NCBI RefSeq assembly: GCF_002979435.1
Contig: NZ_PCOV01000006.1
Location: 1-64,000, forward strand
Direction of reading: 5' to 3'
DNA from: Microbacterium sp. MYb66
GTDB taxonomy: Bacteria; Actinomycetota; Actinomycetes; Actinomycetales; Microbacteriaceae
DNA: 64,000 nt
The translations under genes and the position numbers were made by a program. The notes under the pieces were generated by a model. It saw nothing but the letters and a program-made list of their open reading frames with translations. It had not been told where the DNA came from and searched no databases. Positions 1 through 64,000 of this stretch are shown piece by piece. How positions within the stretch are numbered: the stretch's first letter is position 1; the number at the start of each line of letters is the position of its first letter.

Positions 1-1
1 C

Positions 2-577
2 GTCCCCGCAGCCCCGACCGCGCTTCCGGCTCGTCCGGTGCAGCCCGCGCCGCAGCCGACGCAGAGCTATCCCGGTGCCGCGCCGACATATGCCCCGCCC
101 GGCCCGGCGGCCTACGGCGTTCAGCCCGTCGCCGCACCGCAGCCCGGTTACGCCCCGCCGACCCAGCCCGGATACGCCCCGCCGACCCAGCCCGGTTACG
201 CCCCGCCGGCCCAGCCCGGTTATGCAGTACTACCCGGACAGCCCGGCTACTCGCCGTACGTCGCGCCCGCGTATCCTGCGGCCCAGCCCCGCCCGACGAG
301 TGGTCTCGCCATCACCTCGCTGGTCTGCGGAATCGCCGCGATCCTCCTGTTCTGGGCCATCATCCCGTTGCTGGCTTCGATCGCCGCCGTCATCACCGGT
401 CACATGGCCCTCGGCCAGACGAAGCGCAAGCCGGAGATCGGGGGCCGAGGAATGGCGATCGCCGGCCTGATCCTCGGCTACATCGTGATCGGAATCGGCG
501 GGTTCATCCTCGTCAGCACCATCATCAGCTTCCTGTTCGTCGGAGCATTCAGCCTGCCGTTCATCTTCTCGAGCTGA
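2..577 (+). CDS. DUF4190-type membrane protein, 5' truncated by the window edge
   Basis: The frame is open from base 2, so the true start lies upstream and only the C-terminal part is seen. The visible N-terminal half is low-complexity and rich in Pro, Gly, Gln and Tyr, including GYAPPTQP repeats. The C-terminal half has about three hydrophobic segments (starting near TSGLAITSLVCG, then IAGLILGYIVIG and a final hydrophobic tail), the pattern of DUF4190 proteins. The disordered Pro-rich arm probably lies in the cytoplasm before the membrane domain. Function is unknown. The family call rests on architecture and the GHMALGQ region. Confidence 0.75.
   Translation, partial: VPAAPTALPARPVQPAPQPTQSYPGAAPTYAPPGPAAYGVQPVAAPQPGYAPPTQPGYAPPTQPGYAPPAQPGYAVLPGQPGYSPYVAPAYPAAQPRPTSGLAITSLVCGIAAILLFWAIIPLLASIAAVITGHMALGQTKRKPEIGGRGMAIAGLILGYIVIGIGGFILVSTIISFLFVGAFSLPFIFSS
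140..225 (+). repeat. In-frame 24-bp tandem repeat, about 3.5 copies
   Basis: Units begin at 140, 164, 188 and 212 and differ by only one or two bases. Each encodes QPGYAPPT or a close variant. The repeat keeps the reading frame of the DUF4190 gene and forms its proline-rich arm. Copy number could change by slippage without breaking the frame. Confidence 0.9.
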
Positions 578-595
578 GCAGCTGCTCGGACAGCA

Positions 596-617
596 CGCCG
601 GTCGGCTCACACCGGCG
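596..617 (+). terminator. Small hairpin after the DUF4190 gene
   Basis: A 7-bp inverted repeat (CGCCGGT and ACCGGCG) with an 8-base loop follows the DUF4190 stop codon. It has no T run, and it ends right before the -10 box of the next gene. It may be a weak terminator or chance. Confidence 0.3.
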
Positions 618-623
618 TAGTCT
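618..623 (+). promoter_or_regulatory. -10 box TAGTCT for the DUF3099 gene
   Basis: TAGTCT ends nine bases before the GTG start at 633, so the transcript would have almost no leader. No Shine-Dalgarno motif precedes the GTG. This is a looser member of the leaderless set in this window. Confidence 0.45.
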
Positions 624-632
624 GGATGCATC

Positions 633-980
633 GTGAAGAACACGCGTCATGTCCCGGCCGTCACCTCACTGCCGCAGTCCCCGCGGGATGAGGCTGATCA
701 TCGTGTGCGCCGCTATGCCCTCACGATGACGATCCGCATCGTCTGCTTCGGCCTCATGATCCTGGTCCAGCCGTACGGCTGGTACACGTGGGTCTTCGGC
801 ATCGCAGCGGCCGTGCTTCCGTACATCGCCGTGGTGTTCGCGAACGCCGGGAGCGACAGCACCGAGACCACCGCGGAGTCTCCGGTCCAGGAGCTGGACG
901 CCCCGCGCCCGGCACCGATCGAGACCGAGACCTCCGCTCCCCCCGTGTTCACGATCCACGAAGGCCCGAAGGACCGATGA
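633..980 (+). CDS. DUF3099 family small membrane protein
   Basis: The 115-residue product has a charged N-terminus, two hydrophobic segments (about residues 30-46 and 51-67) separated by the short turn QPYGWYTW, and an acidic, Pro-rich tail. This is the shape of DUF3099 proteins, which are common in actinobacteria and have no known function. It starts with GTG shortly after a TAGTCT -10 box. Its TGA overlaps the next ATG by four bases, so it begins a three-gene unit that ends with the SURF1 gene. A link to cytochrome oxidase assembly is suggested only by that neighbour. Confidence 0.8.
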   Translation: MKNTRHVPAVTSLPQSPRDEADHRVRRYALTMTIRIVCFGLMILVQPYGWYTWVFGIAAAVLPYIAVVFANAGSDSTETTAESPVQELDAPRPAPIETETSAPPVFTIHEGPKDR

Positions 981-1171
981 CAGACTTCGAGTGCTCGCGC
1001 GCCGGCTGCCGGAGCGCGGCGACCAGACAGGTGGTGTGGCGCAACCCCCGCATCCATGCCGCCGACCGTGAAAAGGTGTGGCTGGCGTGCGAGGAGCACG
1101 TGGGCTTCCTCCGCGACTATCTGGCTGCGCGGGACTTCCCGGTCGCCGTTCGCGACGGTGTTCCGGCATGA
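977..1171 (+). CDS. Small Cys-containing protein, 64 residues
   Basis: The ATG overlaps the DUF3099 stop and the TGA overlaps the SURF1 start (ATGA at both ends), which argues strongly that this short gene is real. The product begins MTDFECSRAGCRSAA and has a third Cys in WLACEEHVG, giving a CX4C...CxxH arrangement that could bind one metal ion. There is no signal peptide or membrane segment. I do not recognise a characterised family. Its place between DUF3099 and SURF1 suggests co-expression with oxidase assembly. Confidence 0.7.
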   Translation: MTDFECSRAGCRSAATRQVVWRNPRIHAADREKVWLACEEHVGFLRDYLAARDFPVAVRDGVPA

Positions 1172-1980
1172 GCCGACGTTTGACCCGATGGGGTGTGTAC
1201 GTGCTCATCGCGATCGGCTTCGCGATCGCGTGCGTCTTCCTGTCGAACTGGCAGTTCGAGCGGAACGAGACTCGTGCCGCCCAGATCGAGCTCGTCGAGC
1301 AAAATTACGACGCGGATCCCGTTCCCCTGTCCGCTGTCATCGGCGCTGACGGAACGCTCGATCCGTCCGACGAGTGGCGGCCGGTGACGCTGCAGGGCGA
1401 GTACCTGCCCGACGAGCAGCTCCTGGTGCGCAACCGCCCGCACGGCGGTACGAGCGCCTTCGAGGTGCTGGTGCCGTTCCGCGACGTCGACGGACGCGTG
1501 TTCATCATCGATCGCGGCTGGGTGCCGCCGGGCGAGGGCGAAGCACCCGACGCGGTTCCGGCCCCGCCGGAGGGCGAGGCCGAGGTCACGGTGCGCCTGC
1601 GTCCGGGGGAACAACTGCCCGCATCGGGTCGCGGAGCGCCGGAAGGTCAGGTGCCGACGATCCATCTGCCCTCGATCGCCGCACTGACCGACGGAGATGT
1701 GATCACCGGGGCATACGGCCGCGTCGTGGCCGAAGAGCCGGCCGGCGCCGGCGCATTGGGCGGCTTCGACTCCCCCACCGACGACCCGGGCCCCCATCTC
1801 TCCTACGCGATCCAATGGATCCTGTTCGCACTGATGGGGTTCATCTTCATCGGCTACATCATCCGCACCGAGATCGTGAAGCACCGCGAGGAGGTCGAGG
1901 GCATCCCGACGCCCGTCAAGGCTCCGCGGCGCAAGGATCACGACGCGGACGTCGAGGACGAGCTGCTCGACGTCCGCTGA
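1168..1980 (+). CDS. SURF1-family cytochrome oxidase assembly protein
   Basis: SURF1 proteins help insert heme A into subunit I of cytochrome c oxidase. The 270-residue product has the family layout: an N-terminal membrane helix (about residues 9-27), WQFERNETR just after it, a large extracytoplasmic domain with LLVRNRPHGG and VFIIDRGWVPPG, and a second helix near the C-terminus (WILFALMGFIFIGYII). A charged tail follows. The start is the ATG overlapping the previous stop, so translation is probably coupled. Its role fits the heme A and heme O synthase genes found further along the window. Confidence 0.9.
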   Translation: MSRRLTRWGVYVLIAIGFAIACVFLSNWQFERNETRAAQIELVEQNYDADPVPLSAVIGADGTLDPSDEWRPVTLQGEYLPDEQLLVRNRPHGGTSAFEVLVPFRDVDGRVFIIDRGWVPPGEGEAPDAVPAPPEGEAEVTVRLRPGEQLPASGRGAPEGQVPTIHLPSIAALTDGDVITGAYGRVVAEEPAGAGALGGFDSPTDDPGPHLSYAIQWILFALMGFIFIGYIIRTEIVKHREEVEGIPTPVKAPRRKDHDADVEDELLDVR

Positions 1981-2030
1981 CCGACTCGCCCGGTGTCAGT
2001 CCTTCCAGGACCCCCGGCGCAGCCGACGAC

Positions 2031-2699
2031 TCAGACGACCTCCACCAGGTCGGGGTCACCCGCGCGGGAAACCAGCAGGTCGACCACCTCCCGGAGAGTC
2101 GTGATCCGGCGGGACTCACCCGACCAGTGCTGGTGTCCTCCGTCGAAATGCACGAACTCGGCGCCGAGATCGTCGGCGATCTCTCGGTCGTGGTTGGTAT
2201 CGCCGATCACGAGCAGGTCTTTCGCCGCGACGCCGGACGTCGCGAGCCATCGTGCGATGACGTCGTGCTTCGAGGCGCGGAAAGGATCATCGATCGAGAG
2301 CACCGCCTCGAAGGCGTCGTCCAGACCATAAGGGGCCATCTGCTGCGAGAGCGCTTCAGCGACCGTCGCCGATGCCAGGACCTGCCGGATGCCGAGTTCC
2401 TGCACGGCCGACAGTGTGGTGCGAGCGCCTTCATGGAGTCGCGCCTCGCCGGCGCGGGCGGCGAGCGTCTCGAGGTACACCGTCGCGGCCGACACGAATC
2501 TGTCCTCGCCGAGCCCGACCGAGCCGTAGAAGTCGCGGATCGGAAAGCGGAACACCGAACGGTAGGCCCCGATGTCCGCGAACGGCTCCAGTGCGTGGTC
2601 TCGAAGCACGGCGTTCATCACCTGGCGGCAGATCTCCGCGTCGTCGAGCAGGGTGCCGTTCCAGTCCCAGCACACGGCGCGGATGTGACCCATACTCAT
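2031..2699 (-). CDS. HAD-superfamily hydrolase, phosphoglycolate-phosphatase-like
   Basis: The 222-residue product has HAD motif I as WDWNGTLLDD (two Asp flanking the nucleophile region), a helical cap, motif II Ser in VLASAT, a Lys in ASKHDVIARW and motif IV as VIGDTNHDREIAD. It should remove phosphate from a small metabolite, but the substrate is unknown. The ATG at 2699 is six bases after a TAGCGT -10 box, so the mRNA is probably leaderless. An internal ATG two codons later also exists. Confidence 0.85.
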   Translation of the reverse strand: MSMGHIRAVCWDWNGTLLDDAEICRQVMNAVLRDHALEPFADIGAYRSVFRFPIRDFYGSVGLGEDRFVSAATVYLETLAARAGEARLHEGARTTLSAVQELGIRQVLASATVAEALSQQMAPYGLDDAFEAVLSIDDPFRASKHDVIARWLATSGVAAKDLLVIGDTNHDREIADDLGAEFVHFDGGHQHWSGESRRITTLREVVDLLVSRAGDPDLVEVV

Positions 2700-2705
2700 G
2701 CGAGC

Positions 2706-2711
2706 ACGCTA
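2706..2711 (-). promoter_or_regulatory. Leaderless promoter -10 (TAGCGT) of the HAD gene
   Basis: On the minus strand TAGCGT is followed by six bases and then the ATG at 2699. The transcription start should be the A of the ATG. No ribosome-binding motif is present. Confidence 0.6.
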
Positions 2712-2743
2712 TCCGGGGCCACCGACACGCGTCTGCGCAGCTG

Positions 2744-4342
2744 CTACGCGAGCTCGATGAGGTCCTGGTACTCCTGGCTCCAGATGTCCTCGACCCCGTC
2801 GGGCAGGATGAGCACGCGCTCGGGGTTGAGCGATTGCACGGCGCCCGGATCGTGCGAGACGAGGACGACCGCGCCCTCGTAGTGGGCCAGCGCTCCGAGG
2901 ATCTCTTCACGCGAGGCGGGATCGAGGTTGTTGGTCGGCTCGTCGAGGAGCAGCAGGTTCGCCGAGGACACGACCAGCGTCGCCAAGGACAGACGCGTCT
3001 TCTCGCCGCCCGACAGGACACCGGCAGGCTTGAGCACGTCGTCGCCCGTGAACAGGAACGAGCCGAGCACCTTGCGCGCCTCCATCTCGGTGATGTGGGG
3101 CGCGGCCGAGACCATGTTCTCCAGCACCGAGCGGTTCACGTCGAGGTTCTCGTGCTCCTGCGCGTAGTAGCCGACCTTGAGTCCGTGCCCGGGCTCGAGC
3201 TGTCCGGTGTCGGGCTGGTCGACACCCGCGAGCATCCGCAGCAGCGTGGTCTTGCCCGCACCGTTGAGTCCCAGGACGACGACCTTGGAGCCGCGGTCGA
3301 TCGCCAGGTCGACATCGGTGAAGATCTCGAGCGAGCCGTACGACTTCGAGAGTCCACTGGCCATCATCGGCGTCTTGCCACAGGGCGCCGGCTTCGGGAA
3401 GCGCAGCTTGGCGACCCGGTCTTCCTGGCGGACCTCGTCGAGCCCGGCGAGCAGCTTCTCCGCACGCGCGATCATCTGATGAGCGGCGGCGGCCTTCGAG
3501 GCCTTCGCCCCGAAGCGGGCCGCCTGCAGCTGGAGCGTCGTCGCCTTCTTCTCGGCGTTCGCGCGTTCCTTCTTGCGGCGCTCCTCGTCGGCCACCCGCT
3601 GACGCAGGTAGTTCTTCCAGTTCATGTTGTACGTGTCGATGCTCTGGCGGTTCGCGTCCAGGTAGAACACCCGGTTGACGGTCTCGCCGACGAGCTCGAC
3701 ATCGTGACTGATCACGATCAGCCCGCCCTTGTAGCCCTTGAGGAACTCCCGCAGCCACACGACGCTGTCCGCGTCGAGGTGGTTCGTCGGCTCGTCGAGG
3801 ATCATCGTCTCGGCATCCGAGAACAGGATGCGCGCGAGCTCGATGCGACGGCGCTGGCCACCGGAGAGCGTCGACAGCGGCTGGTCCAGGATGCGATCGG
3901 GCAGCGACAGGTTGTTGGCGATGGACGCGGCCTCGGCCTCGGCAGCGTAGCCGCCCTGAGCCTCGAACTGCTCCGTGAGGCGGGCGTAGCGCTTCATCGC
4001 CTTGTCGGCCACCGCGGGATCTTCCGAGCCCATTGCGAGCGCCGCCTCGGTCATCCCGAGGTTGAGCTGGCCGAGTCCGCGGGCGTCCAGGATGCGCGTG
4101 CGCGCAAGGTCTTCCGGGTTGCCCGAGCGCGGGTCCTGCGGCAGATAGCCGAGCTCGCCCGAGCGGGTCACGTTCCCGCCGGACGGAAGGACGTCACCGG
4201 CGAGCACCTTGGTGAGTGTGGTCTTCCCGGCCCCGTTGCGACCGACGAGCCCGATCTTGTCTCCATCGGCGACACGGAACGAGACGTTCTCCATCAGCAG
4301 GCGCGCGCCAACGCGGATCTCGAGGTCGTGCACGGCAAGCAC
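2744..4342 (-). CDS. ABC-F family ATPase (duplicated ATP-binding domains)
   Basis: The 532-residue soluble protein has two ABC domains and no membrane helices. Domain 1 has Walker A GRNGAGKTT, signature LSGGQRRRIELAR and Walker B MILDEPTNHLD. Domain 2 has GLNGAGKTT, LSGGEKTRLSLA and LLLDEPTNNLD. A Lys- and Arg-rich helical linker (near DEERRKKERANAEKKA) joins them. ABC-F proteins act on ribosomes, some as translation factors and others as antibiotic protectors; I cannot tell which applies here. The start is GTG at 4342, with another GTG three codons later. A TATACT -10 box lies about 50 bases upstream. Confidence 0.9.
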   Translation of the reverse strand: MLAVHDLEIRVGARLLMENVSFRVADGDKIGLVGRNGAGKTTLTKVLAGDVLPSGGNVTRSGELGYLPQDPRSGNPEDLARTRILDARGLGQLNLGMTEAALAMGSEDPAVADKAMKRYARLTEQFEAQGGYAAEAEAASIANNLSLPDRILDQPLSTLSGGQRRRIELARILFSDAETMILDEPTNHLDADSVVWLREFLKGYKGGLIVISHDVELVGETVNRVFYLDANRQSIDTYNMNWKNYLRQRVADEERRKKERANAEKKATTLQLQAARFGAKASKAAAAHQMIARAEKLLAGLDEVRQEDRVAKLRFPKPAPCGKTPMMASGLSKSYGSLEIFTDVDLAIDRGSKVVVLGLNGAGKTTLLRMLAGVDQPDTGQLEPGHGLKVGYYAQEHENLDVNRSVLENMVSAAPHITEMEARKVLGSFLFTGDDVLKPAGVLSGGEKTRLSLATLVVSSANLLLLDEPTNNLDPASREEILGALAHYEGAVVLVSHDPGAVQSLNPERVLILPDGVEDIWSQEYQDLIELA

Positions 4343-4394
4343 AGCGGACGTCCGTTCTTCCAGGGAGGGTGTTCGGCCGATCGGCCAGCCTCCC

Positions 4395-4400
4395 AGTATA
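4395..4400 (-). promoter_or_regulatory. -10 box TATACT for the ABC-F gene
   Basis: TATACT on the minus strand lies about 50 bases before the GTG start and would give a leader of about 45 bases. The match to the -10 consensus is good, but no clear -35 box is seen. Confidence 0.5.
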
Positions 4401-4493
4401 AGCCGCGCAACAGGGAGGCGCGGTCAGCAAGATCAGCCCAGAGAGTGAGGAGTGCGATACCGCAGAGGGATGACCGTTCCGGCACCCGCTGCA

Positions 4494-4499
4494 TAACGT
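4494..4499 (+). promoter_or_regulatory. Leaderless promoter -10 (TAACGT) of the DedA gene
   Basis: TAACGT is followed by six bases and then GTG at 4506, so transcription should begin on the start codon. Confidence 0.6.
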
Positions 4500-4505
4500 G
4501 CATGA

Positions 4506-5123
4506 GTGGACATCCTCAACGAGCTCATCATGCAGGCGATAGCCTCGCCCTGGCTGTACCTGGTCCTGTTCGCGGTCACCGTCATCGACGGATTCTTCCC
4601 GCCTGTGCCCAGCGAGACAGTGCTCGTCGCCGCCGCCGCTGTCGCGGCCTCCACGGGCGAGGGGAATCTCCTGCTCCTCGGGGCTGTCGCCGCGCTCGGC
4701 GCTGCGATCGGCGACAACATCGCCTTCGCGATCGGCCGGGCACTCGGCACCACACGTTTCGCTTGGATGCGACGACCGCGTGTCGCCGCGACCTTCGCGT
4801 ACGCCCAGCACGCGCTCGACCGACGAAGCGCCACTCTCATCCTCGGGGCGCGCTACATCCCGGTGGGACGCGTCGCCGTCAACATGACAGCCGGTGCCCT
4901 CGACTTCCCCTGGCGACGCTTCCTCCCCCTGAGCCTGATCGCCGGACTCAGCTGGAGCGTGTTCAGCCTCGCGATCGGCCTGCTCGCGGGCGCCTGGATC
5001 AAGGACCAGCCGTTGCTCAGCGCCGGCCTCGGCATCGTCATCGCACTCGTGATCGGCTTCGTGATCGACCGGGTCGCCGCGGCCCGTCGCCGCCGTGCAC
5101 CTGCCCCGCAACTGGCAGGATGA
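4506..5123 (+). CDS. DedA-family membrane protein
   Basis: The 205-residue product has the DedA/SNARE-associated layout: N-terminal hydrophobic segments, the VIDGFFPPVPSE motif of the first re-entrant region, GAAIGDNIAFAIGRALG, and the second re-entrant motif RYIPVGRVAVNMTAG followed by membrane helices. DedA proteins are linked to lipid carrier flipping and membrane homeostasis, and some transport undecaprenyl phosphate. The GTG start is six bases after TAACGT. Its TGA overlaps the start of the histidine kinase gene. Confidence 0.88.
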   Translation: MDILNELIMQAIASPWLYLVLFAVTVIDGFFPPVPSETVLVAAAAVAASTGEGNLLLLGAVAALGAAIGDNIAFAIGRALGTTRFAWMRRPRVAATFAYAQHALDRRSATLILGARYIPVGRVAVNMTAGALDFPWRRFLPLSLIAGLSWSVFSLAIGLLAGAWIKDQPLLSAGLGIVIALVIGFVIDRVAAARRRRAPAPQLAG

Positions 5124-6388
5124 CAGTCATGGCACGCCGCCGCGAGCGCACTCCGCGCCGCCCACGCATCAGCCGCCGCACCGCAGCCCTCGTGGCCCTG
5201 TGTGCGGCGGTCGTCGCGCTGTACGCGGTTCTGGTGTCGCTGCAGACCGTCCTGTACGGCACTCCGTTGCCGCTGACGTTCATCCTCGGCGCCGCGCTGT
5301 GCGTCTCACCGCTGCTCGCGATCACGCGCCCGGCCTGGTCCATCGCACTCTTCACCGCCGGTGCGCTCGCACTCCCCCTCACGGTCGTTCCGGAGCTGGC
5401 CATCCAATCGCCCTGGCCGTGGTCCGTGCCGGCGCTCCTCGTCTTCGTCCTCTTCGTGGGCGTGGTGACCTTTCTCCACGGTGCGCGACTGGGCGCCTTC
5501 GCGCTGATCCTCGGGGCGATCGCCTCGCTTCTCGCGCCGATCCTCCGACCCGACATGGTGGCGCTGCCGGCGTCCTCCGCCAGCGCCACGGCCGATCTCA
5601 TCGTGACGACCGCCGTCGCCTCCGCCATGTTCCTCATCGCAGCGCTGGTCGCCGGACGGGTGCGGGTCGCCGCCGAGTTGACACGCGAGAAGGAGCACAG
5701 CGCACTGGAGGAGTCCAGGCGCGCCCTCGTCGAAGAACGCACCAGGATCGCCAGGGAGCTGCACGACGTGGTCGCGCACAGCATGTCCGTCATCCAGGTG
5801 CAGGCGTCGACGGCGAGGTACCGGATCCCGGAACTCGACGAGGCCGCGATCGCCGAGTTCGACGACATCGCCGCGACCGCCCGAGGCTCCCTGACCGAGA
5901 TGCGGCGCATGCTCGGCGTACTCCGCACCGAGGACCAGAGCGCCGAACTCGCCCCCCAGCAGGGCATCGACGACATCCCGGCCCTCGTGGACAGCATCCG
6001 CCGCGCGGGCGTCGAGGTCGGGCTCGCGCTCGAGGGCGGGGAAGCCGCAGCGACCGCCACGCCGGCGGTGCAGATCGCCGCCTTCCGCATCGTGCAGGAA
6101 GCACTGAGCAACGCCGTCCGACACGCGCCGGGAGCCCGGATCGCCGTGCGCCTGCACGCCGACCCTCAGAACATCCGCATCCGCGTGCACAACGCCGCGC
6201 CGCCGCGCAGTCCGGAGAAGCACGGGGGCGGCTACGGGCTTCGCGGCATGCGCGAACGCGCCGAGATCCTCGGCGGGAGCCTGGCCGCCGGCCCCTCGTC
6301 CGAGGGAGGGTGGGACGTCGAAGCCGTGCTGCCTCTCGACCCCGAAGCCGCGGTGACGATCACCACCCCTGACAAGGAGAATCCGTGA
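5120..6388 (+). CDS. Sensor histidine kinase, DesK/NarX-like (HisKA_3)
   Basis: The 422-residue product has a basic N-terminus, about six membrane segments over residues 20-180, a short coiled region, then the dimerisation motif RIARELHDVVAHS with the phospho-accepting His near residue 215. The ATP-binding domain includes EALSNAVRHAPG and GGGYGLRGMRERAEILGG. The first ATG of the frame after the DedA stop is used because it forms an ATGA overlap; an ATG three codons later is also possible. The partner is the response regulator encoded next (GTGA overlap). The signal is unknown; membrane-embedded sensing is likely because there is no large extracellular loop. Confidence 0.9.
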   Translation: MTVMARRRERTPRRPRISRRTAALVALCAAVVALYAVLVSLQTVLYGTPLPLTFILGAALCVSPLLAITRPAWSIALFTAGALALPLTVVPELAIQSPWPWSVPALLVFVLFVGVVTFLHGARLGAFALILGAIASLLAPILRPDMVALPASSASATADLIVTTAVASAMFLIAALVAGRVRVAAELTREKEHSALEESRRALVEERTRIARELHDVVAHSMSVIQVQASTARYRIPELDEAAIAEFDDIAATARGSLTEMRRMLGVLRTEDQSAELAPQQGIDDIPALVDSIRRAGVEVGLALEGGEAAATATPAVQIAAFRIVQEALSNAVRHAPGARIAVRLHADPQNIRIRVHNAAPPRSPEKHGGGYGLRGMRERAEILGGSLAAGPSSEGGWDVEAVLPLDPEAAVTITTPDKENP

Positions 6389-7056
6389 CGATCAGCGTGC
6401 TCATCGCCGACGACCAGGCCATGGTCCGCGCCGGCTTCGCCGCGCTCCTCGACGCTCACGAGGGAATCCGCGTGGCCGGTCAGGCGGCGAACGGAACCGA
6501 GGCGGTGACGCTCGCCGCGCGTCTCGACCCCGACGTGATCCTGATGGATGTGCGGATGCCGGAGCTCGACGGCATCGAAGCCACCCGGCGGATCCTCGGC
6601 CCTTCGTATCCCGCGGCACATGTGCCGCGGATCCTCATGCTCACCACCTTCGACATCGACGACTACGTGTATGACGCGCTCGAAGCGGGCGCGAGCGGAT
6701 TCCTGCTGAAGGATGCGCTGCCGGAAGAGCTCGTGCATGCCGTCCGTGTGGTCGCCGGCGGCGACGCGCTGCTCGCTCCGAGCGTCACCCGGCGCATGAT
6801 CGAGCAGTTCGCCGGGCGGCGTCCTCGTACCCCGCGCCAGGCTTCGGCACTGACCGAGCTCACCGATCGCGAGCGTGAAGTGCTCGTGCTGATCGGCCGG
6901 GGCCGGTCGAACAGCGAGATCGCCGCCGATCTCTTCATCGCCGAGCAGACCGTCAAGACGCACGTGGGCAAGGTGCTCGCGAAGCTGCATCTGCGTGACC
7001 GCGTGCACGCCGTGATCCTCGCCTACGACACCGGACTCGTCGAGCCCTCCTCCTGA
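6385..7056 (+). CDS. NarL/FixJ-family response regulator
   Basis: The 223-residue product has a receiver domain with the acidic pair D9-D10, phospho-accepting D55 in ILMDVRMPELDG, a Thr in MLTTFD and a Lys in FLLKDALP. A C-terminal LuxR-type helix-turn-helix follows, with LTDREREVLVLIGRG and IAEQTVKTHVGKVLAKL. It is cotranscribed with the kinase gene (4-base overlap) and should be its partner. The next gene, a membrane acyltransferase with its own promoter, is a possible target, but that is only inferred from position. Confidence 0.92.
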   Translation: MTISVLIADDQAMVRAGFAALLDAHEGIRVAGQAANGTEAVTLAARLDPDVILMDVRMPELDGIEATRRILGPSYPAAHVPRILMLTTFDIDDYVYDALEAGASGFLLKDALPEELVHAVRVVAGGDALLAPSVTRRMIEQFAGRRPRTPRQASALTELTDREREVLVLIGRGRSNSEIAADLFIAEQTVKTHVGKVLAKLHLRDRVHAVILAYDTGLVEPSS

Positions 7057-7119
7057 GTCACCCCGTCGTAGGGGTCGCAACGGCACCGGGGGGTGATGCC
7101 TCCGCGGCCACCCCGTCCA

Positions 7120-7125
7120 TAGTCT
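7120..7125 (+). promoter_or_regulatory. -10 box TAGTCT for the acyltransferase gene
   Basis: TAGTCT lies 28 bases before the ATG at 7154. The short leader contains GAGGAGG, a strong ribosome-binding site, so this gene contrasts with the leaderless ones nearby. Upstream are several G- and C-run inverted repeats (about 7060-7115) that could bind a regulator. Confidence 0.45.
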
Positions 7126-7153
7126 CCTGGAACACCGCTTCCGAGGAGGAATC

Positions 7154-8464
7154 ATGGCCATCGTCCAGGCGCCCCACACCGCCGTTCCCGCGCCTCCCCG
7201 GCGCGCGTCCCGCGACACCGGGATCGACTTCGTCCGGGCACTGTGCGTGCTCGGCGTCGTGCTCCTGCACTCGATCATGGTCGGCGTCACCGTCACCTCT
7301 TCCGGGCCCGTCTTCGAGAACGCCAGCGACGGCACGGGCTGGATCGCCCCGCTCAGCTGGCTCCTCCAGGTCATGCCGCTGTTCTTCGTGATCGGCGGGT
7401 TCTCCGGACTGCTCGCGTATCGCCGGATGCGGATGCGCGGGGGCACGGCCGTCGCCTTCGTCGCAGGACGTCTGCATCGTCTGCTGCGGCCCGCGATCTT
7501 CACGATCGCGATCGTCGGCATCGGCCTCGCCCTGCTCACCGTCTGCGGCGTTCCGGCCGAACTCATCGCCACCGCGGGGTTCCGCTACGGACAGCCGCTC
7601 TGGTTCCTGGGTGTCTTCCTGCTGTGCCAGGCCCTGCTCCCCCTGCTCGCGGCCGCGCACGAACGCGCACCGTCTCTCTCGATCGGCGGACTTGCGTCGG
7701 CCGCGATCGCGGTCGACGTGCTCCGCGCCGCGACCGGCCAGGAGGGACTCGGGTTCCTGAACCTCGCCTTCGTATGGATGACGCTGCAGCAGCTGGGCTT
7801 CTTCCTCGCCGACGGGCGCATCGACACGCTGCGCAGGCGCGTCCGGGCCACGGCGGGGTTCGGTGCCCTGTTCCTCCTCGCAGCGACGTTCGCGACCGGG
7901 ATCTACTCCCCCGACCTCATCGAGAACATCAACCCGCCGACTGCGGCCCTCCTGCTCGTCGGCATCGCGCACACCAGCCTGCTCTCCCTGCATCGCGAGC
8001 GCCTCGAGCGGTTCAGCCGTCGGCCACGCGTCGCCGCCTTCACAGGATTCGTCACCGCGCGCACCATGACGATCTATCTCTGGCACATGCCGGTCCTGCT
8101 TCTGATGGCCGGAGCCACCGCGGTGTACGCCCTCACCGCAGGGGTGGCGCTGCCCGCGCTCGACAGCGCCGGATGGTGGGCAGGTCGACCGCTCTGGTTG
8201 GCGACCGCACTCACCCTCACGGCCCTCGTGGCCGTCGCATTCACCCGGTTCGAGGCGCAGCCCGCCCCGCAGGCGACGGGCTCCGTGCCGCGGCTCGTCG
8301 TGGGAGCACTCAGCGGCCTGATCGGGGTGGTGCTGCTCCTGGCGCTCGGCACCTCGGTCGCGACCGCCCTCATCGCCGTCGCACTGATCGCGGGGGCCCT
8401 TCGGCTCGCATCGCGGGCCCGCCCGCTGCCGTCCGCCGGATCGGTCGCGCTGGTCCCCGCGTGA
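7154..8464 (+). CDS. Membrane acyltransferase, acyltransferase-3 family
   Basis: The 436-residue product has about eleven membrane segments. It has the N-terminal family motif GIDFVRALCVLGVVLLHS with the conserved Arg and His, the PLFFVIGGFSG segment, a basic loop after the third helix (AYRRMRMRGG) and a late TIYLWHMPVLLL motif. Such enzymes move acyl groups onto sugars, cell-wall polymers or lipids across the membrane; the substrate is unknown. The ATG has a good GAGGAGG site. It follows the two-component genes in the same direction. Confidence 0.85.
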   Translation: MAIVQAPHTAVPAPPRRASRDTGIDFVRALCVLGVVLLHSIMVGVTVTSSGPVFENASDGTGWIAPLSWLLQVMPLFFVIGGFSGLLAYRRMRMRGGTAVAFVAGRLHRLLRPAIFTIAIVGIGLALLTVCGVPAELIATAGFRYGQPLWFLGVFLLCQALLPLLAAAHERAPSLSIGGLASAAIAVDVLRAATGQEGLGFLNLAFVWMTLQQLGFFLADGRIDTLRRRVRATAGFGALFLLAATFATGIYSPDLIENINPPTAALLLVGIAHTSLLSLHRERLERFSRRPRVAAFTGFVTARTMTIYLWHMPVLLLMAGATAVYALTAGVALPALDSAGWWAGRPLWLATALTLTALVAVAFTRFEAQPAPQATGSVPRLVVGALSGLIGVVLLLALGTSVATALIAVALIAGALRLASRARPLPSAGSVALVPA

Positions 8465-8468
8465 GCCC

Positions 8469-9062
8469 TCAGCCCATGCCCCGCGCCGCCAACGCATCGC
8501 CGATGTCGTCCGCGTGCCGCAGCGCGAGCACGAGCAGCGGGACCACCGCCTGCACGCCCAACCGCACGCCGCGGGCCTGCTCGGCCTCTCGCACGCGATC
8601 GGCGAAACCGGCGATCACCGGGACGGCGGTGATCGTCAGCGAGACCGTTAACGCGACTGCGTCCGGATCGAGTCCGAAGCGTCGGAGCAGACTCAGCAGG
8701 CGGTGCAGCACCGCGAGGAGATCCGCCATCCGCGTGGTGAAGGTCAGCAGGCTCGCCAGCAGGAGCACAGCCACGACGCGTCCCGTGCTGACCCACGCGG
8801 CGACCGGAGACACGAAGACCAGGAGAGCGGTCGCGAGCACGACGATGATCCAGCGCAGGCGCCAGATCTCGAGGAACGGTGCCCGAAGCGGCAGCCCAGC
8901 GACGCCGTAGAGCGCCAGAATCACCAGCAGCGACACAGCGATGCTCACCGGGTCGTGCGGGTAGACGGACAGCACGAGCGCGCCGACGGCCAGGGACGCG
9001 AGCTTGAGTCCGGCAGGAGCGCGGTGAAGCATCCCGGTTCCCGCGCGGTACAGGGCGATCAT
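8469..9062 (-). CDS. bioN: ECF transporter transmembrane component, BioN-like (CbiQ family)
   Basis: The 197-residue product has about five membrane helices and the CbiQ/EcfT coupling motifs near the C-terminus (ADRVREAEQARGVRL and the later ADDIGDALAARGMG). These short Ala-Arg-Gly motifs bind the ATPase. It overlaps bioM by four bases. With BioM it would power biotin uptake with a BioY substrate-binding subunit, which is not in this window. The biotin assignment comes mainly from the regulator site upstream of bioM. Confidence 0.8.
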   Translation of the reverse strand: MIALYRAGTGMLHRAPAGLKLASLAVGALVLSVYPHDPVSIAVSLLVILALYGVAGLPLRAPFLEIWRLRWIIVVLATALLVFVSPVAAWVSTGRVVAVLLLASLLTFTTRMADLLAVLHRLLSLLRRFGLDPDAVALTVSLTITAVPVIAGFADRVREAEQARGVRLGVQAVVPLLVLALRHADDIGDALAARGMG

Positions 9063-9757
9063 GCGCAGGCCTGGCGATACGTCTCGATCACGGTCGACGG
9101 TTCACCGGAGGCGGAGATCCGGCCATCCTCGAACAGGATGGCGGTCTCGCACCTCGCAGCCAGCCCGAGATCGTGCGTCACCAGCACGAGTTGGGCCGGC
9201 TGCGCGAGGAGCAGATCACCGATGCGACGGGAGTTGTGCAGGTCGAGGAGCGTCGTCGGCTCGTCCGCCACGATCACTTGCGGACCGGTGACCATCACCG
9301 AAGCCAGCGCGAGCATCTGCTTCTGCCCGCCCGAGAGACTCGAAGCGGGCACGTCGGCGTGGTCGGCCAGCCCGTGCGCCTCCAGCGTCAGCCGCACGCG
9401 CTCGATCACTTCCGCTTTCGGCCGGCCCCGCAGCGACAGCGCGAGGTCCTCCGCGGGGGTGGGCATCAGGATCTGCGCATCGGGGTTGGTGAACACGAAG
9501 CCCACGCGCTTGCGCACTGCCCCTCGGTCTCGCACGGTGTCGAGGCCGTGCACCGACACCGTGCCGCTGCTGGGCGCGACGAGTCCGTTCAGGAGCCGCG
9601 CGAAGGTCGACTTTCCCGAGCCGTTGGCTCCGATCACCGCGATGCTCCGAGCGGTCAGGTCCACCGTCACATCGTCCAGCACCGGCCGGCCGTCGAACTG
9701 CACCCCCACCCGGTCGAGGGAGATGGGTGCGTGTACGACGCCGACCGACGGTGCCAT
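9059..9757 (-). CDS. bioM: ECF transporter ATPase, BioM-like (CbiO family)
   Basis: The 232-residue product has Walker A GANGSGKST, a Q-loop in VGFVFTNPDAQILMPT (with Asn where many ABC proteins have Gln), signature SLSGGQKQMLALA, Walker B VIVADEPTTLLD and a switch His in LVTHDLG. The ATG at 9757 is chosen because GAGGGAG precedes it and the ABC fold begins soon after; longer forms would run into the promoter and operators. A single ATPase gene means it probably works as a homodimer. The gene is divergent from the TetR gene, with two shared palindromes between them. Confidence 0.85.
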   Translation of the reverse strand: MAPSVGVVHAPISLDRVGVQFDGRPVLDDVTVDLTARSIAVIGANGSGKSTFARLLNGLVAPSSGTVSVHGLDTVRDRGAVRKRVGFVFTNPDAQILMPTPAEDLALSLRGRPKAEVIERVRLTLEAHGLADHADVPASSLSGGQKQMLALASVMVTGPQVIVADEPTTLLDLHNSRRIGDLLLAQPAQLVLVTHDLGLAARCETAILFEDGRISASGEPSTVIETYRQACA

Positions 9758-9782
9758 GCGGACTCCCTCGGGACGACTGACC

Positions 9783-9795
9783 TGAACACTGTTCA
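9783..9795. promoter_or_regulatory. BioQ-type operator 1, TGAACnnnGTTCA
   Basis: TGAACACTGTTCA is a perfect 5-bp inverted repeat with a 3-base centre. It lies within the bioM leader and near the -35 region of the TetR gene. From memory, actinobacterial BioQ regulators of biotin genes bind a 13-bp TGAAC-N3-GTT type site. Confidence 0.75.
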
Positions 9796-9797
9796 CC

Positions 9798-9810
9798 TGA
9801 ACGTCGTTCA
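9798..9810. promoter_or_regulatory. BioQ-type operator 2, TGAACnnnGTTCA
   Basis: TGAACGTCGTTCA is a second perfect copy, two bases after operator 1 and touching the divergent -10 boxes. The centre-to-centre spacing is 15 bp, so two dimers would sit on rotated faces. Confidence 0.75.
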
Positions 9811-9817
9811 CTATAAT
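9810..9817. promoter_or_regulatory. Overlapping divergent -10 boxes of the TetR gene and bioM
   Basis: On the plus strand TATAAT at 9812-9817 is followed by six bases and the ATG at 9824, so the TetR mRNA is predicted leaderless. On the minus strand TATAGT covers 9815 to 9810 and would start bioM transcription near 9803, inside operator 2. Bound repressor would block both. Confidence 0.65.
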
Positions 9818-9823
9818 CGGAGG

Positions 9824-10408
9824 ATGAGTCCAGAGCACAATCCGGTACGCCATGACCGAGACAGCGTCGCCCGGAGTGCGCTCGCCCTGCTCGATGAAGT
9901 GGGCCTCGCCGATCTCTCCATGCGTCGCATCGCCGCCCGACTGGACGTTCAACCCAGCGCCCTGTATTGGCACTTCGCGAGCAAGCAGGAGCTCCTCGCC
10001 GACCTCGCGGACAGGATCACCGCCTCCGTCCCGGAGGGCAGCAGTGGTGTCCTGGCGACCGCACGGGCGATCCGCGACGCGCTCTTCGCCTATCGCGACG
10101 GCGCAGAGCTCGTCCTCAGCACCTATGCTCTCCAACTCGGTTCAGCGCATGCGCAGTCGGTTCTCACTGAGGCGCTGCGGGCGCAGAATGCCGTCGACCC
10201 CGAGGATCGCGGTGCAGCGATCCTGCACTTCGTCCTCGGACACGCCACGCTCGTGCAGCAGCGCATGCACGCCGACAGTCACGGAGCGCTTCCGAGCACC
10301 GCCGAAGTCGACGTGACGGCAGGACTCGATCGCGTCTTCGATCTCGGGGTGACCGCTCTCGCGGGCGAACTCACCGCTCCGACGACTCCGCCGCGTGCCC
10401 GAGCCTGA
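9824..10408 (+). CDS. bioQ: TetR-family repressor, probable BioQ
   Basis: The 194-residue product has an N-terminal TetR helix-turn-helix (LSMRRIAARLDVQPSALYWHFASKQELL, given here as its key stretch RIAARLDVQPSALYWHF) and a C-terminal helical TetR_C ligand domain. The ATG is fixed by the TATAAT box six bases upstream. Divergence from bioM and two TGAACnnnGTTCA palindromes between them match the BioQ biotin-gene repressor of actinobacteria. BioQ usually senses biotin status through the biotin ligase rather than by binding biotin. The last 38 bases overlap the convergent MFS gene. Confidence 0.75.
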   Translation: MSPEHNPVRHDRDSVARSALALLDEVGLADLSMRRIAARLDVQPSALYWHFASKQELLADLADRITASVPEGSSGVLATARAIRDALFAYRDGAELVLSTYALQLGSAHAQSVLTEALRAQNAVDPEDRGAAILHFVLGHATLVQQRMHADSHGALPSTAEVDVTAGLDRVFDLGVTALAGELTAPTTPPRARA

Positions 10409-11741
10409 GGCCCGGTACCACAGCGAGCACGACAAGCCCGACGCAGAACGCGAACACCGCTCCGAATGCCCCGGCCTCACCGCCGAGGGATGCCACCCCG
10501 AGACCGGCCAGGGCGATGGCGACAGCCGCTCCCGTGGAATCGGAGATCGAGAGCGCTGATGAGTTGAACCCCTGGTTCGTGACATCCGAGTAGGCGAGCG
10601 TCAAGACCGTCAGCCGCGGATAGAGCAGCCCCATACCGCCACCCGCGAAAGCCCAACCCCACACGACCACGACCGGCGAGACGTCGAAGACCGCGGCGGC
10701 GAGCACGCACAGCATCGCGATCAGGAGCGAGCCGAGACTGATCAGGGTGATGCGGTGATTCCCCAGGCGTTCACCGAATCGCCCCTGCAACGCGGAAGCT
10801 CCGGCCCAGGCCAGGGCCGCGAGCATCAGTGCGATCCCCGCCCACGTCGCGGTGAAGTCGAACTTCCTCATCAGCAGATAGGGGATGTAGGCCTCTGCGG
10901 CGAAGAACGCCCCTGCCACGATGCCGCGCATGAGCACGACGCTCGGCAGTCCCGCTCCCGCCCGCAGTGTGCGTCGCGGGAGCAGCGGCAGCACAGCGAA
11001 GCCGATCGCCACGACCGCGCCGAGCGCGACCGGCCAGCCGATCACCGGCTCCAAGTCCGCCGAGAATCCGATCACGACCGCGAGCACCGCCACGACGACC
11101 GCGAGAAGGAGGCGCATGATCAGCGCACGCCGGTCCTGGGGCTCTCCTCGGCCCAGATCGACTCCTCGGAGCCGCACCGCGATCGTCAGGAAGGCTACCG
11201 CCGTGAGCACGGCGACTCCGAGGAAAGCCCAGCGCCAGTCGAGGTACTCGGCCACGGCGCCGGCGAGGAACGGGCCGACCATGGACGGCACCACCCACGC
11301 TGCCGCGAACGCCGCGAAGATCCGCCCGTGCAGCTGCGGCGGATACAGCCTCGCCACGACGACATAGAGCGCGACGGTCTGCCCACCTGTACCCAGCCCC
11401 TGCACCAGCCGCCCGATCAGGAACTGGTGCATCGTCACCGCGAAGCCGGAGATCAGCAGGCCGACGATGAAGAGCGTCACGGCCACGTACAAGGCGCCGC
11501 GGGGTCCGCGCGCATCCGACCACGCTCCCGTCGCGACCATGCCGATCACGCTCGTCGCGAGGGTGCCTGCGAAGGCGACGGCGAACAGCGCCTCGCCATC
11601 GAGAGCTTCGCTGACGATCGGCATGACGGTCGTCACTGCGAGGGCCTCGATCGCCGCGAGGAAGATCAGTGCGACCGCGCCGAGGGTGACCCAGAGGCGT
11701 TGGCGATCCCAGATCGTCGGGGCGGTCGCCGATGAGGTCAT
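10371..11741 (-). CDS. MFS transporter (drug exporter type)
   Basis: The 456-residue product has 12-14 membrane segments. The early acidic/hydrophobic segment is AIEALAVTTVMPIVSEAL, and the loop 2-3 motif is SDARGPRGALYVA, a variant of the MFS signature. The later motif RLVQGLGTGGQTVALYVV resembles drug:H+ antiporters of the DHA families. The substrate is unknown. Its start overlaps the stop of the MalY gene by four bases, so the two are co-expressed. Its 3' end runs 38 bases into the end of the convergent TetR gene, leaving no room for a terminator. Confidence 0.85.
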   Translation of the reverse strand: MTSSATAPTIWDRQRLWVTLGAVALIFLAAIEALAVTTVMPIVSEALDGEALFAVAFAGTLATSVIGMVATGAWSDARGPRGALYVAVTLFIVGLLISGFAVTMHQFLIGRLVQGLGTGGQTVALYVVVARLYPPQLHGRIFAAFAAAWVVPSMVGPFLAGAVAEYLDWRWAFLGVAVLTAVAFLTIAVRLRGVDLGRGEPQDRRALIMRLLLAVVVAVLAVVIGFSADLEPVIGWPVALGAVVAIGFAVLPLLPRRTLRAGAGLPSVVLMRGIVAGAFFAAEAYIPYLLMRKFDFTATWAGIALMLAALAWAGASALQGRFGERLGNHRITLISLGSLLIAMLCVLAAAVFDVSPVVVVWGWAFAGGGMGLLYPRLTVLTLAYSDVTNQGFNSSALSISDSTGAAVAIALAGLGVASLGGEAGAFGAVFAFCVGLVVLAVVPGLRLGHAAESSER

Positions 11742-12892
11742 CGACCCACGAGCGCCGCGATGCGCTCGACGGCCTCGGTGATGATCTCAGGGCTCGTTCC
11801 GAAGTTCAGCCGCACATGGCCCGCGCCCTCCGCGCCGAACGCGGGGCCGAAATGCAGGGCGACCCTGGCGTCCTTCAGGATACGTCGTGCCGGATTGTCG
11901 CCCCACTCGAGCGCCGAGAGGTCGATCCACGCGAGATATCCGGCGTCGGGGATGCGGTAGCGCGCCCCGGGAAGGTGCGCGGCGAGCAGATCCTCGAGAA
12001 GGAGGCGGTTCCCGTCGAGAGTCCGAAGCAGCCCGTCGAGCCAGGGATCGCTCTCCTCCGAGAACGCCGCGACCGCGGCGAGCAGACCGAACTGTCCCGT
12101 GCGCCACTCGACTTCCACCGGGAGTCCGCCCACGACGGCGGACGTCTCATCGTCCGCCGTCACCATCAGCGCGCACTTGAGCCCGGCGAGGTTGAACGCC
12201 TTGCTGGCACTGACCACGGCATAGCCGACGCGCTGAGCCGCATCGCTCACCGCGAGGAAGGGCATGAAGCCGGTTCCGGGTTGCGCGAGCGGCGCGTGGA
12301 TCTCGTCGGACACGACGGCGGCACCGAACTCTTCGGCCAGCTCGGCGAGAGCAGCGAGGCTGTCGCGGTCGTGGACCGTGCCGGTCGGATTGTGCGGGTT
12401 GCACAGCAGGATCGCAGTCGCACCGTCTTCGAAGGCTGTCCGGATCCCGTCGAGATCGAGCTCCCACCGTGTGCCCGTGTCGCGCAGGGGCACCCGCTCC
12501 ACCTCGGCACCGGCCTCGGCGACGAGGTCGTAGAAGGGCGGGTAGACCGGTGGTGTCACGACGACCCGCTCCCCCGGTTGCGTGACGCGGCGCAGGATCT
12601 CGACGATCCCCATGCTCACGTCGGCAGTGCTTCGCATGCGAGCAGGATCCGGTTCCCACCCGTAGCGCCGGGTCGCGAACGCCGCAAAGGACTCCGCGAG
12701 GGGCGTGCGCGAAGCGACGTACCCGGTATCGCCGATCTCCACCGCACGCAGCAACGCGGACGAGATCGCCGGCGCCAGGGGAAAGTCGGTCTCCGCGACG
12801 AACAGCGGAAGAACATCAGCCGGGTACTCCCGCCACTTCTCGCTGCTGCGCTCTCGGAGCGCGTCCAGAGACAAGGCCTTCACCTCAAGCAT
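11738..12892 (-). CDS. MalY/PatB-type PLP-dependent C-S lyase or aminotransferase
   Basis: The 384-residue product is a fold-type I PLP enzyme. It has ADVSMGIVEILRR, LCNPHNPTG for cofactor contacts, VSDEIHAPL, and the Schiff-base Lys in VSASKAFNLAGLK. The sequence resembles MalY/PatB cystathionine beta-lyases, which split cystathionine or cysteine conjugates. The ATG at 12892 is chosen because GGGAGA precedes it; a GTG seven codons earlier is less likely. A TACGAT -10 box lies about 60 bases upstream. Coupling with an exporter gene suggests joint handling of a sulfur compound, but this is speculative. Confidence 0.82.
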   Translation of the reverse strand: MLEVKALSLDALRERSSEKWREYPADVLPLFVAETDFPLAPAISSALLRAVEIGDTGYVASRTPLAESFAAFATRRYGWEPDPARMRSTADVSMGIVEILRRVTQPGERVVVTPPVYPPFYDLVAEAGAEVERVPLRDTGTRWELDLDGIRTAFEDGATAILLCNPHNPTGTVHDRDSLAALAELAEEFGAAVVSDEIHAPLAQPGTGFMPFLAVSDAAQRVGYAVVSASKAFNLAGLKCALMVTADDETSAVVGGLPVEVEWRTGQFGLLAAVAAFSEESDPWLDGLLRTLDGNRLLLEDLLAAHLPGARYRIPDAGYLAWIDLSALEWGDNPARRILKDARVALHFGPAFGAEGAGHVRLNFGTSPEIITEAVERIAALVGR

Positions 12893-12980
12893 CGGTTCTC
12901 CCGAGATCTTCACCGCTGCGGCGCGACGACGTCCGAGTCGACACGATCACGTCGGTATCGTACCGAACGACTCGTGCGGG

Positions 12981-13310
12981 TCAGATGGCGAAGCCGAGTG
13001 CGCGCATCATGTCGCGCCCGTCGTCCGTGATCCGCTCCGGACCCCACGGCGGCATCCAGACCCAGTTGATCCGGAAACGATCGACGACGCTGTCCAGAGC
13101 CTGAGCGGTCTGATCTTCGAGCACGTCGGTCAGCGGGCAGCCCGCACTGGTCAGCGTCATGTGGATGACGAGCGCATCGTTCTCGTCATCCCAGGCGAGG
13201 TCGTAGATGAGGCCGAGGTCGACGACGTTGATCCCGAGCTCGGGGTCCATGACGTCTTTGAGAGCCTCGGTGACCGCGTCGTACTTCTCGTCCGTGAGGG
13301 TCGCTGTCAT
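12981..13310 (-). CDS. sufT: SufT-like Fe-S assembly factor (DUF59/MIP18 family)
   Basis: The 109-residue product has the DUF59 motif DPELGINVVDLGLIYDL, the TLTSAGCPLTD loop with the conserved Cys, and a C-terminal WVWMPPWGPERIT segment typical of actinobacterial SufT. It helps mature Fe-S proteins. The ATG is six bases after TAGGCT, so it may have its own leaderless promoter inside the suf cluster. It is the last gene of that cluster. Confidence 0.9.
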   Translation of the reverse strand: MTATLTDEKYDAVTEALKDVMDPELGINVVDLGLIYDLAWDDENDALVIHMTLTSAGCPLTDVLEDQTAQALDSVVDRFRINWVWMPPWGPERITDDGRDMMRALGFAI

Positions 13311-13316
13311 GCGATC

Positions 13317-13322
13317 AGCCTA
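13317..13322 (-). promoter_or_regulatory. Leaderless promoter -10 (TAGGCT) of sufT, made partly from the sufC stop
   Basis: TAGGCT is followed by six bases and the sufT ATG. Its first three bases are the TAG stop codon of sufC. This gives sufT a possible independent promoter. Confidence 0.55.
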
Positions 13323-14090
13323 CGCCTCGATGGGGGCTGCAGGGTCGAGGAAACGGTCGTATCCCTCGTTCTCCAGCCGGTCTGCGAGCTCGGGGCCGCC
13401 CTCTTCCACGATCTTCCCCGCGACCACCACGTGGACGAAGTCGGGGCGGATGTAGCGGAGGATGCGGGTGTAGTGGGTGATCAGCAGCACGCCGAGTCCG
13501 GTGGACTCCTTCGCGCGGTTGACGCCCTCCGAGACGATCTTCAGCGCGTCGACATCGAGTCCCGAGTCGGTCTCGTCGAGGATCGCGAACTTCGGCTTCA
13601 GCACCTCGAGCTGCAGGATCTCGTGGCGCTTCTTCTCACCGCCGGAGAATCCCTCGTTGACGTTGCGCTGCGCGAACTTCGGGTCCATGCGCAGGTTCGA
13701 CATGGCCGCCTTGACGTCCTTGGTCCAGCCGCGGATCGCCGGGGCTTCCCCGTCGAGTGCGGTCTTCGCGGTCCGCAGGAAGTTCGTCACCGTGACGCCC
13801 GGGATCTCGACCGGGTACTGCATGGCGAGGAACAGTCCGGCACGAGCGCGCTCGTCGACCGTCATCTCCAGGACGTCCTGGCCGTCGAACGTGATGGAGC
13901 CGGAGGTCACCGTGTACTTCGGGTGACCGGCGATCGTGTACGCCAGGGTCGACTTGCCGGAGCCGTTGGGGCCCATGATGGCGTGGGTCTCACCGGTGTT
14001 CATGGTGAGGTTGATTCCGTTGAGGATCGGGGTGGTCCCCGCCTCGGTCTCGACCGTCACATGCAGGTCGCGGATCTCGAGAACAGACAT
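13320..14090 (-). CDS. sufC: SufC, Fe-S cluster assembly ATPase
   Basis: The 256-residue ABC-type ATPase has Walker A GPNGSGKSTLAY, signature FSGGEKKRHEILQL and Walker B AILDETDSGLDVDAL, where the DETDSGLD form is typical of SufC. It joins SufB and SufD in the SufBC2D scaffold complex. The gene starts three bases after the Rieske gene stop, with AGGAAG upstream. Confidence 0.96.
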   Translation of the reverse strand: MSVLEIRDLHVTVETEAGTTPILNGINLTMNTGETHAIMGPNGSGKSTLAYTIAGHPKYTVTSGSITFDGQDVLEMTVDERARAGLFLAMQYPVEIPGVTVTNFLRTAKTALDGEAPAIRGWTKDVKAAMSNLRMDPKFAQRNVNEGFSGGEKKRHEILQLEVLKPKFAILDETDSGLDVDALKIVSEGVNRAKESTGLGVLLITHYTRILRYIRPDFVHVVVAGKIVEEGGPELADRLENEGYDRFLDPAAPIEA

Positions 14091-14093
14091 TCT

Positions 14094-14420
14094 TCAGACT
14101 TCCTTAATCACAGTCGGATCGATGAGCACGTCGTCGCCGTCGATCTGGACGACGTAGACCGGGACGGGCTCGTACGCGGGGAGATTCTGGGGCCTTCCGG
14201 TGAGCAGCGAGAACGCCGAGCCATGAGCCCAGCACTCGACGGTGTCGCCTTCCACGAAGCCCTCGGACAGTGAGATCTCGCCGTGGGTGCAGGTGTCGCC
14301 GATGGCGTGGATCATTCCTTCGCCGTCTTTGATCACCGTGATGGGCACGCCGCCCGGCTCGACACGCAGCGGCATGTCCTGCTCGAGGTCGGCGACGCCG
14401 CAGACGCGCTCGGCGGTCAT
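14094..14420 (-). CDS. Rieske-type [2Fe-2S] ferredoxin within the suf cluster
   Basis: The 108-residue product has both Rieske ligand pairs: C44 and H46 in CTHGEISL and C63 and H66 in CWAHGSAF. There is no signal peptide, so it is cytoplasmic and resembles the ferredoxin subunits of non-heme iron oxygenases. It sits between sufD and sufC with a 4-base overlap to sufD. The place suggests electron supply to cluster assembly, but no function is proven. No oxygenase partner is encoded nearby. Confidence 0.9.
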   Translation of the reverse strand: MTAERVCGVADLEQDMPLRVEPGGVPITVIKDGEGMIHAIGDTCTHGEISLSEGFVEGDTVECWAHGSAFSLLTGRPQNLPAYEPVPVYVVQIDGDDVLIDPTVIKEV

Positions 14421-15634
14421 GCACTCACCTCGGCGAGCTCCGTCTCGATCGCCGCCAGCAGCTCGGTCTCGAGAGCGGGGATGCCGAGGCGCTGCACGAT
14501 GTCGGTGAGGAAGCCGAGCACGACGAGCCGCCGCGCCTCTTCCTCGCTGATACCGCGGGCCTGCAAGTAGAACAGCTGCTCGTCGTCGAAACGGCCCGTC
14601 GCACTCGCGTGGCCGGCGCCGAGGATGTCCCCGGTCTCGATCTCGAGGTTGGGGATCGAGTCGGCGCGTGCACCCTCGGTGAGCACGAGGTTGCGGTTCG
14701 CCTCGTAGGAGTCGGTCCCGGTCGCATCCGCTCCGATCAGCACGTCGCCGATCCAGACGCTGTGTGCGCCCTGACCCTGCAGCGCACCCTTGTAGAGGAC
14801 GTCGCCCTTGGTGTGCGGCCCCTTGTGGTGCAGGTAGACCTGACTCTCGAGGTGCTGTCCGGCATCCGCGTAGGACAGGCCGTACAGGTATCCCTCGGAG
14901 CCGGCGCCGGCGAGCTCGACGTTCGGGTTGACGCGCACGACGCCGCCGCCGAAACTCACCACGAAGTGCTTGAGAGTCGCATCCGCTCCGACCCGGGCCT
15001 GGTGCGCTGCTGCGTGAACGGCGTCATCCGCCCACTGCTGCAGGCTGATCACCGTGAGCTTCGCACCGTCGCGCACGATGATCTCGACGTTCTGCGCGTA
15101 CTGGGCAGAGCCCGTGTGCTGGAGGACGACGGTGGCCGAGCTGTGCTCGAGTGCCTCGATCACGATGTGCGCGTCGGCACGACGGTCGGCACCGAGGCCG
15201 GTGATGGCGACGAAGACCGGCTCCGCGACCTCTTCCTCGCGCGGGATCCGCACGTGCAGCGCCTCAGGGGTCCCCTGCCAGGCGACCGCCCCCGTCACGT
15301 CCTCGGCCAGGAAGACCTCGCCGCGAGGGGATGCACCGATCGCGAGCGGAGCCGAGCGGTACTGCTCGCCGGACGTGAACGTGTAGCTGACGCCGTCGTT
15401 CGAGGTGGCCACCTCGAACAGCGAGGTGAGCTGCGCGACCGGTGTGTGCTTCCAGTTCACCTCGCGTCCGGTCGGCGCGCCGAAGTCGGCAGGCTCGAAC
15501 GAATGCGGGCGCTCGGAGCGGGTCTGCACGGGGACGAATCCCGCGGCGGCGACCTGTGCTGCCGGGTCGATGTGCGCGCCTTCGGGCGCGTTGTTGTGCT
15601 GCGCCTCGACAGGCGCTGTCGTCGAGGCCGTCAC
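14417..15634 (-). CDS. sufD: SufD, Fe-S cluster scaffold subunit
   Basis: The 405-residue product has the SufBD beta-helix core and C-terminal helical part, including GAGHASATGRFDDEQLFYLQARGISEEEA (short key part: DDEQLFYLQARGISEEEA). It pairs with SufB and SufC. Translation starts at GTG sharing one base with the sufB TAG stop (TAGTG), so it is coupled to sufB. Confidence 0.94.
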   Translation of the reverse strand: MTASTTAPVEAQHNNAPEGAHIDPAAQVAAAGFVPVQTRSERPHSFEPADFGAPTGREVNWKHTPVAQLTSLFEVATSNDGVSYTFTSGEQYRSAPLAIGASPRGEVFLAEDVTGAVAWQGTPEALHVRIPREEEVAEPVFVAITGLGADRRADAHIVIEALEHSSATVVLQHTGSAQYAQNVEIIVRDGAKLTVISLQQWADDAVHAAAHQARVGADATLKHFVVSFGGGVVRVNPNVELAGAGSEGYLYGLSYADAGQHLESQVYLHHKGPHTKGDVLYKGALQGQGAHSVWIGDVLIGADATGTDSYEANRNLVLTEGARADSIPNLEIETGDILGAGHASATGRFDDEQLFYLQARGISEEEARRLVVLGFLTDIVQRLGIPALETELLAAIETELAEVSA

Positions 15635-17052
15635 TAGCCGACCGATCCTTCCATGCCCATCTCGATGAGCTTGTTCAGTTCCATCGCGTATTCCATGGGC
15701 AGCTCGCGGGCGATCGGCTCGATGAAGCCGCGCACGATCATCGCCATCGCCTCGTCCTCCGGCATGCCGCGGGACTGCAGGTAGAACAGCTGCTCCTCGC
15801 TCACCTTCGAGACCGTGGCCTCATGGCCGAGCTGCACGTCGTCGACACGGATGTCGATCGCCGGGTAGGTGTCGGAGCGCGACTTCGTGTCCACGAGCAG
15901 CGCGTCGCAGCGCACGGTGTTCGCGGAGTGGTGTGCCGCGGCATCCACTCGCACCTCACCGCGGTAGCCGGCGCGACCGCCGCCACGCGCGATCGACTTC
16001 GAGACGATCGACGACTGCGTGTACGGCGCCATGTGGATCATCTTCGCGCCCGCGTCCTGGTGCTGGCCGGGACCGGCGAAGGCGACGGACAGAGTCTCGC
16101 CCTTGGCGTGCTCGCCCATCAGGTAGATCGACGGGTACTTCATCGTCACCTTGGAGCCGATGTTGCCGTCGACCCACTCCATGGTCGCGCCCTCGTATGC
16201 GACGGCGCGCTTGGTGACCAGGTTGTAGACGTTGTTCGACCAGTTCTGGATCGTCGTGTACCGAACGCGGGCGTTCTTCTTCACGATGATCTCGACGACG
16301 GCCGAGTGCAGCGAATCCGACTTGTAGATCGGGGCCGTGCAGCCCTCGATGTAGTGGACGTAGCTGTCCTCGTCGGCGATGATCAGGGTCCGCTCGAACT
16401 GCCCCATGTTCTCGGTGTTGATGCGGAAGTACGCCTGCAGCGGGATCTCGACATGCACGCCCTTGGGGACGTAGACGAACGACCCGCCCGACCAGACGGC
16501 GGTGTTCAGCGCGGCGAACTTGTTGTCCCCCGCGGGGATGACCGAGCCGAAGTACTCCTCGAAGAACTCGGGGTGCTCGCGCAGAGCCGTGTCGGTGTCC
16601 ATGAAGATGACGCCCTGCTGCTCCAGGTCCTCGCGGATCTGGTGGTAGACGACCTCGGACTCGTACTGAGCCGCGACGCCGGCCACGAGCCGCTGACGCT
16701 CGGCCTCGGGGATGCCGAGGCGCTCGTAGGTCTCACGGATCTCGGCGGGGAGGTCCTCCCACGTCTGCGCCTGCTTCTCGGTGGAGCGGACGAAGTACTT
16801 GATGTTGTCGAAGTCGATCTCGCTGAGGTCCGCACCCCAGGTCGGCATCGGCTTGCGTCCGAAGAGCTGATATCCCTTGAGACGGTTCTTCAGCATCCAT
16901 TCGGGTTCGTTCTTGAGAGCCGAGATTCCTCGGACGACGTCTTCCGAGATGCCGCGTTTCGCGATGGCACCCGCAGCGTCCTCATCGTGCCAGCCGAACT
17001 CGTACACCCCCAGACCGTCAAGCTCCGGGCGGTCGATCAGCACATCCGACAT
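15634..17052 (-). CDS. sufB: SufB, Fe-S cluster scaffold subunit
   Basis: The 472-residue product matches SufB in length and in motifs such as YYVRST-like [47 protein letters not shown] and the C-terminal [17 protein letters not shown]. It is the first gene of the suf cluster; GAGGAG precedes the ATG. A TAGAAT -10 box near 17225 would give a leader of about 160 bases. No SufR repressor gene and no sufS or sufU are adjacent, so the cysteine desulfurase must be elsewhere. Confidence 0.96.
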
Positions 17053-17191
17053 CCAACACTCTCCTCACAGGTCCCAAACGGTGTCATCCGCCCCGACACA
17101 CCTGATCCCCGTCGAGTCTGCGGGAGCGGGTGCCGTTGGTGGGCCCTCATCACCGGCGCTTCCATCGCGCCTAAACTGTTGACGATGGTTC

Positions 17192-17206
17192 AGCGCTGTC
17201 AGCGCT
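17192..17206. promoter_or_regulatory. Palindrome AGCGCTG-t-CAGCGCT between sufB and ctaA
   Basis: A perfect 7-bp inverted repeat with a 1-base centre lies in the sufB/ctaA divergent region, about 10-20 bases downstream of the predicted suf start. It could be an operator for an iron or redox regulator. No known consensus is recognised. Confidence 0.4.
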
Positions 17207-17221
17207 CATCGCAACAATCCG

Positions 17222-17227
17222 ATTCTA
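17222..17227 (-). promoter_or_regulatory. -10 box TAGAAT for the suf cluster
   Basis: TAGAAT on the minus strand is the best -10 match upstream of sufB. It predicts a leader of about 160 bases. No good -35 box is seen at normal spacing. Confidence 0.4.
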
Positions 17228-17285
17228 CAGGTTCCGCCTGACAGGCGGGCCATGCTCGCCGCGTCGTGCGCGGTCCGGAGGACTT

Positions 17286-18392
17286 ATGCCCGAGACGATG
17301 ATCCCCGCCTCCTCGACGACGCGAGCGGTCGCCCCGCGTTCCAGGGTGTGGGGTCGTGCGTTGACGATCTTCGCGTGGCTCTCGTTCATCAGCGAGACCA
17401 TCATCATCGGCACCGGCGGGGCGGTGCGCCTCACCGGCTCGGGCCTCGGATGCTCGGACTGGCCGCTGTGCACGCCGGACTCCCTCGTGCCGATCCTGGA
17501 GGTGCAGGGGATCCACGGCATCATCGAGTTCGGCAACCGTCTGATGACCGGCGTGGTCGGCATCATCGCCCTGGTCGTCGTGCTCCTAGTGCTGCACACC
17601 ATCAGCGGCAAGCGAGCGCTCGTCACCGCGCTCTGGTACGCAGCGGGCGGAATCGCGGCGGCCGGCGTCGCCTACGCGATCGCCTCGCCGTTCCACATCC
17701 CCGCGTTCCCCGTGGCCTCCGGCGTCCTCCTTCTCGCCGTGATCGCCGCGGCCGTCCATTCGGTGCGCACGACCCCCGCGCGACGCGACCTGGTCCTGCT
17801 CGCGTGGCTCACGCTCATCGGCGTGGTGGCGCAGGCGCTCGTCGGCGGCATCACCGTGCTGACCGGACTCAATCCCTTCATCGTGGGCTTCCACTACACG
17901 TCGTCGCTGCTGCTGGTGTGCATCACCGCCGCGTTCCTGGTGCGGCTGAAGACCGCCCCGGGGCCCCGCGAACGCGCCGTCCCGGCCTGGTTCGCCGCTG
18001 TCACCCACGTCACTGGCTTGGCACTCGCGGTGACCATCGTCTTCGGCGTGCTGACCACCGGATCGGGACCGCACTCCGGCGACGCCGAGGTCCTGCGGCA
18101 CGGCTTCGATGCGACCGTGCTCGCACACGTGCACTCCTGGCCGGGGTACGTCCTCGCGGCGCTCGTCCTTTTCCTGACGGTCTCAGCATGGGTGCAGCGC
18201 CTCGAGCCGCGTCGCTGGCTCCTCGTGCTCGTCATCGCGATCCTGATCCAGGTGGGCGTGGGCGTCTGGCAGGCACGCGAGGGGCTGCCTCCTCTCCTCG
18301 TCGGAATCCACATGGTGCTGGCATCGCTCTCAGCCGCCGCCTACACGGTCGTGGTCCTGCATCTGAAGCGGACCGTCATCGCCGAGGACTGA
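17286..18392 (+). CDS. ctaA: Heme A synthase (COX15/CtaA)
   Basis: Heme A synthase oxidises heme O to heme A for cytochrome oxidase. The 368-residue product has about eight membrane helices. It has the early motif VRLTGSGLGCSDWPLC with the conserved Cys pair, the EFGNRLMTG segment with a conserved Glu-Asn, and two later His-containing helices (VGFHYTSSLLL and LAHVHSWPGY). The ATG follows GGAGGA. It is divergent from sufB; both heme A and Fe-S output feed respiration. Confidence 0.93.
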   Translation: MPETMIPASSTTRAVAPRSRVWGRALTIFAWLSFISETIIIGTGGAVRLTGSGLGCSDWPLCTPDSLVPILEVQGIHGIIEFGNRLMTGVVGIIALVVVLLVLHTISGKRALVTALWYAAGGIAAAGVAYAIASPFHIPAFPVASGVLLLAVIAAAVHSVRTTPARRDLVLLAWLTLIGVVAQALVGGITVLTGLNPFIVGFHYTSSLLLVCITAAFLVRLKTAPGPRERAVPAWFAAVTHVTGLALAVTIVFGVLTTGSGPHSGDAEVLRHGFDATVLAHVHSWPGYVLAALVLFLTVSAWVQRLEPRRWLLVLVIAILIQVGVGVWQAREGLPPLLVGIHMVLASLSAAAYTVVVLHLKRTVIAED

Positions 18393-18447
18393 CCCGCGCA
18401 CAGGCGATCCACAGCTCGCACATCGCCGGCTCATCAGCGCGTCGGCG

Positions 18448-18930
18448 ATGGTGGGCGACATGAACAAGTCACTCTCGCGAAGCATCGGCTTCTGGCTCCT
18501 GCTCATCGTCTCCCTCGCCGCGACGGCGGTCGGCGGATGGCTGATCGCCGGCCAGATCGGCACGATGACGACCACGCTGCTCGACGGCACCGCCACCGGT
18601 GTCGAGGTGTACGTGGGTCAGTCGCTCGTGGTGGTGGGCGCAGGTGTCCTCGCGGCCGGAATCGTCGGCATCCTGCTCGCCCTCGGACTCGTCGCAGCTC
18701 GCTCGCTCGTCCCCGCTCCCGTCCCGGCCGTCGTCGAGGCGATCGACTGGACAGCCGAGGTGAACGAGACGCGTACCGATGCCGAACCCACCGCATCCTC
18801 CGAGACCACGCCCGCGTACGACGCCCCGGCCGTCGAGGCCGCCCCCGAAACCGCACCCGACGCCGTCGACCGGAACGATGATGCCGCCTCCGACGCGAAG
18901 CCGGACGACTCTCCGACGGTCACACGCTGA
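18448..18930 (+). CDS. Small membrane protein of unknown function
   Basis: The 160-residue product has two membrane helices (about residues 12-34 and 57-85) and a long acidic, Ala/Pro/Thr-rich tail after PAPVPAVVEAIDW. I do not recognise a characterised family. The start is unsure: an in-frame ATG four codons later (18460) fits MNKSLSRS better as a membrane N-terminus, and no strong ribosome-binding site helps to decide. A strong hairpin terminator follows. Confidence 0.65.
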   Translation: MVGDMNKSLSRSIGFWLLLIVSLAATAVGGWLIAGQIGTMTTTLLDGTATGVEVYVGQSLVVVGAGVLAAGIVGILLALGLVAARSLVPAPVPAVVEAIDWTAEVNETRTDAEPTASSETTPAYDAPAVEAAPETAPDAVDRNDDAASDAKPDDSPTVTR

Positions 18931-18945
18931 ACTTCTGAGCGTAAG

Positions 18946-18984
18946 AACGACTGAGCGGCGTCGATTCGACGCCGCTCAGTCGTT
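18946..18984. terminator. Bidirectional terminator with 19-bp perfect stem
   Basis: Two 19-base arms (18946-18964 and 18966-18984) are exact reverse complements around one base, so the loop is 3-5 bases in practice. TTT follows on the plus strand. It lies between the converging small membrane protein and heme O synthase genes and should serve both. Confidence 0.9.
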
Positions 18985-18997
18985 TCTGAAGCGTTTG

Positions 18998-19903
18998 TCA
19001 GAAGGGCAGGAGCGGGTCGACCGCCACGGCGACGAAGATCAACGTCAGGTAGGTGATCGAGGCGTGGAAGACACGCATCGGCCGCGGCTCGGTACCGTGC
19101 ACCGCGCGGTTGTAGAGGCGGTGCGACTCGTAGATGAACCATCCGCCGAACACGGTGGCGGAGACCGTGTAGACGAGTCCCATGTCCGCGATCGGCACCA
19201 GCAGGAGCGAGCAGGCGACGGTCGCCCAGGCGTAGAGGATCACCTGAAGACCGACCTGGGAGGCGTTGCGCGTGACACCCAGCATCGGCACGTCGACGTC
19301 TTCGTAGTCGTCCTTGTACTTCATCGACAGCGGCCAGTAGTGCGGCGGCGTCCAGAGGAATACCAGGAGGAAGAGGATGAACGCCGGCCAGTCCAACGAG
19401 CCGGTGACGGCCGACCAGCCGATGAGCACCGGGAAGCATCCCGCGATGCCACCCCAGATGATGTTCTGCTCGGTGCGGCGCTTGAGGATCATCGTGTAGA
19501 TCACGACGTAGAAGAAGATCGCCGTCGCCGACAGCGCTGCCGTGAGCCAGTTCGTCGTGACCAGGAGCCAGACGGTCGAGGCGATCGCGAGGGTCCAGGA
19601 GAAGATCAGTGCGCCGCGCGGGCTGACCTCGCCGGTGACCAGCGGCCGATTCTCGGTGCGATGCATGTGCGCATCGATGTCGCGATCGAGGTACATGTTG
19701 AACGAGGCGGCGGAACCGGCGCTCAGGGAACCGCCGATGACGGTCGCCAGCACGAGCCAGAGGTTCGGCAAGCCGCCTTGCGCCAGGAACATCACCGGCA
19801 CGGTCGACACGAGCAGCAGCTCGAGGACACGCGGCTTGGTGAGCGTGACGTAGGCCTTGACAGTGCGACCGACGGACGACTTCCTCACGGTCTGATCAGA
19901 CAT
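18998..19903 (-). CDS. ctaB: Heme O synthase (protoheme IX farnesyltransferase)
   Basis: CtaB adds a farnesyl group to heme B to make heme O, the substrate of CtaA. The 301-residue product is a UbiA-family enzyme with about nine helices. The first Asp-rich motif is [19 protein letters not shown], and a second polar loop contains [15 protein letters not shown]. The ATG at 19903 is the first usable start. A strong GGAGGAGG lies too far upstream (about 17 bases), so a weaker GAGA may serve. It is divergent from tkt. Confidence 0.93.
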
Positions 19904-19953
19904 CGTCGAGATCTCGATCGCCTCCTCCGCGCACGTTACCGGACAACCTCTCC

Positions 19954-19959
19954 AGTGTA
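19954..19959 (-). promoter_or_regulatory. -10 box TACACT for ctaB
   Basis: TACACT on the minus strand would start ctaB transcription near 19947, giving a leader of about 45 bases. The 18-bp palindrome lies just upstream in the spacer/-35 zone. Confidence 0.4.
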
Positions 19960-19964
19960 TGACA

Positions 19965-19982
19965 CCGGATGACGTCATCCGG
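19965..19982. promoter_or_regulatory. 18-bp perfect palindrome between ctaB and tkt
   Basis: CCGGATGACGTCATCCGG reads the same on both strands. It overlaps the spacer/-35 zone of the predicted ctaB promoter and lies upstream of a tkt -10 candidate (TATGCT, 20018-20023). It is a good operator candidate for a dimeric regulator; the protein is unknown. Confidence 0.55.
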
Positions 19983-20017
19983 CTCGCGGGCCCGCGTAGC
20001 GCGCGCCACGTCACCGC

Positions 20018-20023
20018 TATGCT
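20018..20023 (+). promoter_or_regulatory. -10 box TATGCT for the tkt operon
   Basis: TATGCT lies about 95 bases before the tkt ATG and gives a leader of about 86 bases. The leader shows no known riboswitch pattern to my eye. Confidence 0.4.
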
Positions 20024-20115
20024 GAAACCACTCGCGCGCCCGGCGATGTGCACACCTCCGTGAAGACGCGGATGCGCCAGGGAATACGGGCGCCCTCGAA
20101 ACTGTCGGAAAGGGC

Positions 20116-22233
20116 ATGAACGTGTCGGAATTGCAGTGGGATGAGATCGATCGGCGCGCGGTGGACACCGCTCGAATCCTGGCGGCCGATGCCGTCGAGA
20201 AGGTCGGCAACGGTCACCCCGGCACCGCGATGAGCCTTGCTCCTGCCGCGTACCTCCTCTACCAGCGGGTCCTTCGCCATGACCCGACCGACACCGACTG
20301 GCTCGGCCGCGACCGCTTCATCCTCTCGGCCGGACACTCCTCCCTCACGCAGTACGTCGAGCTCTACCTCGGCGGTTTCGGCCTCGAGCTCGACGACCTC
20401 AAGGCGCTTCGCACCTGGGGCTCGCTGACGCCGGGCCACCCGGAGTACGGCCACACCAAGGGCGTCGAGATCACCACCGGCCCGCTCGGCCAGGGACTCG
20501 CCTCCGCTGTGGGCTTCGCCTATGCCGCCCGCTATGAGCGCGGCCTCTTCGACCCGGAGGCGGCAGCGGGCACCAGCCCGTTCGACCACTTCGTGTACGT
20601 GATCGCCGGCGACGGCGACCTGCAGGAGGGCGTGACCAGCGAGGCGTCGTCGCTCGCAGGGCACCAGCAGCTCGGCAATCTCATCGCCATCTACGACTCC
20701 AACCAGATCTCGATCGAGGACGACACCAACGTCGCCTTCACCGAAGACGTCGCGAAGCGATACGAGTCGTACGGCTGGCAGGTGCAGGTCGTCGACTGGA
20801 AGAAGACCGGCGAGTACGTCGAAGACGTCGCCGAGCTGCACGCCGCCATCGAGGCCGCTCAGGGCGAGACCTCGAAGCCGTCGCTCATCATCCTCAAGAC
20901 GATCATCGGCTGGCCGTCGCCCGGAAAGCAGAACTCCGGAAAGATCCACGGCTCCGCTCTCGGTGCGGATGAGCTCGCTGCGACCAAGAAGGTCCTCGGC
21001 TTCGACCCCGAGCAGACCTTCGCCGTCGCCGACGACGTCATCGCGCACACCCGCGGCCTCGCTGCACGCGCCGCAGAGGCGCGCGCCGCCTGGCAGGAGT
21101 CGTTCGACGCCTGGGCCGCCGCGAACCCCGAGAAGAAGGCCCTGCTCGACCGGCTCGAGGCCCAGGAGCTCCCGGACGACATCACCTCGGCGCTCCCGGT
21201 GTTCGAAGGAGGCAAAGAGGTCTCGACGCGCGCCGCATCCGGTCAGGTCATCAACGCCCTCGCCGCCGAGCTCCCCGAGCTGTGGGGCGGATCGGCCGAC
21301 CTCGCCGAATCGAACCTCACCACCATCAAGGGCGCGCCGTCGTTCATCCCGGCCGAGTGGTCCACCCACGAATGGTCAGGCAACCCCTACGGCCGTGTGC
21401 TGCACTTCGGCATCCGCGAGCACGCCATGGGCGCGATCGTCAACGGCATCGTGCTCCACGGACCCACGCGGGCCTTCGGCGGAACGTTCCTCATCTTCAG
21501 CGACTACATGCGCCCGTCGGTGCGCCTGGCGGCGCTCATGAACATCCCGAGCATCTTCGTCTGGACGCACGACTCCGTCGCACTCGGCGAGGACGGGCCC
21601 ACCCACCAGCCGATCGAGCAGCTCGCGACGCTCCGCGCGATCCCGAACTTCACGGTGGTCCGCCCGGCGGACGCCAACGAGACCGCGGTCACCTGGCTGG
21701 AGCTCCTCCGTCGCCACGAAGGGCCGGCGGGCATCGCGCTGACCCGCCAGAACATCCCGGTGTTCGAACGCGGCGAGGGTGCAGCCTCCGGCGACACCTT
21801 CGCGGCCGCCGCCAACGCGGCCAAGGGCGCGTATGTCCTCGCGGAAGCCCCGAACGGGACTCCGGACGTCATCATCGTCGCCACCGGCTCCGAGGTGCAG
21901 CTGGCCGTGAACGCCCGCGAGGCCCTGGCTGCCGAGGGCGTGAACGTCCGCGTCGTCTCCGCCCCCTCGCTCGAGTGGTTCGACGAACAGGATGCGGAGT
22001 ACCGCGAGAGCGTGCTCCCGGCGTCGGTCACCGCGCGCGTGTCGGTCGAGGCCGGTTCCGTGCTCACGTGGCGTGGCATCGTCGGCGACCGCGGCCGCTC
22101 GGTCGGCATCGACCACTTCGGCGCCTCTGCCGATTACAAGACCCTTTTCGAGAAGTTCGGCATCACCACCGAGGCCGTCATCGCGGCCGCCCGCGAGACC
22201 ATCGCGGCAAACAGCACCAAGGAGAACGCATGA
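20116..22233 (+). CDS. tkt: Transketolase
   Basis: The 705-residue thiamine-diphosphate enzyme moves two-carbon units between sugar phosphates in the non-oxidative pentose-phosphate pathway. It has [31 protein letters not shown], the cofactor motif [19 protein letters not shown] and [13 protein letters not shown]. The length is normal. The ATG follows GGAAAGG. It is the first gene of a six-gene pentose-phosphate operon; its TGA overlaps the tal ATG. Confidence 0.97.
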
Positions 22234-23342
22234 GCACCCCCACCGCACAGCTCGCCGCCGCAGGTGTCAGCATCTGGCTCGACGACCTGTCCCGCACGCG
22301 CATCTCCTCGGGCAACCTCGCCGAGCTGATCTCGTCCCGCAACGTCGTGGGCGTCACCACGAACCCCACGATCTTCGCCAACGCGATCACCGACAAGAAC
22401 AACACGTCGTACGACGCTCAGGTGGCCGAGCTCGCCGCCTCCGGCGCGACGGCCGAGGAAGCGGTGTTCGCCGCCACGACGCAGGACGTCGCGGCCGCGC
22501 TCGACGTCTTCCGTCCCGTCTGGGAGTCGTCCGGTCATGTCGACGGCCGCGTCTCGATCGAGGTCTCCCCCGACTTGGCACACGACACCGCCGGCACCGT
22601 GGCTCAGGCCAAGGAGCTGTGGGCGAAGGTCGACCGCCCGAACCTCCTGGTCAAGATCCCCGCGACGAAGGCCGGCATCCCGGCCATCACCGAGGCCATC
22701 GCGAACGGCATCAGCGTCAACGTCACGCTGATCTTCAGCCTGGAGCGCTACGCCGAGGTCATCGACGCTTACCTCACCGGTCTGGAGCGGGCGCACAGCG
22801 GCGACTTCGACCTGTCGAGCATCCACTCCGTCGCATCGTTCTTCGTGTCCCGCGTCGACACCGAGACCGACAAGCGCCTGACCGACATCGGCACGGACGC
22901 CGCCGAGGCTCTCAAGAGCAAGGCCGGCCTCGCCAACGCACGCCTCGCGTACGAGCTCTTCGAGCAGAAGTTCGCCGAGAAGCGGGCCCAGGACCTGATC
23001 GCGCTCGGCGCCAACCTGCAGCGCCCGCTGTGGGCATCGACCGGTGTCAAGGACCCGGCCCTGCCGGACACCCTCTACGTCACCGAGCTCGTCGCCCAGG
23101 GCGTCGTCAACACGATGCCGGAGAAGACGCTCGAAGCGACGTTCGACCACGGTGTCATCACCGGCGACACGATCACGGGCGGCTACGAAGAGGCGCGCGC
23201 CGTCTTCGCCGGTCTGGCCGAGGTCGGCGTCGACTTCGCCGACGTCACCCAGGTCCTGGAGGACGAGGGCGTCGCCAAGTTCATCGACTCGTGGCACGAC
23301 CTGCTGACCCAGGTCGCCGAGGGTCTGGAGTCCCAGCGATGA
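22230..23342 (+). CDS. tal: Transaldolase
   Basis: The 370-residue product transfers dihydroxyacetone units in the pentose-phosphate pathway. The Schiff-base Lys is in [24 protein letters not shown] and [13 protein letters not shown] are also family motifs. The length matches the longer actinobacterial (TalB-like class 2) form. It overlaps tkt and pgi by four bases each. Confidence 0.96.
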
Positions 23343-24946
23343 CGTTCTCGATCCACACGTCCGGTGCCGCGCGCGCGGCGATCGATGAGACGGTGCCCAG
23401 CCTCGTCCACGATCTCGTCGCGTCGCGCATCACCGGTGGGGACGCCACCCTCTGGGGTCCGGCAGCGGAGGCCGAGGCCTCGGTCCGACTCGGCTGGGTC
23501 GAGGCCGTGTCGGTCTCTCGTCCGCTCGTCGCGGAGATCGTCGCCTTGCGCGCCGATCTCAACGCCAAGGGCGTCACGCGCATCGTCCTCGCGGGAATGG
23601 GCGGCTCCTCGCTCGCTCCCGAGGTCATCGCACAAACCGCCGGCGTGCCGCTGACAATCCTCGATTCGACGGCGCCCGGGCAGGTGCTCGCCGCTCTCGA
23701 TGAGGGCCTGACCGACACCGCGCTGGTCGTGTCGTCGAAGTCCGGCTCCACGGTCGAGACGGATTCGCAGCGCCGCACCTTCGAGGCGGCCTTCCGCGAC
23801 CTCGGCATCGACCCCGTCGAGCGCATCGTCGTCGTCACCGATCCCGGTTCGCCCCTCGACGTCTCCGCGCGCGAGGCCGGCTACCGCGTGTTCAACGCCG
23901 ACCCGAACGTCGGCGGACGCTACTCGGCGCTCACCGCCTTCGGTCTGGTCCCCTCGGGACTCGCGGGTGTCGACATCGACGAGCTGCTGAACGAGGCCGA
24001 GGCCTCGCTGCTCGAGGTCGCCGTCGACTCCGCCGAGAACCCCGCCCTCCGTCTCGGTGCCGCGATCGCCGCGACCACCCCGCGCCGTGACAAGCTCGGT
24101 CTGATCACCGACGGCACGCACATCAACGGCCTCCCCGACTGGATCGAGCAGCTCATCGCCGAGTCCACCGGCAAGGACGGGACCGGGATCCTCCCGGTCG
24201 TCCTGCTCCCGGTCTCGCCCGAGCTCGACCCGGTGCCCGCCGACCTCCAGATCGTCCGCCTGGTCGACGACGCGAACGAGTTCCACCTGCACGAGCGCCA
24301 CGAGGGCGAGATCCTCGTCAGCGGCTCGCTCGGGGCCCAGCTCATCGTGTGGGAGTACGCGACCGCGATCGCCGGGCATCTCCTGCGCATCAACCCGTTC
24401 GATCAGCCCGACGTCGAGTCGGCGAAGATCGCAGCCCGGGGTCTCCTCGACGCCCGTCCGGAGCCCACCGCTCCGGCGTTCGTCGAGAACGGCGTCGAGG
24501 TGCGGGTTTCCGATCCGGCGCTTGCGGCCTCGGGCACCGTCGAGGGCGTGCTCGATGCGCTCTGGGCCCAGCTGCCCGCGGACGGCTACGTGTCGATCCA
24601 GGCATATGTCAACCGCCTCGAGGTGCCGCAGCTCCAGGGCCTCCGCGAACTCGTCGCGGCAGACTCCGGTCGCCCGACCACGTTCGGGTGGGGACCGCGG
24701 TTCCTGCACTCGACCGGTCAGTATCACAAGGGCGGCCCCGCTCAGGGAGTGTTCCTGCAGATCCTGGAGCGCACCGAGGTCGACCTCGAGATCCCGGAGC
24801 GTCCGTTCACGTTCGGTCAGCTCATCCAGGCGCAGGCGGCCGGCGATGCGGCTGTGCTCGCGGAGCACGGCCGTCCCGTCGTCACGCTGACGATCACCGA
24901 GTCCTCGGACGACGTGCTCGCCCTCTTCGAAGCCGCACAGAAGTAA
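23339..24946 (+). CDS. pgi: Glucose-6-phosphate isomerase
   Basis: The 535-residue product interconverts glucose-6-phosphate and fructose-6-phosphate. It has the sugar-phosphate binding pattern [21 protein letters not shown] and [14 protein letters not shown] with the active-site region. The C-terminal half is longer and less like the classical enzyme, as in the form often fused to or next to transaldolase in actinobacteria. The ATG overlaps the tal stop by four bases. Confidence 0.92.
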
Positions 24947-24967
24947 CAGCAGGAGAATCCCCCACTG

Positions 24968-26518
24968 ATGTCTGTTCCCATCTCGCGCGGGCACAACCCG
25001 CTGCGTGACCCCGATGACCGCCGTCTCAACCGGATCGCCGGGCCCAGCGCCCTCGTGATCTTCGGCGTCACCGGAGACCTCTCACGCAAGAAGCTGATGC
25101 CCGCGGTCTACGACCTCGCCAACCGCGGCCTGCTCCCCCCGGGGTTCGCCCTGGTGGGGTTCGCCCGCCGGGACTGGGAGGACCAGGACTTCGCACAGGT
25201 CGTCTACGACGCCGTCAAGGAACACGCTCGCACCCCGTTCCGCGAGGAGACATGGACCCAGCTCCTGCAGGGCATCCGCTTCGTCTCGGGCGAGTTCGAC
25301 AACCCCGATTCCTTCCGCAAGCTGCGGGAGACCATCGAGAAGCTCGACGTCGAACGCGGCACGATGGGAAACCACGCGTTCTACCTGTCGATCCCGCCGA
25401 AGGACTTCCCGCTCGTCGCCAAGCAGCTGAAGGACTCCGGCCTCGTCGGTGAGAACAGCGACGATGACGAGCGCTGGCGCCGCGTCGTGATCGAGAAGCC
25501 GTTCGGGCACGATCTCGAGTCCGCTCGTGCGCTCAACGCCGCGCTCGAGGTCGCCTTCCCGGCCGACTCGATCTTCCGCATCGACCACTATCTCGGCAAG
25601 GAGACGGTCCAGAACATCCTGGCGCTGCGCTTCGCCAACGAGCTGTACGAGCCGATCTGGAACCGCAACTACGTCGACCACGTGCAGATCACGATGGCCG
25701 AGGACATCGGCGTGGGCGGGCGTGCCGGGTACTACGACGGCATCGGCGCGGCGCGCGACGTGATCCAGAACCACCTGCTGCAGCTTCTCGCCCTCACGGC
25801 GATGGAGGAGCCGATCAGCCTCTCGGCCGCCGACCTTCGCGCCGAGAAGGAGAAGGTTCTCGCCGCGGTGCACGTGCCCGAGGACCTCTCCCTCGCCACG
25901 GCTCGCGGTCAGTACGACGGCGGGTGGCAGGGAGGCGAGCAGGTCACCGGTTTCCTGGCCGAGGACGGGATGAACCCCGAGTCGACAACGGAGACCTACG
26001 CCGCCATCAAGCTCGAGATCGACACGCGCCGCTGGGCAGGCGTGCCGTTCTACCTGCGCACCGGCAAGCGGCTCGGGCGCCGCGTGACCGAGATCGCCGT
26101 GGTGTTCAAGCGGGCACCGCAGCACTTGTTCGGTCGTGGCAACGCGTCAGAGCTCGGCCAGAACGCACTCGTGATCCGCGTGCAGCCCGACGAGGGTGTC
26201 ACCATCCGCTTCGGCTCGAAGGTCCCCGGCAGCGGCTCCAACGTCCGCGACGTGACCATGGACTTCGGCTACGGCCACGCGTTCACGGAGGCGAGCCCCG
26301 AGGCGTACGAGCGCCTGATCCTCGACGTCCTCCTGGGCGACCCGCCGCTGTTCCCACGGCACGAGGAGGTCGAGCTCTCCTGGAAGATCCTCGACCCGGT
26401 GGAGAAGTACTGGGCCGCCGAGGGCGGTCCGGTCGAACAGTACGCGCCCGGCTCGTGGGGACCGGCATCCGCCGACGACCTGCTGGCCCGCGACGGACGA
26501 GTCTGGAGACGCCCGTGA
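24968..26518 (+). CDS. zwf: Glucose-6-phosphate dehydrogenase
   Basis: The 516-residue product makes 6-phosphogluconolactone and NADPH. It has the nucleotide motif IFGVTGDLSRKKLMPA, the catalytic RIDHYLGKETVQN and the late RTGKRLGRRVTEIAV. AGGAGAA precedes the ATG. It works with OpcA, encoded next with a GTGA overlap, and with the lactonase at the operon end. Confidence 0.97.
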   Translation: MSVPISRGHNPLRDPDDRRLNRIAGPSALVIFGVTGDLSRKKLMPAVYDLANRGLLPPGFALVGFARRDWEDQDFAQVVYDAVKEHARTPFREETWTQLLQGIRFVSGEFDNPDSFRKLRETIEKLDVERGTMGNHAFYLSIPPKDFPLVAKQLKDSGLVGENSDDDERWRRVVIEKPFGHDLESARALNAALEVAFPADSIFRIDHYLGKETVQNILALRFANELYEPIWNRNYVDHVQITMAEDIGVGGRAGYYDGIGAARDVIQNHLLQLLALTAMEEPISLSAADLRAEKEKVLAAVHVPEDLSLATARGQYDGGWQGGEQVTGFLAEDGMNPESTTETYAAIKLEIDTRRWAGVPFYLRTGKRLGRRVTEIAVVFKRAPQHLFGRGNASELGQNALVIRVQPDEGVTIRFGSKVPGSGSNVRDVTMDFGYGHAFTEASPEAYERLILDVLLGDPPLFPRHEEVELSWKILDPVEKYWAAEGGPVEQYAPGSWGPASADDLLARDGRVWRRP

Positions 26519-27450
26519 TCATCGACCTTCCCGACACGACCGTCAGCCAGGTCGCCAAGCAGCTCGTCAAGGTGCGCGAGGAGGGCGGCGCCGTCGCCCT
26601 CGGCCGCGTGCTCACCCTCGTGATCTCTGCGCGCAACGGCGTCGCAGAAGCAGCGATCGACGCCGCGAACGACGCGTCGCGCGAGCACCCGATGCGAGTG
26701 ATCGTGCTCACCACCGGTGAGGGCGACTCACGCCTCGACGCGCAGATCCGCGTCGGCGGCGACGCCGGAGCCAGCGAGGTCGTCGTCCTGCGGGCCTACG
26801 GAGATGCCGCCAGCAACGAGGAGAGCCTCATCACGGGTCTCCTGCTTCCGGACGCTCCGGTGGTCGCCTGGTGGCCCGAGGAGGCCCCGTCCTCCCCCGC
26901 GACGTCGCCTCTCGGCCGCATCGCGCAACGTCGCATCACGGATGCAGCGACCTCCCCTGACGTGCGCGACCGTCTCGCACTGCTGGGCCGCACTCACGCG
27001 CCGGGAGACACGGACCTCGCCTGGACCCGTCTGACCCACTGGCGCGAGCAGCTCGCCGCCGTCCTGGACCAGCCGCCGTTCGAGCCCATCACGGGTGTCG
27101 AGGTGCGTGGTGCTTCCGCTTCCCCGTCCACCGCCCTGCTCGCCGCCTGGCTGCAGATGGCGCTCGACGTTCCCGTGCGCTGGTCGTACGAAGACCCGGA
27201 GCACTGGCAGGAGGGCATCAAGTCGGTGCGCCTGTCCCGCACGTCGGGAGACATCCTGCTGGAGCGTCCCTCCCCCGGTATCGCGATCCTCACCCAGCCG
27301 AACCAGCCCAACCACGATCTTCACCTGCCGCGGCGCACGCTGCGTGAGTGCCTCGCGGAGGAGCTGCGTCGACTCGACCCCGACGTCCTGTACGGTCGAG
27401 TCATCACCGAGGGCTGGGAGAAGCTGGGTCCGCCCGAGACAGGAGAGTGA
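26515..27450 (+). CDS. opcA: Glucose-6-phosphate dehydrogenase assembly protein OpcA
   Basis: OpcA proteins support assembly or activity of Zwf in cyanobacteria and actinobacteria. The 311-residue product has the typical VVAWWPEEAPSSP and ITDAATSPDVRDRL stretches and a C-terminal half with WSYEDPEHWQEGIKSVRL. Translation starts at GTG overlapping the zwf stop. Redox control through OpcA is known in actinobacteria. Confidence 0.94.
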   Translation: MIIDLPDTTVSQVAKQLVKVREEGGAVALGRVLTLVISARNGVAEAAIDAANDASREHPMRVIVLTTGEGDSRLDAQIRVGGDAGASEVVVLRAYGDAASNEESLITGLLLPDAPVVAWWPEEAPSSPATSPLGRIAQRRITDAATSPDVRDRLALLGRTHAPGDTDLAWTRLTHWREQLAAVLDQPPFEPITGVEVRGASASPSTALLAAWLQMALDVPVRWSYEDPEHWQEGIKSVRLSRTSGDILLERPSPGIAILTQPNQPNHDLHLPRRTLRECLAEELRRLDPDVLYGRVITEGWEKLGPPETGE

Positions 27451-27455
27451 CGTCG

Positions 27456-28235
27456 ATGACGACATCGTCCGCCGAGAAGCGGGTCGTGGTGGAAGCCACT
27501 CCCGCGGCCCTCGCCACCCGCGTCGCCGATCGATTCCTCACACGCGTCCGCGCGCGAACCAGGAACGGCCGGATCGCCCACATCGCCCTCACGGGCGGCT
27601 CGATGGGTGGTGCCGTCCTGCGCGCGGCGGCCACCGACCCGCGCGCGGCCGAGATCGACTGGTCACTCGTGCACTTCTGGTGGGGCGACGAGCGGTTCGT
27701 GCCGCGCGACGACACGGATCGCAACTCCCTGCAGTCGCGACAGGCATTGCTCGACCACATCCCGGTTCCCGCCGAGAACGTGCACGAGGTCGCCGGTCCT
27801 GACAGCGGATTGACGCTCGACGAATCGGCAGCGGCCTATGCCGCCGACCTCGCGCGCTTCGGCACCGACGAGAACCCGTGGCCGTCCTTCGCCGTGTGCT
27901 TCCTCGGCGTCGGGCCCGACGGCCACATCGCCTCGCTCTTCCCCGACCGCGAGGAGGTCACGGTGACGGATACCGCGGTCCTGGCCGTCCGCGACTCCCC
28001 CAAGCCGCCGCCGGAGCGCGTCACGCTGACGCGACCGGTGCTCAATTCGTCGAAGCGGGTCTGGCTCGTGCTGACAGGTGCCGACAAGGCGTCCGCACTG
28101 GGCCTCGCACTCGCCGGCGCGAGCTACACGAGTGTGCCCGCCGCCGGAGCCAAGGGTCGCAAGCGCACGGTGATCTTCGTCGACGAGGCCGCTGCGTCCG
28201 AGGTCTCCGCCGATCTCATCGACCAGACCTACTGA
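27456..28235 (+). CDS. pgl: 6-phosphogluconolactonase
   Basis: The 259-residue product hydrolyses the lactone made by Zwf. It has ALTGGSMGGAVLR, the WWGDERFVPRDDTDRN motif and LGVGPDGHIASLFP. The ATG follows AGGAGAG. It is the last gene of the pentose-phosphate operon and converges on the DMT transporter gene with 33 bases between them. Confidence 0.96.
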   Translation: MTTSSAEKRVVVEATPAALATRVADRFLTRVRARTRNGRIAHIALTGGSMGGAVLRAAATDPRAAEIDWSLVHFWWGDERFVPRDDTDRNSLQSRQALLDHIPVPAENVHEVAGPDSGLTLDESAAAYAADLARFGTDENPWPSFAVCFLGVGPDGHIASLFPDREEVTVTDTAVLAVRDSPKPPPERVTLTRPVLNSSKRVWLVLTGADKASALGLALAGASYTSVPAAGAKGRKRTVIFVDEAAASEVSADLIDQTY

Positions 28236-28268
28236 CCGCAGCATCGCTCCCGGTCCTCGCTCGCGCGG

Positions 28269-29390
28269 CTACTGCTGCTCGGTGGGACCGGGCCGCCTCG
28301 GCGGACCGTCGCCGTCATCCGGGCTCTCAGAGCTCTCCGGATGTTCCGTCGCGTCGACGGCCGTCGTCCGCGAGGAGGAGGCTTCTGCGGACGGGCCCTG
28401 TCCCGACGCCGCCGGCGTGCTCCCGCGCTCGATTCCCAGCTCCTGGCTGTCGCTGAGCACCTGCGGGTGGTAACGGGCGAGTCCCACCACTCCCCACACG
28501 GCGATGGCTCCGGCGATCGCGAAGATCACCATGACCCACGGCGGTGCGGCCGCGGCCTCGCCGAGCACGACCATGCCGATCAGAACCGCGACGAGCGGAT
28601 CGACGACGGTGAGGCCGGCGATCACCAGGTCAGGCGGGCCCGAACTGTAGGCGGTCTGCACGAAGTACCCGCCGACCGCGGCCGCGGCCAAGAGCGCGAG
28701 GACGCAGATCGCGGTGATCCACTCGAACTGGCCGGCCTCGATGCGCTTGATGATGACTTTGGCGAGAGTGGCGACGAAGCCGTAGAGCACACCGGCGCCG
28801 ACCACGTAGAACAGCGCGCGCATGCGGTGACGGAGGATCAGCCAGCAGGCTCCGAGGACGATGATCACGACCAGCAGGAGAGCCAGGATCACGAAGAGCT
28901 CGCGCTCCGTCACCTCCTGCTCCGTCGCGTAGATCGCGGCGAAGAAGACGAAGAGGAAGATGCCGCCGACGCAGCAGGCTATGGCTGTGAGCGATTGTCT
29001 CGTCGGACTGTGACCGGAGACTCTCGCGTTCAGAAGCGTCGTGATGACGAGTGCGATGGCACCGAGCGGCTGGACGACGATCAGCGGCGCCTGGACGAGG
29101 GCCGCGAGCTGACAGACCACCGCGAGGCCGAGCATGAGCGTTCCGACGAGCCAAGAAGGCCGAGTGAGCAGTCGTTTCAGCTGGTCGAAGCTCAGGCCCG
29201 ATGCCCCGTCAGCACCGCTGAGGCGCTCGACCTTCTCGACTCCCCGGTGCTGGTACTGCGCACCGAGCGACATGAAGACCGCTCCGGCGAGGGCAAGGGG
29301 GATCCCGAGCAGGATGCCGGGGTTCTGGAAGGCTCCCACGAGCTGATCGCCGACCTGTTCGGCCCCGTTCATCCACACCCCAGCAGTCAC
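28269..29390 (-). CDS. DMT-superfamily transporter (EamA/NIPA-like)
   Basis: The 373-residue product has about nine membrane helices and a long hydrophilic, Ser/Glu/Pro-rich C-terminal tail of about 60 residues. The helices resemble the multidrug/metabolite superfamily, close to NIPA-type proteins that are sometimes linked to magnesium. The substrate is unknown. The GTG start is seven bases after TAGGCT, so it is probably leaderless. It is divergent from def. Confidence 0.8.
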   Translation of the reverse strand: MTAGVWMNGAEQVGDQLVGAFQNPGILLGIPLALAGAVFMSLGAQYQHRGVEKVERLSGADGASGLSFDQLKRLLTRPSWLVGTLMLGLAVVCQLAALVQAPLIVVQPLGAIALVITTLLNARVSGHSPTRQSLTAIACCVGGIFLFVFFAAIYATEQEVTERELFVILALLLVVIIVLGACWLILRHRMRALFYVVGAGVLYGFVATLAKVIIKRIEAGQFEWITAICVLALLAAAAVGGYFVQTAYSSGPPDLVIAGLTVVDPLVAVLIGMVVLGEAAAAPPWVMVIFAIAGAIAVWGVVGLARYHPQVLSDSQELGIERGSTPAASGQGPSAEASSSRTTAVDATEHPESSESPDDGDGPPRRPGPTEQQ

Positions 29391-29397
29391 GCGTATG

Positions 29398-29403
29398 AGC
29401 CTA
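29398..29403 (-). promoter_or_regulatory. Leaderless promoter -10 (TAGGCT) of the DMT gene
   Basis: TAGGCT is followed by seven bases and the GTG at 29390. It faces the def promoter within a 44-base intergenic space. Confidence 0.6.
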
Positions 29404-29422
29404 CCTGGCGAGCACCGCCGAC

Positions 29423-29428
29423 TAGGGT
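29423..29428 (+). promoter_or_regulatory. Leaderless promoter -10 (TAGGGT) of def
   Basis: TAGGGT is followed by six bases and the GTG at 29435. Its start codon would be the transcript's first base. Confidence 0.6.
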
Positions 29429-29434
29429 TGTGAC

Positions 29435-30001
29435 GTGGCTGTACTTCCGATTCGCATCATGGGCGACCCTGTCCTGCACTCCCCCGCATCCCCCGTCGAA
29501 GAGATCACCGACGACGTCCGAACCCTCGTCGCCGACATGTTCGAGACGATGGACACCGCACCCGGCGTCGGACTCGCTGCCCCGCAGGTCGGCGTTCCGC
29601 TGCGGATCTACACGTACGCCTACGTCGACGACGACGATCAGCCCTGGCGCGGGGTTCTCATCAATCCGGTCCTCTGGATGGTGCCGCTCGAACCGGGAGA
29701 TCCCGACCCGGACCTGGAGTCCGAGGGCTGCCTCTCCTTCCCCGGCGAGCGATTCCCCCTGCGCCGCTCCGAGCGGGTGCACGTGACGGCTACCGACTTG
29801 GACGGTCAGCCGATCTCGATCGACGTCGACGGCTGGCGCGCGCGCATCATGCAGCACGAGTTCGACCACCTCGACGGCATCCTCTACGTCGACCGTCTCT
29901 CCGACGGCGACTGGAAGACCGTGCAGAAGATCGCCCGCAAGCGCGGATGGGGCCGCCCCGGAGCGAGCTGGATGCCGGGCGTGGACGACCTCGAGGGCTG
30001 A
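29435..30001 (+). CDS. def: Peptide deformylase
   Basis: The enzyme removes the formyl group from new proteins using a metal ion. The 188-residue product has all three motifs: GVGLAAPQ (44-51), EGCLSFPG (97-104, ligand C99) and HEFDH (141-145, two His ligands and catalytic Glu). The GTG start lies six bases after TAGGGT. No fmt gene is adjacent. Confidence 0.97.
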   Translation: MAVLPIRIMGDPVLHSPASPVEEITDDVRTLVADMFETMDTAPGVGLAAPQVGVPLRIYTYAYVDDDDQPWRGVLINPVLWMVPLEPGDPDPDLESEGCLSFPGERFPLRRSERVHVTATDLDGQPISIDVDGWRARIMQHEFDHLDGILYVDRLSDGDWKTVQKIARKRGWGRPGASWMPGVDDLEG

Positions 30002-30049
30002 GGCCCTCCCCCTGCACACCGCATCTTCGCGACGCGGAGGAAGACCGAC

Positions 30050-30553
30050 ATGATGACACTGCACCCTCGATACGCACTGCTGCTGGCCGGATGCGCGGTG
30101 GCGCTTTCCGCAGCCCTCGCCGGCTGCAGCGCCGTCGAGACCGCTCCGGGCAGTGGCTCGACCCGCGCAAGCGAGAGCGCAAACGCGACGCCGACGTCCG
30201 AGGACCCGCTCGCCCCGGAGACGGGCGATTGCCGCAACGAAGGCTCAAGCGGCCTGCCCTCCGACGCCGAGGTCGTTCCCTGCACCGAGCCGCATGACGA
30301 AGAGGTCTTCCACACGATCACGCTGACCGGGTCGACTTTCTCGCAGGAGATGGTCGACAGCGCCATCACGGAGTGCGTCGGCGATCCGTTCACCGCCTTC
30401 GTCGGCGTGAGCAAGGCGGAATCCTCCCTCGACGTGTATCCCTTCACCCCGACGAGCGAGACGTGGGATCAGGCCGGAGGCCGCGTGGTCTCGTGCGTGC
30501 TGTTCGATCCCGCCGGCCCCGTCGAGGGAAGCCTCGAAGGCTCCGCACGCTGA
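30050..30553 (+). CDS. Septum-formation-family lipoprotein
   Basis: The 167-residue product has a signal peptide ending in lipobox LAGC (23-26), a Ser/Thr-rich linker, then a domain with GDCRNEG, VPCTEPHDEEVFHTI, ITECVGDPF and VSCVLFDP. The paired Cys and PHDEEV motif match the septum-formation domain of actinobacterial exported proteins. It is anchored outside the membrane. GGAGGAAG precedes the ATG; a second ATG follows directly. A strong terminator lies 30 bases downstream. Confidence 0.82.
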   Translation: MMTLHPRYALLLAGCAVALSAALAGCSAVETAPGSGSTRASESANATPTSEDPLAPETGDCRNEGSSGLPSDAEVVPCTEPHDEEVFHTITLTGSTFSQEMVDSAITECVGDPFTAFVGVSKAESSLDVYPFTPTSETWDQAGGRVVSCVLFDPAGPVEGSLEGSAR

Positions 30554-30580
30554 GCCCGGCGCACAACCGCCGGGAACGAG

Positions 30581-30608
30581 AAAGGCCCCCTCCGTGGAGG
30601 GGGCCTTT
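30581..30608. terminator. Bidirectional terminator with 13-bp perfect stem
   Basis: Arms at 30581-30593 and 30596-30608 (AAAGGCCCCCTCC and its complement) are exact. TTT follows on both strands. It ends the lipoprotein transcript and the tRNA-Asn transcript that comes from the other side. Confidence 0.9.
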
Positions 30609-30612
30609 CCGT

Positions 30613-30688
30613 TGGCTCCCCGGCTTGGACTCGAACCAAGAACCTGCCGGTTAACAGCCGGCTGCTCTGCCAATTGAGCTACCGAGGA
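30613..30688 (-). tRNA. tRNA-Asn, anticodon GTT
   Basis: On the minus strand the sequence runs from TCCTCGG at the 5' end to an encoded CCA (30615-30613). The 7-bp acceptor stem, D arm (GCTCAATTGGCAGAGC), anticodon arm GCCGG-CTGTTAA-CCGGC with GTT, and T arm with GGTTCGAGTCC are all present. No intron is seen. Confidence 0.95.
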
Positions 30689-30785
30689 ATGTGCTCCGCT
30701 GAGCGGGCAACTCGACAAGCTTAGCAAACTCCTGACGGTGTTCGTGACACCGGGCCGCCCTTCGCGGATGCCGGGCGTGTCGGGC

Positions 30786-31559
30786 TCAGCGCCGCGAATC
30801 CGACTCCGCATTCGGCACCCAGAGCAGGTCCTTGCCGACGCCGCGGGCCACGACATGACCGCTGCGGAGCATGAGCGTCTCGGCGTTCAGCTCACGGATG
30901 AAGGCCGCGTCGTTGGTGACGAGCAGCGCCGCCATCGACTGCTCCTTCCGGCGACGTGTGATCGCGTCGAACACCACCGGCCGCACTTCGAGATCGAGAT
31001 TCGCGAGCACCTCGTCGGCGATGAGGACCTTGGGCTCCAGAACGAACGAGCGGGCGATCGCCACACGCTGGCGCATGCCTGCGCTGAGCTCGTAGGGGAA
31101 CTTCGCCGCTGTGCCCAGCGGAAGGTGCAGCTCGTCGAGGAGTGTGGCCACGCGGATCGAGAGCGCCTTCGAGTTCACGCGTCGCTCGCGGATGAGGATC
31201 GGCTCGGCGATCACCTCGTTCACGGTCAGCCTCGGAGGCAGGTCGGCGCCGGCGCCCTGTGGCACGAAGCCGGTGCGGTAGGTGAGGATCCGATGCTTGC
31301 GGCCCGGACGACGCACGTCCACGCCGCACACCTCGGCCCGCCCGCCGACCACCTTCACCGAGGGGTCGGTGGAACCGGCGAGAGCGGCGACCAGAGTCGA
31401 CTTCCCCGACCCCGTGGGGCCGGCGACGCAGATGAGCTCACCGGGGGCGAGAGAGAAGGTCACGCCGTCGACGGCTCGGGTCGGCATCCCGTGACCGATC
31501 CTGTCGATCACCAGATCCGAGCAGTCGATCGCGTTCGGGGACTCGGGCCTGCGGGACAT
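30786..31559 (-). CDS. ABC transporter ATPase without a permease partner nearby
   Basis: The 257-residue product has Walker A GPTGSGKSTL, a Q-loop in FVPQGAG, an altered signature LSAGMRQRVAIARS (Ala for the first Gly) and an altered Walker B VLIADEVLANLD (Val for the usual Pro). The D-loop Leu-Asp is kept, and the switch region reads VTNDAAF with Asn in place of His. The loss of the switch His could lower ATPase activity. It resembles peptide-import ATPases. The ATG at 31559 follows AGGA; an earlier GTG is possible. It lies after dnaG in the same direction. Confidence 0.78.
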   Translation of the reverse strand: MSRRPESPNAIDCSDLVIDRIGHGMPTRAVDGVTFSLAPGELICVAGPTGSGKSTLVAALAGSTDPSVKVVGGRAEVCGVDVRRPGRKHRILTYRTGFVPQGAGADLPPRLTVNEVIAEPILIRERRVNSKALSIRVATLLDELHLPLGTAAKFPYELSAGMRQRVAIARSFVLEPKVLIADEVLANLDLEVRPVVFDAITRRRKEQSMAALLVTNDAAFIRELNAETLMLRSGHVVARGVGKDLLWVPNAESDSRR

Positions 31560-31595
31560 GTATCCATCCTGCCCTCTCGACGGCACCGGTCGAGG

Positions 31596-33455
31596 TTACG
31601 ACTCGGCGAAGCGCTGACGCTCCGCGTCGATGTCGCGCAGACGCATCCGCAGCGCTCGGCCGCCGTCCGAGTCCGCAGGCACCCGCTGCACTGCGCCGAG
31701 GAGCTCCTGTTTCTCATGCTCGAGTCGCCGGAGGATGAGCCGCCGGGCGAGGTCGGCCACGGTGGCCACGGCACGCTCTTCGTCACGAGCAGGGAACGGC
31801 GTCATCAGCAGCTCTCCCGCGAGCGAGCGGTACGGCTCGCGGACGCTGTTCACAGCCTCCGTCACCCACCCGGCTCTCGTGCGATCGGGGGCGGATGCCA
31901 CCGCCTCACGCACCGCGTCCAGCCCCGGCGTGCGGAAAGGAGCTTCGAGGGCCCGGCTCAGGAGCGCCTGGTCCACCTGGTGGCCGTACTGCAAGGCCCC
32001 CATCAGTGCGTCCCGTTCCACGGCGACGTCGGGGCTGCGCGGGAGACTCGCGAGCGTGACCGGGGCGACGACGGCCACCCCCGTCGCAGGATCGATCTGG
32101 GGGGCTTCACGACGCACCGGCTGCGGGCTCGACCCGCCACGGGCGGCCCGCTCGACTTCGCTGCGCACCTCAGTCGGGTCCATCCCGAGCCGGCGTGCGA
32201 GAACACGCTCGTAACCCGGCCGCAGGAGCTGGTCACGGATCTCGGCCACGATCGGCGCCGCGGCGCGGAGCGCACCGACCCGCCCCTCGACCGTGGAGAG
32301 GTCGAAACCGCCGAGCTTGCGGTCGATCGCGAACTCGAACATCGGCTGCTTCGTGTCCATCAGCCCGCGAACCGCCGCATCACCGCGCTGGAGGCGCATG
32401 TCGCACGGGTCGAGTCCGTCGGGCGCGACTGCGACGAACGTCTGCGCGTTGAACCGATCGTCCTCCGTGAAGGCACGCAGGGCGGCCTTCTGACCGGCCT
32501 CATCGCCGTCGAAGGTGAAGACGACCTCGCCCGAGGCGTTGTCGTCGCCCATGACGCGACGCAGCACCTTGATGTGCTCCGTGCCGAAGGCGGTGCCGCA
32601 GGTCGCGATGGCGGTCGTGAGGCCGGCGAGGTGGCAGGCCATCACGTCGGTGTAGCCCTCGACGACGACCACTCGGCGTGGATCCCCTCGTGCGATGTCG
32701 CGCTTGGCGAGGTCGAGCCCGTAGAGCACCTGCGCCTTCTTGTAGATGGGGGTCTCGGGGGTGTTCAGGTACTTGGGACCGTTGTCGTCGTCGAAGAGCT
32801 TGCGCGCGCCGAAGCCGATCGTCTGGCCGGAGACGTCGCGGATCGGCCACACGAGGCGCCCACGGAACCGGTCGTAGACGCCGCGCTGACCGGTGGAGAC
32901 CAGACCGGCGTTGCTGAGCTCTTCTCGGGTGAAGCCCTGCGCAGTGAGCGCCTTGAGCATGCCGTCCCAGCCGCGCGGCGCGAAGCCCACGCCGAAATGC
33001 GCCGCCGCGCCGGCATCGAACCCGCGCTCACCCAGGAAGCGTCGACCGGCCTCCGCGTCGGGGGTGAGCAGCTGCGCGCGGAAGAACTCCGCCGCGGCGG
33101 TGTTCGCTGCGTAGAGCCGACTGCGACCGCTCGTCTCGGGCGCTGCTCCGCCGTCTTCGTAGTGGAGCGTGTACCCGATGCGACCGGCGAGGCGCTCGAC
33201 GGCCTCGGTGAAACTGACGTGGTCCATCTCGCGCAGGAACGAGTAGACGTCGCCGGACTCCCCGCAGCCGAAGCAGTGGTAGTAGCCCACCTGCTGGCGC
33301 ACGTGGAAGCTCGGGCTCTTCTCGTCGTGGAAGGGACACAGGCCCTTGAGGGATCCGACGCCCGCGGATTTGAGGGCGACTCGCTCACCGACGATGTCGG
33401 CGATGTTCGTCCGCGCTTTCACCTCGTCGACGTCGGCCTGCAGTATCCGCGGCAT
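31596..33455 (-). CDS. dnaG: DNA primase
   Basis: The enzyme makes RNA primers for replication. The 619-residue product has the N-terminal zinc ribbon with C40, H43, C61 and C64, the RNA polymerase core with [20 protein letters not shown] and TOPRIM motifs [11 protein letters not shown] and [13 protein letters not shown], and a C-terminal DnaB-interacting part. The ATG shares one base with the dgt stop. This is a normal gene of normal length. Confidence 0.97.
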
Positions 33456-34840
33456 CAGTGCGCCCCTTCGGCGACGGGCCGCCTCTCGGCGTGTGCCCGG
33501 GCGCCGGGACGAGCGTGACGGGGCGTCCAGATGCCGACCTCCGCCGGATCGATCTCGCCCACCAGACGGTTGTGCCAGTCGATCGCGCTCTGATCGGTGA
33601 GACTCGCGATCTGGTCCACCACGACCCTGGCACGCTCGGCGTCATCCTCAGCCGCGACGAAGTCGGCGGCGAAAGCGGGCTCGAGCACATCGGAGCCGGC
33701 GGACCACAGCGCGTCCGTCGACCAGAGCGCGTCGGCGAGGCGCTTCAACACCCGGCGCTGCTCTTTGTAGACGCCCTTGCGGGCTTCGATCGTGACGATC
33801 GCCTGACCCATGATGCCTTTGAGGACCGCGATCTCCACTTCGATGACTCGCGGCACGATGACGTGGGCGTTGTAGCGGACCAGCCCGGTGCTTCCGTACG
33901 CCTCCTTGGTGGCGGCGACCGCGGCCTTGGCGAAACGCCCGATCAGGTCGCTCGTCAGGTTCTTGAGCCGGGCGAGCGCCTGGCGGGAGCGGTCGAAAGA
34001 CGCCAGCCACATCGGCTGGGACGCGAGACGATAGAGCGCGTCGGCGAGCTCGTCTCGCGTGAAGTCGTATCCGACCCACTGCTGGATGCGGCCGACGAGC
34101 GCGTCATGCGCGTGCGGGTCGGCGAGCTGGGCGACGTCGACGTAGCCGTTCACGATCGCGTCCTCGAAGTCGTGCACGGAGTACGCGATGTCGTCGGAGA
34201 GATCCATGATCTCGGCTTCGATGCAGCGCAGACGACCGGGGGCTCCCTCGCGCATCCACCGGAACACGGCCTCGTCCTCGGGGTACACGCCGAACTTCAG
34301 CCGCCCCCCGGGGTCCGGCACCGGGCTGTCGACCGTCCACGGGTACTTGCATGTCGCGTCGAGGCTGGCGCGGGTCAGGTTCAGTCCGACCGAGCGGTCG
34401 TCGTCGTCGAGCACCTTCGCCTCGAGCCGAGAGAGAATCCGCAGGGACTGGGCGTTGCCCTCGAAGCCGCCGATCGGCTCGGCCCATTCGTTGAGGGCCC
34501 GCTCGCCGTTGTGTCCGAAGGGCGGGTGCCCGAGGTCGTGGCTGAGGCACGCGGTGTCGACGACATCGGCCGAGACGCCGAGTGCGACGGCGAGCTCGCG
34601 CCCGACCTGGGCGACCTCGAGCGAATGGGTCAGCCGGTTACGCGCGAAATCGGCCGTGCTGGCGGGGCTCAGCACCTGCGTCTTCGCGGCGAGCCTGCGG
34701 AGTGCCGCGGAGTGCAGCACGCGCGCGCGGTCGCGAGCGAAGTCGTTGCGCTCGGATCGATGGGTCTCGGCGAAGAAGCGCTCGGCGTCTCGCGCGTCAT
34801 AGCCGTCGGCGCGCAGGCCGACCTGAGGGTCAACCGCCAC
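33455..34840 (-). CDS. dgt: Deoxyguanosinetriphosphate triphosphohydrolase-like HD protein
   Basis: The family hydrolyses dNTPs to nucleosides and triphosphate. The 461-residue product has the HD-domain metal ligands in [15 protein letters not shown] and [16 protein letters not shown], and a later Asp in [15 protein letters not shown]. The GTG at 34840 is preferred because GGAG lies ten bases upstream; a GTG seven codons earlier overlaps dusB more. dusB, dgt and dnaG form one run, a common actinobacterial order. Confidence 0.92.
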
Positions 34841-35984
34841 TGTTCTCGATCTCCGCTCCACGCATCATCTCGGAGGCGGACGACGCGAGTTCTCGCGACT
34901 CCAGCCACTTGTCCGGCAGTGCCGGTCGTTTGGGGTGCCCGGATCGCCCGCGCTGACCCTCGGCATCCGCGCCGGGGTACGGAGCCGTGCGATCGAGACG
35001 CCCGAGGAAGTCGTCGATCTCGGCCAGGCTGGACGAGGTCGCCAGACCCGTGCGGATATCGCCGCCGACGGGATAGCCCTTGAAGTACCACGACACGTGC
35101 TTGCGCACATCGCGGCATCCGCGGTCCTCGTCCTCGAAGAAGTCGACGAGCAGCTCGGCGTGCCGACGGAAGGCGTCGGCGACGAAACCGAGTGTCGCAT
35201 CGACCTTCTTGCCCTCGCCTCCGAACGCGGTGGCGAGCTCACCGAACAGCCACGGGCGCCCGAGGCATCCGCGTCCGACGACGACGCCGTCGCAGTCGGT
35301 CTGGGCCATCATGCGCACCGCGTCGTCGGCAGACCAGATGTCTCCGTTGCCGAGGACCGGGATGCTCGTCACGGCCTGCTTGAGCTCGCCGATGGCGTTC
35401 CAGTCGGCGAAGCCCGAGTAGAACTCGCTCGCCGTCCGCGCATGCAGCGCGACGGCCGCCGCACCGGCGTCTTCGGCCGCGCGTCCCGCCTCGATGAACG
35501 TCAGGTGCTCTGGATCGATCCCTTTGCGCATCTTCACGGTGAGCGGCACGTCTCCCGCCGCCTCGACGGCCTGGGCGACGATGTCGGAGAAGAGCTTCGA
35601 CTTCCACGGGAGCGCTGCTCCCCCGCCCCGGCGGGTGACCTTCGGGACCGGGCATCCGAAGTTCAGGTCGATGTGGTCGGCGTGATCTTCGGCGACGATG
35701 ATCCGCACGGCCTCGGCGATGGTCTTCGGATCGACGCCGTAGAGCTGGATGGACCGCGGCGTCTCCGACTCGTGGTGACGGATCAACCGCATCGTGGTCT
35801 CGTTGCGCTCGACGAGGGCGCGTGACGTGATCATCTCGCTCACGTAGAGCCCGGCGCCGTACTCGCGGCACAGACGCCGGAAGGCGGTGTTGGTGATCCC
35901 CGCCATGGGTGCGAGGACGACCGGCACGTCGAGATCGATCGGACCGATGCGAAGGGGGCGGGCGGGGGCGGTGGCGAGAGTCAT
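34830..35984 (-). CDS. dusB: tRNA-dihydrouridine synthase
   Basis: The 384-residue flavoenzyme reduces uridines in tRNA. It has VVLAPMAGITNTAFR, LNFGCPVPKVTRRGGGAA with the catalytic Cys, TVKMRKGID, VALHARTASEFYSG and the VLGNGDIWSADDA FMN-binding stretch. GGAGGGG precedes the ATG. It leads the dus-dgt-dnaG run. The name dusB follows family use; the target uridine is not proven. Confidence 0.93.
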   Translation of the reverse strand: MTLATAPARPLRIGPIDLDVPVVLAPMAGITNTAFRRLCREYGAGLYVSEMITSRALVERNETTMRLIRHHESETPRSIQLYGVDPKTIAEAVRIIVAEDHADHIDLNFGCPVPKVTRRGGGAALPWKSKLFSDIVAQAVEAAGDVPLTVKMRKGIDPEHLTFIEAGRAAEDAGAAAVALHARTASEFYSGFADWNAIGELKQAVTSIPVLGNGDIWSADDAVRMMAQTDCDGVVVGRGCLGRPWLFGELATAFGGEGKKVDATLGFVADAFRRHAELLVDFFEDEDRGCRDVRKHVSWYFKGYPVGGDIRTGLATSSSLAEIDDFLGRLDRTAPYPGADAEGQRGRSGHPKRPALPDKWLESRELASSASEMMRGAEIENSGG

Positions 35985-36031
35985 GTCCCCTCCATTCTCC
36001 CAGACGCGGAGCCAGGAGGGATGCTGCGATC

Positions 36032-36037
36032 TAAGCT
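36032..36037 (+). promoter_or_regulatory. Leaderless promoter -10 (TAAGCT) of the peroxidase gene
   Basis: TAAGCT is followed by six bases and the ATG at 36044. This supports ATG 36044 over the GTG at 36038, which would abut the -10 box. Confidence 0.6.
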
Positions 36038-36043
36038 GTGAAT

Positions 36044-36538
36044 ATGACCGATTCCGCGCTCCGTACGATCCCGTTCACCGACGCGAAGGGCGAGGAGAAG
36101 ACCCTCGACGATCTCGGTGCCGACGTGGTGCTGGTCGTGAATGTCGCGTCCAAGTGCGGCCTCACCCCGCAGTACGAGCAGCTCGAGGAACTGCAGCGCC
36201 TCTACGGCGATCGCGGCTTCACCGTCGTGGGGTTCCCCTGCAACCAGTTCTTCGGCCAGGAGCCGGGTTCGGTCGACGACATCCTCGAGTTCTGCTCGAC
36301 GACCTACGGCGTCACCTTCCCTGTGAACGACAAGGTCAAGGTGAACGGCAAGAACGCCGCCGAGCTGTACAAGGCGCTCAAGGAGGTCCCGGATGCCGGC
36401 GGCAAGGCCGGCCGCGTCGAGTGGAACTTCGAGAAGTTCCTCGTGCTGCCGGACGGAGACGTCCTGCGCTTCCGCCCGAAGCAGAAGCCGGACGCCCCCG
36501 AGATCGTCAGCGCGATCGAGGCGGCTCTGACCCGCTAG
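36044..36538 (+). CDS. Glutathione peroxidase family protein
   Basis: The 164-residue thioredoxin-fold product has the active-site motif VNVASKCGLTPQYE with C38 in place of selenocysteine, then GFPCNQFFGQEPG and the late WNFEKFLV. Cys-type enzymes of this family usually use thioredoxin or mycothiol-linked systems rather than glutathione. Its 3' end overlaps the converging DsbA-type gene by four bases. Confidence 0.93.
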   Translation: MTDSALRTIPFTDAKGEEKTLDDLGADVVLVVNVASKCGLTPQYEQLEELQRLYGDRGFTVVGFPCNQFFGQEPGSVDDILEFCSTTYGVTFPVNDKVKVNGKNAAELYKALKEVPDAGGKAGRVEWNFEKFLVLPDGDVLRFRPKQKPDAPEIVSAIEAALTR

Positions 36539-37221
36539 ACCGCAGCGGCCTCCGCCTCGGGCTCCCCCCGCTTCGCCCAGAGGTCGCGGAGGACGTTCTC
36601 GAACGCTGCGGGCGGCTGCGCACCGCTGATGCCGTACTGACCGTCGACGACGAAGAACGGCACACCCTGGATCCCGTAGGCACGTGCCTGAGCCTGGTCC
36701 TGCCGAACAGCGGGAAGGTACTGCTCGCTCTCGAGTGCCGCGCGGGCCCGATCCGGGTCGAGTCCGACCTCGGCCGCGAGCTCGACGAGGTCATCGATGC
36801 GCCCGACGTGCTTGCCCTCGGTGAAGTAGGCGGACATGAGCCGCTCCTCCATTTCGTGCTGCAGCCCCTCGGCCTTCGCGAAGTGCAGCACCTCGTGCGC
36901 CTTCACCGTGTTGGTGTGCTGCAGCAGATCGAAGCGGTACTGGAGTCCGGCGTTCGCGGCGACGCCGGTCACGTTCGACAGCATCTGCTCGACCTGCTCC
37001 CGCGGCATGCCCTTGTGGCCGGCGAGGAAGTCGATCTCATCGCCGTCGAAGTCGACGGGGGTGTCAGGGGAGAGCTCGAACGAGTGGAAGGTGATGTTGA
37101 CCTGCGGCGCGTCCTCGTCGGCGGCGACCGCTTCGAGACCCTTCTCGAGGTTGCGCTTGCCGATGTAGCACCAGGGGCAGGCGATGTCGGACCAGATGTC
37201 GATGGAGATGGGTTCAGTCAC
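36535..37221 (-). CDS. DsbA-family oxidoreductase (FrnE-like)
   Basis: The 228-residue cytoplasmic product has the CPWC redox motif (C15, C18) in WSDIACPWCYIGKRNLE, an all-helical insertion, and IQGVPFFVVDGQYGISGAQ with the cis-Pro. FrnE-like proteins act in polyketide steps or oxidative stress; no polyketide genes are here. The next gene on the other side is a peroxidase, which suggests a redox role. The start is GTG. Confidence 0.9.
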   Translation of the reverse strand: MTEPISIDIWSDIACPWCYIGKRNLEKGLEAVAADEDAPQVNITFHSFELSPDTPVDFDGDEIDFLAGHKGMPREQVEQMLSNVTGVAANAGLQYRFDLLQHTNTVKAHEVLHFAKAEGLQHEMEERLMSAYFTEGKHVGRIDDLVELAAEVGLDPDRARAALESEQYLPAVRQDQAQARAYGIQGVPFFVVDGQYGISGAQPPAAFENVLRDLWAKRGEPEAEAAAV

Positions 37222-37277
37222 ACTTCATCCAACCGCATGGTTCTGTGAGCTATTCCATGGCACCGCGAGGCCGCCGA

Positions 37278-37283
37278 TATGAT
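37278..37283 (+). promoter_or_regulatory. Leaderless promoter -10 (TATGAT) of the P-loop kinase gene
   Basis: TATGAT is followed by six bases and the ATG at 37290. This fixes the start at MLSADDPV rather than at an upstream start at 37245. Confidence 0.65.
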
Positions 37284-37289
37284 CTTCGG

Positions 37290-37901
37290 ATGCTCTCCGC
37301 CGATGACCCCGTGCCGTTCCGGCCGGAGCGCGTCCTGGTAGCGGGTGTCACCGGATCGGGGAAGACGACGCTGTCCGGTCGCATCGCGGAGATGTGGGGA
37401 CTGCGCCAGGTCGAGATCGACGGCCTGTTCCACGGAGCGGACTGGATCCCGCGGCCCCAGTTCCTCGACGACGTCCGAACGTTCGCCGCCGAAGACCGGT
37501 GGGTCACCGAGTGGCAGTACACGAGCAAGGGCACCGACGAGTTCCTCACCCCGCGAGCACAGCTCGCCGTCTGGCTCGACTATCCGTACCGCGTGGTGCG
37601 GACGAGGCTGCTGCGCCGCACGGTGAGCCGCAGCCTCCTGCGGACGCGGATGTGGAACGACAACGTCGAGAAGCCGATCTGGAAGATGTTCCAGGCAGAC
37701 CCCGAGGAGAACATCCTCGCGTGGCAGACGAAGACCCTGGGGCACTGGGCGGAGCGCATGCCGGGTTATGTCGCACGGTTTCCGCATCTGACGATCGTCC
37801 GGCTGCAGCACCCGCGCGAAACGGAGCGGTGGCTGCGGACTCAGGCCGGCGCGTCGGGGACGTCAACCGCTCCGCCGAAGCGACGGTCGCGCGACAGGTA
37901 G
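37290..37901 (+). CDS. P-loop NTPase, adenylate-kinase-like / FlaR-like
   Basis: The 203-residue product has Walker [11 protein letters not shown] (K25), a lid-like middle region ([16 protein letters not shown]) and [19 protein letters not shown]. This pattern is seen in AAA proteins annotated as adenylate kinase or topology modulation protein; the substrate is unknown. The last 61 bases overlap the 3' end of uppS on the other strand, so the C-terminal tail [11 protein letters not shown] shares DNA with UppS. Confidence 0.78.
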
Positions 37902-38644
37902 ATGCTGATCGCCCGCCACAGCTCCTCACGGGAGAAGTCCGGCCAGAGCGTATCGAGGAAGACCATTTCGGCGTAGGCCGACTCCCAGAGCAGGAAATTC
38001 GACGTGCGCTGCTCTCCGGAGCTGCGCAGGAACAGGTCGACGTCGGGCATGTCGGGCACGTACAGGTTCCGGCGGATCATCTTCTCGCTGATCGCGCTCG
38101 GCTTCACGCGTCCTGCCGCGACGTCGGCGGCGATGGCCCGCATCGCGTCGACGAGCTCGACCCTGCCCCCGTAGTTCACGCACATCGTGAGGGTGAGCAC
38201 GTCGTTGTCCCGGGTCAACTGCTCCGCGTGCTGCAGCTCCTTGATGACGCTGCCCCACAGGCGCGGCTTGCGGCCGGCCCAGCGGATCCGGACGCCCCAC
38301 TCGTTGAGTTGGTCTCGCCGACGGTGCAGCACATCGCGGTTGTACCCCATGAGGAAGCGCACCTCCTCGGGAGATCGCGCCCAGTTCTCGGTCGAGAACG
38401 CGTACACGGAGAGATGCTTGACGCCGGCCTGGATCGCGCCGGCGACGACGTCGAGCAGCACCTCCTCCCCCGCCTTGTGACCTTCGATGCGGTTGAGTCC
38501 TCGGCGGTTCGCCCACCGCCCGTTGCCGTCCATCACGATCGCGACGTGCTCGGGAACGGCCGGGAACGCGGGCGGCTGCACGCCCGTCCAATCCAACGGG
38601 CGATACGCCACGGCATCCTTGTGCGTATAGGGCTTCGGGCTCAC
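37841..38644 (-). CDS. uppS: Isoprenyl transferase (undecaprenyl diphosphate synthase family)
   Basis: The 267-residue enzyme extends prenyl chains with cis double bonds to make the cell-wall lipid carrier. It has [19 protein letters not shown] with the catalytic Asp near residue 39, [23 protein letters not shown] and [16 protein letters not shown]. The GTG start overlaps the recO stop by four bases. The 3' end overlaps the convergent P-loop gene by 61 bases. Confidence 0.94.
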
Positions 38645-39384
38645 CGCGGTCGATCTCCTGAGTCGTCGGTCACATGGGCGAGCGAGCGGATGCCGCGCTC
38701 GAGGTGCCACTGGGCGTAGGCCGAGACGAGACCGGACGCGGCCGCGGTGTCGGACTGCGGAGACGCGTCGATGACGTCCCACTCCCCGGCGATGAGAGCA
38801 CGGAGCAGTGTCAGGGTCTTGTCCGCGACGCGCGGGCTTCCGGCCGGAGCGCAGTTCGAGCACACCAGCCCGCCCAGCTGTGCGACGAATCGGGCATGCG
38901 GACCCGGCGTGCCGCAGCGTGCGCATTCGTCGAGCGACGGCGCCCATCCCGACAGCGACATGACACGGAGCAGGTACGAGTCGAGGATGCTGCGCGCGAC
39001 GTGCTCTCCGCGCGACAGCGCGCGCAGTCCGCCCACCAGGAGCAGGTACTGATCGGGGGTGGCCTCGGCGTCGCTCAGCCGGTCGGCCGTCTCGACCATG
39101 GCGTTCGCCGCCGTGAATCGGTCGTAGTGTGCCGCGATGTCGGTGCCGTAGGAGCCCAGCGACTCCGCCTGCTGCACGATGTCGAGGGAGCGGCCCTGGT
39201 AGAGCTGCACGTCGGCGACCATGAAGGGCTCGAGCCTGGCGCCGAACTTCGACGAGGTCCGTCGCACGCCTTTCGCGACCGCGCGGACCTTGCCGTGCCG
39301 CCGGGACAGCATCGTGACGATGCGATCCGCCTCACCGAGTTTGTGAGTGCGCAGGATCACCGCTTCGTCTCGGTAGGTGGGCAC
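38641..39384 (-). CDS. recO: DNA repair protein RecO
   Basis: RecO helps load RecA in the RecF pathway. The 247-residue product has the N-terminal OB fold ([20 protein letters not shown]), a helical middle and a zinc-binding set CARC...CSNC. The GTG start is fixed by GATAAT six bases upstream; upstream in-frame starts would extend into the promoter. It is cotranscribed with uppS. Confidence 0.93.
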
Positions 39385-39390
39385 CCCTCG

Positions 39391-39396
39391 ATTATC
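39391..39396 (-). promoter_or_regulatory. Leaderless promoter -10 (GATAAT) of recO
   Basis: On the minus strand GATAAT is followed by CGAGGG and the GTG at 39384. The transcript should begin at the GTG. Confidence 0.6.
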
Positions 39397-39418
39397 CTCT
39401 GTACGGGAGAATGGACGC

Positions 39419-40117
39419 GTGACCGAACCGCTCTTCACCATTCCGCTGTGGGCGGACCTGCTCGGCGTCGGCCTCGGCGGAGTCCAGGGCGCGATGTTCG
39501 CATCGGGGTTCCAGGGCCAGCGGCGGCTGGACTGGCTCGGTGTCGCGATCATCGGCATCATGATCGGCATGGGCGGCGGTCTGATCCGCGACATCCTGCT
39601 CGGGCAGACCCCGGCCACCCTTCAGAACCAGTGGTACCTCGTCACGGCGGCGGGGGCGGCGCTCCTCGGCATGCTACTCGCGGGCCTGTTCACCCGCCTG
39701 AACACGGCGATCGTCGTCCTCGACGCGGTGGTCATCGGCATGTTCGGTGCGTTCGGGACGAGCAAGGCCCTCGCCTTCGGCATCCCCGAGGTGCCGGCCG
39801 TGTTCATCGGCGTCTGCGCAGCTGTCGGCGGCAGCTTGCTCCGCGACATGCTGATGGGGCTGCCGACCGCGATCATGCACGTCGGATCGCTCTATGCCGT
39901 CGCGGCCGGCGCGGGGTGCACGTTCATCGTCATCGCGGTGGCACTGGGCATGCCCCTCACGATCGCCGCCATCGTCGGCATCGCCGTGACGACGGTGATC
40001 CGCATCCTCGCCGTCACGTTCGATGTCTCCCTGCCGGAGCAGCGCCGCATCTACCGACGCAAGGTCGCGGCCGAGACGGGCGCCATCGCGATCGTGAAGC
40101 CCAGCGCGGACATCTGA
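39419..40117 (+). CDS. YicG/TRIC-type seven-helix membrane protein
   Basis: The 232-residue product is made of two similar halves, each with a Gly-rich helix ending in Arg-Asp: [13 protein letters not shown] and [13 protein letters not shown]. This is the pattern of the UPF0126/TRIC family, which includes cation channels and glycine transporters. Ion or substrate is not known. GGGAGA precedes the GTG start, so it is not leaderless. Confidence 0.82.
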
Positions 40118-40133
40118 GCCTCTTTCCTGGAGT

Positions 40134-40253
40134 CGACACCTGTTGTCGGAAATCCGGGAGGATTCCGGCAACAGGTGCCGACTCCGTCTCCTGGTCTGGG
40201 CGAAGCTGGCACCCAGTGCCGCTTCAGCCCCGACTTTCCGACGACAGGTGTCA
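40134..40253. repeat. MITE-like palindromic element with 18-base terminal inverted repeats
   Basis: The ends at 40135-40152 and 40235-40252 match in inverted orientation at 17 of 18 bases (GACACCTGTTGTCGGAAA and its near complement). A third, inverted, diverged copy lies at about 40160-40182 and makes a long hairpin with the left end. A smaller inner inverted repeat is TGGCAC...GTGCC near 40206-40220. It sits between convergent genes and has no coding capacity. It may be a REP/MITE family copy. Confidence 0.7.
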
Positions 40254-40270
40254 CGGAGGGGGCCGGAGGG

Positions 40271-42094
<1,824 letters not shown>

Positions 42095-42111
<17 letters not shown>

Positions 42112-42142
42112 AGCTAAGAAGAAGCAGACCGCCGAAAGGCAT
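42095..42142 (-). CDS. leuA leader peptide MPFGGLLLLSCRDES
   Basis: The 15-codon reading frame starts six bases after a TAGCAT -10 box and so is predicted leaderless. It encodes four consecutive Leu (CTG CTT CTT CTT), with CTT rare in this GC-rich DNA. The stop lies in the loop of the following hairpin. The Leu codons are complementary to the leuA ribosome-binding region. Stalling at Leu codons under leucine shortage would free that site. This fits amino-acid-responsive leaders predicted upstream of actinobacterial leuA genes. Confidence 0.75.
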
Positions 42143-42148
42143 GTGGTC

Positions 42149-42154
42149 ATGCTA
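42149..42154 (-). promoter_or_regulatory. -10 box TAGCAT for the leuA leader
   Basis: TAGCAT is followed by GACCAC and the leader-peptide ATG at 42142. A GTGACG stretch about 16 bases upstream may act as -35. Confidence 0.6.
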
Positions 42155-42222
42155 GCAGGGATGCGGCATCCGTCACCGACGGTGATGCTGAGACGATCGC
42201 GCTGCGGATGACACTTCCCGGT

Positions 42223-42867
42223 ATGAGCACTTCGCAGCGTCGCCTGGCCCTCGCCGCGACATCCGCCGTCGGCCTCCTGCTCCTGAGCGCATGCGCGACG
42301 GAGCCGGGAGGCACGGCGGCCCCGTCGAGTACCACCGTCCCCTCGGATCAGCGCATCGAAGACGCGCTCCCGGAGCTGCCGGAAGGGCGGGTGCTCGGGA
42401 CCGGGATGGTGATCGACGTCGCCGGCGATGCGGTGCTCTGCGGACCCATGATCATGGAGTCCTACCCTCCGCAGTGCCACGGTGTGCCGCTCGACGGCTG
42501 GACGTGGGACGGTGTCGACGGCAGCGAGACCAGCGGCGACACGACCTGGGGCACATATGCCGTGTATGCGACGTATGACGGCGACCGCCTGACCGTCACC
42601 GATCCCCCGATCATGCTCGCCCTGTACGACCCGATCGCGCCGGAGGATCCGACCGGCGGCGTCGAGGGGGACACGCCGATCGAGGAGCTCACCCGGATCC
42701 AGGACGATCTCGCCGCCCGCCTCGGTACCGACGCCAGCGTCGGCTCGGGACAGGGCTACGTCTGGCTCACCGTCGTCTGGGATGACGGCACGATCCAGGA
42801 TGCCGCCGACGCGGAGTACGGCGAAGGCGTGGTAATCGTGACCTCGGGGCTGCGCGAGATCGACTAG
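42223..42867 (+). CDS. Exported lipoprotein of unknown function
   Basis: The 214-residue product has a basic N-terminus and signal ending in lipobox LSAC (lipidated C24), then a Thr/Ser/Pro linker. The globular part includes CGPMIMESYPPQCHGVPLDGW, with two Cys that may form a disulfide, and a C-terminal LTVVWDDGTIQ. The ATG at 42223 is preferred over one five codons upstream because it gives a normal signal length. The function is unknown. It converges on the reductase gene. Confidence 0.75.
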   Translation: MSTSQRRLALAATSAVGLLLLSACATEPGGTAAPSSTTVPSDQRIEDALPELPEGRVLGTGMVIDVAGDAVLCGPMIMESYPPQCHGVPLDGWTWDGVDGSETSGDTTWGTYAVYATYDGDRLTVTDPPIMLALYDPIAPEDPTGGVEGDTPIEELTRIQDDLAARLGTDASVGSGQGYVWLTVVWDDGTIQDAADAEYGEGVVIVTSGLREID

Positions 42868-42870
42868 GCG

Positions 42871-43839
42871 TCAGGGAATCAACGCCAGCTTGCCGCCGGG
42901 ATGACCGGTCGCGAGGAAGCGATGCGCCTCGGGCGCCTGGTCGAGGGCGAAAGTGCGCGCCATCGGCACGATGAGGTCGCCGTTCTGCGCCAGTGCGATC
43001 AGTTCACCGCGCACCTCGTCCCGGAACCGGGCGCTCGCCGGCATGGACCCCGCGATCGCCAGGATCCCCTCAGCGTGCGCTCGTCCCAACGCTGCGATCG
43101 TGACGATGCGGCGACGATCGGCGACGAGATCGAGCGACACGTCGACGGCTTCGTCGGTTCCCACCGCATCGAGCGCGGCGGCGATCGGACCCCCGGCGAG
43201 CTCATGGACGCGGTCGGCGAGCCCTGACCCGTACTGCACCGGTATCCCCCCGAAGCGCCGCACTTCGTCGAAGCGCGCCTCGCTCGCCGTGCCGATGATC
43301 CGGATGCCTCGGAGACGAGCCTGTTGGAGCACGCTCACCCCCACCGCGCCCGATGCTCCGTGCAGCAGGACCGTCTCCCCCGGGGCCGCACCGGTGACGG
43401 CGAGCATCTCCGCCGCGGTGGTGCCGACGAGGAGCAGATTCGCGGCCTCCGGATGCGTGAGCGCGGACGGCTTCGCGAACACCTTCTCGGCGGGCACGGT
43501 CACCTCGGTCGCATAGCCGCCCTGTACACGGAAGGCGACGACCTCGTCACCGATCGCCGCGCCGCCGGAGCCGATCCGGGTATCCGGGCCGATGGCCGAG
43601 AGTTCGCCGGAGACCTCGTAGCCGATGGGGACGGGCAGCTCGACACCAGGTCGGGGCGAGGCGACATGCTTCGCATCGGCGGGGTTCACGCCGGCCGCGT
43701 GGACGCGGATCGTCACCTCGCCCGCAGCCGGCGCCGGAACGTCGTGAGTGAGGAACTGCCAGGTCTCGGGTGTACCCCACCTCGGCGCCACCCACTGCTG
43801 CGCTTCGACCTTCGCGCGGGGACGCATCGCCTGCGACAC
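42871..43839 (-). CDS. NADP-dependent medium-chain dehydrogenase/reductase (quinone reductase type)
   Basis: The 322-residue product has the MDR layout without zinc ligands: VHAAGVNPADAKHVAS, PIGYEVSGELSAIG, GDEVVAFRVQGGYATE, and a Rossmann motif LLHGASGAVGVSVLQQA. It should reduce quinones or enones with NADPH. A GTG two bases after the I36-like stop is used; an ATG four codons later is possible. It is the last gene of the sigma-factor unit. Confidence 0.85.
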   Translation of the reverse strand: MSQAMRPRAKVEAQQWVAPRWGTPETWQFLTHDVPAPAAGEVTIRVHAAGVNPADAKHVASPRPGVELPVPIGYEVSGELSAIGPDTRIGSGGAAIGDEVVAFRVQGGYATEVTVPAEKVFAKPSALTHPEAANLLLVGTTAAEMLAVTGAAPGETVLLHGASGAVGVSVLQQARLRGIRIIGTASEARFDEVRRFGGIPVQYGSGLADRVHELAGGPIAAALDAVGTDEAVDVSLDLVADRRRIVTIAALGRAHAEGILAIAGSMPASARFRDEVRGELIALAQNGDLIVPMARTFALDQAPEAHRFLATGHPGGKLALIP

Positions 43840-43841
43840 CC

Positions 43842-44315
43842 TCAGAGGACGCAGCGGATGTTCGTGACGGTGCCGGAGAGGTTGGACCAGCTCCCGGCAT
43901 ACACCGTGCCGAGCACCGTGGTCCCGTTACGCGCCTGGGCGTAACCGGTGGAGCGCGCGTTGGCGGCGGACTTCACCGAGAAACTCGACGGAATCGCCAG
44001 GACGCCGCACGCGGTGAACGTCAGAGCGCTCCCGCTGAGGGAGTACCCGCTGTAGGCGCAGATCCTCGCCGTCGCGCAGTTCTGGACCGCACGCGCCGAG
44101 AATCCGGACGCCGTGGCCACCGTCAGCTCCATGCCGAGCTCGGGCCACACCGCGTGCGTCGAGTCGACGATCACTCCGCCGGGCACCTCTTCGAGCATGG
44201 CAGCGACCTGGGGATCGACCTCTCTGTCTCCCAGGACGGCGGCATTGGCGGGCGCCGACCCGAGCGCGATCACCAGACCGAGCACCGCCGCGGCGAACAC
44301 CGTCATTCGCTTCAT
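43842..44315 (-). CDS. Small secreted protein, peptidase-inhibitor I36-like
   Basis: The 157-residue product has a clear signal peptide (cleavage after about APANA, residue 25). The mature C-terminal part has CATARICAYSGYSLSGSALTFTACG, given by its key piece ICAYSGYSLSG, a Cys-rich beta-gamma-crystallin-like pattern seen in I36 inhibitors, with a last Cys in IRCVL. Four Cys could form two disulfides. The start overlaps the previous stop (ATGA). Inhibitor activity is only suggested by resemblance. Confidence 0.65.
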   Translation of the reverse strand: MKRMTVFAAAVLGLVIALGSAPANAAVLGDREVDPQVAAMLEEVPGGVIVDSTHAVWPELGMELTVATASGFSARAVQNCATARICAYSGYSLSGSALTFTACGVLAIPSSFSVKSAANARSTGYAQARNGTTVLGTVYAGSWSNLSGTVTNIRCVL

Positions 44316-45292
44316 TCGATCGTCTCCTCATCCACATCCCACATCTGGTACGAGATGATCGCACCCGCCGGGAAGATCTCGTCGGCGATGAGCACCGTGC
44401 GTTCGACCCCGACGATCCGTCCGGTGTCGCGTGACACCAGGATCAGGTCGCTCACCGCGCCGTCGGGCGACTGCACACGGACTCCCGCCACTGGGCGCCC
44501 CAGCCGATCGGTGGAGGTTCCCAGAGCGTCGCCGCCGCCCGCCTCCTCCAGCAGAAGCAGCAGCTCCTGGTGCTGCGCGTCCGTCAGCGTCCACTGTCCG
44601 AGGACAGAGGTGAACGCGGTCGCCACGTCGAAGGCCGTCGGATCTTCCGGCATCCCGAACGCGCGCAGGATGGCGACCATCTCCTCGCGCGACTCGCCCG
44701 GCACCGCCGTCCACGGCGTCGCGAAGTCCCCCGGTGCCATCACGAGGTCGGTGACGACCTCGCCGCTGCTGGTCACCTCTGCGGCGTTGCTCGCGGCGGC
44801 ATCGGTCGGATCATAGGGAACGCCCGCGACGATCGTCATCCGCCCTGAGCCGTCGGGTTCCCACGTCAGCGTCGAGAGCTGAGGCACGACCGTGGTCGTC
44901 TTCGCATCGACATCGACCTCGAATCCCCAGGAGGCGGTGCGCACCGTCCGCTGCGGCACGGTCGGGCCCGGAACATCGGCGAGGGTCGCGCTGGCATCGT
45001 CGACGATCTGCGCGACCGTTTTGGAGCCGTCGAAGTCGAGGGGCGAGGGCGTGCCGGCGACCGCGGCGCCCTGCGGGGAGAACACGGCGAACGCCAGGGC
45101 GGTGGAGGCCGCGGCGGCTGTCAGACCCGTGGTCCAGCCGATCGTGCGGGCACGACGTCGCCTCGGCGCGCTGCCCGTGCGGATGATGCGGTCACGGCTC
45201 GCGAGAGCCCGAGCGTCCGGCGGCGCATCACGCGGCGTCGTCGCAGGATCGGCGTCGCTCAGCAGCCGCTCGAGCACGGCGTTCTCAGTCAT
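44312..45292 (-). CDS. CU044_5270-like membrane protein, partner of an ECF sigma factor
   Basis: The product of about 326 residues has a cytoplasmic N-terminal part of about 50 residues (with ALASRDRIIRTG and a basic RRRRAR), one membrane helix near residues 53-72 and a large extracellular domain ending DVDEETIE. The layout resembles anti-sigma factors, but no zinc-binding HxxxCxxC motif is seen. The ATG overlaps the sigma gene stop by eight bases; a GTG one codon upstream is possible. It probably controls or serves the sigma factor. Confidence 0.75.
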   Translation of the reverse strand: MTENAVLERLLSDADPATTPRDAPPDARALASRDRIIRTGSAPRRRRARTIGWTTGLTAAAASTALAFAVFSPQGAAVAGTPSPLDFDGSKTVAQIVDDASATLADVPGPTVPQRTVRTASWGFEVDVDAKTTTVVPQLSTLTWEPDGSGRMTIVAGVPYDPTDAAASNAAEVTSSGEVVTDLVMAPGDFATPWTAVPGESREEMVAILRAFGMPEDPTAFDVATAFTSVLGQWTLTDAQHQELLLLLEEAGGGDALGTSTDRLGRPVAGVRVQSPDGAVSDLILVSRDTGRIVGVERTVLIADEIFPAGAIISYQMWDVDEETIE

Positions 45293-45812
45293 CACCCGAT
45301 ATCAGCCCCTCCAGGCCCAGCTCCGTACGCAGTCGGTCCTGCGCGCGGCCCAGCGTCTTCCGCACCCGGGACTCGGAAGCGCGCAACAACTCCGCGATCT
45401 CCCCCACCGTGAGTCCATCCCAGTACGTGAGCATGATGATACGCCGTTGAGGCCGAGTGAGGACAGCCAAAGCTCGAAGCACTTCGACACGGCTGACGGG
45501 CCCGGGCGCTTCACCGTCGCCGGCGACCCCGACGTGCACGGCATCGAGGGCGCCGTGCGGCGTCGATGCGCGACCAGGACGGGCGCGCAGTCGCCGATCC
45601 GCGGCACGGAACAGCCAGACACGACTCGGCGGGCGTGCCGGCCTGAGCCGTGACCAGGCGAACAGGAAGACCTCCGAGACGATCTCGGTGACTTCCTCCT
45701 CCGCCCCCACGACACCCTCGATATGGTGCCGCACCGCTGCCCAGTGCTCGTCGAACACTCGGGTGAAGACCTCGTTGCGCAGCGGATTCGGGTCTTCGCT
45801 GCGACTGCTCAT
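45285..45812 (-). CDS. ECF-type RNA polymerase sigma factor
   Basis: The 175-residue product has a region 2 domain (FDEHWAAVRHHIEGVVGAEEEVTEIVSEVFLFAW, key part EIVSEVFLFAWSRL) and a region 4 helix-turn-helix (LTVGEIAELLRASESRVRKTLGRAQ). The linker is short, so it is an ECF type. It heads a unit with a membrane partner, a secreted small protein and a reductase. The stimulus is probably extracellular, judging by the partner's outer domain. Confidence 0.88.
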   Translation of the reverse strand: MSSRSEDPNPLRNEVFTRVFDEHWAAVRHHIEGVVGAEEEVTEIVSEVFLFAWSRLRPARPPSRVWLFRAADRRLRARPGRASTPHGALDAVHVGVAGDGEAPGPVSRVEVLRALAVLTRPQRRIIMLTYWDGLTVGEIAELLRASESRVRKTLGRAQDRLRTELGLEGLISGDD

Positions 45813-45866
45813 GTCGCCGGGGTCGGCGGTCTTCCCGCCGCCATCGACGTGGGCCCCGATGCCATC

Positions 45867-46763
45867 TCAGAAGCCGAGTCTGCCGAGCTGCTTCGGGTCG
45901 CGCTGCCATTCCTTCGCGACCTTGACGTGCAGGCCGAGGAACACACGCGTCCCCAGCAGCTGCTCGATGCCGACTCGCGCTCGTGCGCCCACATCGCTGA
46001 GTCGCTTGCCCTTGTGACCGATGATGATCGCCTTCTGACTGTCGCGCTCCACGACGATCGAGGCGTGGACATCGGTCAGGTCGGTGCCCTCGCGCGGCGC
46101 GATGTCGTCGATCACGACCGCGATCGAGTGCGGGAGCTCATCACGCACGCCGTCGAGCGCGGCCTCGCGGATCATCTCGGCGATCCGGTCCTCTTCCGAC
46201 TCGTCGGTCGTGATGCCCTCCGGATACAGCGCGGGCCCCTTCGGCATCAGCATCAGGATCTCGTCGGCGAGAACCTCGAGTTGATCCCGGGTCAGCGCGG
46301 AGAGCGGGATCACGGCATCCCAGTCCTCACGCAGAGCATCGACTTCCAGCAGGCGCTCGGTGATCTCGTCTCGTCCGGCGGCATCGGTCTTCGTCACGAT
46401 CGCGATCTTCTTGGCGCGCGGATATCCGTCGAGGGAGGCGGCGATGCGGCGGTCACCCGGGCCCACCTTCTCGTTCGCGGGGACGCAGAAGCCGATCACG
46501 TCGACGTCGCCCAGCACCTGCTCCACGAGGTTGTTCAGCCGCTCGCCGAGCAGCGTGCGCGGCTTGTGGATGCCGGGGGTGTCGACGATCACGAGCTGCC
46601 CCTCCGGGCGGTTCACGATGCCGCGGATGGCGCGACGCGTCGTCTGCGGCTTCTCGCTGGTGATGGCGATCTTCTCGCCGACGAGGGCGTTCGTCAGCGT
46701 CGACTTGCCGACGTTCGGCCGTCCGACGAATGTCACGAACCCGCTCCGGGTGCTCTCAGTCAT
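45867..46763 (-). CDS. era: GTPase Era
   Basis: Era binds 16S rRNA and helps small-subunit maturation. The 298-residue product has G1 GRPNVGKST (14-22), the switch-I Thr-Thr in PQTTRRAIRG, G3 DTPG, G4 TKTD and the KH domain with IIGHKGKRLSDVGARARVGIE (key part GHKGKRL). The ATG at 46763 follows GGAG by nine bases and overlaps the CNNM stop. It ends the ybeY-CNNM-era run. Confidence 0.96.
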   Translation of the reverse strand: MTESTRSGFVTFVGRPNVGKSTLTNALVGEKIAITSEKPQTTRRAIRGIVNRPEGQLVIVDTPGIHKPRTLLGERLNNLVEQVLGDVDVIGFCVPANEKVGPGDRRIAASLDGYPRAKKIAIVTKTDAAGRDEITERLLEVDALREDWDAVIPLSALTRDQLEVLADEILMLMPKGPALYPEGITTDESEEDRIAEMIREAALDGVRDELPHSIAVVIDDIAPREGTDLTDVHASIVVERDSQKAIIIGHKGKRLSDVGARARVGIEQLLGTRVFLGLHVKVAKEWQRDPKQLGRLGF

Positions 46764-48051
46764 CGCGTCGATCTCCTTCATCCTGCGAAGCGTCAGGTTC
46801 CCCCGCCGCACGTTCCACGAACACGGTCGCGATCCCACGACCTCGACCCCGGGAGGCCCCGCCCGTGAGGACCAGACCATCGACGGTCGCGGTCGCACCG
46901 GGCTGCGGCACCTGCCCGAGCGCTTTGCCGAGCAGACCACCGATCGAGTCGACATCCTCGTCCTCGAGCTCGAGACCGAACAGATCGCCCACATCCTCCA
47001 GCGAGAGCCGTGCGCTCACGCGGTATCGTCCGTGACCGAGATCGACGAATTCAGCGGATACCTGATCGTACTCGTCGGAGATCTCGCCGACGAGTTCCTC
47101 GATCAGGTCCTCCAGAGTCACGAGCCCCGAGATTCCGCCGTGCTCGTCGATCACCAGGCACACGTGCACGGCATCGCGCTTCATCTGCTGGAGGAGGGTC
47201 TCGGCGCGCATCGACTCCGGGACGAACGTCGCCGGACGAGCGATGGGACGGATGGAAGCCGCCCGCCAGGCACTGTCGTCGCGATACGCGAACTGCACGA
47301 GGTCCTTCAGGTACAGCACCCCGACGACGTCATCCGCTTCGTCATCGACGACCGGCATCCGCGACACGCCGCGGTTCAGGAAGAGGGACATCGCCTCATC
47401 GGTGGTCGAGGTCGCATCGACCGTCACCATCTCGGTGCGCGGCACCATCACAGCGCGGACGAACTGGTCGGTGAAGTCGAACACCGAATGGATGAGGTCG
47501 CGGTCGTCCTCTTCGATGAGATCGTTCGATGCGGCCTCGTCGACCATGCTCAGCAGCTGGTCCTCGCTGGCGAACGAGCTGCGCCCCGTCCCCGGCGTCA
47601 CCTTGTTGCCGAGCAGGACGAGCCCCTGGGCGAGCGGGCCGAGGAAGATGCGCAGACCGCGCACGATCGACGCGGTGCCGCGGATCATTCCCTCGGCGTG
47701 CTGGCGCCCGAAGGAGCGCGGACTCGCGCCGACGAGCACGAACGTGATCGCCGTCATCAGGACAGCAGCGGCGAGCATGGCCCACCAGTTGTTGTCGATG
47801 AGGATCGTGAACGCCACCGTCACGAGGACCGCGGCGGTCACCTCCGCCAGCACTCGGATGAACGCCACCGCGTTGACATGCGCGTCGAGGTCGCCCGCGA
47901 TGCGGCCCAGTGCCTTGGCCCGGCGTCCCTCGGTCGCCATGTCGGCGAGGTTCGCCCGAGACGCGACCCCGTAGGCGGCATCGATCGCGGCCATCAGGCC
48001 GCCGAACGCCACCAGCAGGACCGCCGCGATGAGGAGAAGAGTGGCTGTCAT
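46756..48051 (-). CDS. CNNM/CorC-type hemolysin-family membrane protein
   Basis: The 431-residue product has an N-terminal DUF21 region with about four helices, two CBS domains (from MVPRTEMVTVDATSTTDEA to GGISGLVTLEDLIEELVGE) and a C-terminal CorC_HlyC domain (VSARLSLEDVGDLFGLEL). Members transport Mg or Co, or modulate transport. It overlaps ybeY and era by four and eight bases. Confidence 0.9.
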   Translation of the reverse strand: MTATLLLIAAVLLVAFGGLMAAIDAAYGVASRANLADMATEGRRAKALGRIAGDLDAHVNAVAFIRVLAEVTAAVLVTVAFTILIDNNWWAMLAAAVLMTAITFVLVGASPRSFGRQHAEGMIRGTASIVRGLRIFLGPLAQGLVLLGNKVTPGTGRSSFASEDQLLSMVDEAASNDLIEEDDRDLIHSVFDFTDQFVRAVMVPRTEMVTVDATSTTDEAMSLFLNRGVSRMPVVDDEADDVVGVLYLKDLVQFAYRDDSAWRAASIRPIARPATFVPESMRAETLLQQMKRDAVHVCLVIDEHGGISGLVTLEDLIEELVGEISDEYDQVSAEFVDLGHGRYRVSARLSLEDVGDLFGLELEDEDVDSIGGLLGKALGQVPQPGATATVDGLVLTGGASRGRGRGIATVFVERAAGEPDASQDEGDRRDD

Positions 48052-48506
48052 CGTCGGCGTTCAGCCGCGGCGAAGCCCTGGATCAGCTCCTTCTGCAGGC
48101 CGAACATCTCACGCTCCTCGTCGGGCTCGGCGTGATCGAAGCCGAGGAGGTGGAGCAGCCCATGGGTGGTGAGCAGGATGAGCTCGTCCATCAGCGTGTG
48201 GCGTGCGGCCTGAGCCTGCGTCTCCGCCACCTGCGGGCACAGCACGATGTCTCCGAGCAGCCCCGGAGCGGTCGGACGGTCCTCGGTCCCCGGACGGAGC
48301 TCGTCCATCGGGAAGCTGAGCACGTCGGTGGGGCCGGGCTCATCCATCCACTGCACGTGCAGCGCCTCCATGGCGCCCTCGTCGACGAGGACGATCGCCA
48401 CCTCGGCATCCGGGCTGACGTGCAGCTGCGCGAGGTTGAAGTCCGTCAGGCGCTGCAGCACCGTCTCGTCGACGTCGATCGCCGACTCGTTGTTGATCTC
48501 GATCAT
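48048..48506 (-). CDS. ybeY: Endoribonuclease YbeY
   Basis: YbeY processes 16S rRNA ends. The 152-residue product has the zinc motif HGLLHLLGFDH with H115, H119 and H125. ATG overlaps the phoH stop by four bases. Its place before era is the standard order in bacteria. Confidence 0.96.
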   Translation of the reverse strand: MIEINNESAIDVDETVLQRLTDFNLAQLHVSPDAEVAIVLVDEGAMEALHVQWMDEPGPTDVLSFPMDELRPGTEDRPTAPGLLGDIVLCPQVAETQAQAARHTLMDELILLTTHGLLHLLGFDHAEPDEEREMFGLQKELIQGFAAAERRR

Positions 48507-49615
48507 GAGAGTCCTCGTTTCGGCATGCGGTCACGGGGGCCTGGTCGTTGCGCTCCCCTGCGGTCGGCCCTGTTGGCGAACTCGGCCGCCTGCTCGCGCT
48601 CGAAGCGCTGCGCCGTGCGCTTCTCGTCGTATTCGCTGTAGGCGTCGACGATGCGTCCGACCAGGGAGTGGCGCACGACGTCGTCGCTCGTGAGCCGTGA
48701 GAAGTGGATGTCGTCGATGCCGTCGAGCACGCGCGTGACCAGGCGGAGTCCCGAGGCGCCCTGCGGGAGGTCGACCTGGGTGATGTCGCCGGTGACGACC
48801 ATCCGCGTGCCGAAGCCGAGGCGCGTGAGGAACATCTTCATCTGCTCGGGAGTCGTGTTCTGCGCCTCGTCGAGCACGACGAACGAGTCGTTCAAGGTCC
48901 GACCACGCATATAGGCGAGAGGGGCGACCTCGATGGTTCCCGTCGCCATCAGGCGCGGGACGATCTCGGGGTCCATCATCTCGTTGAGCGCGTCGTACAG
49001 CGGTCGCAGATACGGGTCGATCTTGTCCGTGAGCGTGCCGGGGAGGAATCCCAGTCGCTCCCCCGCCTCGACCGCGGGTCGGGTGAGGATGATTCGGGTG
49101 ACTTCCTTGCGCTGCAGGGCCTGCACCGCCTTCGCCATGGCGAGATAGGTCTTTCCGGTGCCGGCGGGGCCGATCCCGAAGACGATCGTGTTCTCCTCGA
49201 TCGCGTCGACGTACTCCTTCTGTCCGACGGTCTTCGGCCGGATCACCTTGCCGCGGGTCGTGAGGATCGCCTCGCCCAGCACCTCGCTCGGACGGGGCCC
49301 GCCCTCCTGACGCAGCATGCGCGCCGAACTCGATACGTCACTCGGAGCCAGATCATGTCCAGCCCTCGTCATGGCGAGCAGCTCGTCGACGAGCGCCTTC
49401 GCCTTCGCGACCGCGTCCTTGTCGCCGCTGAGCGTGATCTCGTTCCCGCGCACGAGAACCTGCACCTCGGGGTGCTCCTTCTCGAGCATGCGCAGCAGCC
49501 GGTCCTGCGGTCCGAGCAGCTGGACCATGGCGACGCCGTCGGCGTAGATCTTCTCGACAGCCTCGGGTGGTCGACCACCCAGGCTCCGCTCCTGTGGCTC
49601 GTGATTCTCAGGCAC
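48503..49615 (-). CDS. PhoH-family ATPase
   Basis: The 370-residue product has an N-terminal KH-like part, then a P-loop GPAGTGKTYLAMAKAV, and the Walker B VVLDEAQNTTPEQMKMFLTR. PhoH-like proteins are RNA-linked ATPases; proximity to ybeY and era suggests a role in rRNA processing. The start is GTG and overlaps the HIT stop by eight bases. Confidence 0.92.
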   Translation of the reverse strand: MPENHEPQERSLGGRPPEAVEKIYADGVAMVQLLGPQDRLLRMLEKEHPEVQVLVRGNEITLSGDKDAVAKAKALVDELLAMTRAGHDLAPSDVSSSARMLRQEGGPRPSEVLGEAILTTRGKVIRPKTVGQKEYVDAIEENTIVFGIGPAGTGKTYLAMAKAVQALQRKEVTRIILTRPAVEAGERLGFLPGTLTDKIDPYLRPLYDALNEMMDPEIVPRLMATGTIEVAPLAYMRGRTLNDSFVVLDEAQNTTPEQMKMFLTRLGFGTRMVVTGDITQVDLPQGASGLRLVTRVLDGIDDIHFSRLTSDDVVRHSLVGRIVDAYSEYDEKRTAQRFEREQAAEFANRADRRGAQRPGPRDRMPKRGLS

Positions 49616-49958
49616 CGACGCTCTTCTCGGTCAGTCCGCCGGCCAGGATATGGGCGTGGACGTGGAAAACGGTCTGTCCGGCGTTCGCGCCGGTGTTGAA
49701 CACGAGGCGGAAGTCTCCGTCCTCGGTGTGCGCCGCAGCCAGCTCCCCGGCGAATGCGACCATCTCGGCGAGCAGGGTCGGGTCACCCGCGGCGAGTTCG
49801 ACGACGTCGCGGTACTCTGCGGTCTTCGGCACCACGAGGAGATGCACCGGGGCCTGCGGGGCGATGTCGCGCAGCGCGAAGAGGCGGTCCGTCTCGCCGA
49901 GGATCTCGGCAGGGATCTCCCCGTTCAGAATGCGCGTGAAGATCGAGGGTTCCGTCAT
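49608..49958 (-). CDS. HIT-family nucleotide-binding protein
   Basis: The 116-residue product has the histidine triad QTVFHVHAHILAG (H99, H101, H103) and the N-terminal FTRILNGEIPAE. HINT-type proteins hydrolyse AMP-amine bonds. The ATG is seven bases after a TAGACT box, so a leaderless promoter may start here inside the hrcA-era run. Confidence 0.93.
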   Translation of the reverse strand: MTEPSIFTRILNGEIPAEILGETDRLFALRDIAPQAPVHLLVVPKTAEYRDVVELAAGDPTLLAEMVAFAGELAAAHTEDGDFRLVFNTGANAGQTVFHVHAHILAGGLTEKSVGA

Positions 49959-49965
49959 GCCGTCA

Positions 49966-49971
49966 AGTCTA
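49966..49971 (-). promoter_or_regulatory. Leaderless promoter -10 (TAGACT) of the HIT gene
   Basis: TAGACT is followed by seven bases and the ATG at 49958. It could separate phoH-ybeY-era expression from the heat-shock promoter. Confidence 0.5.
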
Positions 49972-50021
49972 CTGACCGCCACGTCCTCGCAGCCCTGAGC
50001 TCTCGGAGGGCTGAGGAGAGG

Positions 50022-50750
50022 TCACCATCGACCGAGCGCCACCGACAGCACCGCGATCGCCGCAGGGCCCGCGGTCGAGGTGCGAAGAACCGTCTCTCCC
50101 AGCAGCACACGTTCGGCCCCCGCGGCCGTCAGCCGGTCGAGCTCCTCGTCGGAGATCCCGCCCTCCGGCCCGACGACGAGGACGAGATCACGCGCGTCCG
50201 GCTCGATCTCGGACAGACGCACAGACGCCGTGGGGTCGAGCAGCAGCACGCGCTGCGAACCCGCCCGCTCGGCGAGCTGCTTCGTCGAGACGGCCGCGAC
50301 CACCTCGGGGATCCACGCGCGGTGCGCCTGTTTCGCCGCCTCGCGGACGATGCTCGCCCACCGCTCGCGTCCCTTCACCGCCTTCGGTCCTTCCCAGCGG
50401 GAGACGCTCCGGCTCGCCTGCCAGGGCACGATCTCGTCGACACCCAGCTCGCACGCCGCCTGCACGGCGAGCTCGTCGCGGTCGCCCTTCGCGAGCGCCT
50501 GGACCAGGACGATCCGCGGTGCGGGCGCCGGATGCTCCACGCGCTCCGAGATGCGGACATCGACGCGAGCAGGAGACACCTCCTCGGCGAGGCCGACCAG
50601 CCACACCCCCGCCCCGTCGCCGACGGTGACCGCTTCGCCGACGCGGAGCCGCCGCACGACCGCCGCGTGCTTGGCCTCGGCACCCGTCAACGACACCAGG
50701 TCGCCGACACCGGCATCCGACGACGATTCGACCAGGAAGTGCAGCGCCAT
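50022..50750 (-). CDS. rsmE: 16S rRNA (uracil(1498)-N3)-methyltransferase
   Basis: The 242-residue product has the SPOUT-type C-terminal knot: LVLVVGPEGGISDEELDRL and VLLGETVLRTSTAGPAAI. Its N-terminal PUA-like part holds EAKHAAVVRRLRVGEAVTV. It follows dnaJ by two bases, the usual placement of rsmE in actinobacteria. Confidence 0.95.
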   Translation of the reverse strand: MALHFLVESSSDAGVGDLVSLTGAEAKHAAVVRRLRVGEAVTVGDGAGVWLVGLAEEVSPARVDVRISERVEHPAPAPRIVLVQALAKGDRDELAVQAACELGVDEIVPWQASRSVSRWEGPKAVKGRERWASIVREAAKQAHRAWIPEVVAAVSTKQLAERAGSQRVLLLDPTASVRLSEIEPDARDLVLVVGPEGGISDEELDRLTAAGAERVLLGETVLRTSTAGPAAIAVLSVALGRW

Positions 50751-50752
50751 GA

Positions 50753-51868
50753 TCAGTGGCTGCGGAAGCGGTCGCGGAGCTTGGAGAAGAGTCCCTGCTG
50801 GAACTGCGCGAGCTGCGGCTCCGGCGACTTCACCTTCTTCGCGAAGTCCTCGATCAGCGCCCGCTGCGCGGAATCCAGCCGGGTCGGAGTCAGCACCTGC
50901 ACGCCGACCCGCAGGTCACCGCGCTGCGTACCGCGCAGCGGAGTGATGCCGCGGCCCTTGATCGTCAGCACGTCTCCGGACTGCACGCCGGGGCGGATCT
51001 CCAGCTCGACCTCGCCGTCGAGCCCCTGGATCGTGGTCTCGGTGCCGAGGATGGCGTCGGTCATCGACACCTCGAGCGTGGCGAGCAGGTCGTCGCCCTC
51101 GCGGCTGAAGGCGGGGTGCGCATTCACCGTCACCTCGACGTACAGGTCGCCGTTGGGGCCGCCCGCCTTGCCGACCTCGCCGGAGCCGGGGAGCTGCAGT
51201 CGGAGTCCGGTCTCGACGCCGGCCGGGATGTCGAGCGAGACGGTACGGCGCGAACGCACCCGTCCTTGACCGCCGCAGGTGCCGCACGGGTACGGGATCG
51301 TGGTGCCGTAGCCCTCGCACGTCCCGCAGGGCGCGGAGGTGACGACGTTGCCGAGCAGGCTCCGCACCTGGCGCTGCACGTGCCCCGATCCGCCGCAGAT
51401 GTCGCAGGTGACCGGAGAGGTGCCCTCCTGACAGCAGGATCCCTGGCATGTCTCGCACAGCACCGCGGTGTCGACGTCGATGTCCCGATGCGCACCGAAC
51501 ACCACGTCGCCGAGATCGAGCGTGACGCGAACGAGGGCGTCCTGCCCCCGTTCCCGGCGGGAGCGAGGACGCGCACCCCGGCCGCCGCCCTGCGACGCTC
51601 CGAAGAACGTCTCGAAGATGTCGCCGAATCCGCCGAAGTTGCCGAAGTTCCCGGCCGCGCCGTCTCCACCGCCCATGTCATAGCGACGGCGGGAGTCGTC
51701 GTCGCTGAGCACGTCGTACGCGTGCGTGACGAGCTTGAACTTCTCCGCAGCGTCTTCTCCCGGGTTCACGTCCGGGTGCAGCTGTCGCGCGAGGCGTCGG
51801 TACGCCTTCTTGATCTCGTCGGTGGAAGCGTCCCGGGACACCCCGAGAACCTCATAGTGGTCCGCCAC
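50753..51868 (-). CDS. dnaJ: Chaperone DnaJ
   Basis: The 371-residue product has a J domain with the HPD motif in [14 protein letters not shown], a Gly/Phe-rich linker ([18 protein letters not shown]), four CxxCxGxG-type zinc repeats ([32 protein letters not shown]) and the C-terminal substrate domains. The first repeat ends GSC rather than GxG. It follows hrcA and is expected to be heat-shock controlled. DnaK is not encoded here, so this is the DnaJ2-type copy linked to hrcA. Confidence 0.95.
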
Positions 51869-51904
51869 AATCGCCTTTCTGCGTGTGTCCTGATGGCGGC
51901 CGCG

Positions 51905-52936
51905 TCAGCGGCCGGCCTCGTCTTCGTCGAGCATCCGCGACAGGTAGCGGGCGACGGCCCGCGCCGCAGCGAGGTTGCTCGGGTAGTCCATGCGCGTCGG
52001 CCCCATCACGCCGACTCGCGCTGTGCCGCTGGGCGCGGCGTAGTTGCTGGCGACGATCGATGCCTCACCGAGACCGAACGGGGCGTTCTCGGTACCGATG
52101 CTGGCCGCGAGCCCGTGCTCGTCCGTCACCATCTCGCTCATCAGACGCAGCAGCGTCACCTGCTCTTCGATGGCTTCGAGGAGGGGATGGATGCTGCCCC
52201 GGAAATCCTGCTCGCGACGTGCGAGGGTGGCCGCTCCCGCCATCACCAGACGCTCCTGACGGAATCCGCCGAGCTCGTCCATGACCACGCCGGCGAGCGT
52301 GCGCAGCACGACGTCCTGGGGCTTCTCTTCGGCGGCGAGCAGAGACTGGAGACGGTCGGATGCCTCACCGATGCCCTGACCGGTGATCAATGCGGACAGT
52401 CGAGCGCGGAGCACCGCCATGTCGGCGTCGTCGATCGCCTCCGGGAGCACAGCCATGCGCTGTGAGACACCTCCCGCATCGGTCACGAGCACGATCAGAA
52501 GTCGATTCGGCGCGAGCGCGACCAGTTCGACGTGAGTGACATGGGCGCGGGCGAACGACGGGTACTGTGCGAGCGCGACCTGTCCGGTCAACTGCGTCAG
52601 CACCCGCACGGTGCGGACCATCAGGTCGTCGAGGTCGGCGGGTTCACCGAGGAACGACTCGATCGCGGAGCGCTGCGCGGACGAGAGCGGGCGCAGCTGC
52701 GCGAGATGGTTCACGAAGACGCGGTAGCCCTTGTCGGTGGGCACGCGGCCGGATGAGGTGTGCGGCGCGGTGATGAGCTCCTCGTCCTCGAGCAGCGCCA
52801 TGTCGTTGCGGATCGTCGCCGCCGAGACGCCGAACGAGTGCCGGTCGACGATGGAACGGCTGCCGACGGGTTCGTGGGTCTCGACGTAGTCCTGCACGAT
52901 CGCGCGGAGAACCTGGAGTCCTCGCTCAGTGACCAT
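51905..52936 (-). CDS. hrcA: Heat-inducible repressor HrcA
   Basis: HrcA represses heat-shock genes by binding CIRCE. The 343-residue product has a winged helix at the N-terminus (RSIVDRHSFGVSAATIRNDMALLED, key part GVSAATIRNDMALLE), SSGRVPTDKGYRVFV and the GAF-like core. The ATG at 52936 follows GGAAGGG; a GTG one codon upstream is possible. A CIRCE copy covers its predicted transcription start. Confidence 0.95.
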   Translation of the reverse strand: MVTERGLQVLRAIVQDYVETHEPVGSRSIVDRHSFGVSAATIRNDMALLEDEELITAPHTSSGRVPTDKGYRVFVNHLAQLRPLSSAQRSAIESFLGEPADLDDLMVRTVRVLTQLTGQVALAQYPSFARAHVTHVELVALAPNRLLIVLVTDAGGVSQRMAVLPEAIDDADMAVLRARLSALITGQGIGEASDRLQSLLAAEEKPQDVVLRTLAGVVMDELGGFRQERLVMAGAATLARREQDFRGSIHPLLEAIEEQVTLLRLMSEMVTDEHGLAASIGTENAPFGLGEASIVASNYAAPSGTARVGVMGPTRMDYPSNLAAARAVARYLSRMLDEDEAGR

Positions 52937-52951
52937 CACCCTTCCCTTCCG

Positions 52952-52978
52952 CTGGCACTCGGACGTTCAGAGTGCCAA
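52952..52978 (-). promoter_or_regulatory. CIRCE operator
   Basis: On the minus strand TTGGCACTC and GAGTGCCAG are separated by nine bases, a close match to the CIRCE consensus (TTAGCACTC-N9-GAGTGCTAA). It lies between the -10 box and the hrcA start, so HrcA should repress its own operon with dnaJ. Confidence 0.9.
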
Positions 52979-52983
52979 TCCTA
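52978..52983 (-). promoter_or_regulatory. -10 box TAGGAT for hrcA-dnaJ
   Basis: TAGGAT on the minus strand abuts the CIRCE element. Transcription would start near 52971, within CIRCE, and leave a leader of about 35 bases. Confidence 0.5.
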
Positions 52984-53026
52984 CCCCGTGCAGCTCGGGA
53001 TTCTCCGTACCGCAGGCGCACGACCC

Positions 53027-53032
53027 TAGGAT
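53027..53032 (+). promoter_or_regulatory. Leaderless promoter -10 (TAGGAT) of the carboxylesterase gene
   Basis: TAGGAT is followed by seven bases and the ATG at 53040. It is divergent from the hrcA promoter 45 bases away. Confidence 0.55.
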
Positions 53033-53039
53033 GACGCTC

Positions 53040-54458
53040 ATGACCTCCGCTCCCCAGGCCACCCTGTCCAGCGGCATCGTCCGCGGTTCCGAGGAGCACG
53101 GGGTCGTCCGCTACCTCGGCGTTCCCTACGCGGACGCCCCGTTCGGTGAGAACCGCTTCCGTGATCCGCAGCCGGTCACCGGGTGGCCGGAGGTCCGCGA
53201 AGCGACCCGGTTCGGGCCGACCGCGCCTCAGGTGCCGTACGCCGGGGCGATCGGCGAGCTGCTGGGCTCCGTGCGCATCGACGGCGACGACATCCTCACC
53301 GCCAACGTGTGGGCTCCGGTCGACGCATCCGATGCGCCTGTCCTGCTGTGGATCCATGGCGGGGCGCTCGAACGCGGGACGGCAGCGCTGCCGTTGTACG
53401 ACGGCACGGTGTTCGCGAAAGCGGGGATCGTCTTCGTCTCGATCAACTACCGGCTGGGATCCGAAGGCTTCTCGGTGCTCGACGGGGTCCCCCGCAACCT
53501 CGGCCTGCGCGACGCCGCCGCCGCACTCGAATGGGTGCACCGCGAGATCGCGGCGTTCGGCGGCGATCCCGCACGGATCACGGCCATGGGCGAGTCCGCC
53601 GGCGGGGCGATCGTCGCCGGCCTCCTCGCCCGCGACGAATCTCGAGCGCTGATCCGCCGAGCCATCATCGAATCCGGACCGCTCCAGGCCCAGACCCCGA
53701 AGAAGGCGGGCCGCGTGACGGCGCAGATCGCGAAGCGGCTCGGTGTGCGGACAGACCGCGAGTCGTTCGCCGCGCTCAGCCCGGAGCAGCTGCTGGGCGC
53801 GCGGACGGCGCAGTCCGCCGGATCCTCGCCGCTGGGAGGTGCACCCGGCTTCCAGTTCGCCATCGACCCGGACAGCCTTCCGCGGTCGCCGCATGAGGTT
53901 CTCGGAGAGATCGACACCCCTCTGCTGATCGGCAGCAACACCGACGAGTATCGGCTCTGGTTCCCACCCGAAGCGCTCGCGGGTATCAGTGAACTCAAGC
54001 TGCAAGCGGCTCGTCTCCTCTCCCGGATCCCCCAGCGCGCGGTGGGCGAGTACCGATCCGCGTTCCCCGGGGCGAGCACCGGCGAGATCTTCGGGCAGCT
54101 CGTCACCGACCTGATGCTGCGTGCGCCGCTGAGCCGGGTCGCGGCCGCGCGTCCGCAGATCACGCACGTGTACGAGTTCGCGTGGCCGAGCCCGGTGAGG
54201 GATCTGCGCGCCGCCCACGCACTGGAGCTCGGCTTCGTGTTCGACCGGCTCGGCGACGACGAGGCCAGACGTCTGACCGGACCCGATGCGCCGCGAGGAC
54301 TCGCCCGCGAGATGAACGCGGCCTGGATCGGATTCGCGACCGAGGGCGAACCCGGCTGGCCCGTCTACGGCCCGGATCGTCGGACGCGGCTCTTCGATGC
54401 CGACAGCGCGACCGTTCCCCAACGCCGGACCGCGGGGATGGATCTGCTCCCCGGCTGA
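53040..54458 (+). CDS. Type-B carboxylesterase
   Basis: The 472-residue alpha/beta hydrolase has GVPYADAPFGENRF, oxyanion-hole LLWIHGGAL (HGG 106-108), nucleophile S186 in GESAGGA, an acidic residue in IGSNTDEYRLW, and the catalytic His in AHALELGFVF. No signal peptide is seen, so it is cytoplasmic. The length is at the short end for the family. The substrate is not known. Start at 53040 fits a leaderless transcript; an upstream ATG lies inside the -10 box. Confidence 0.88.
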   Translation: MTSAPQATLSSGIVRGSEEHGVVRYLGVPYADAPFGENRFRDPQPVTGWPEVREATRFGPTAPQVPYAGAIGELLGSVRIDGDDILTANVWAPVDASDAPVLLWIHGGALERGTAALPLYDGTVFAKAGIVFVSINYRLGSEGFSVLDGVPRNLGLRDAAAALEWVHREIAAFGGDPARITAMGESAGGAIVAGLLARDESRALIRRAIIESGPLQAQTPKKAGRVTAQIAKRLGVRTDRESFAALSPEQLLGARTAQSAGSSPLGGAPGFQFAIDPDSLPRSPHEVLGEIDTPLLIGSNTDEYRLWFPPEALAGISELKLQAARLLSRIPQRAVGEYRSAFPGASTGEIFGQLVTDLMLRAPLSRVAAARPQITHVYEFAWPSPVRDLRAAHALELGFVFDRLGDDEARRLTGPDAPRGLAREMNAAWIGFATEGEPGWPVYGPDRRTRLFDADSATVPQRRTAGMDLLPG

Positions 54459-54473
54459 CCCGGGTCGCGGAAG

Positions 54474-55691
54474 TCAGTCGGTCAGCTCGCGCACGACGGC
54501 GTCGGCGAGGAGACGTCCCCGCAGTGTCAGCCGGATGCGGCCCTGGACCGCGGCGACGGGATCGACGAGCCCATCCGCGATCAGACCGGCGACCCGGCTG
54601 CGGTTGGGCGCGGGCACATCGTCGACGGCGATGCCCTCGCGGATCCGGCTGAGCAGCAGGATGCGCTCCAGCGTCCGCGACTCCTCATCGGGTCGCTCGG
54701 TGCCTGCCGCCGGAGACTCGGTTGCCGCGAGCCGCTGCGCGTACGCCGCAGGGTGCTTCACGTTCCACCACCGCAACCCCGCGACATGGCTGTGCGCGCC
54801 GGGGCCGAAGCCCCACCAGTCGCTCCCCCGCCAGTAGGCGAGATTGTGTCGGGAGCGCTGATCCGGCGTGCGCGCCCAATTGCTGACCTCGTACCACTCG
54901 AACCCGCCGACGGCGAGGCGGGCGTCCGCGAGTTCGTACATGTCGGCCTGCAGGTCGTCGTCGGGGGTGGGGACCTCGCCGCGTCGGATCTGACGGGCCA
55001 GCTTGGTGCCGTCCTCGATGATGAGGGCGTAGGCGGAGATGTGGTCCGGCTCGAGCGCGAGTGCGGCGTCGAGAGAAGCCTCCCAGTCGGCGAGCGACTC
55101 CCCCGGCGCCCCGTAGATGAGGTCGACGCTCACCGCGAGTCCGGCATCCTTCGCCGCCGCGACGGCGGTGCGCACGTTCTCCGGGCGGTGCGTGCGGTCG
55201 AGGGCGGCGAGCACATGCGGGACGGCGGACTGCATGCCGACCGACATCCTCGTCACCCCGGCATCCGCCAGAGTGCGGGCCACCGCCGGGGTCACGGTGT
55301 CCGGATTCGCCTCCACCGTCACCTCGGCGCCCTCTACCAGGCCGAAAGCCGACGTCGCGGCTCCGAGCATGCGGGCGAGGTCGCCGGCGGGCAGGAGTGT
55401 CGGCGTGCCGCCGCCGAAGAAGACCGTGTCCATCGGCCGCAGCGCGCCCGCATCGCCGAGCACGCGACGCGCCAGGTCGATCTCGGAGATCAGCGTCGAG
55501 GCGTAGTCCTCCTGCTTCGCACCGCGCAGCTCGGTCGAGGTGTACGTATTGAAGTCGCAGTACCCGCAGCGCACCGTGCAGAACGGAATATGAAGATACG
55601 CCGAGAACGGCACGCTCGAATCGATCGGAAGATCGGCGGGCAGATGCCCGTCCGTCGGCGCAGGGTCACCCAGAGGAAGCGGTCCCGCCAT
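54474..55691 (-). CDS. hemW: Radical SAM protein HemW-like
   Basis: HemW proteins handle heme and were long annotated as anaerobic coproporphyrinogen oxidase. The 405-residue product has the cluster motif CTVRCGYC (C38, C42, C45), GGGTPTLLP, and a HemN_C domain with FGPGAHSHVAGLRWWNVK. ATG shares one base with the upstream stop. It lies downstream of lepA, as is typical. Confidence 0.93.
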   Translation of the reverse strand: MAGPLPLGDPAPTDGHLPADLPIDSSVPFSAYLHIPFCTVRCGYCDFNTYTSTELRGAKQEDYASTLISEIDLARRVLGDAGALRPMDTVFFGGGTPTLLPAGDLARMLGAATSAFGLVEGAEVTVEANPDTVTPAVARTLADAGVTRMSVGMQSAVPHVLAALDRTHRPENVRTAVAAAKDAGLAVSVDLIYGAPGESLADWEASLDAALALEPDHISAYALIIEDGTKLARQIRRGEVPTPDDDLQADMYELADARLAVGGFEWYEVSNWARTPDQRSRHNLAYWRGSDWWGFGPGAHSHVAGLRWWNVKHPAAYAQRLAATESPAAGTERPDEESRTLERILLLSRIREGIAVDDVPAPNRSRVAGLIADGLVDPVAAVQGRIRLTLRGRLLADAVVRELTD

Positions 55692-56344
55692 CAGACGGGG
55701 GTCGCGTAGAGCGGGGAGATCGCCCGGAGGTAGCGCGCGAAGAGCTCACGACGGCGACGCTTCACGAGCGCCGGAACGGTGCGGTAGAGGAGGCTGTTCG
55801 GCGCATCGAAGGCGCGCACCGTGAACCAGACCTCGTCGTTGTCCTCACGCCAGTCCACGTCGAAGGACTCCTCGCCGCTGACGACCGACCCGCCGACCGT
55901 CCCGAGGACGAATCCGACGCGCCTGGTCTCCTCGGTGACCGAGATCACCCTGAGCTCGGAATCAGCACGCATACCGGCGACACGGCCGCGGAGGTGCAGC
56001 GTCATCCCGGCGCCGACGAACGGCATGCCCTCGGCGTCGTAGCGGGGTTCCACGTCGCGCTTGCTCGGCGCGACAGGGTTGCCCTCGGCGTCGAAGCTCA
56101 CACCGGCGTATGCAGGCCCGGGCGCCGGACGCACGTCTTCGACCGAGAGGCCGGCTGCACGCTGGGCGGTCCAGGAGAGAAGTGCCTCGCCCGCCGTCTG
56201 GAACCGTTCGACCCCGCTGCCGATCCGCCAGGAATCCTCCGCCGGGATGCTGCGCTCCGGCGGGTACTGCATCAGATCGGGCGCATGGGTCGCACCCACG
56301 GCCGCATAGTCCACCGTGTCGTCTCGGAAAGTCCCGCGCCGCAT
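55691..56344 (-). CDS. DUF1990-family protein
   Basis: The 217-residue product begins MRRGTFRDDTVDYAAVGATHA and has VGAGMTLHLRGRVAGM and a C-terminal VWFTVRAFDAPN, the pattern of DUF1990 proteins. It is cytoplasmic and has no known function. The ATG at 56344 is seven bases after TAGGCT, so it is predicted leaderless. HemW follows with TGATG coupling. Confidence 0.82.
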   Translation of the reverse strand: MRRGTFRDDTVDYAAVGATHAPDLMQYPPERSIPAEDSWRIGSGVERFQTAGEALLSWTAQRAAGLSVEDVRPAPGPAYAGVSFDAEGNPVAPSKRDVEPRYDAEGMPFVGAGMTLHLRGRVAGMRADSELRVISVTEETRRVGFVLGTVGGSVVSGEESFDVDWREDNDEVWFTVRAFDAPNSLLYRTVPALVKRRRRELFARYLRAISPLYATPV

Positions 56345-56351
56345 GAGTTCC

Positions 56352-56357
56352 AGCCTA
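56352..56357 (-). promoter_or_regulatory. Leaderless promoter -10 (TAGGCT) of the DUF1990 gene
   Basis: TAGGCT is followed by seven bases and the ATG at 56344. The 230 bases between this box and the end of lepA hold no gene, terminator or repeat that I can see. Confidence 0.6.
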
Positions 56358-56589
56358 CTTCGGGTTACCTGAGCGAACACCCCCACGCGCCGCACGACGT
56401 CACATCTCCGGTGGCGTACCCACCCGGCTCAGGACGCTGCGGGCTTGCGCACCGGGGTGGACGAGAGGCCGGCCGCACTCAGCGCGGAGCGGCCGCATCC
56501 GCCGTCTCCTGCACGATCCGGAGGCCTCGGGCACGGGGCACTGAGCGGAAGACGGGTAATCCCCGCTCGTACGCCGGAAGACGTGCGGC

Positions 56590-58443
56590 CTACTTCTTGT
56601 CCTTGCCCTCGACGTCGCCCGAGAGCGCGGCGATGAACGCCTCCTGGGGGACCTCGACGCGCCCGACCATCTTCATGCGCTTCTTGCCCTCCTTCTGCTT
56701 CTCGAGGAGCTTGCGCTTGCGGGTGATGTCGCCGCCGTAGCACTTGGCGAGCACATCCTTGCGGATCGCGCGGATCGTCTCGCGGGCGATGATGCGCGCG
56801 CCGATCGCCGCCTGGATCGGCACCTCGAACTGCTGGCGAGGGATGAGCTTGCGCAGTCGCTCCGCCATCATGGTGCCGTAGGCGTAGGCCTTCTCACGGT
56901 GCACGATCGAGCTGAACGCGTCGACCTTCTCCCCCTGGAGGAGGATGTCGACCTTCACGAGGTCGGCCTCCTGCTGACCGGAGGGCTCGTAGTCGAGGGA
57001 CGCATACCCCTGCGTCTTCGACTTCAGCTGATCGAAGAAGTCGAACACGATCTCACCGAGGGGCATGTTGTAGCGCAGCTCGACGCGCTCCTCGGAGAAG
57101 TACTCCATGCCGAGCAGCGTTCCGCGGCGCGACTGGCACAGCTCCATGACGGTGCCGACGTAGTCCTTGGGCAGCAGGATCGCCGCCTTGACCATCGGCT
57201 CCGACACCGAGCCGATGCGACCGTCGGGGTATTCGCTCGGGTTGGTCACGGTGACGGTCTCGCCGGTGTCGCTCGTGAGCACCTCGTAGATCACGCTCGG
57301 TGCGGTCGTGATGAGGTCGAGGTCGAACTCGCGGGCGAGGCGCTCGGTGATGATCTCCAGGTGCAGCAGACCGAGGAAGCCGCAGCGGAAGCCGAACCCG
57401 AGCGCCACCGATGTCTCGGGCTCGTAGACGAGCGAGGCGTCGGAGAGCTTCAGCTTGTCCAGAGCCTCACGCAGCTCGGCGTAGTCGCTGCCGTCGATCG
57501 GGTACAGACCCGAGAAGACCATCGGCTTCGGGTCGGTGTAGCCGGGCAGGGCCTCGGATGCGGGCTTGCGCGACGTGGTGATCGTGTCGCCGACCTTCGA
57601 CTGGCGCACGTCCTTCACACCCGTGATCAGGTAGCCGACCTCGCCCACGCCGAGACCCTTGGTCGGGGTCGGCTCCGGGCTCGACACGCCGACCTCGAGG
57701 GCTTCGTGATTCGCTCCGGTCGACATCATCTGGATGCGCTCGCGCGGCGAGAGGCTGCCGTCGACCATGCGCACATAGGTGACGACCCCGCGGTAGGCGT
57801 CGTAGACCGAGTCGAAGATCATCGCGCGGGCGGGCGCATCCGCGTCGCCCTTCGGAGCGGGGATCTCCTGGACCAGTCGATCGAGCAGCTCCTCGACGCC
57901 GGCGCCCGTCTTGCCCGAGACGCGCAGCACGTCCTCCGGCTTGCCGCCGATGAGAGACGCGAGCTCCTTCGCGTACTTCTCGGGATCGGCGGCCGGGAGA
58001 TCGATCTTGTTCAGCACCGGGATGATGTGGAGGTCGTTCTCCAGCGCCAGGTACAGGTTCGCCAGCGTCTGCGCCTCGATGCCCTGCGCCGCGTCGACGA
58101 GCAGGATCGCTCCTTCGCAGGCCGCGAGCGAGCGCGAGACCTCGTAGGTGAAGTCGACGTGGCCGGGTGTGTCGATCATGTTCAGCGCGACGGTCTGCCC
58201 GTCGAGCTCCCAGGGCATCCGAACCGCCTGGCTCTTGATGGTGATGCCGCGCTCACGCTCGATGTCCATGCGGTCGAGGTACTGCGCCCGCATGTCGCGA
58301 TCCGAGACGACTCCGGTGATCTGGAGCATGCGGTCGGCCAGCGTCGACTTGCCGTGATCGATGTGGGCGATGATGCAGAAGTTACGGATCTGCGCAGCCG
58401 GCGTCGAGGCAGGCTGAAGAGGTGTGAGAGCGCGTGGGGACAT
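56590..58443 (-). CDS. lepA: Elongation factor 4
   Basis: LepA is a ribosome-bound GTPase. The 617-residue product has G1 [14 protein letters not shown], switch [28 protein letters not shown], and the LepA-only C-terminal domain with [23 protein letters not shown] (key part [14 protein letters not shown]). The ATG at 58443 lies nine bases after a TACAAT box; a GTG two codons earlier is possible. Confidence 0.96.
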
Positions 58444-58452
58444 GTCCACTCG

Positions 58453-58458
58453 ATTGTA
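58453..58458 (-). promoter_or_regulatory. -10 box TACAAT of lepA, near-leaderless
   Basis: TACAAT is followed by nine bases and the ATG at 58443, so the leader would be about three bases long or absent. Confidence 0.5.
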
Positions 58459-58499
58459 CGGTCAGGGGATGCTAATCCCCGATTCCGGCATACCGGTGA

Positions 58500-58505
58500 T
58501 AGTCT
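58500..58505 (+). promoter_or_regulatory. Possible -10 box TAGTCT for the peptide-import operon
   Basis: TAGTCT lies 180 bases before the first permease gene. The leader between shows no known riboswitch or clear terminator to my eye. This is the best -10 match but not a firm call. Confidence 0.3.
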
Positions 58506-58684
58506 CCCGAAGTTGCCCGGGATAAATCCGTGACACCGGATCCCGCAAGCGATAAGACTCCGTCACAGACCCCGTGGCGGCCGTCGCGTCGCGGAGGACG
58601 GTGGATGGTGATCGAGTATCCAACCGGCTCAGCGTTGCGTCGGCTGATCCCGAGCGCGTCTGTAGAAGAGAAAGACTGACCCCC

Positions 58685-59668
58685 TTGATCAAGTACCTCC
58701 TGCGCCGGGCACTCGGCTGGCTGTTGATGATCGTGGTTGCGACGAACCTCACGTATTTCCTGGCGTGGGGGTTCCTCGACCCGCGCAGCAACTACGTCGG
58801 AAGGCGCCCGCCACTCACGGAAGAGCAGATCGTCAATCTGCTCGAGCCTCGCAACCTGAGCGACACGGTCCCCCTGATCGAGCGGTGGTGGACCTGGCTC
58901 ACCGGGATCCTGCTGCGCTGGGACTGGGGCGTGAGCCCGACCGGCGGCTCCGTGAACGAGCAGGTCGCCTACCGCATGTGGGTCAGCGCCGAACTCGTGC
59001 TCGGTGCGACGATCCTCACCACGGTCCTCGGCATCGCACTCGGCGTCTACACCGCTTCGCGTCAGTACAAGCTCGCCGACCGCATCGGCCAGGCCACGAG
59101 CATCATCACGCTGAACATCCCGATCGTCGTCGCCGCGTTCGCGATCGTGCTCCTCGCCATCGGCCTCAACAACGCCACGGGCGTGCGGATCTTCTACGTC
59201 ACCGGCAACGCGAGCCAAGGGGTCGAAGGCTTCTTCCCCACGCTCATAGACGTCTTGCAACACCTGACGCTGCCGACGATAGCCCTCGTGCTCACCGGGT
59301 ACGCGAGCATCCACTTCCTGCAGCGCTCGCTGCTGCTCGACAACATCAACGCGGACTACGTGCGCACCGCTCGCGCGAAGGGTCTCACCAAGCAGCAGGC
59401 GATCCGCAAGCACGCTCTGCGCACCTCGCTCATCCCGGTCGCCACCCAGGTCGCGTTCACGATCCCCGCGATCTTCACCGGCGCCGTCCTGACCGAGACG
59501 ATCTTCGCCTGGAACGGCATGGGCAAGTACTTCATCGAGACGATCTCGAAGAACGACATCCACGGCACGGTCGCGATCGCCGCCTTCGGCGCCGTCCTCA
59601 CGGCCATCGGCGCCATCCTCGCCGACATCGCCGTCGTGGTCCTGGACCCGAGAGTGAGAGTGAGCTGA
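58685..59668 (+). CDS. ABC transporter permease, oligopeptide/dipeptide type (OppB/DppB-like)
   Basis: The 327-residue product has about six helices and the inner-membrane component motif near YVRTARAKGLTKQQAIRKHALR. The segment RWDWGVSPTGGS between the first two helices is the usual large extracellular loop. The start is TTG in a weak purine context (GAGAAAG about ten bases before); no ATG or GTG fits well. It pairs with the permease encoded next. Confidence 0.9.
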   Translation: MIKYLLRRALGWLLMIVVATNLTYFLAWGFLDPRSNYVGRRPPLTEEQIVNLLEPRNLSDTVPLIERWWTWLTGILLRWDWGVSPTGGSVNEQVAYRMWVSAELVLGATILTTVLGIALGVYTASRQYKLADRIGQATSIITLNIPIVVAAFAIVLLAIGLNNATGVRIFYVTGNASQGVEGFFPTLIDVLQHLTLPTIALVLTGYASIHFLQRSLLLDNINADYVRTARAKGLTKQQAIRKHALRTSLIPVATQVAFTIPAIFTGAVLTETIFAWNGMGKYFIETISKNDIHGTVAIAAFGAVLTAIGAILADIAVVVLDPRVRVS

Positions 59669-59669
59669 C

Positions 59670-60611
59670 ATGAGCACCGACATGATCGATCCCACTGTCC
59701 AGCACCCGGCCGAAGGCTCTCCCGGCCCCGAGACGACCCAGGTCGCGACGAAGCGCCTGTCGAAGTGGGAGCTCTACTGGCGGCGCTTCTCCCGCAACCG
59801 CGGCGCGCTGGCGGGGCTCGTGATCTTCGCGCTCCTCGTGCTGTTCGCGATCTTCGGTCCGATGATCGCCCAGTACGATCACACCGAGCTGGACTTCCTC
59901 GCCCTCAGCATGGGCCCTTCGGCCGAGCACTGGTTCGGGACCAACAACGCCGGCAACGACCTGTTCGCACAAGTCGCGGTGGGCCTGCAGCGATCGCTGA
60001 TGATCGCCGTGAGCGTGTCGGTCGGTGTCACGATCGTCTCCGCGCTCGTGGGCACCGCGGCGGCTTACTTCGGCGGTTGGACCGAGCGCATCGCGCTGCT
60101 GATCATCCACTTCATGATGGTGATCCCCGCCTTCCTCATCCTCGCGATGATCTCGAACAAGTCCGGCGGCGACTGGCGCATCATCGCGCTCATCATGATC
60201 TTCGTGATCGGCTGGTACTTCCCCGCCCGTGTCATCTGGACGATGGCGCTCTCGCTGCGCGAACGCGAGTACGTCAGCGCCGCCCGGTACATGGGCGTCA
60301 GCGGAATGCGCATCGTGCTCCGGCACCTCCTCCCGAACATCGGCTCGCTGCTCGTGATCAACTTCACGCTCGGCGTCGTCACGGCGGTCGTGACCGAGAC
60401 CGGGCTCTCGTTCCTCGGCTTCGGCGTCAAGATCCCGGACGTGTCGCTCGGCGCCCTCATCGGGGCCGGCTCCAGCTCCCTGACGACGGCTCCCTGGCTG
60501 TTCTACTTCCCGGCGGCGGCGCTGACGCTCCTCACCGTCTCCATGGCACTCGTCGCCGATGGTCTGCGCGATGCCCTCGATCCCACCTCTGCTGCAGGAG
60601 GCCGCGCATGA
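59670..60611 (+). CDS. ABC transporter permease, oligopeptide/dipeptide type (OppC/DppC-like)
   Basis: The 313-residue product has an N-terminal OppC-type segment (LSKWELYWRRFSRNRGALAG), about six helices and the coupling motif YVSAARYMGVSGMRIVLRHLLPN (key part SAARYMGVSGMRIVLRH). It starts one base after the first permease stop, and its stop overlaps the ATPase start. Confidence 0.92.
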   Translation: MSTDMIDPTVQHPAEGSPGPETTQVATKRLSKWELYWRRFSRNRGALAGLVIFALLVLFAIFGPMIAQYDHTELDFLALSMGPSAEHWFGTNNAGNDLFAQVAVGLQRSLMIAVSVSVGVTIVSALVGTAAAYFGGWTERIALLIIHFMMVIPAFLILAMISNKSGGDWRIIALIMIFVIGWYFPARVIWTMALSLREREYVSAARYMGVSGMRIVLRHLLPNIGSLLVINFTLGVVTAVVTETGLSFLGFGVKIPDVSLGALIGAGSSSLTTAPWLFYFPAAALTLLTVSMALVADGLRDALDPTSAAGGRA

Positions 60612-62536
60612 GCTCCGTACTCTCCGTCCGCGATCTGAAGGTCAGCTTCGCCTCCGAAGCCGGCCGCGTCGACGCCGTCCGCGGCGTCTCGTTCGACCTC
60701 GAAGCGGGCAAGACACTCGGCATCGTCGGCGAATCGGGCTCCGGCAAGTCCGTGACGTCCCTGGCGATCATGGGACTGCTCGACGAGAACGCCAAGGTCA
60801 CCGGGTCGATCATGTACGACGGCAAAGAGCTCGTCGGCATGAGCGACAAGCAGCTCTCCGTGATCCGCGGCAACGGCATGTCGATGGTCTTCCAGGACCC
60901 GCTCACCTCCCTCACCCCCGTCTTCACCGTGGGCGACCAGCTCATCGAGGCACTCACCGTGCACCGCAGCCTCTCGAAGAAGGAGGCCTGGGACCGCTCG
61001 GTCGAGCTACTGAAGCTCGTGGGCATCACCGAGCCGGAGCGGCGCATGAAGTCGTTCCCGCATGAGTTCTCGGGCGGGATGCGCCAGCGGGTCGTCATCG
61101 CGATCGCGATGGCCAACAACCCGAAGCTCATCATCTGCGACGAGCCGACCACGGCACTCGACGTGACCATCCAGGCTCAGATCCTCGACCTCATCGAGAA
61201 GGCGCAGGACGAGACCGGCGCCGCCGTGATGATGATCACGCACGACATGGGTGTGGTGGCCCGCACGGCCGACGACGTGATGGTGATGTACGCCGGAAAG
61301 CCCGTCGAGCACGCCCCCGTGCACGAGCTCTTCCACCGCACGCGGATGCCGTATTCGATCGGCCTGCTCGGCGCGATCCCTCGCGTGGACAAGTCGGACA
61401 AGGAGGCGCTGACCCCGATCAAGGGCAACCCGCCGCTGCTGATCAATCTGCCCGACGCCTGCCCGTTCGCGGATCGCTGCCCGATCGTGATGGATGCGTG
61501 CCGCACGCGGGAGCCGGAGCTGCTCCCGGTCGCCACCGGCTCGGGAACCGAGCACCGCGCCGCCTGCATCCGCTCCGGTGAGATCGAGGACGGCGGCCTC
61601 CTCGGCGGCCTGCCCGTCTACCCGGTTCGCGAGGTGCCGGAGAGCGCTCTGACGAAGACGCCCCGCGAGGAGCGTCCGATCACGCTGCAGGTGACGAACC
61701 TGACCAAGTCTTTCCCGCTGCTCAAGGGGGCCTTCCTGAAAAGGAAGGTCGGCGAGGTCCAGGCGATCAAGGGCGTGAGCTTCGACGTGCGCCAGGGCGA
61801 GACGATGGCGATCGTCGGCGAGTCCGGATCCGGCAAGACGACGACCCTGCTGCAGATCATGGACATGGTCAAGCAGACCGACGGCGACATCGTGATCGCG
61901 GGCACCAGCGTCAACGACATCCGCAGCCGCAAGGTGGAGCGCCACCTGCGTCGCGACATCCAGATCGTGTTCCAGGACCCGATGGGCGCGCTCGATCCTC
62001 GGATGACCGTGGCCGACATCATCTCGGAGCCGCTCCTCGCGATCGGCACCCCGAAGGCCGAGGCGCACCGTCGGGTGGACGAGCTGATGGATCTCGTCGG
62101 CCTCAACCCGGCCCACAGCGATCGGTTCCCGCAGGCCTTCTCGGGAGGACAGCGTCAGCGCATCGGCATCGCCCGCGCGCTGTCGACCAACCCGAAGATC
62201 GTCGTCCTCGACGAGCCGGTCTCCGCGCTCGACGTCTCGATCCAGGCCGGCGTCATCAACCTGCTCGACGAACTGAAGGTGAAGCTCGGCCTCTCCTACC
62301 TCTTCGTCGCGCACGATCTCTCGGTCGTGCGGCACATCGCAGACCGCGTGGCCGTGATGTACCTCGGGGAGTTCGTCGAGCACGGCGACGTCGATGACGT
62401 GTTCGAGAACCCCCAGCATCCGTACACGCGGGCGCTGCTGTCCGCCATCCCGGTTCCCGATCCCGACGTGGAGCGCACCCGTGAGCGCGTCGTCTTCGAT
62501 CCGGAGACGATGAGCACGCGACCCGCCACCGTGTGA
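60608..62536 (+). CDS. Fused double ABC ATPase, OppD-OppF type
   Basis: The 642-residue product is a head-to-tail fusion of the two peptide-import ATPases. Domain 1 has Walker A GESGSGKS (41-48), FSGGMRQRVVIA and ICDEPTTALD, and an oligopeptide_HPY segment CPFADRCPIVMDAC with four Cys that may hold an Fe-S cluster. Domain 2 has GESGSGKTTTL, FSGGQRQRIGIA and VLDEPVSALD. The ATG overlaps the permease stop by four bases. Confidence 0.94.
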   Translation: MSSVLSVRDLKVSFASEAGRVDAVRGVSFDLEAGKTLGIVGESGSGKSVTSLAIMGLLDENAKVTGSIMYDGKELVGMSDKQLSVIRGNGMSMVFQDPLTSLTPVFTVGDQLIEALTVHRSLSKKEAWDRSVELLKLVGITEPERRMKSFPHEFSGGMRQRVVIAIAMANNPKLIICDEPTTALDVTIQAQILDLIEKAQDETGAAVMMITHDMGVVARTADDVMVMYAGKPVEHAPVHELFHRTRMPYSIGLLGAIPRVDKSDKEALTPIKGNPPLLINLPDACPFADRCPIVMDACRTREPELLPVATGSGTEHRAACIRSGEIEDGGLLGGLPVYPVREVPESALTKTPREERPITLQVTNLTKSFPLLKGAFLKRKVGEVQAIKGVSFDVRQGETMAIVGESGSGKTTTLLQIMDMVKQTDGDIVIAGTSVNDIRSRKVERHLRRDIQIVFQDPMGALDPRMTVADIISEPLLAIGTPKAEAHRRVDELMDLVGLNPAHSDRFPQAFSGGQRQRIGIARALSTNPKIVVLDEPVSALDVSIQAGVINLLDELKVKLGLSYLFVAHDLSVVRHIADRVAVMYLGEFVEHGDVDDVFENPQHPYTRALLSAIPVPDPDVERTRERVVFDPETMSTRPATV

Positions 62537-62614
62537 GGTGGGACTGCGGATCACCGTCCGGTAACAGTTAGGCGCGATTCACTGCCAACCGATGTACCGG
62601 CATGATGTGCGAAC

Positions 62615-62620
62615 TATTCT
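62615..62620 (+). promoter_or_regulatory. -10 box TATTCT before the binding-protein gene
   Basis: TATTCT is followed by seven bases and the ATG at 62628 of a ten-codon frame. It may give the binding-protein gene its own strong transcript, as is common for importers. Confidence 0.5.
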
Positions 62621-62627
62621 TCCCTTT

Positions 62628-62660
62628 ATGAAACGCCGAAAGGCGAAAGGAGCACCATGA
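62628..62660 (+). CDS. Possible 10-residue basic upstream peptide MKRRKAKGAP
   Basis: The frame starts seven bases after TATTCT and its TGA overlaps the binding-protein ATG (ATGA). Five of ten residues are Lys or Arg. The same bases hold a CGCC-GAAA-GGCG tetraloop hairpin (62634-62645) and the GAAAGGAG ribosome-binding site. The reading frame could therefore be a by-product of an mRNA-protecting hairpin. Confidence 0.35.
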   Translation: MKRRKAKGAP

Positions 62661-64000
62661 AGAACAAGAAGTTGTTGGGGGCGATCGCGATCAGCGGCGC
62701 CCTCGCACTCGCCCTCGCAGGTTGCGCGAGCGGTTCCGGGAACACCGGCGGCGGGGACAACGGCGGCGAGTCCGTCGAGACCAAGACGGCCGACTACAAC
62801 CCCCAGGACCGCGGAAACCTCCAGGAGGGCGGCGAGGTCAATTTCGCCATCAACGAGATTCCGGAGCAGCTGAACGGCTTCAACGGCGACGGCAGCGCGG
62901 ACACCCTCAAGCTCTGGTCCTGGTACATGCCGCAGATCCTCCTGGTCTCGCCGGAAGGCGACGTCACCAAGAACGATTCGTATCTCGACGCGTACGACAT
63001 CGGCGAAGCGGATGGCAACACGACCATCACGTTCACGTTCAAGGACGAGGCGCACTTCAACGACGGCACGGACATGGACTGGACCGCCATCGACGCGACC
63101 TGGAAGGCCAACCGCTCGTACGACGAGGGCTTCACTCCGAACGCGACCGACGGCTACAAGCAGATCACGTCCGTCGAGCAGGGTGACACCCCGAAGACCG
63201 CGGTCGTGACCTTCGACGGCATCTACGCATGGCCGTCCATGGCCTTCCTGACCGGTGGTGTCCTGCACCCCGCGGTCGCCGACCCGACCGTGTTCAACGA
63301 GGGCTTCATCGGCAACCCGCACCCCGAGTGGGGCGCAGGGCCGTACACGATCGACACGTTCGACGCCAACGGCGGATTCGTCTCCTTCAAGCCGAACCCC
63401 GAGTGGTGGGGCGACGCTCCGCTGCTCGACTCGGTGACCTTCACCGCGATGGAGCCGGACGCCGCCCTCAACGCGTTCAAGAACGGCGAGATCGACATGG
63501 TGAACACCAACACCAACGACCGCCTCAAGCAGGTCGAGGATGTCGATGACACCGTCGTGCGTCGCGCACAGCAGACCGCCAAGACCATCCTCATGGTCGA
63601 CGCCGACAAGCCGCAGTTCGAGGACATCGACGTGCGCAAGGCGTTCTTCCTCGGCGTGAACATCGATCAGCAGAAGCAGATCGCGTGGAACGGCCTGGGC
63701 TACGAGGAGCCGGTCGCCGGCTCGCTGAACCTGTACTCGTTCCAGGACGGCTACAAGGACTCCTTCGCCACCGCAGGACTGAAGCACGATGTCGAGGCGG
63801 CCAAGAAGCTCCTCGATGACGCGGGCTGGACCGAGGGCGACGACGGAATCCGCGAGAAGGACGGCGAGAAGCTGAGCGTCACCTTCCCGATCTTCGGTGA
63901 GGACCCCACGATCGAGGCCCTCGCGAAGTCGCTCCAGGCGCAGCAGAAGGAGATCGGTTTCGATGTCCAGATCGACGTGCGCCCGTCGGCCGACTTCTCG
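62657..64000 (+). CDS. Peptide-binding lipoprotein (SBP family 5), 3' truncated by the window edge
   Basis: The frame stays open to the last base, so about 448 residues of a protein usually 530-600 long are seen. A signal peptide ends in lipobox LAGC (C23), followed by a Gly/Ser-rich linker. The ligand-binding domain has VNFAINEIPEQLNGF, ITFTFKDEAHFNDGTDMDW, and FLGVNIDQQKQIAW. It captures peptides for the importer encoded just upstream. GAAAGGAG precedes the ATG. Confidence 0.93.
   Translation, partial: MKNKKLLGAIAISGALALALAGCASGSGNTGGGDNGGESVETKTADYNPQDRGNLQEGGEVNFAINEIPEQLNGFNGDGSADTLKLWSWYMPQILLVSPEGDVTKNDSYLDAYDIGEADGNTTITFTFKDEAHFNDGTDMDWTAIDATWKANRSYDEGFTPNATDGYKQITSVEQGDTPKTAVVTFDGIYAWPSMAFLTGGVLHPAVADPTVFNEGFIGNPHPEWGAGPYTIDTFDANGGFVSFKPNPEWWGDAPLLDSVTFTAMEPDAALNAFKNGEIDMVNTNTNDRLKQVEDVDDTVVRRAQQTAKTILMVDADKPQFEDIDVRKAFFLGVNIDQQKQIAWNGLGYEEPVAGSLNLYSFQDGYKDSFATAGLKHDVEAAKKLLDDAGWTEGDDGIREKDGEKLSVTFPIFGEDPTIEALAKSLQAQQKEIGFDVQIDVRPSADFS

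Follow-up and report, generated by a model that had tools for sequence, protein, structure and literature searches.

The intergenic region between bioM and a divergent TetR-family gene in Microbacterium sp. MYb66 is very probably where a BioQ regulon for biotin uptake is controlled. It carries two adjacent BioQ-type palindromes, and the only other such pair in the genome lies at the unlinked bioY. The window, as we call the whole stretch analysed, comprises 64,000 nucleotides (positions 1 to 64,000 of contig NZ_PCOV01000006.1), and the following features in it bear on this reading.

8469..9062, minus strand: bioN, transmembrane (T) component of an ECF importer, 197 aa, overlapping bioM by 4 bp; Pfam CbiQ
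9059..9757, minus strand: bioM, ATPase of the ECF importer, 232 aa, ATG start
9763..9769, minus strand: GAGGGAG, Shine-Dalgarno sequence of bioM
9783..9795, strand not assigned: operator 1, TGAACACTGTTCA, exact palindrome; the same pair is conserved in the genus
9798..9810, strand not assigned: operator 2, TGAACGTCGTTCA, exact palindrome, 2 bp from operator 1
9810..9815, minus strand: TATAGT, by sequence a -10 box of bioMN and presumably used as such; [C/G]TATANT in 39 of 45 loci
9812..9817, plus strand: TATAAT, -10 box of the TetR (bioQ) gene; TANNNT at the same place in 44 of 45 genus loci
9824..10408, plus strand: TetR-family gene, bioQ-like, 194 aa, with its start codon at the expected mRNA start

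Read from bioM (minus strand) to the TetR gene (plus strand), the order is TGAACACTGTTCA-CC-TGAACGTCGTTCA-C-TATAAT-CGGAGG-ATG. A preliminary description of this DNA had reported two perfect TGAACnnnGTTCA sites 15 bp apart in this intergenic region, and that is what we find, the 15 bp being measured from start to start and the gap being 2 bp. Exact sites occur within the window only at 9783 and 9798. The genome-wide search that the same description had proposed led to bioY: the 3.88-Mb genome (99.8% complete) contains exactly four exact TGAACnnnGTTCA sites, arranged as two pairs that both have a gap of 2 bp. The second pair (C12:293006-293033) ends 13 bp upstream of the ATG of the single detected bioY, and no further exact sites were found in the genome beyond these two pairs. 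Chance expectations per genome, taken from an order-3 Markov model of the window, are about 2.2 for the exact single site and 1.3e-6 for the gap-2 pair, so the excess lies in the pairing rather than in the site itself; single exact sites mean little, and pairs mean much. With one mismatch allowed, the genome holds 33 places beyond the four exact sites; a control pattern gave 4.

The regulator had been called BioQ-like, and comparison with solved proteins supports this by sequence and by structure. The best sequence matches are 5yej, 5xs9 and 5yek (E about 1e-23), all three titled as M. smegmatis BioQ and one of them including the natural operator. The same three entries rank best by fold when compared with the predicted model of the TetR protein (pLDDT 91.3, pTM 0.86), with Z scores of 20.1-21.5 and 36-37% identity, and the next entry has a Z of 18.6; this comparison is a re-examination of Foldseek matches and not an independent search. 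K54 of the window's TetR protein aligns with K47 of M. smegmatis BioQ and is invariant in 41 aligned proteins, two of which come from L071 and L081. Lysine is common at this position in TetR proteins, so the match is not diagnostic of BioQ. K47 itself is reported to be acetylated (PMC6800001). The same locus is present in Microbacterium maritypicum, where the TetR protein is 85% identical. A second TetR in the MYb66 genome (G000:C4:26265-26645) shows 42% identity to that of the window over 120 residues (E 1.5e-16).

Downstream of the TetR gene, and convergent to it, lies an MFS exporter gene (10371-11741, minus strand) that overlaps its 3' end by 38 bp. In relatives, MFS matches are again found next to the TetR gene or bioY, even at loci without the TetR gene (L213, L215), and in MYb66 a further MFS gene, 41% identical, precedes the distant bioY on its upstream side (L005:5531-6931).

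BioN scores 50.6 bits for Pfam CbiQ against a cut-off of 25. BioM has ECF_ATPase_1 as its best NCBIfam match (E 2.6e-48), yet reaches 165 bits where the cut-off is 315; its Pfam ABC_tran match is above cut-off. The unlinked BioY, 192 aa in length, is the only BioY match of the genome (Pfam BioY, 119 bits against a cut-off of 25), and no NCBIfam match to it was found at 1e-10. The preliminary description was correct that bioY is absent beside the ECF module, and the location of bioY at another locus, with an operator pair of its own, explains this. Its suggestion that the module is biotin-related is likewise supported, both by the exact pair at bioY and by the bioYMN linkage seen in relatives. 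Across the genus, the pair lies between a TetR gene and bioY at 37 of 57 places, and bioM is found in the same stretch at 31 of those 37, so the bioM-bioN pair of the window reads as the remainder of a bioYMN operon. The identification of biotin as the probable substrate rests on this linkage to bioY in relatives. BioM and BioN would thus go with the unlinked BioY, to which the common operator ties them, and the identity of a seemingly orphan ECF pair is settled.

A search of the genome for bioB found none: the sole biotin synthase match scores 40 bits against a cut-off of 225, and we rejected this candidate, whose frame reads as lipoyl synthase. On these grounds the last step of biotin synthesis seems to be missing, and the strain is predicted to need external biotin. 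One biotin ligase was found, and a reading of its frame leaves no evident room for an N-terminal DNA-binding domain before the catalytic match.

The genus at large shows how strictly the operator is kept. An exact tandem pair is present in 48 of 79 genomes, with gaps of only 1 and 2 bp even though 0-6 bp were allowed; among the 57 exact tandem places the gap is 2 bp at 48 and 1 bp at eight, and one is a triple with gaps of 2 and 2. Every one of the 57 abuts bioY and a TetR gene (37), bioY alone (12) or bioM and a TetR gene (8). Triple operators, with three exact sites in a row at the same 1-2 bp gaps, were seen at L133 (G071), L165, L170, L171 and L186. At L195 (G035:C1:3200000-3204000), an exact pair with a gap of 1 bp (sites at 1799 and 1813) stands upstream of a second, distant BioY (37% identity).

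Regulator and sites go together across the 79 genomes. Each of the 48 genomes that carry an exact pair also has a TetR match, beside the pair in 45 and elsewhere in three (G026, G040, G041), and of the 31 genomes lacking an exact pair, 28 have no TetR match at E 1e-10. (Thresholds differ between the two sets, tblastn at 1e-5 being used in loci and 1e-10 in genomes.) The three exceptions, with a TetR match at 1e-10 and no exact pair, are G078, in which an exact and a one-mismatch site lie 15 bp apart beside the TetR gene (L216); G046, with a partial, weak match in a genome that is 81% complete; and G018, with a weak match of 33% identity that is perhaps a paralogue. Three genomes (G036, G069, G076) have bioYMN, with BioY 75-78% identical, and no TetR match, and no exact site was found in the stretch examined around their bioYMN. 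One of these loci (L215) retains a one-mismatch site beside a -10-like sequence; at the other two a similar -10-like sequence remains and the operator is gone. Such loss of the operator is expected if a TetR of the window's type reads the sites.

In the clade to which the window belongs, bioMN lies at the TetR operator and bioY is elsewhere with a pair of its own. Both pairs are present in eight genomes of the genus (G000, G002, G005, G023, G029, G060, G066 and G077); in a further one, G040, the bioY pair is exact and the pair at the TetR locus has one mismatch. A tree of 52 TetR proteins, picked for spread among those extracted, needs one change to account for the move of bioY (48/53; 42% of bootstrap trees), within a 100/99 clade of 12. 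These values lend weak support to a single relocation of bioY, with which the tree is compatible. Two loci, L128 and L154, yielded no usable TetR frame and are absent from the extracted TetR proteins; both are inside the 45-locus promoter counts given below.

On the TetR side, 44 of 45 genus loci have TANNNT 1-2 bp beyond the operator, and in 39 of 45 the earliest ATG or GTG is found at offset 13 or 14 from it. In the window the TetR gene starts 13 bp from the pair; its -10 hexamer ends 6 nt before the ATG at 9824, which GGAGG abuts with zero spacing. The start codon thus coincides with the expected +1, from which we infer that the TetR mRNA is leaderless. The earlier claim that the plus-strand TATAAT (9812-9817) and the minus-strand TATAGT (9815-9810) have bases in common holds as a statement about sequence, the common bases being TATA at 9812-9815. 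In 39 of 45 genus loci the element takes the form [C/G]TATANT, which together with the final A of the operator makes a second -10 box on the opposite strand. The minus-strand start for bioMN is predicted at 9803-9804, within operator 2, giving bioM a leader of about 46 nt and the divergent promoters a start-to-start distance of 20-21 bp.

It is the start codon of bioM, which the preliminary description had placed within operator 2, that does not stand. The ATG at 9757 has GAGGGAG 5 nt upstream of it, and among 10 related bioM-type loci the frame that crosses the operators lacks conservation, with stops in four (L187, L192, L029, L232); a start inside operator 2 is therefore rejected. This misplaced codon is the sole wrong detail in an observation that is confirmed in part, and the interpretation drawn from it is supported overall.

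Whether the overlapping boxes serve in both directions is a separate matter. The operator might be real and the common -10 region no working two-way promoter, with bioMN transcribed from another promoter and the minus-strand box a mere by-product of the plus-strand one. At a spacing of 1 bp, a plus-strand TATA placed after the last A of the operator gives TATA[G/C]T on the minus strand automatically; moreover, both divergent start sites are predictions from sequence, and [C/G]TATANT is absent in six of the 45 genus loci. We nevertheless regard this as unlikely, given that the inner T and A of the TATA are kept at 41 and 40 of 45 loci, that relatives lacking bioQ retain a -10-like sequence here when the operator is gone, and that the one-directional bioY promoters of the window's clade differ. 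These nine promoters carry sequences such as TACTCT and TATTCT at 2 nt before the operator, and a TATA box is absent at the matching place. The contrast suggests that the symmetric core is retained for use in both directions.

Other readings concern what the regulator controls. The TetR protein could sense a drug or metabolite and regulate the neighbouring MFS exporter, with the ECF genes as bystanders: the MFS gene is convergent to it in the window, an MFS match of at least 40% identity occurs in 12 of the 37 stretches with bioY and a TetR gene, and the best NCBIfam name for the protein is tetracycline repressor. That match, however, has 79.9 bits where the cut-off is 265, the start of the MFS gene (11741) has no exact site, at 57 of 57 places it is bioY, bioM or the TetR gene that the pair faces, and the two genomes that lack bioQ and keep an MFS gene beside bioY (L213, L215) have no sites. 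We consider this reading highly improbable. We give as little credence to the idea that a motif common to unrelated regulators has been over-read and that another TetR of the genome is its true reader. The core is indeed found with other TetR-like genes in other phyla, and the genome does encode the related second TetR described above, yet the co-occurrence of TetR and pair in the genus (48 of 48, and 28 of 31 for joint absence) and the position of the window's own TetR gene so close to the pair both speak against it. The reading of the locus as a BioQ control point stands on a combination, namely the pair, a BioQ-like TetR and bioY or bioMN.

On its own the motif cannot establish a biotin role, because pairs also adjoin a non-biotin gene in Streptomyces and other TetR-like genes in Alphaproteobacteria; we therefore rejected it as sufficient proof. 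In two Streptomyces (L025:2102-2129, L054:3070-3097), a gap-2 TGAACnnnGTTCA pair lies between a TetR gene and a divergent gene for a rifampin-monooxygenase-like FAD enzyme, so that the same kind of operator apparently serves a non-biotin gene there. A scan of genome contigs for pairs returned at least 119 stretches, 80 of them named. Among the matches listed, pairs occur at many spacings, the commonest being gaps of 10 (at least 31) and 9 (at least 13), and the named matches with these two gaps, among those listed, are mainly from Alphaproteobacteria. A TetR-like protein was read beside the sites in five of six gap-9 or gap-10 loci inspected. In the alphaproteobacterial loci L033, L045, L024, L080 and L050, TGAACnnnGTTCA repeats recur at a constant gap of 10 bp next to a TetR-like gene of another kind. 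A third copy often follows about 21-22 bp on, and some of these loci have a divergent gene whose product starts MFxxLxTL.

Beyond the genus, a TetR match at 1e-15 was found in 35 of 150 genomes sampled from the family. We examined the best 30 of 36 family matches; among these, all 30 loci have an exact site, 29 have a pair that is exact or has a single mismatch in one of its sites, and bioY is present at 28. At the level of the order, an exact pair at gaps of 0-8 bp is present in 15 of 149 genomes. The 11 loci outside the family comprise six with a TetR gene and bioY, two with a TetR gene only and three with neither, one of which (L239) has its pair at bioB. Pairs adjoin bioB in four loci (L071 from Mycolicibacterium neoaurum, L007 from Rhodococcus, L239 and L102); that of M. 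neoaurum has a gap of 4 bp and lies between bioB and a TetR gene.

We propose a model in which BioQ, a TetR-family repressor, would bind as dimers to the two adjacent 13-bp palindromes, a 28-bp operator in all. The pair covers the region upstream of bioQ's own -10 box and the predicted start region of the divergent bioMN promoter, and a single occupied pair could close both directions because the bioMN -10 box has its TATA in common with the bioQ box. The second pair lies over the start region of the promoter of the distant bioY and would block that gene, so that BioM, BioN and BioY could be repressed together even though bioY is unlinked. When biotin is scarce, the repressor would presumably release the DNA and uptake would rise. 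Occupation by two dimers is a guess from other TetR proteins, since BioQ of C. glutamicum is described on single 13-bp sites.

For the Microbacteriaceae more broadly, we lean towards a history in which BioQ dimers act in a fixed pair on a double operator of 28 bp, locking a true two-way promoter whose one TATA core serves both a leaderless repressor gene and an importer operon. bioY would then have moved in one clade, where it kept or regained such an operator at a new one-way promoter; in lineages that lost bioQ, the operators would have decayed and a promoter remained. The presence, relocation and loss of BioQ, with matching gain and loss of operators, offer a natural data set on how a TetR protein shuts a two-way promoter.

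Control by BioQ is already known; what is distinctive here is the strict tandem operator, the shared -10 region and the unlinked bioY. Our literature search returned no paper on BioQ in Microbacterium or on BioQ operators in tandem; the primary BioQ papers and RegPrecise, outside its scope, may describe tandem sites. The system resembles the BioQ regulons of C. glutamicum and M. smegmatis, insofar as our sources describe them, in that the TetR protein is nearest to solved M. smegmatis BioQ, TGAAC-N3-GTTCA lies at biotin genes, and the importer is of the bioYMN type. Upstream of bio genes, TGAAC-N3-GTTCA is the site predicted for BioQ (PMC3398298). BioYMN of C. glutamicum takes up biotin, and its mRNAs rise under biotin limitation, 18.8-fold for bioY, 4.9-fold for bioM and 2.0-fold for bioN (PMC3398298). 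The present system differs in having two sites at a fixed gap of 1-2 bp, where for C. glutamicum BioQ one 13-bp site is described (PMC9210681), and in a detected regulon that consists of uptake genes only, with bioY unlinked from bioMN.

The length of the operator is close to that of QacR, CgmR and RolR, whose operators of 28-32 bp are described as occupied by a pair of dimers (PMC9210681), as may be the case here. REP1 of RolR is given as TGAAC-N4-GTTCA in the same source. Unlike in these systems, each half of the present operator is a complete 13-bp BioQ-type palindrome. The promoter in turn recalls acrA/acrR of E. coli, described as a bidirectional promoter with a symmetric -10 in which one gene encodes a TetR auto-repressor (PMC12825309); here too, as far as sequence can tell, one -10 region may serve divergent genes, one of which would encode a TetR auto-repressor. 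The preferred start-to-start distances reported for symmetric -10 promoters are 18, 10 and 23 bp (PMC12825309), from which the predicted spacing of the bioMN and bioQ starts departs.
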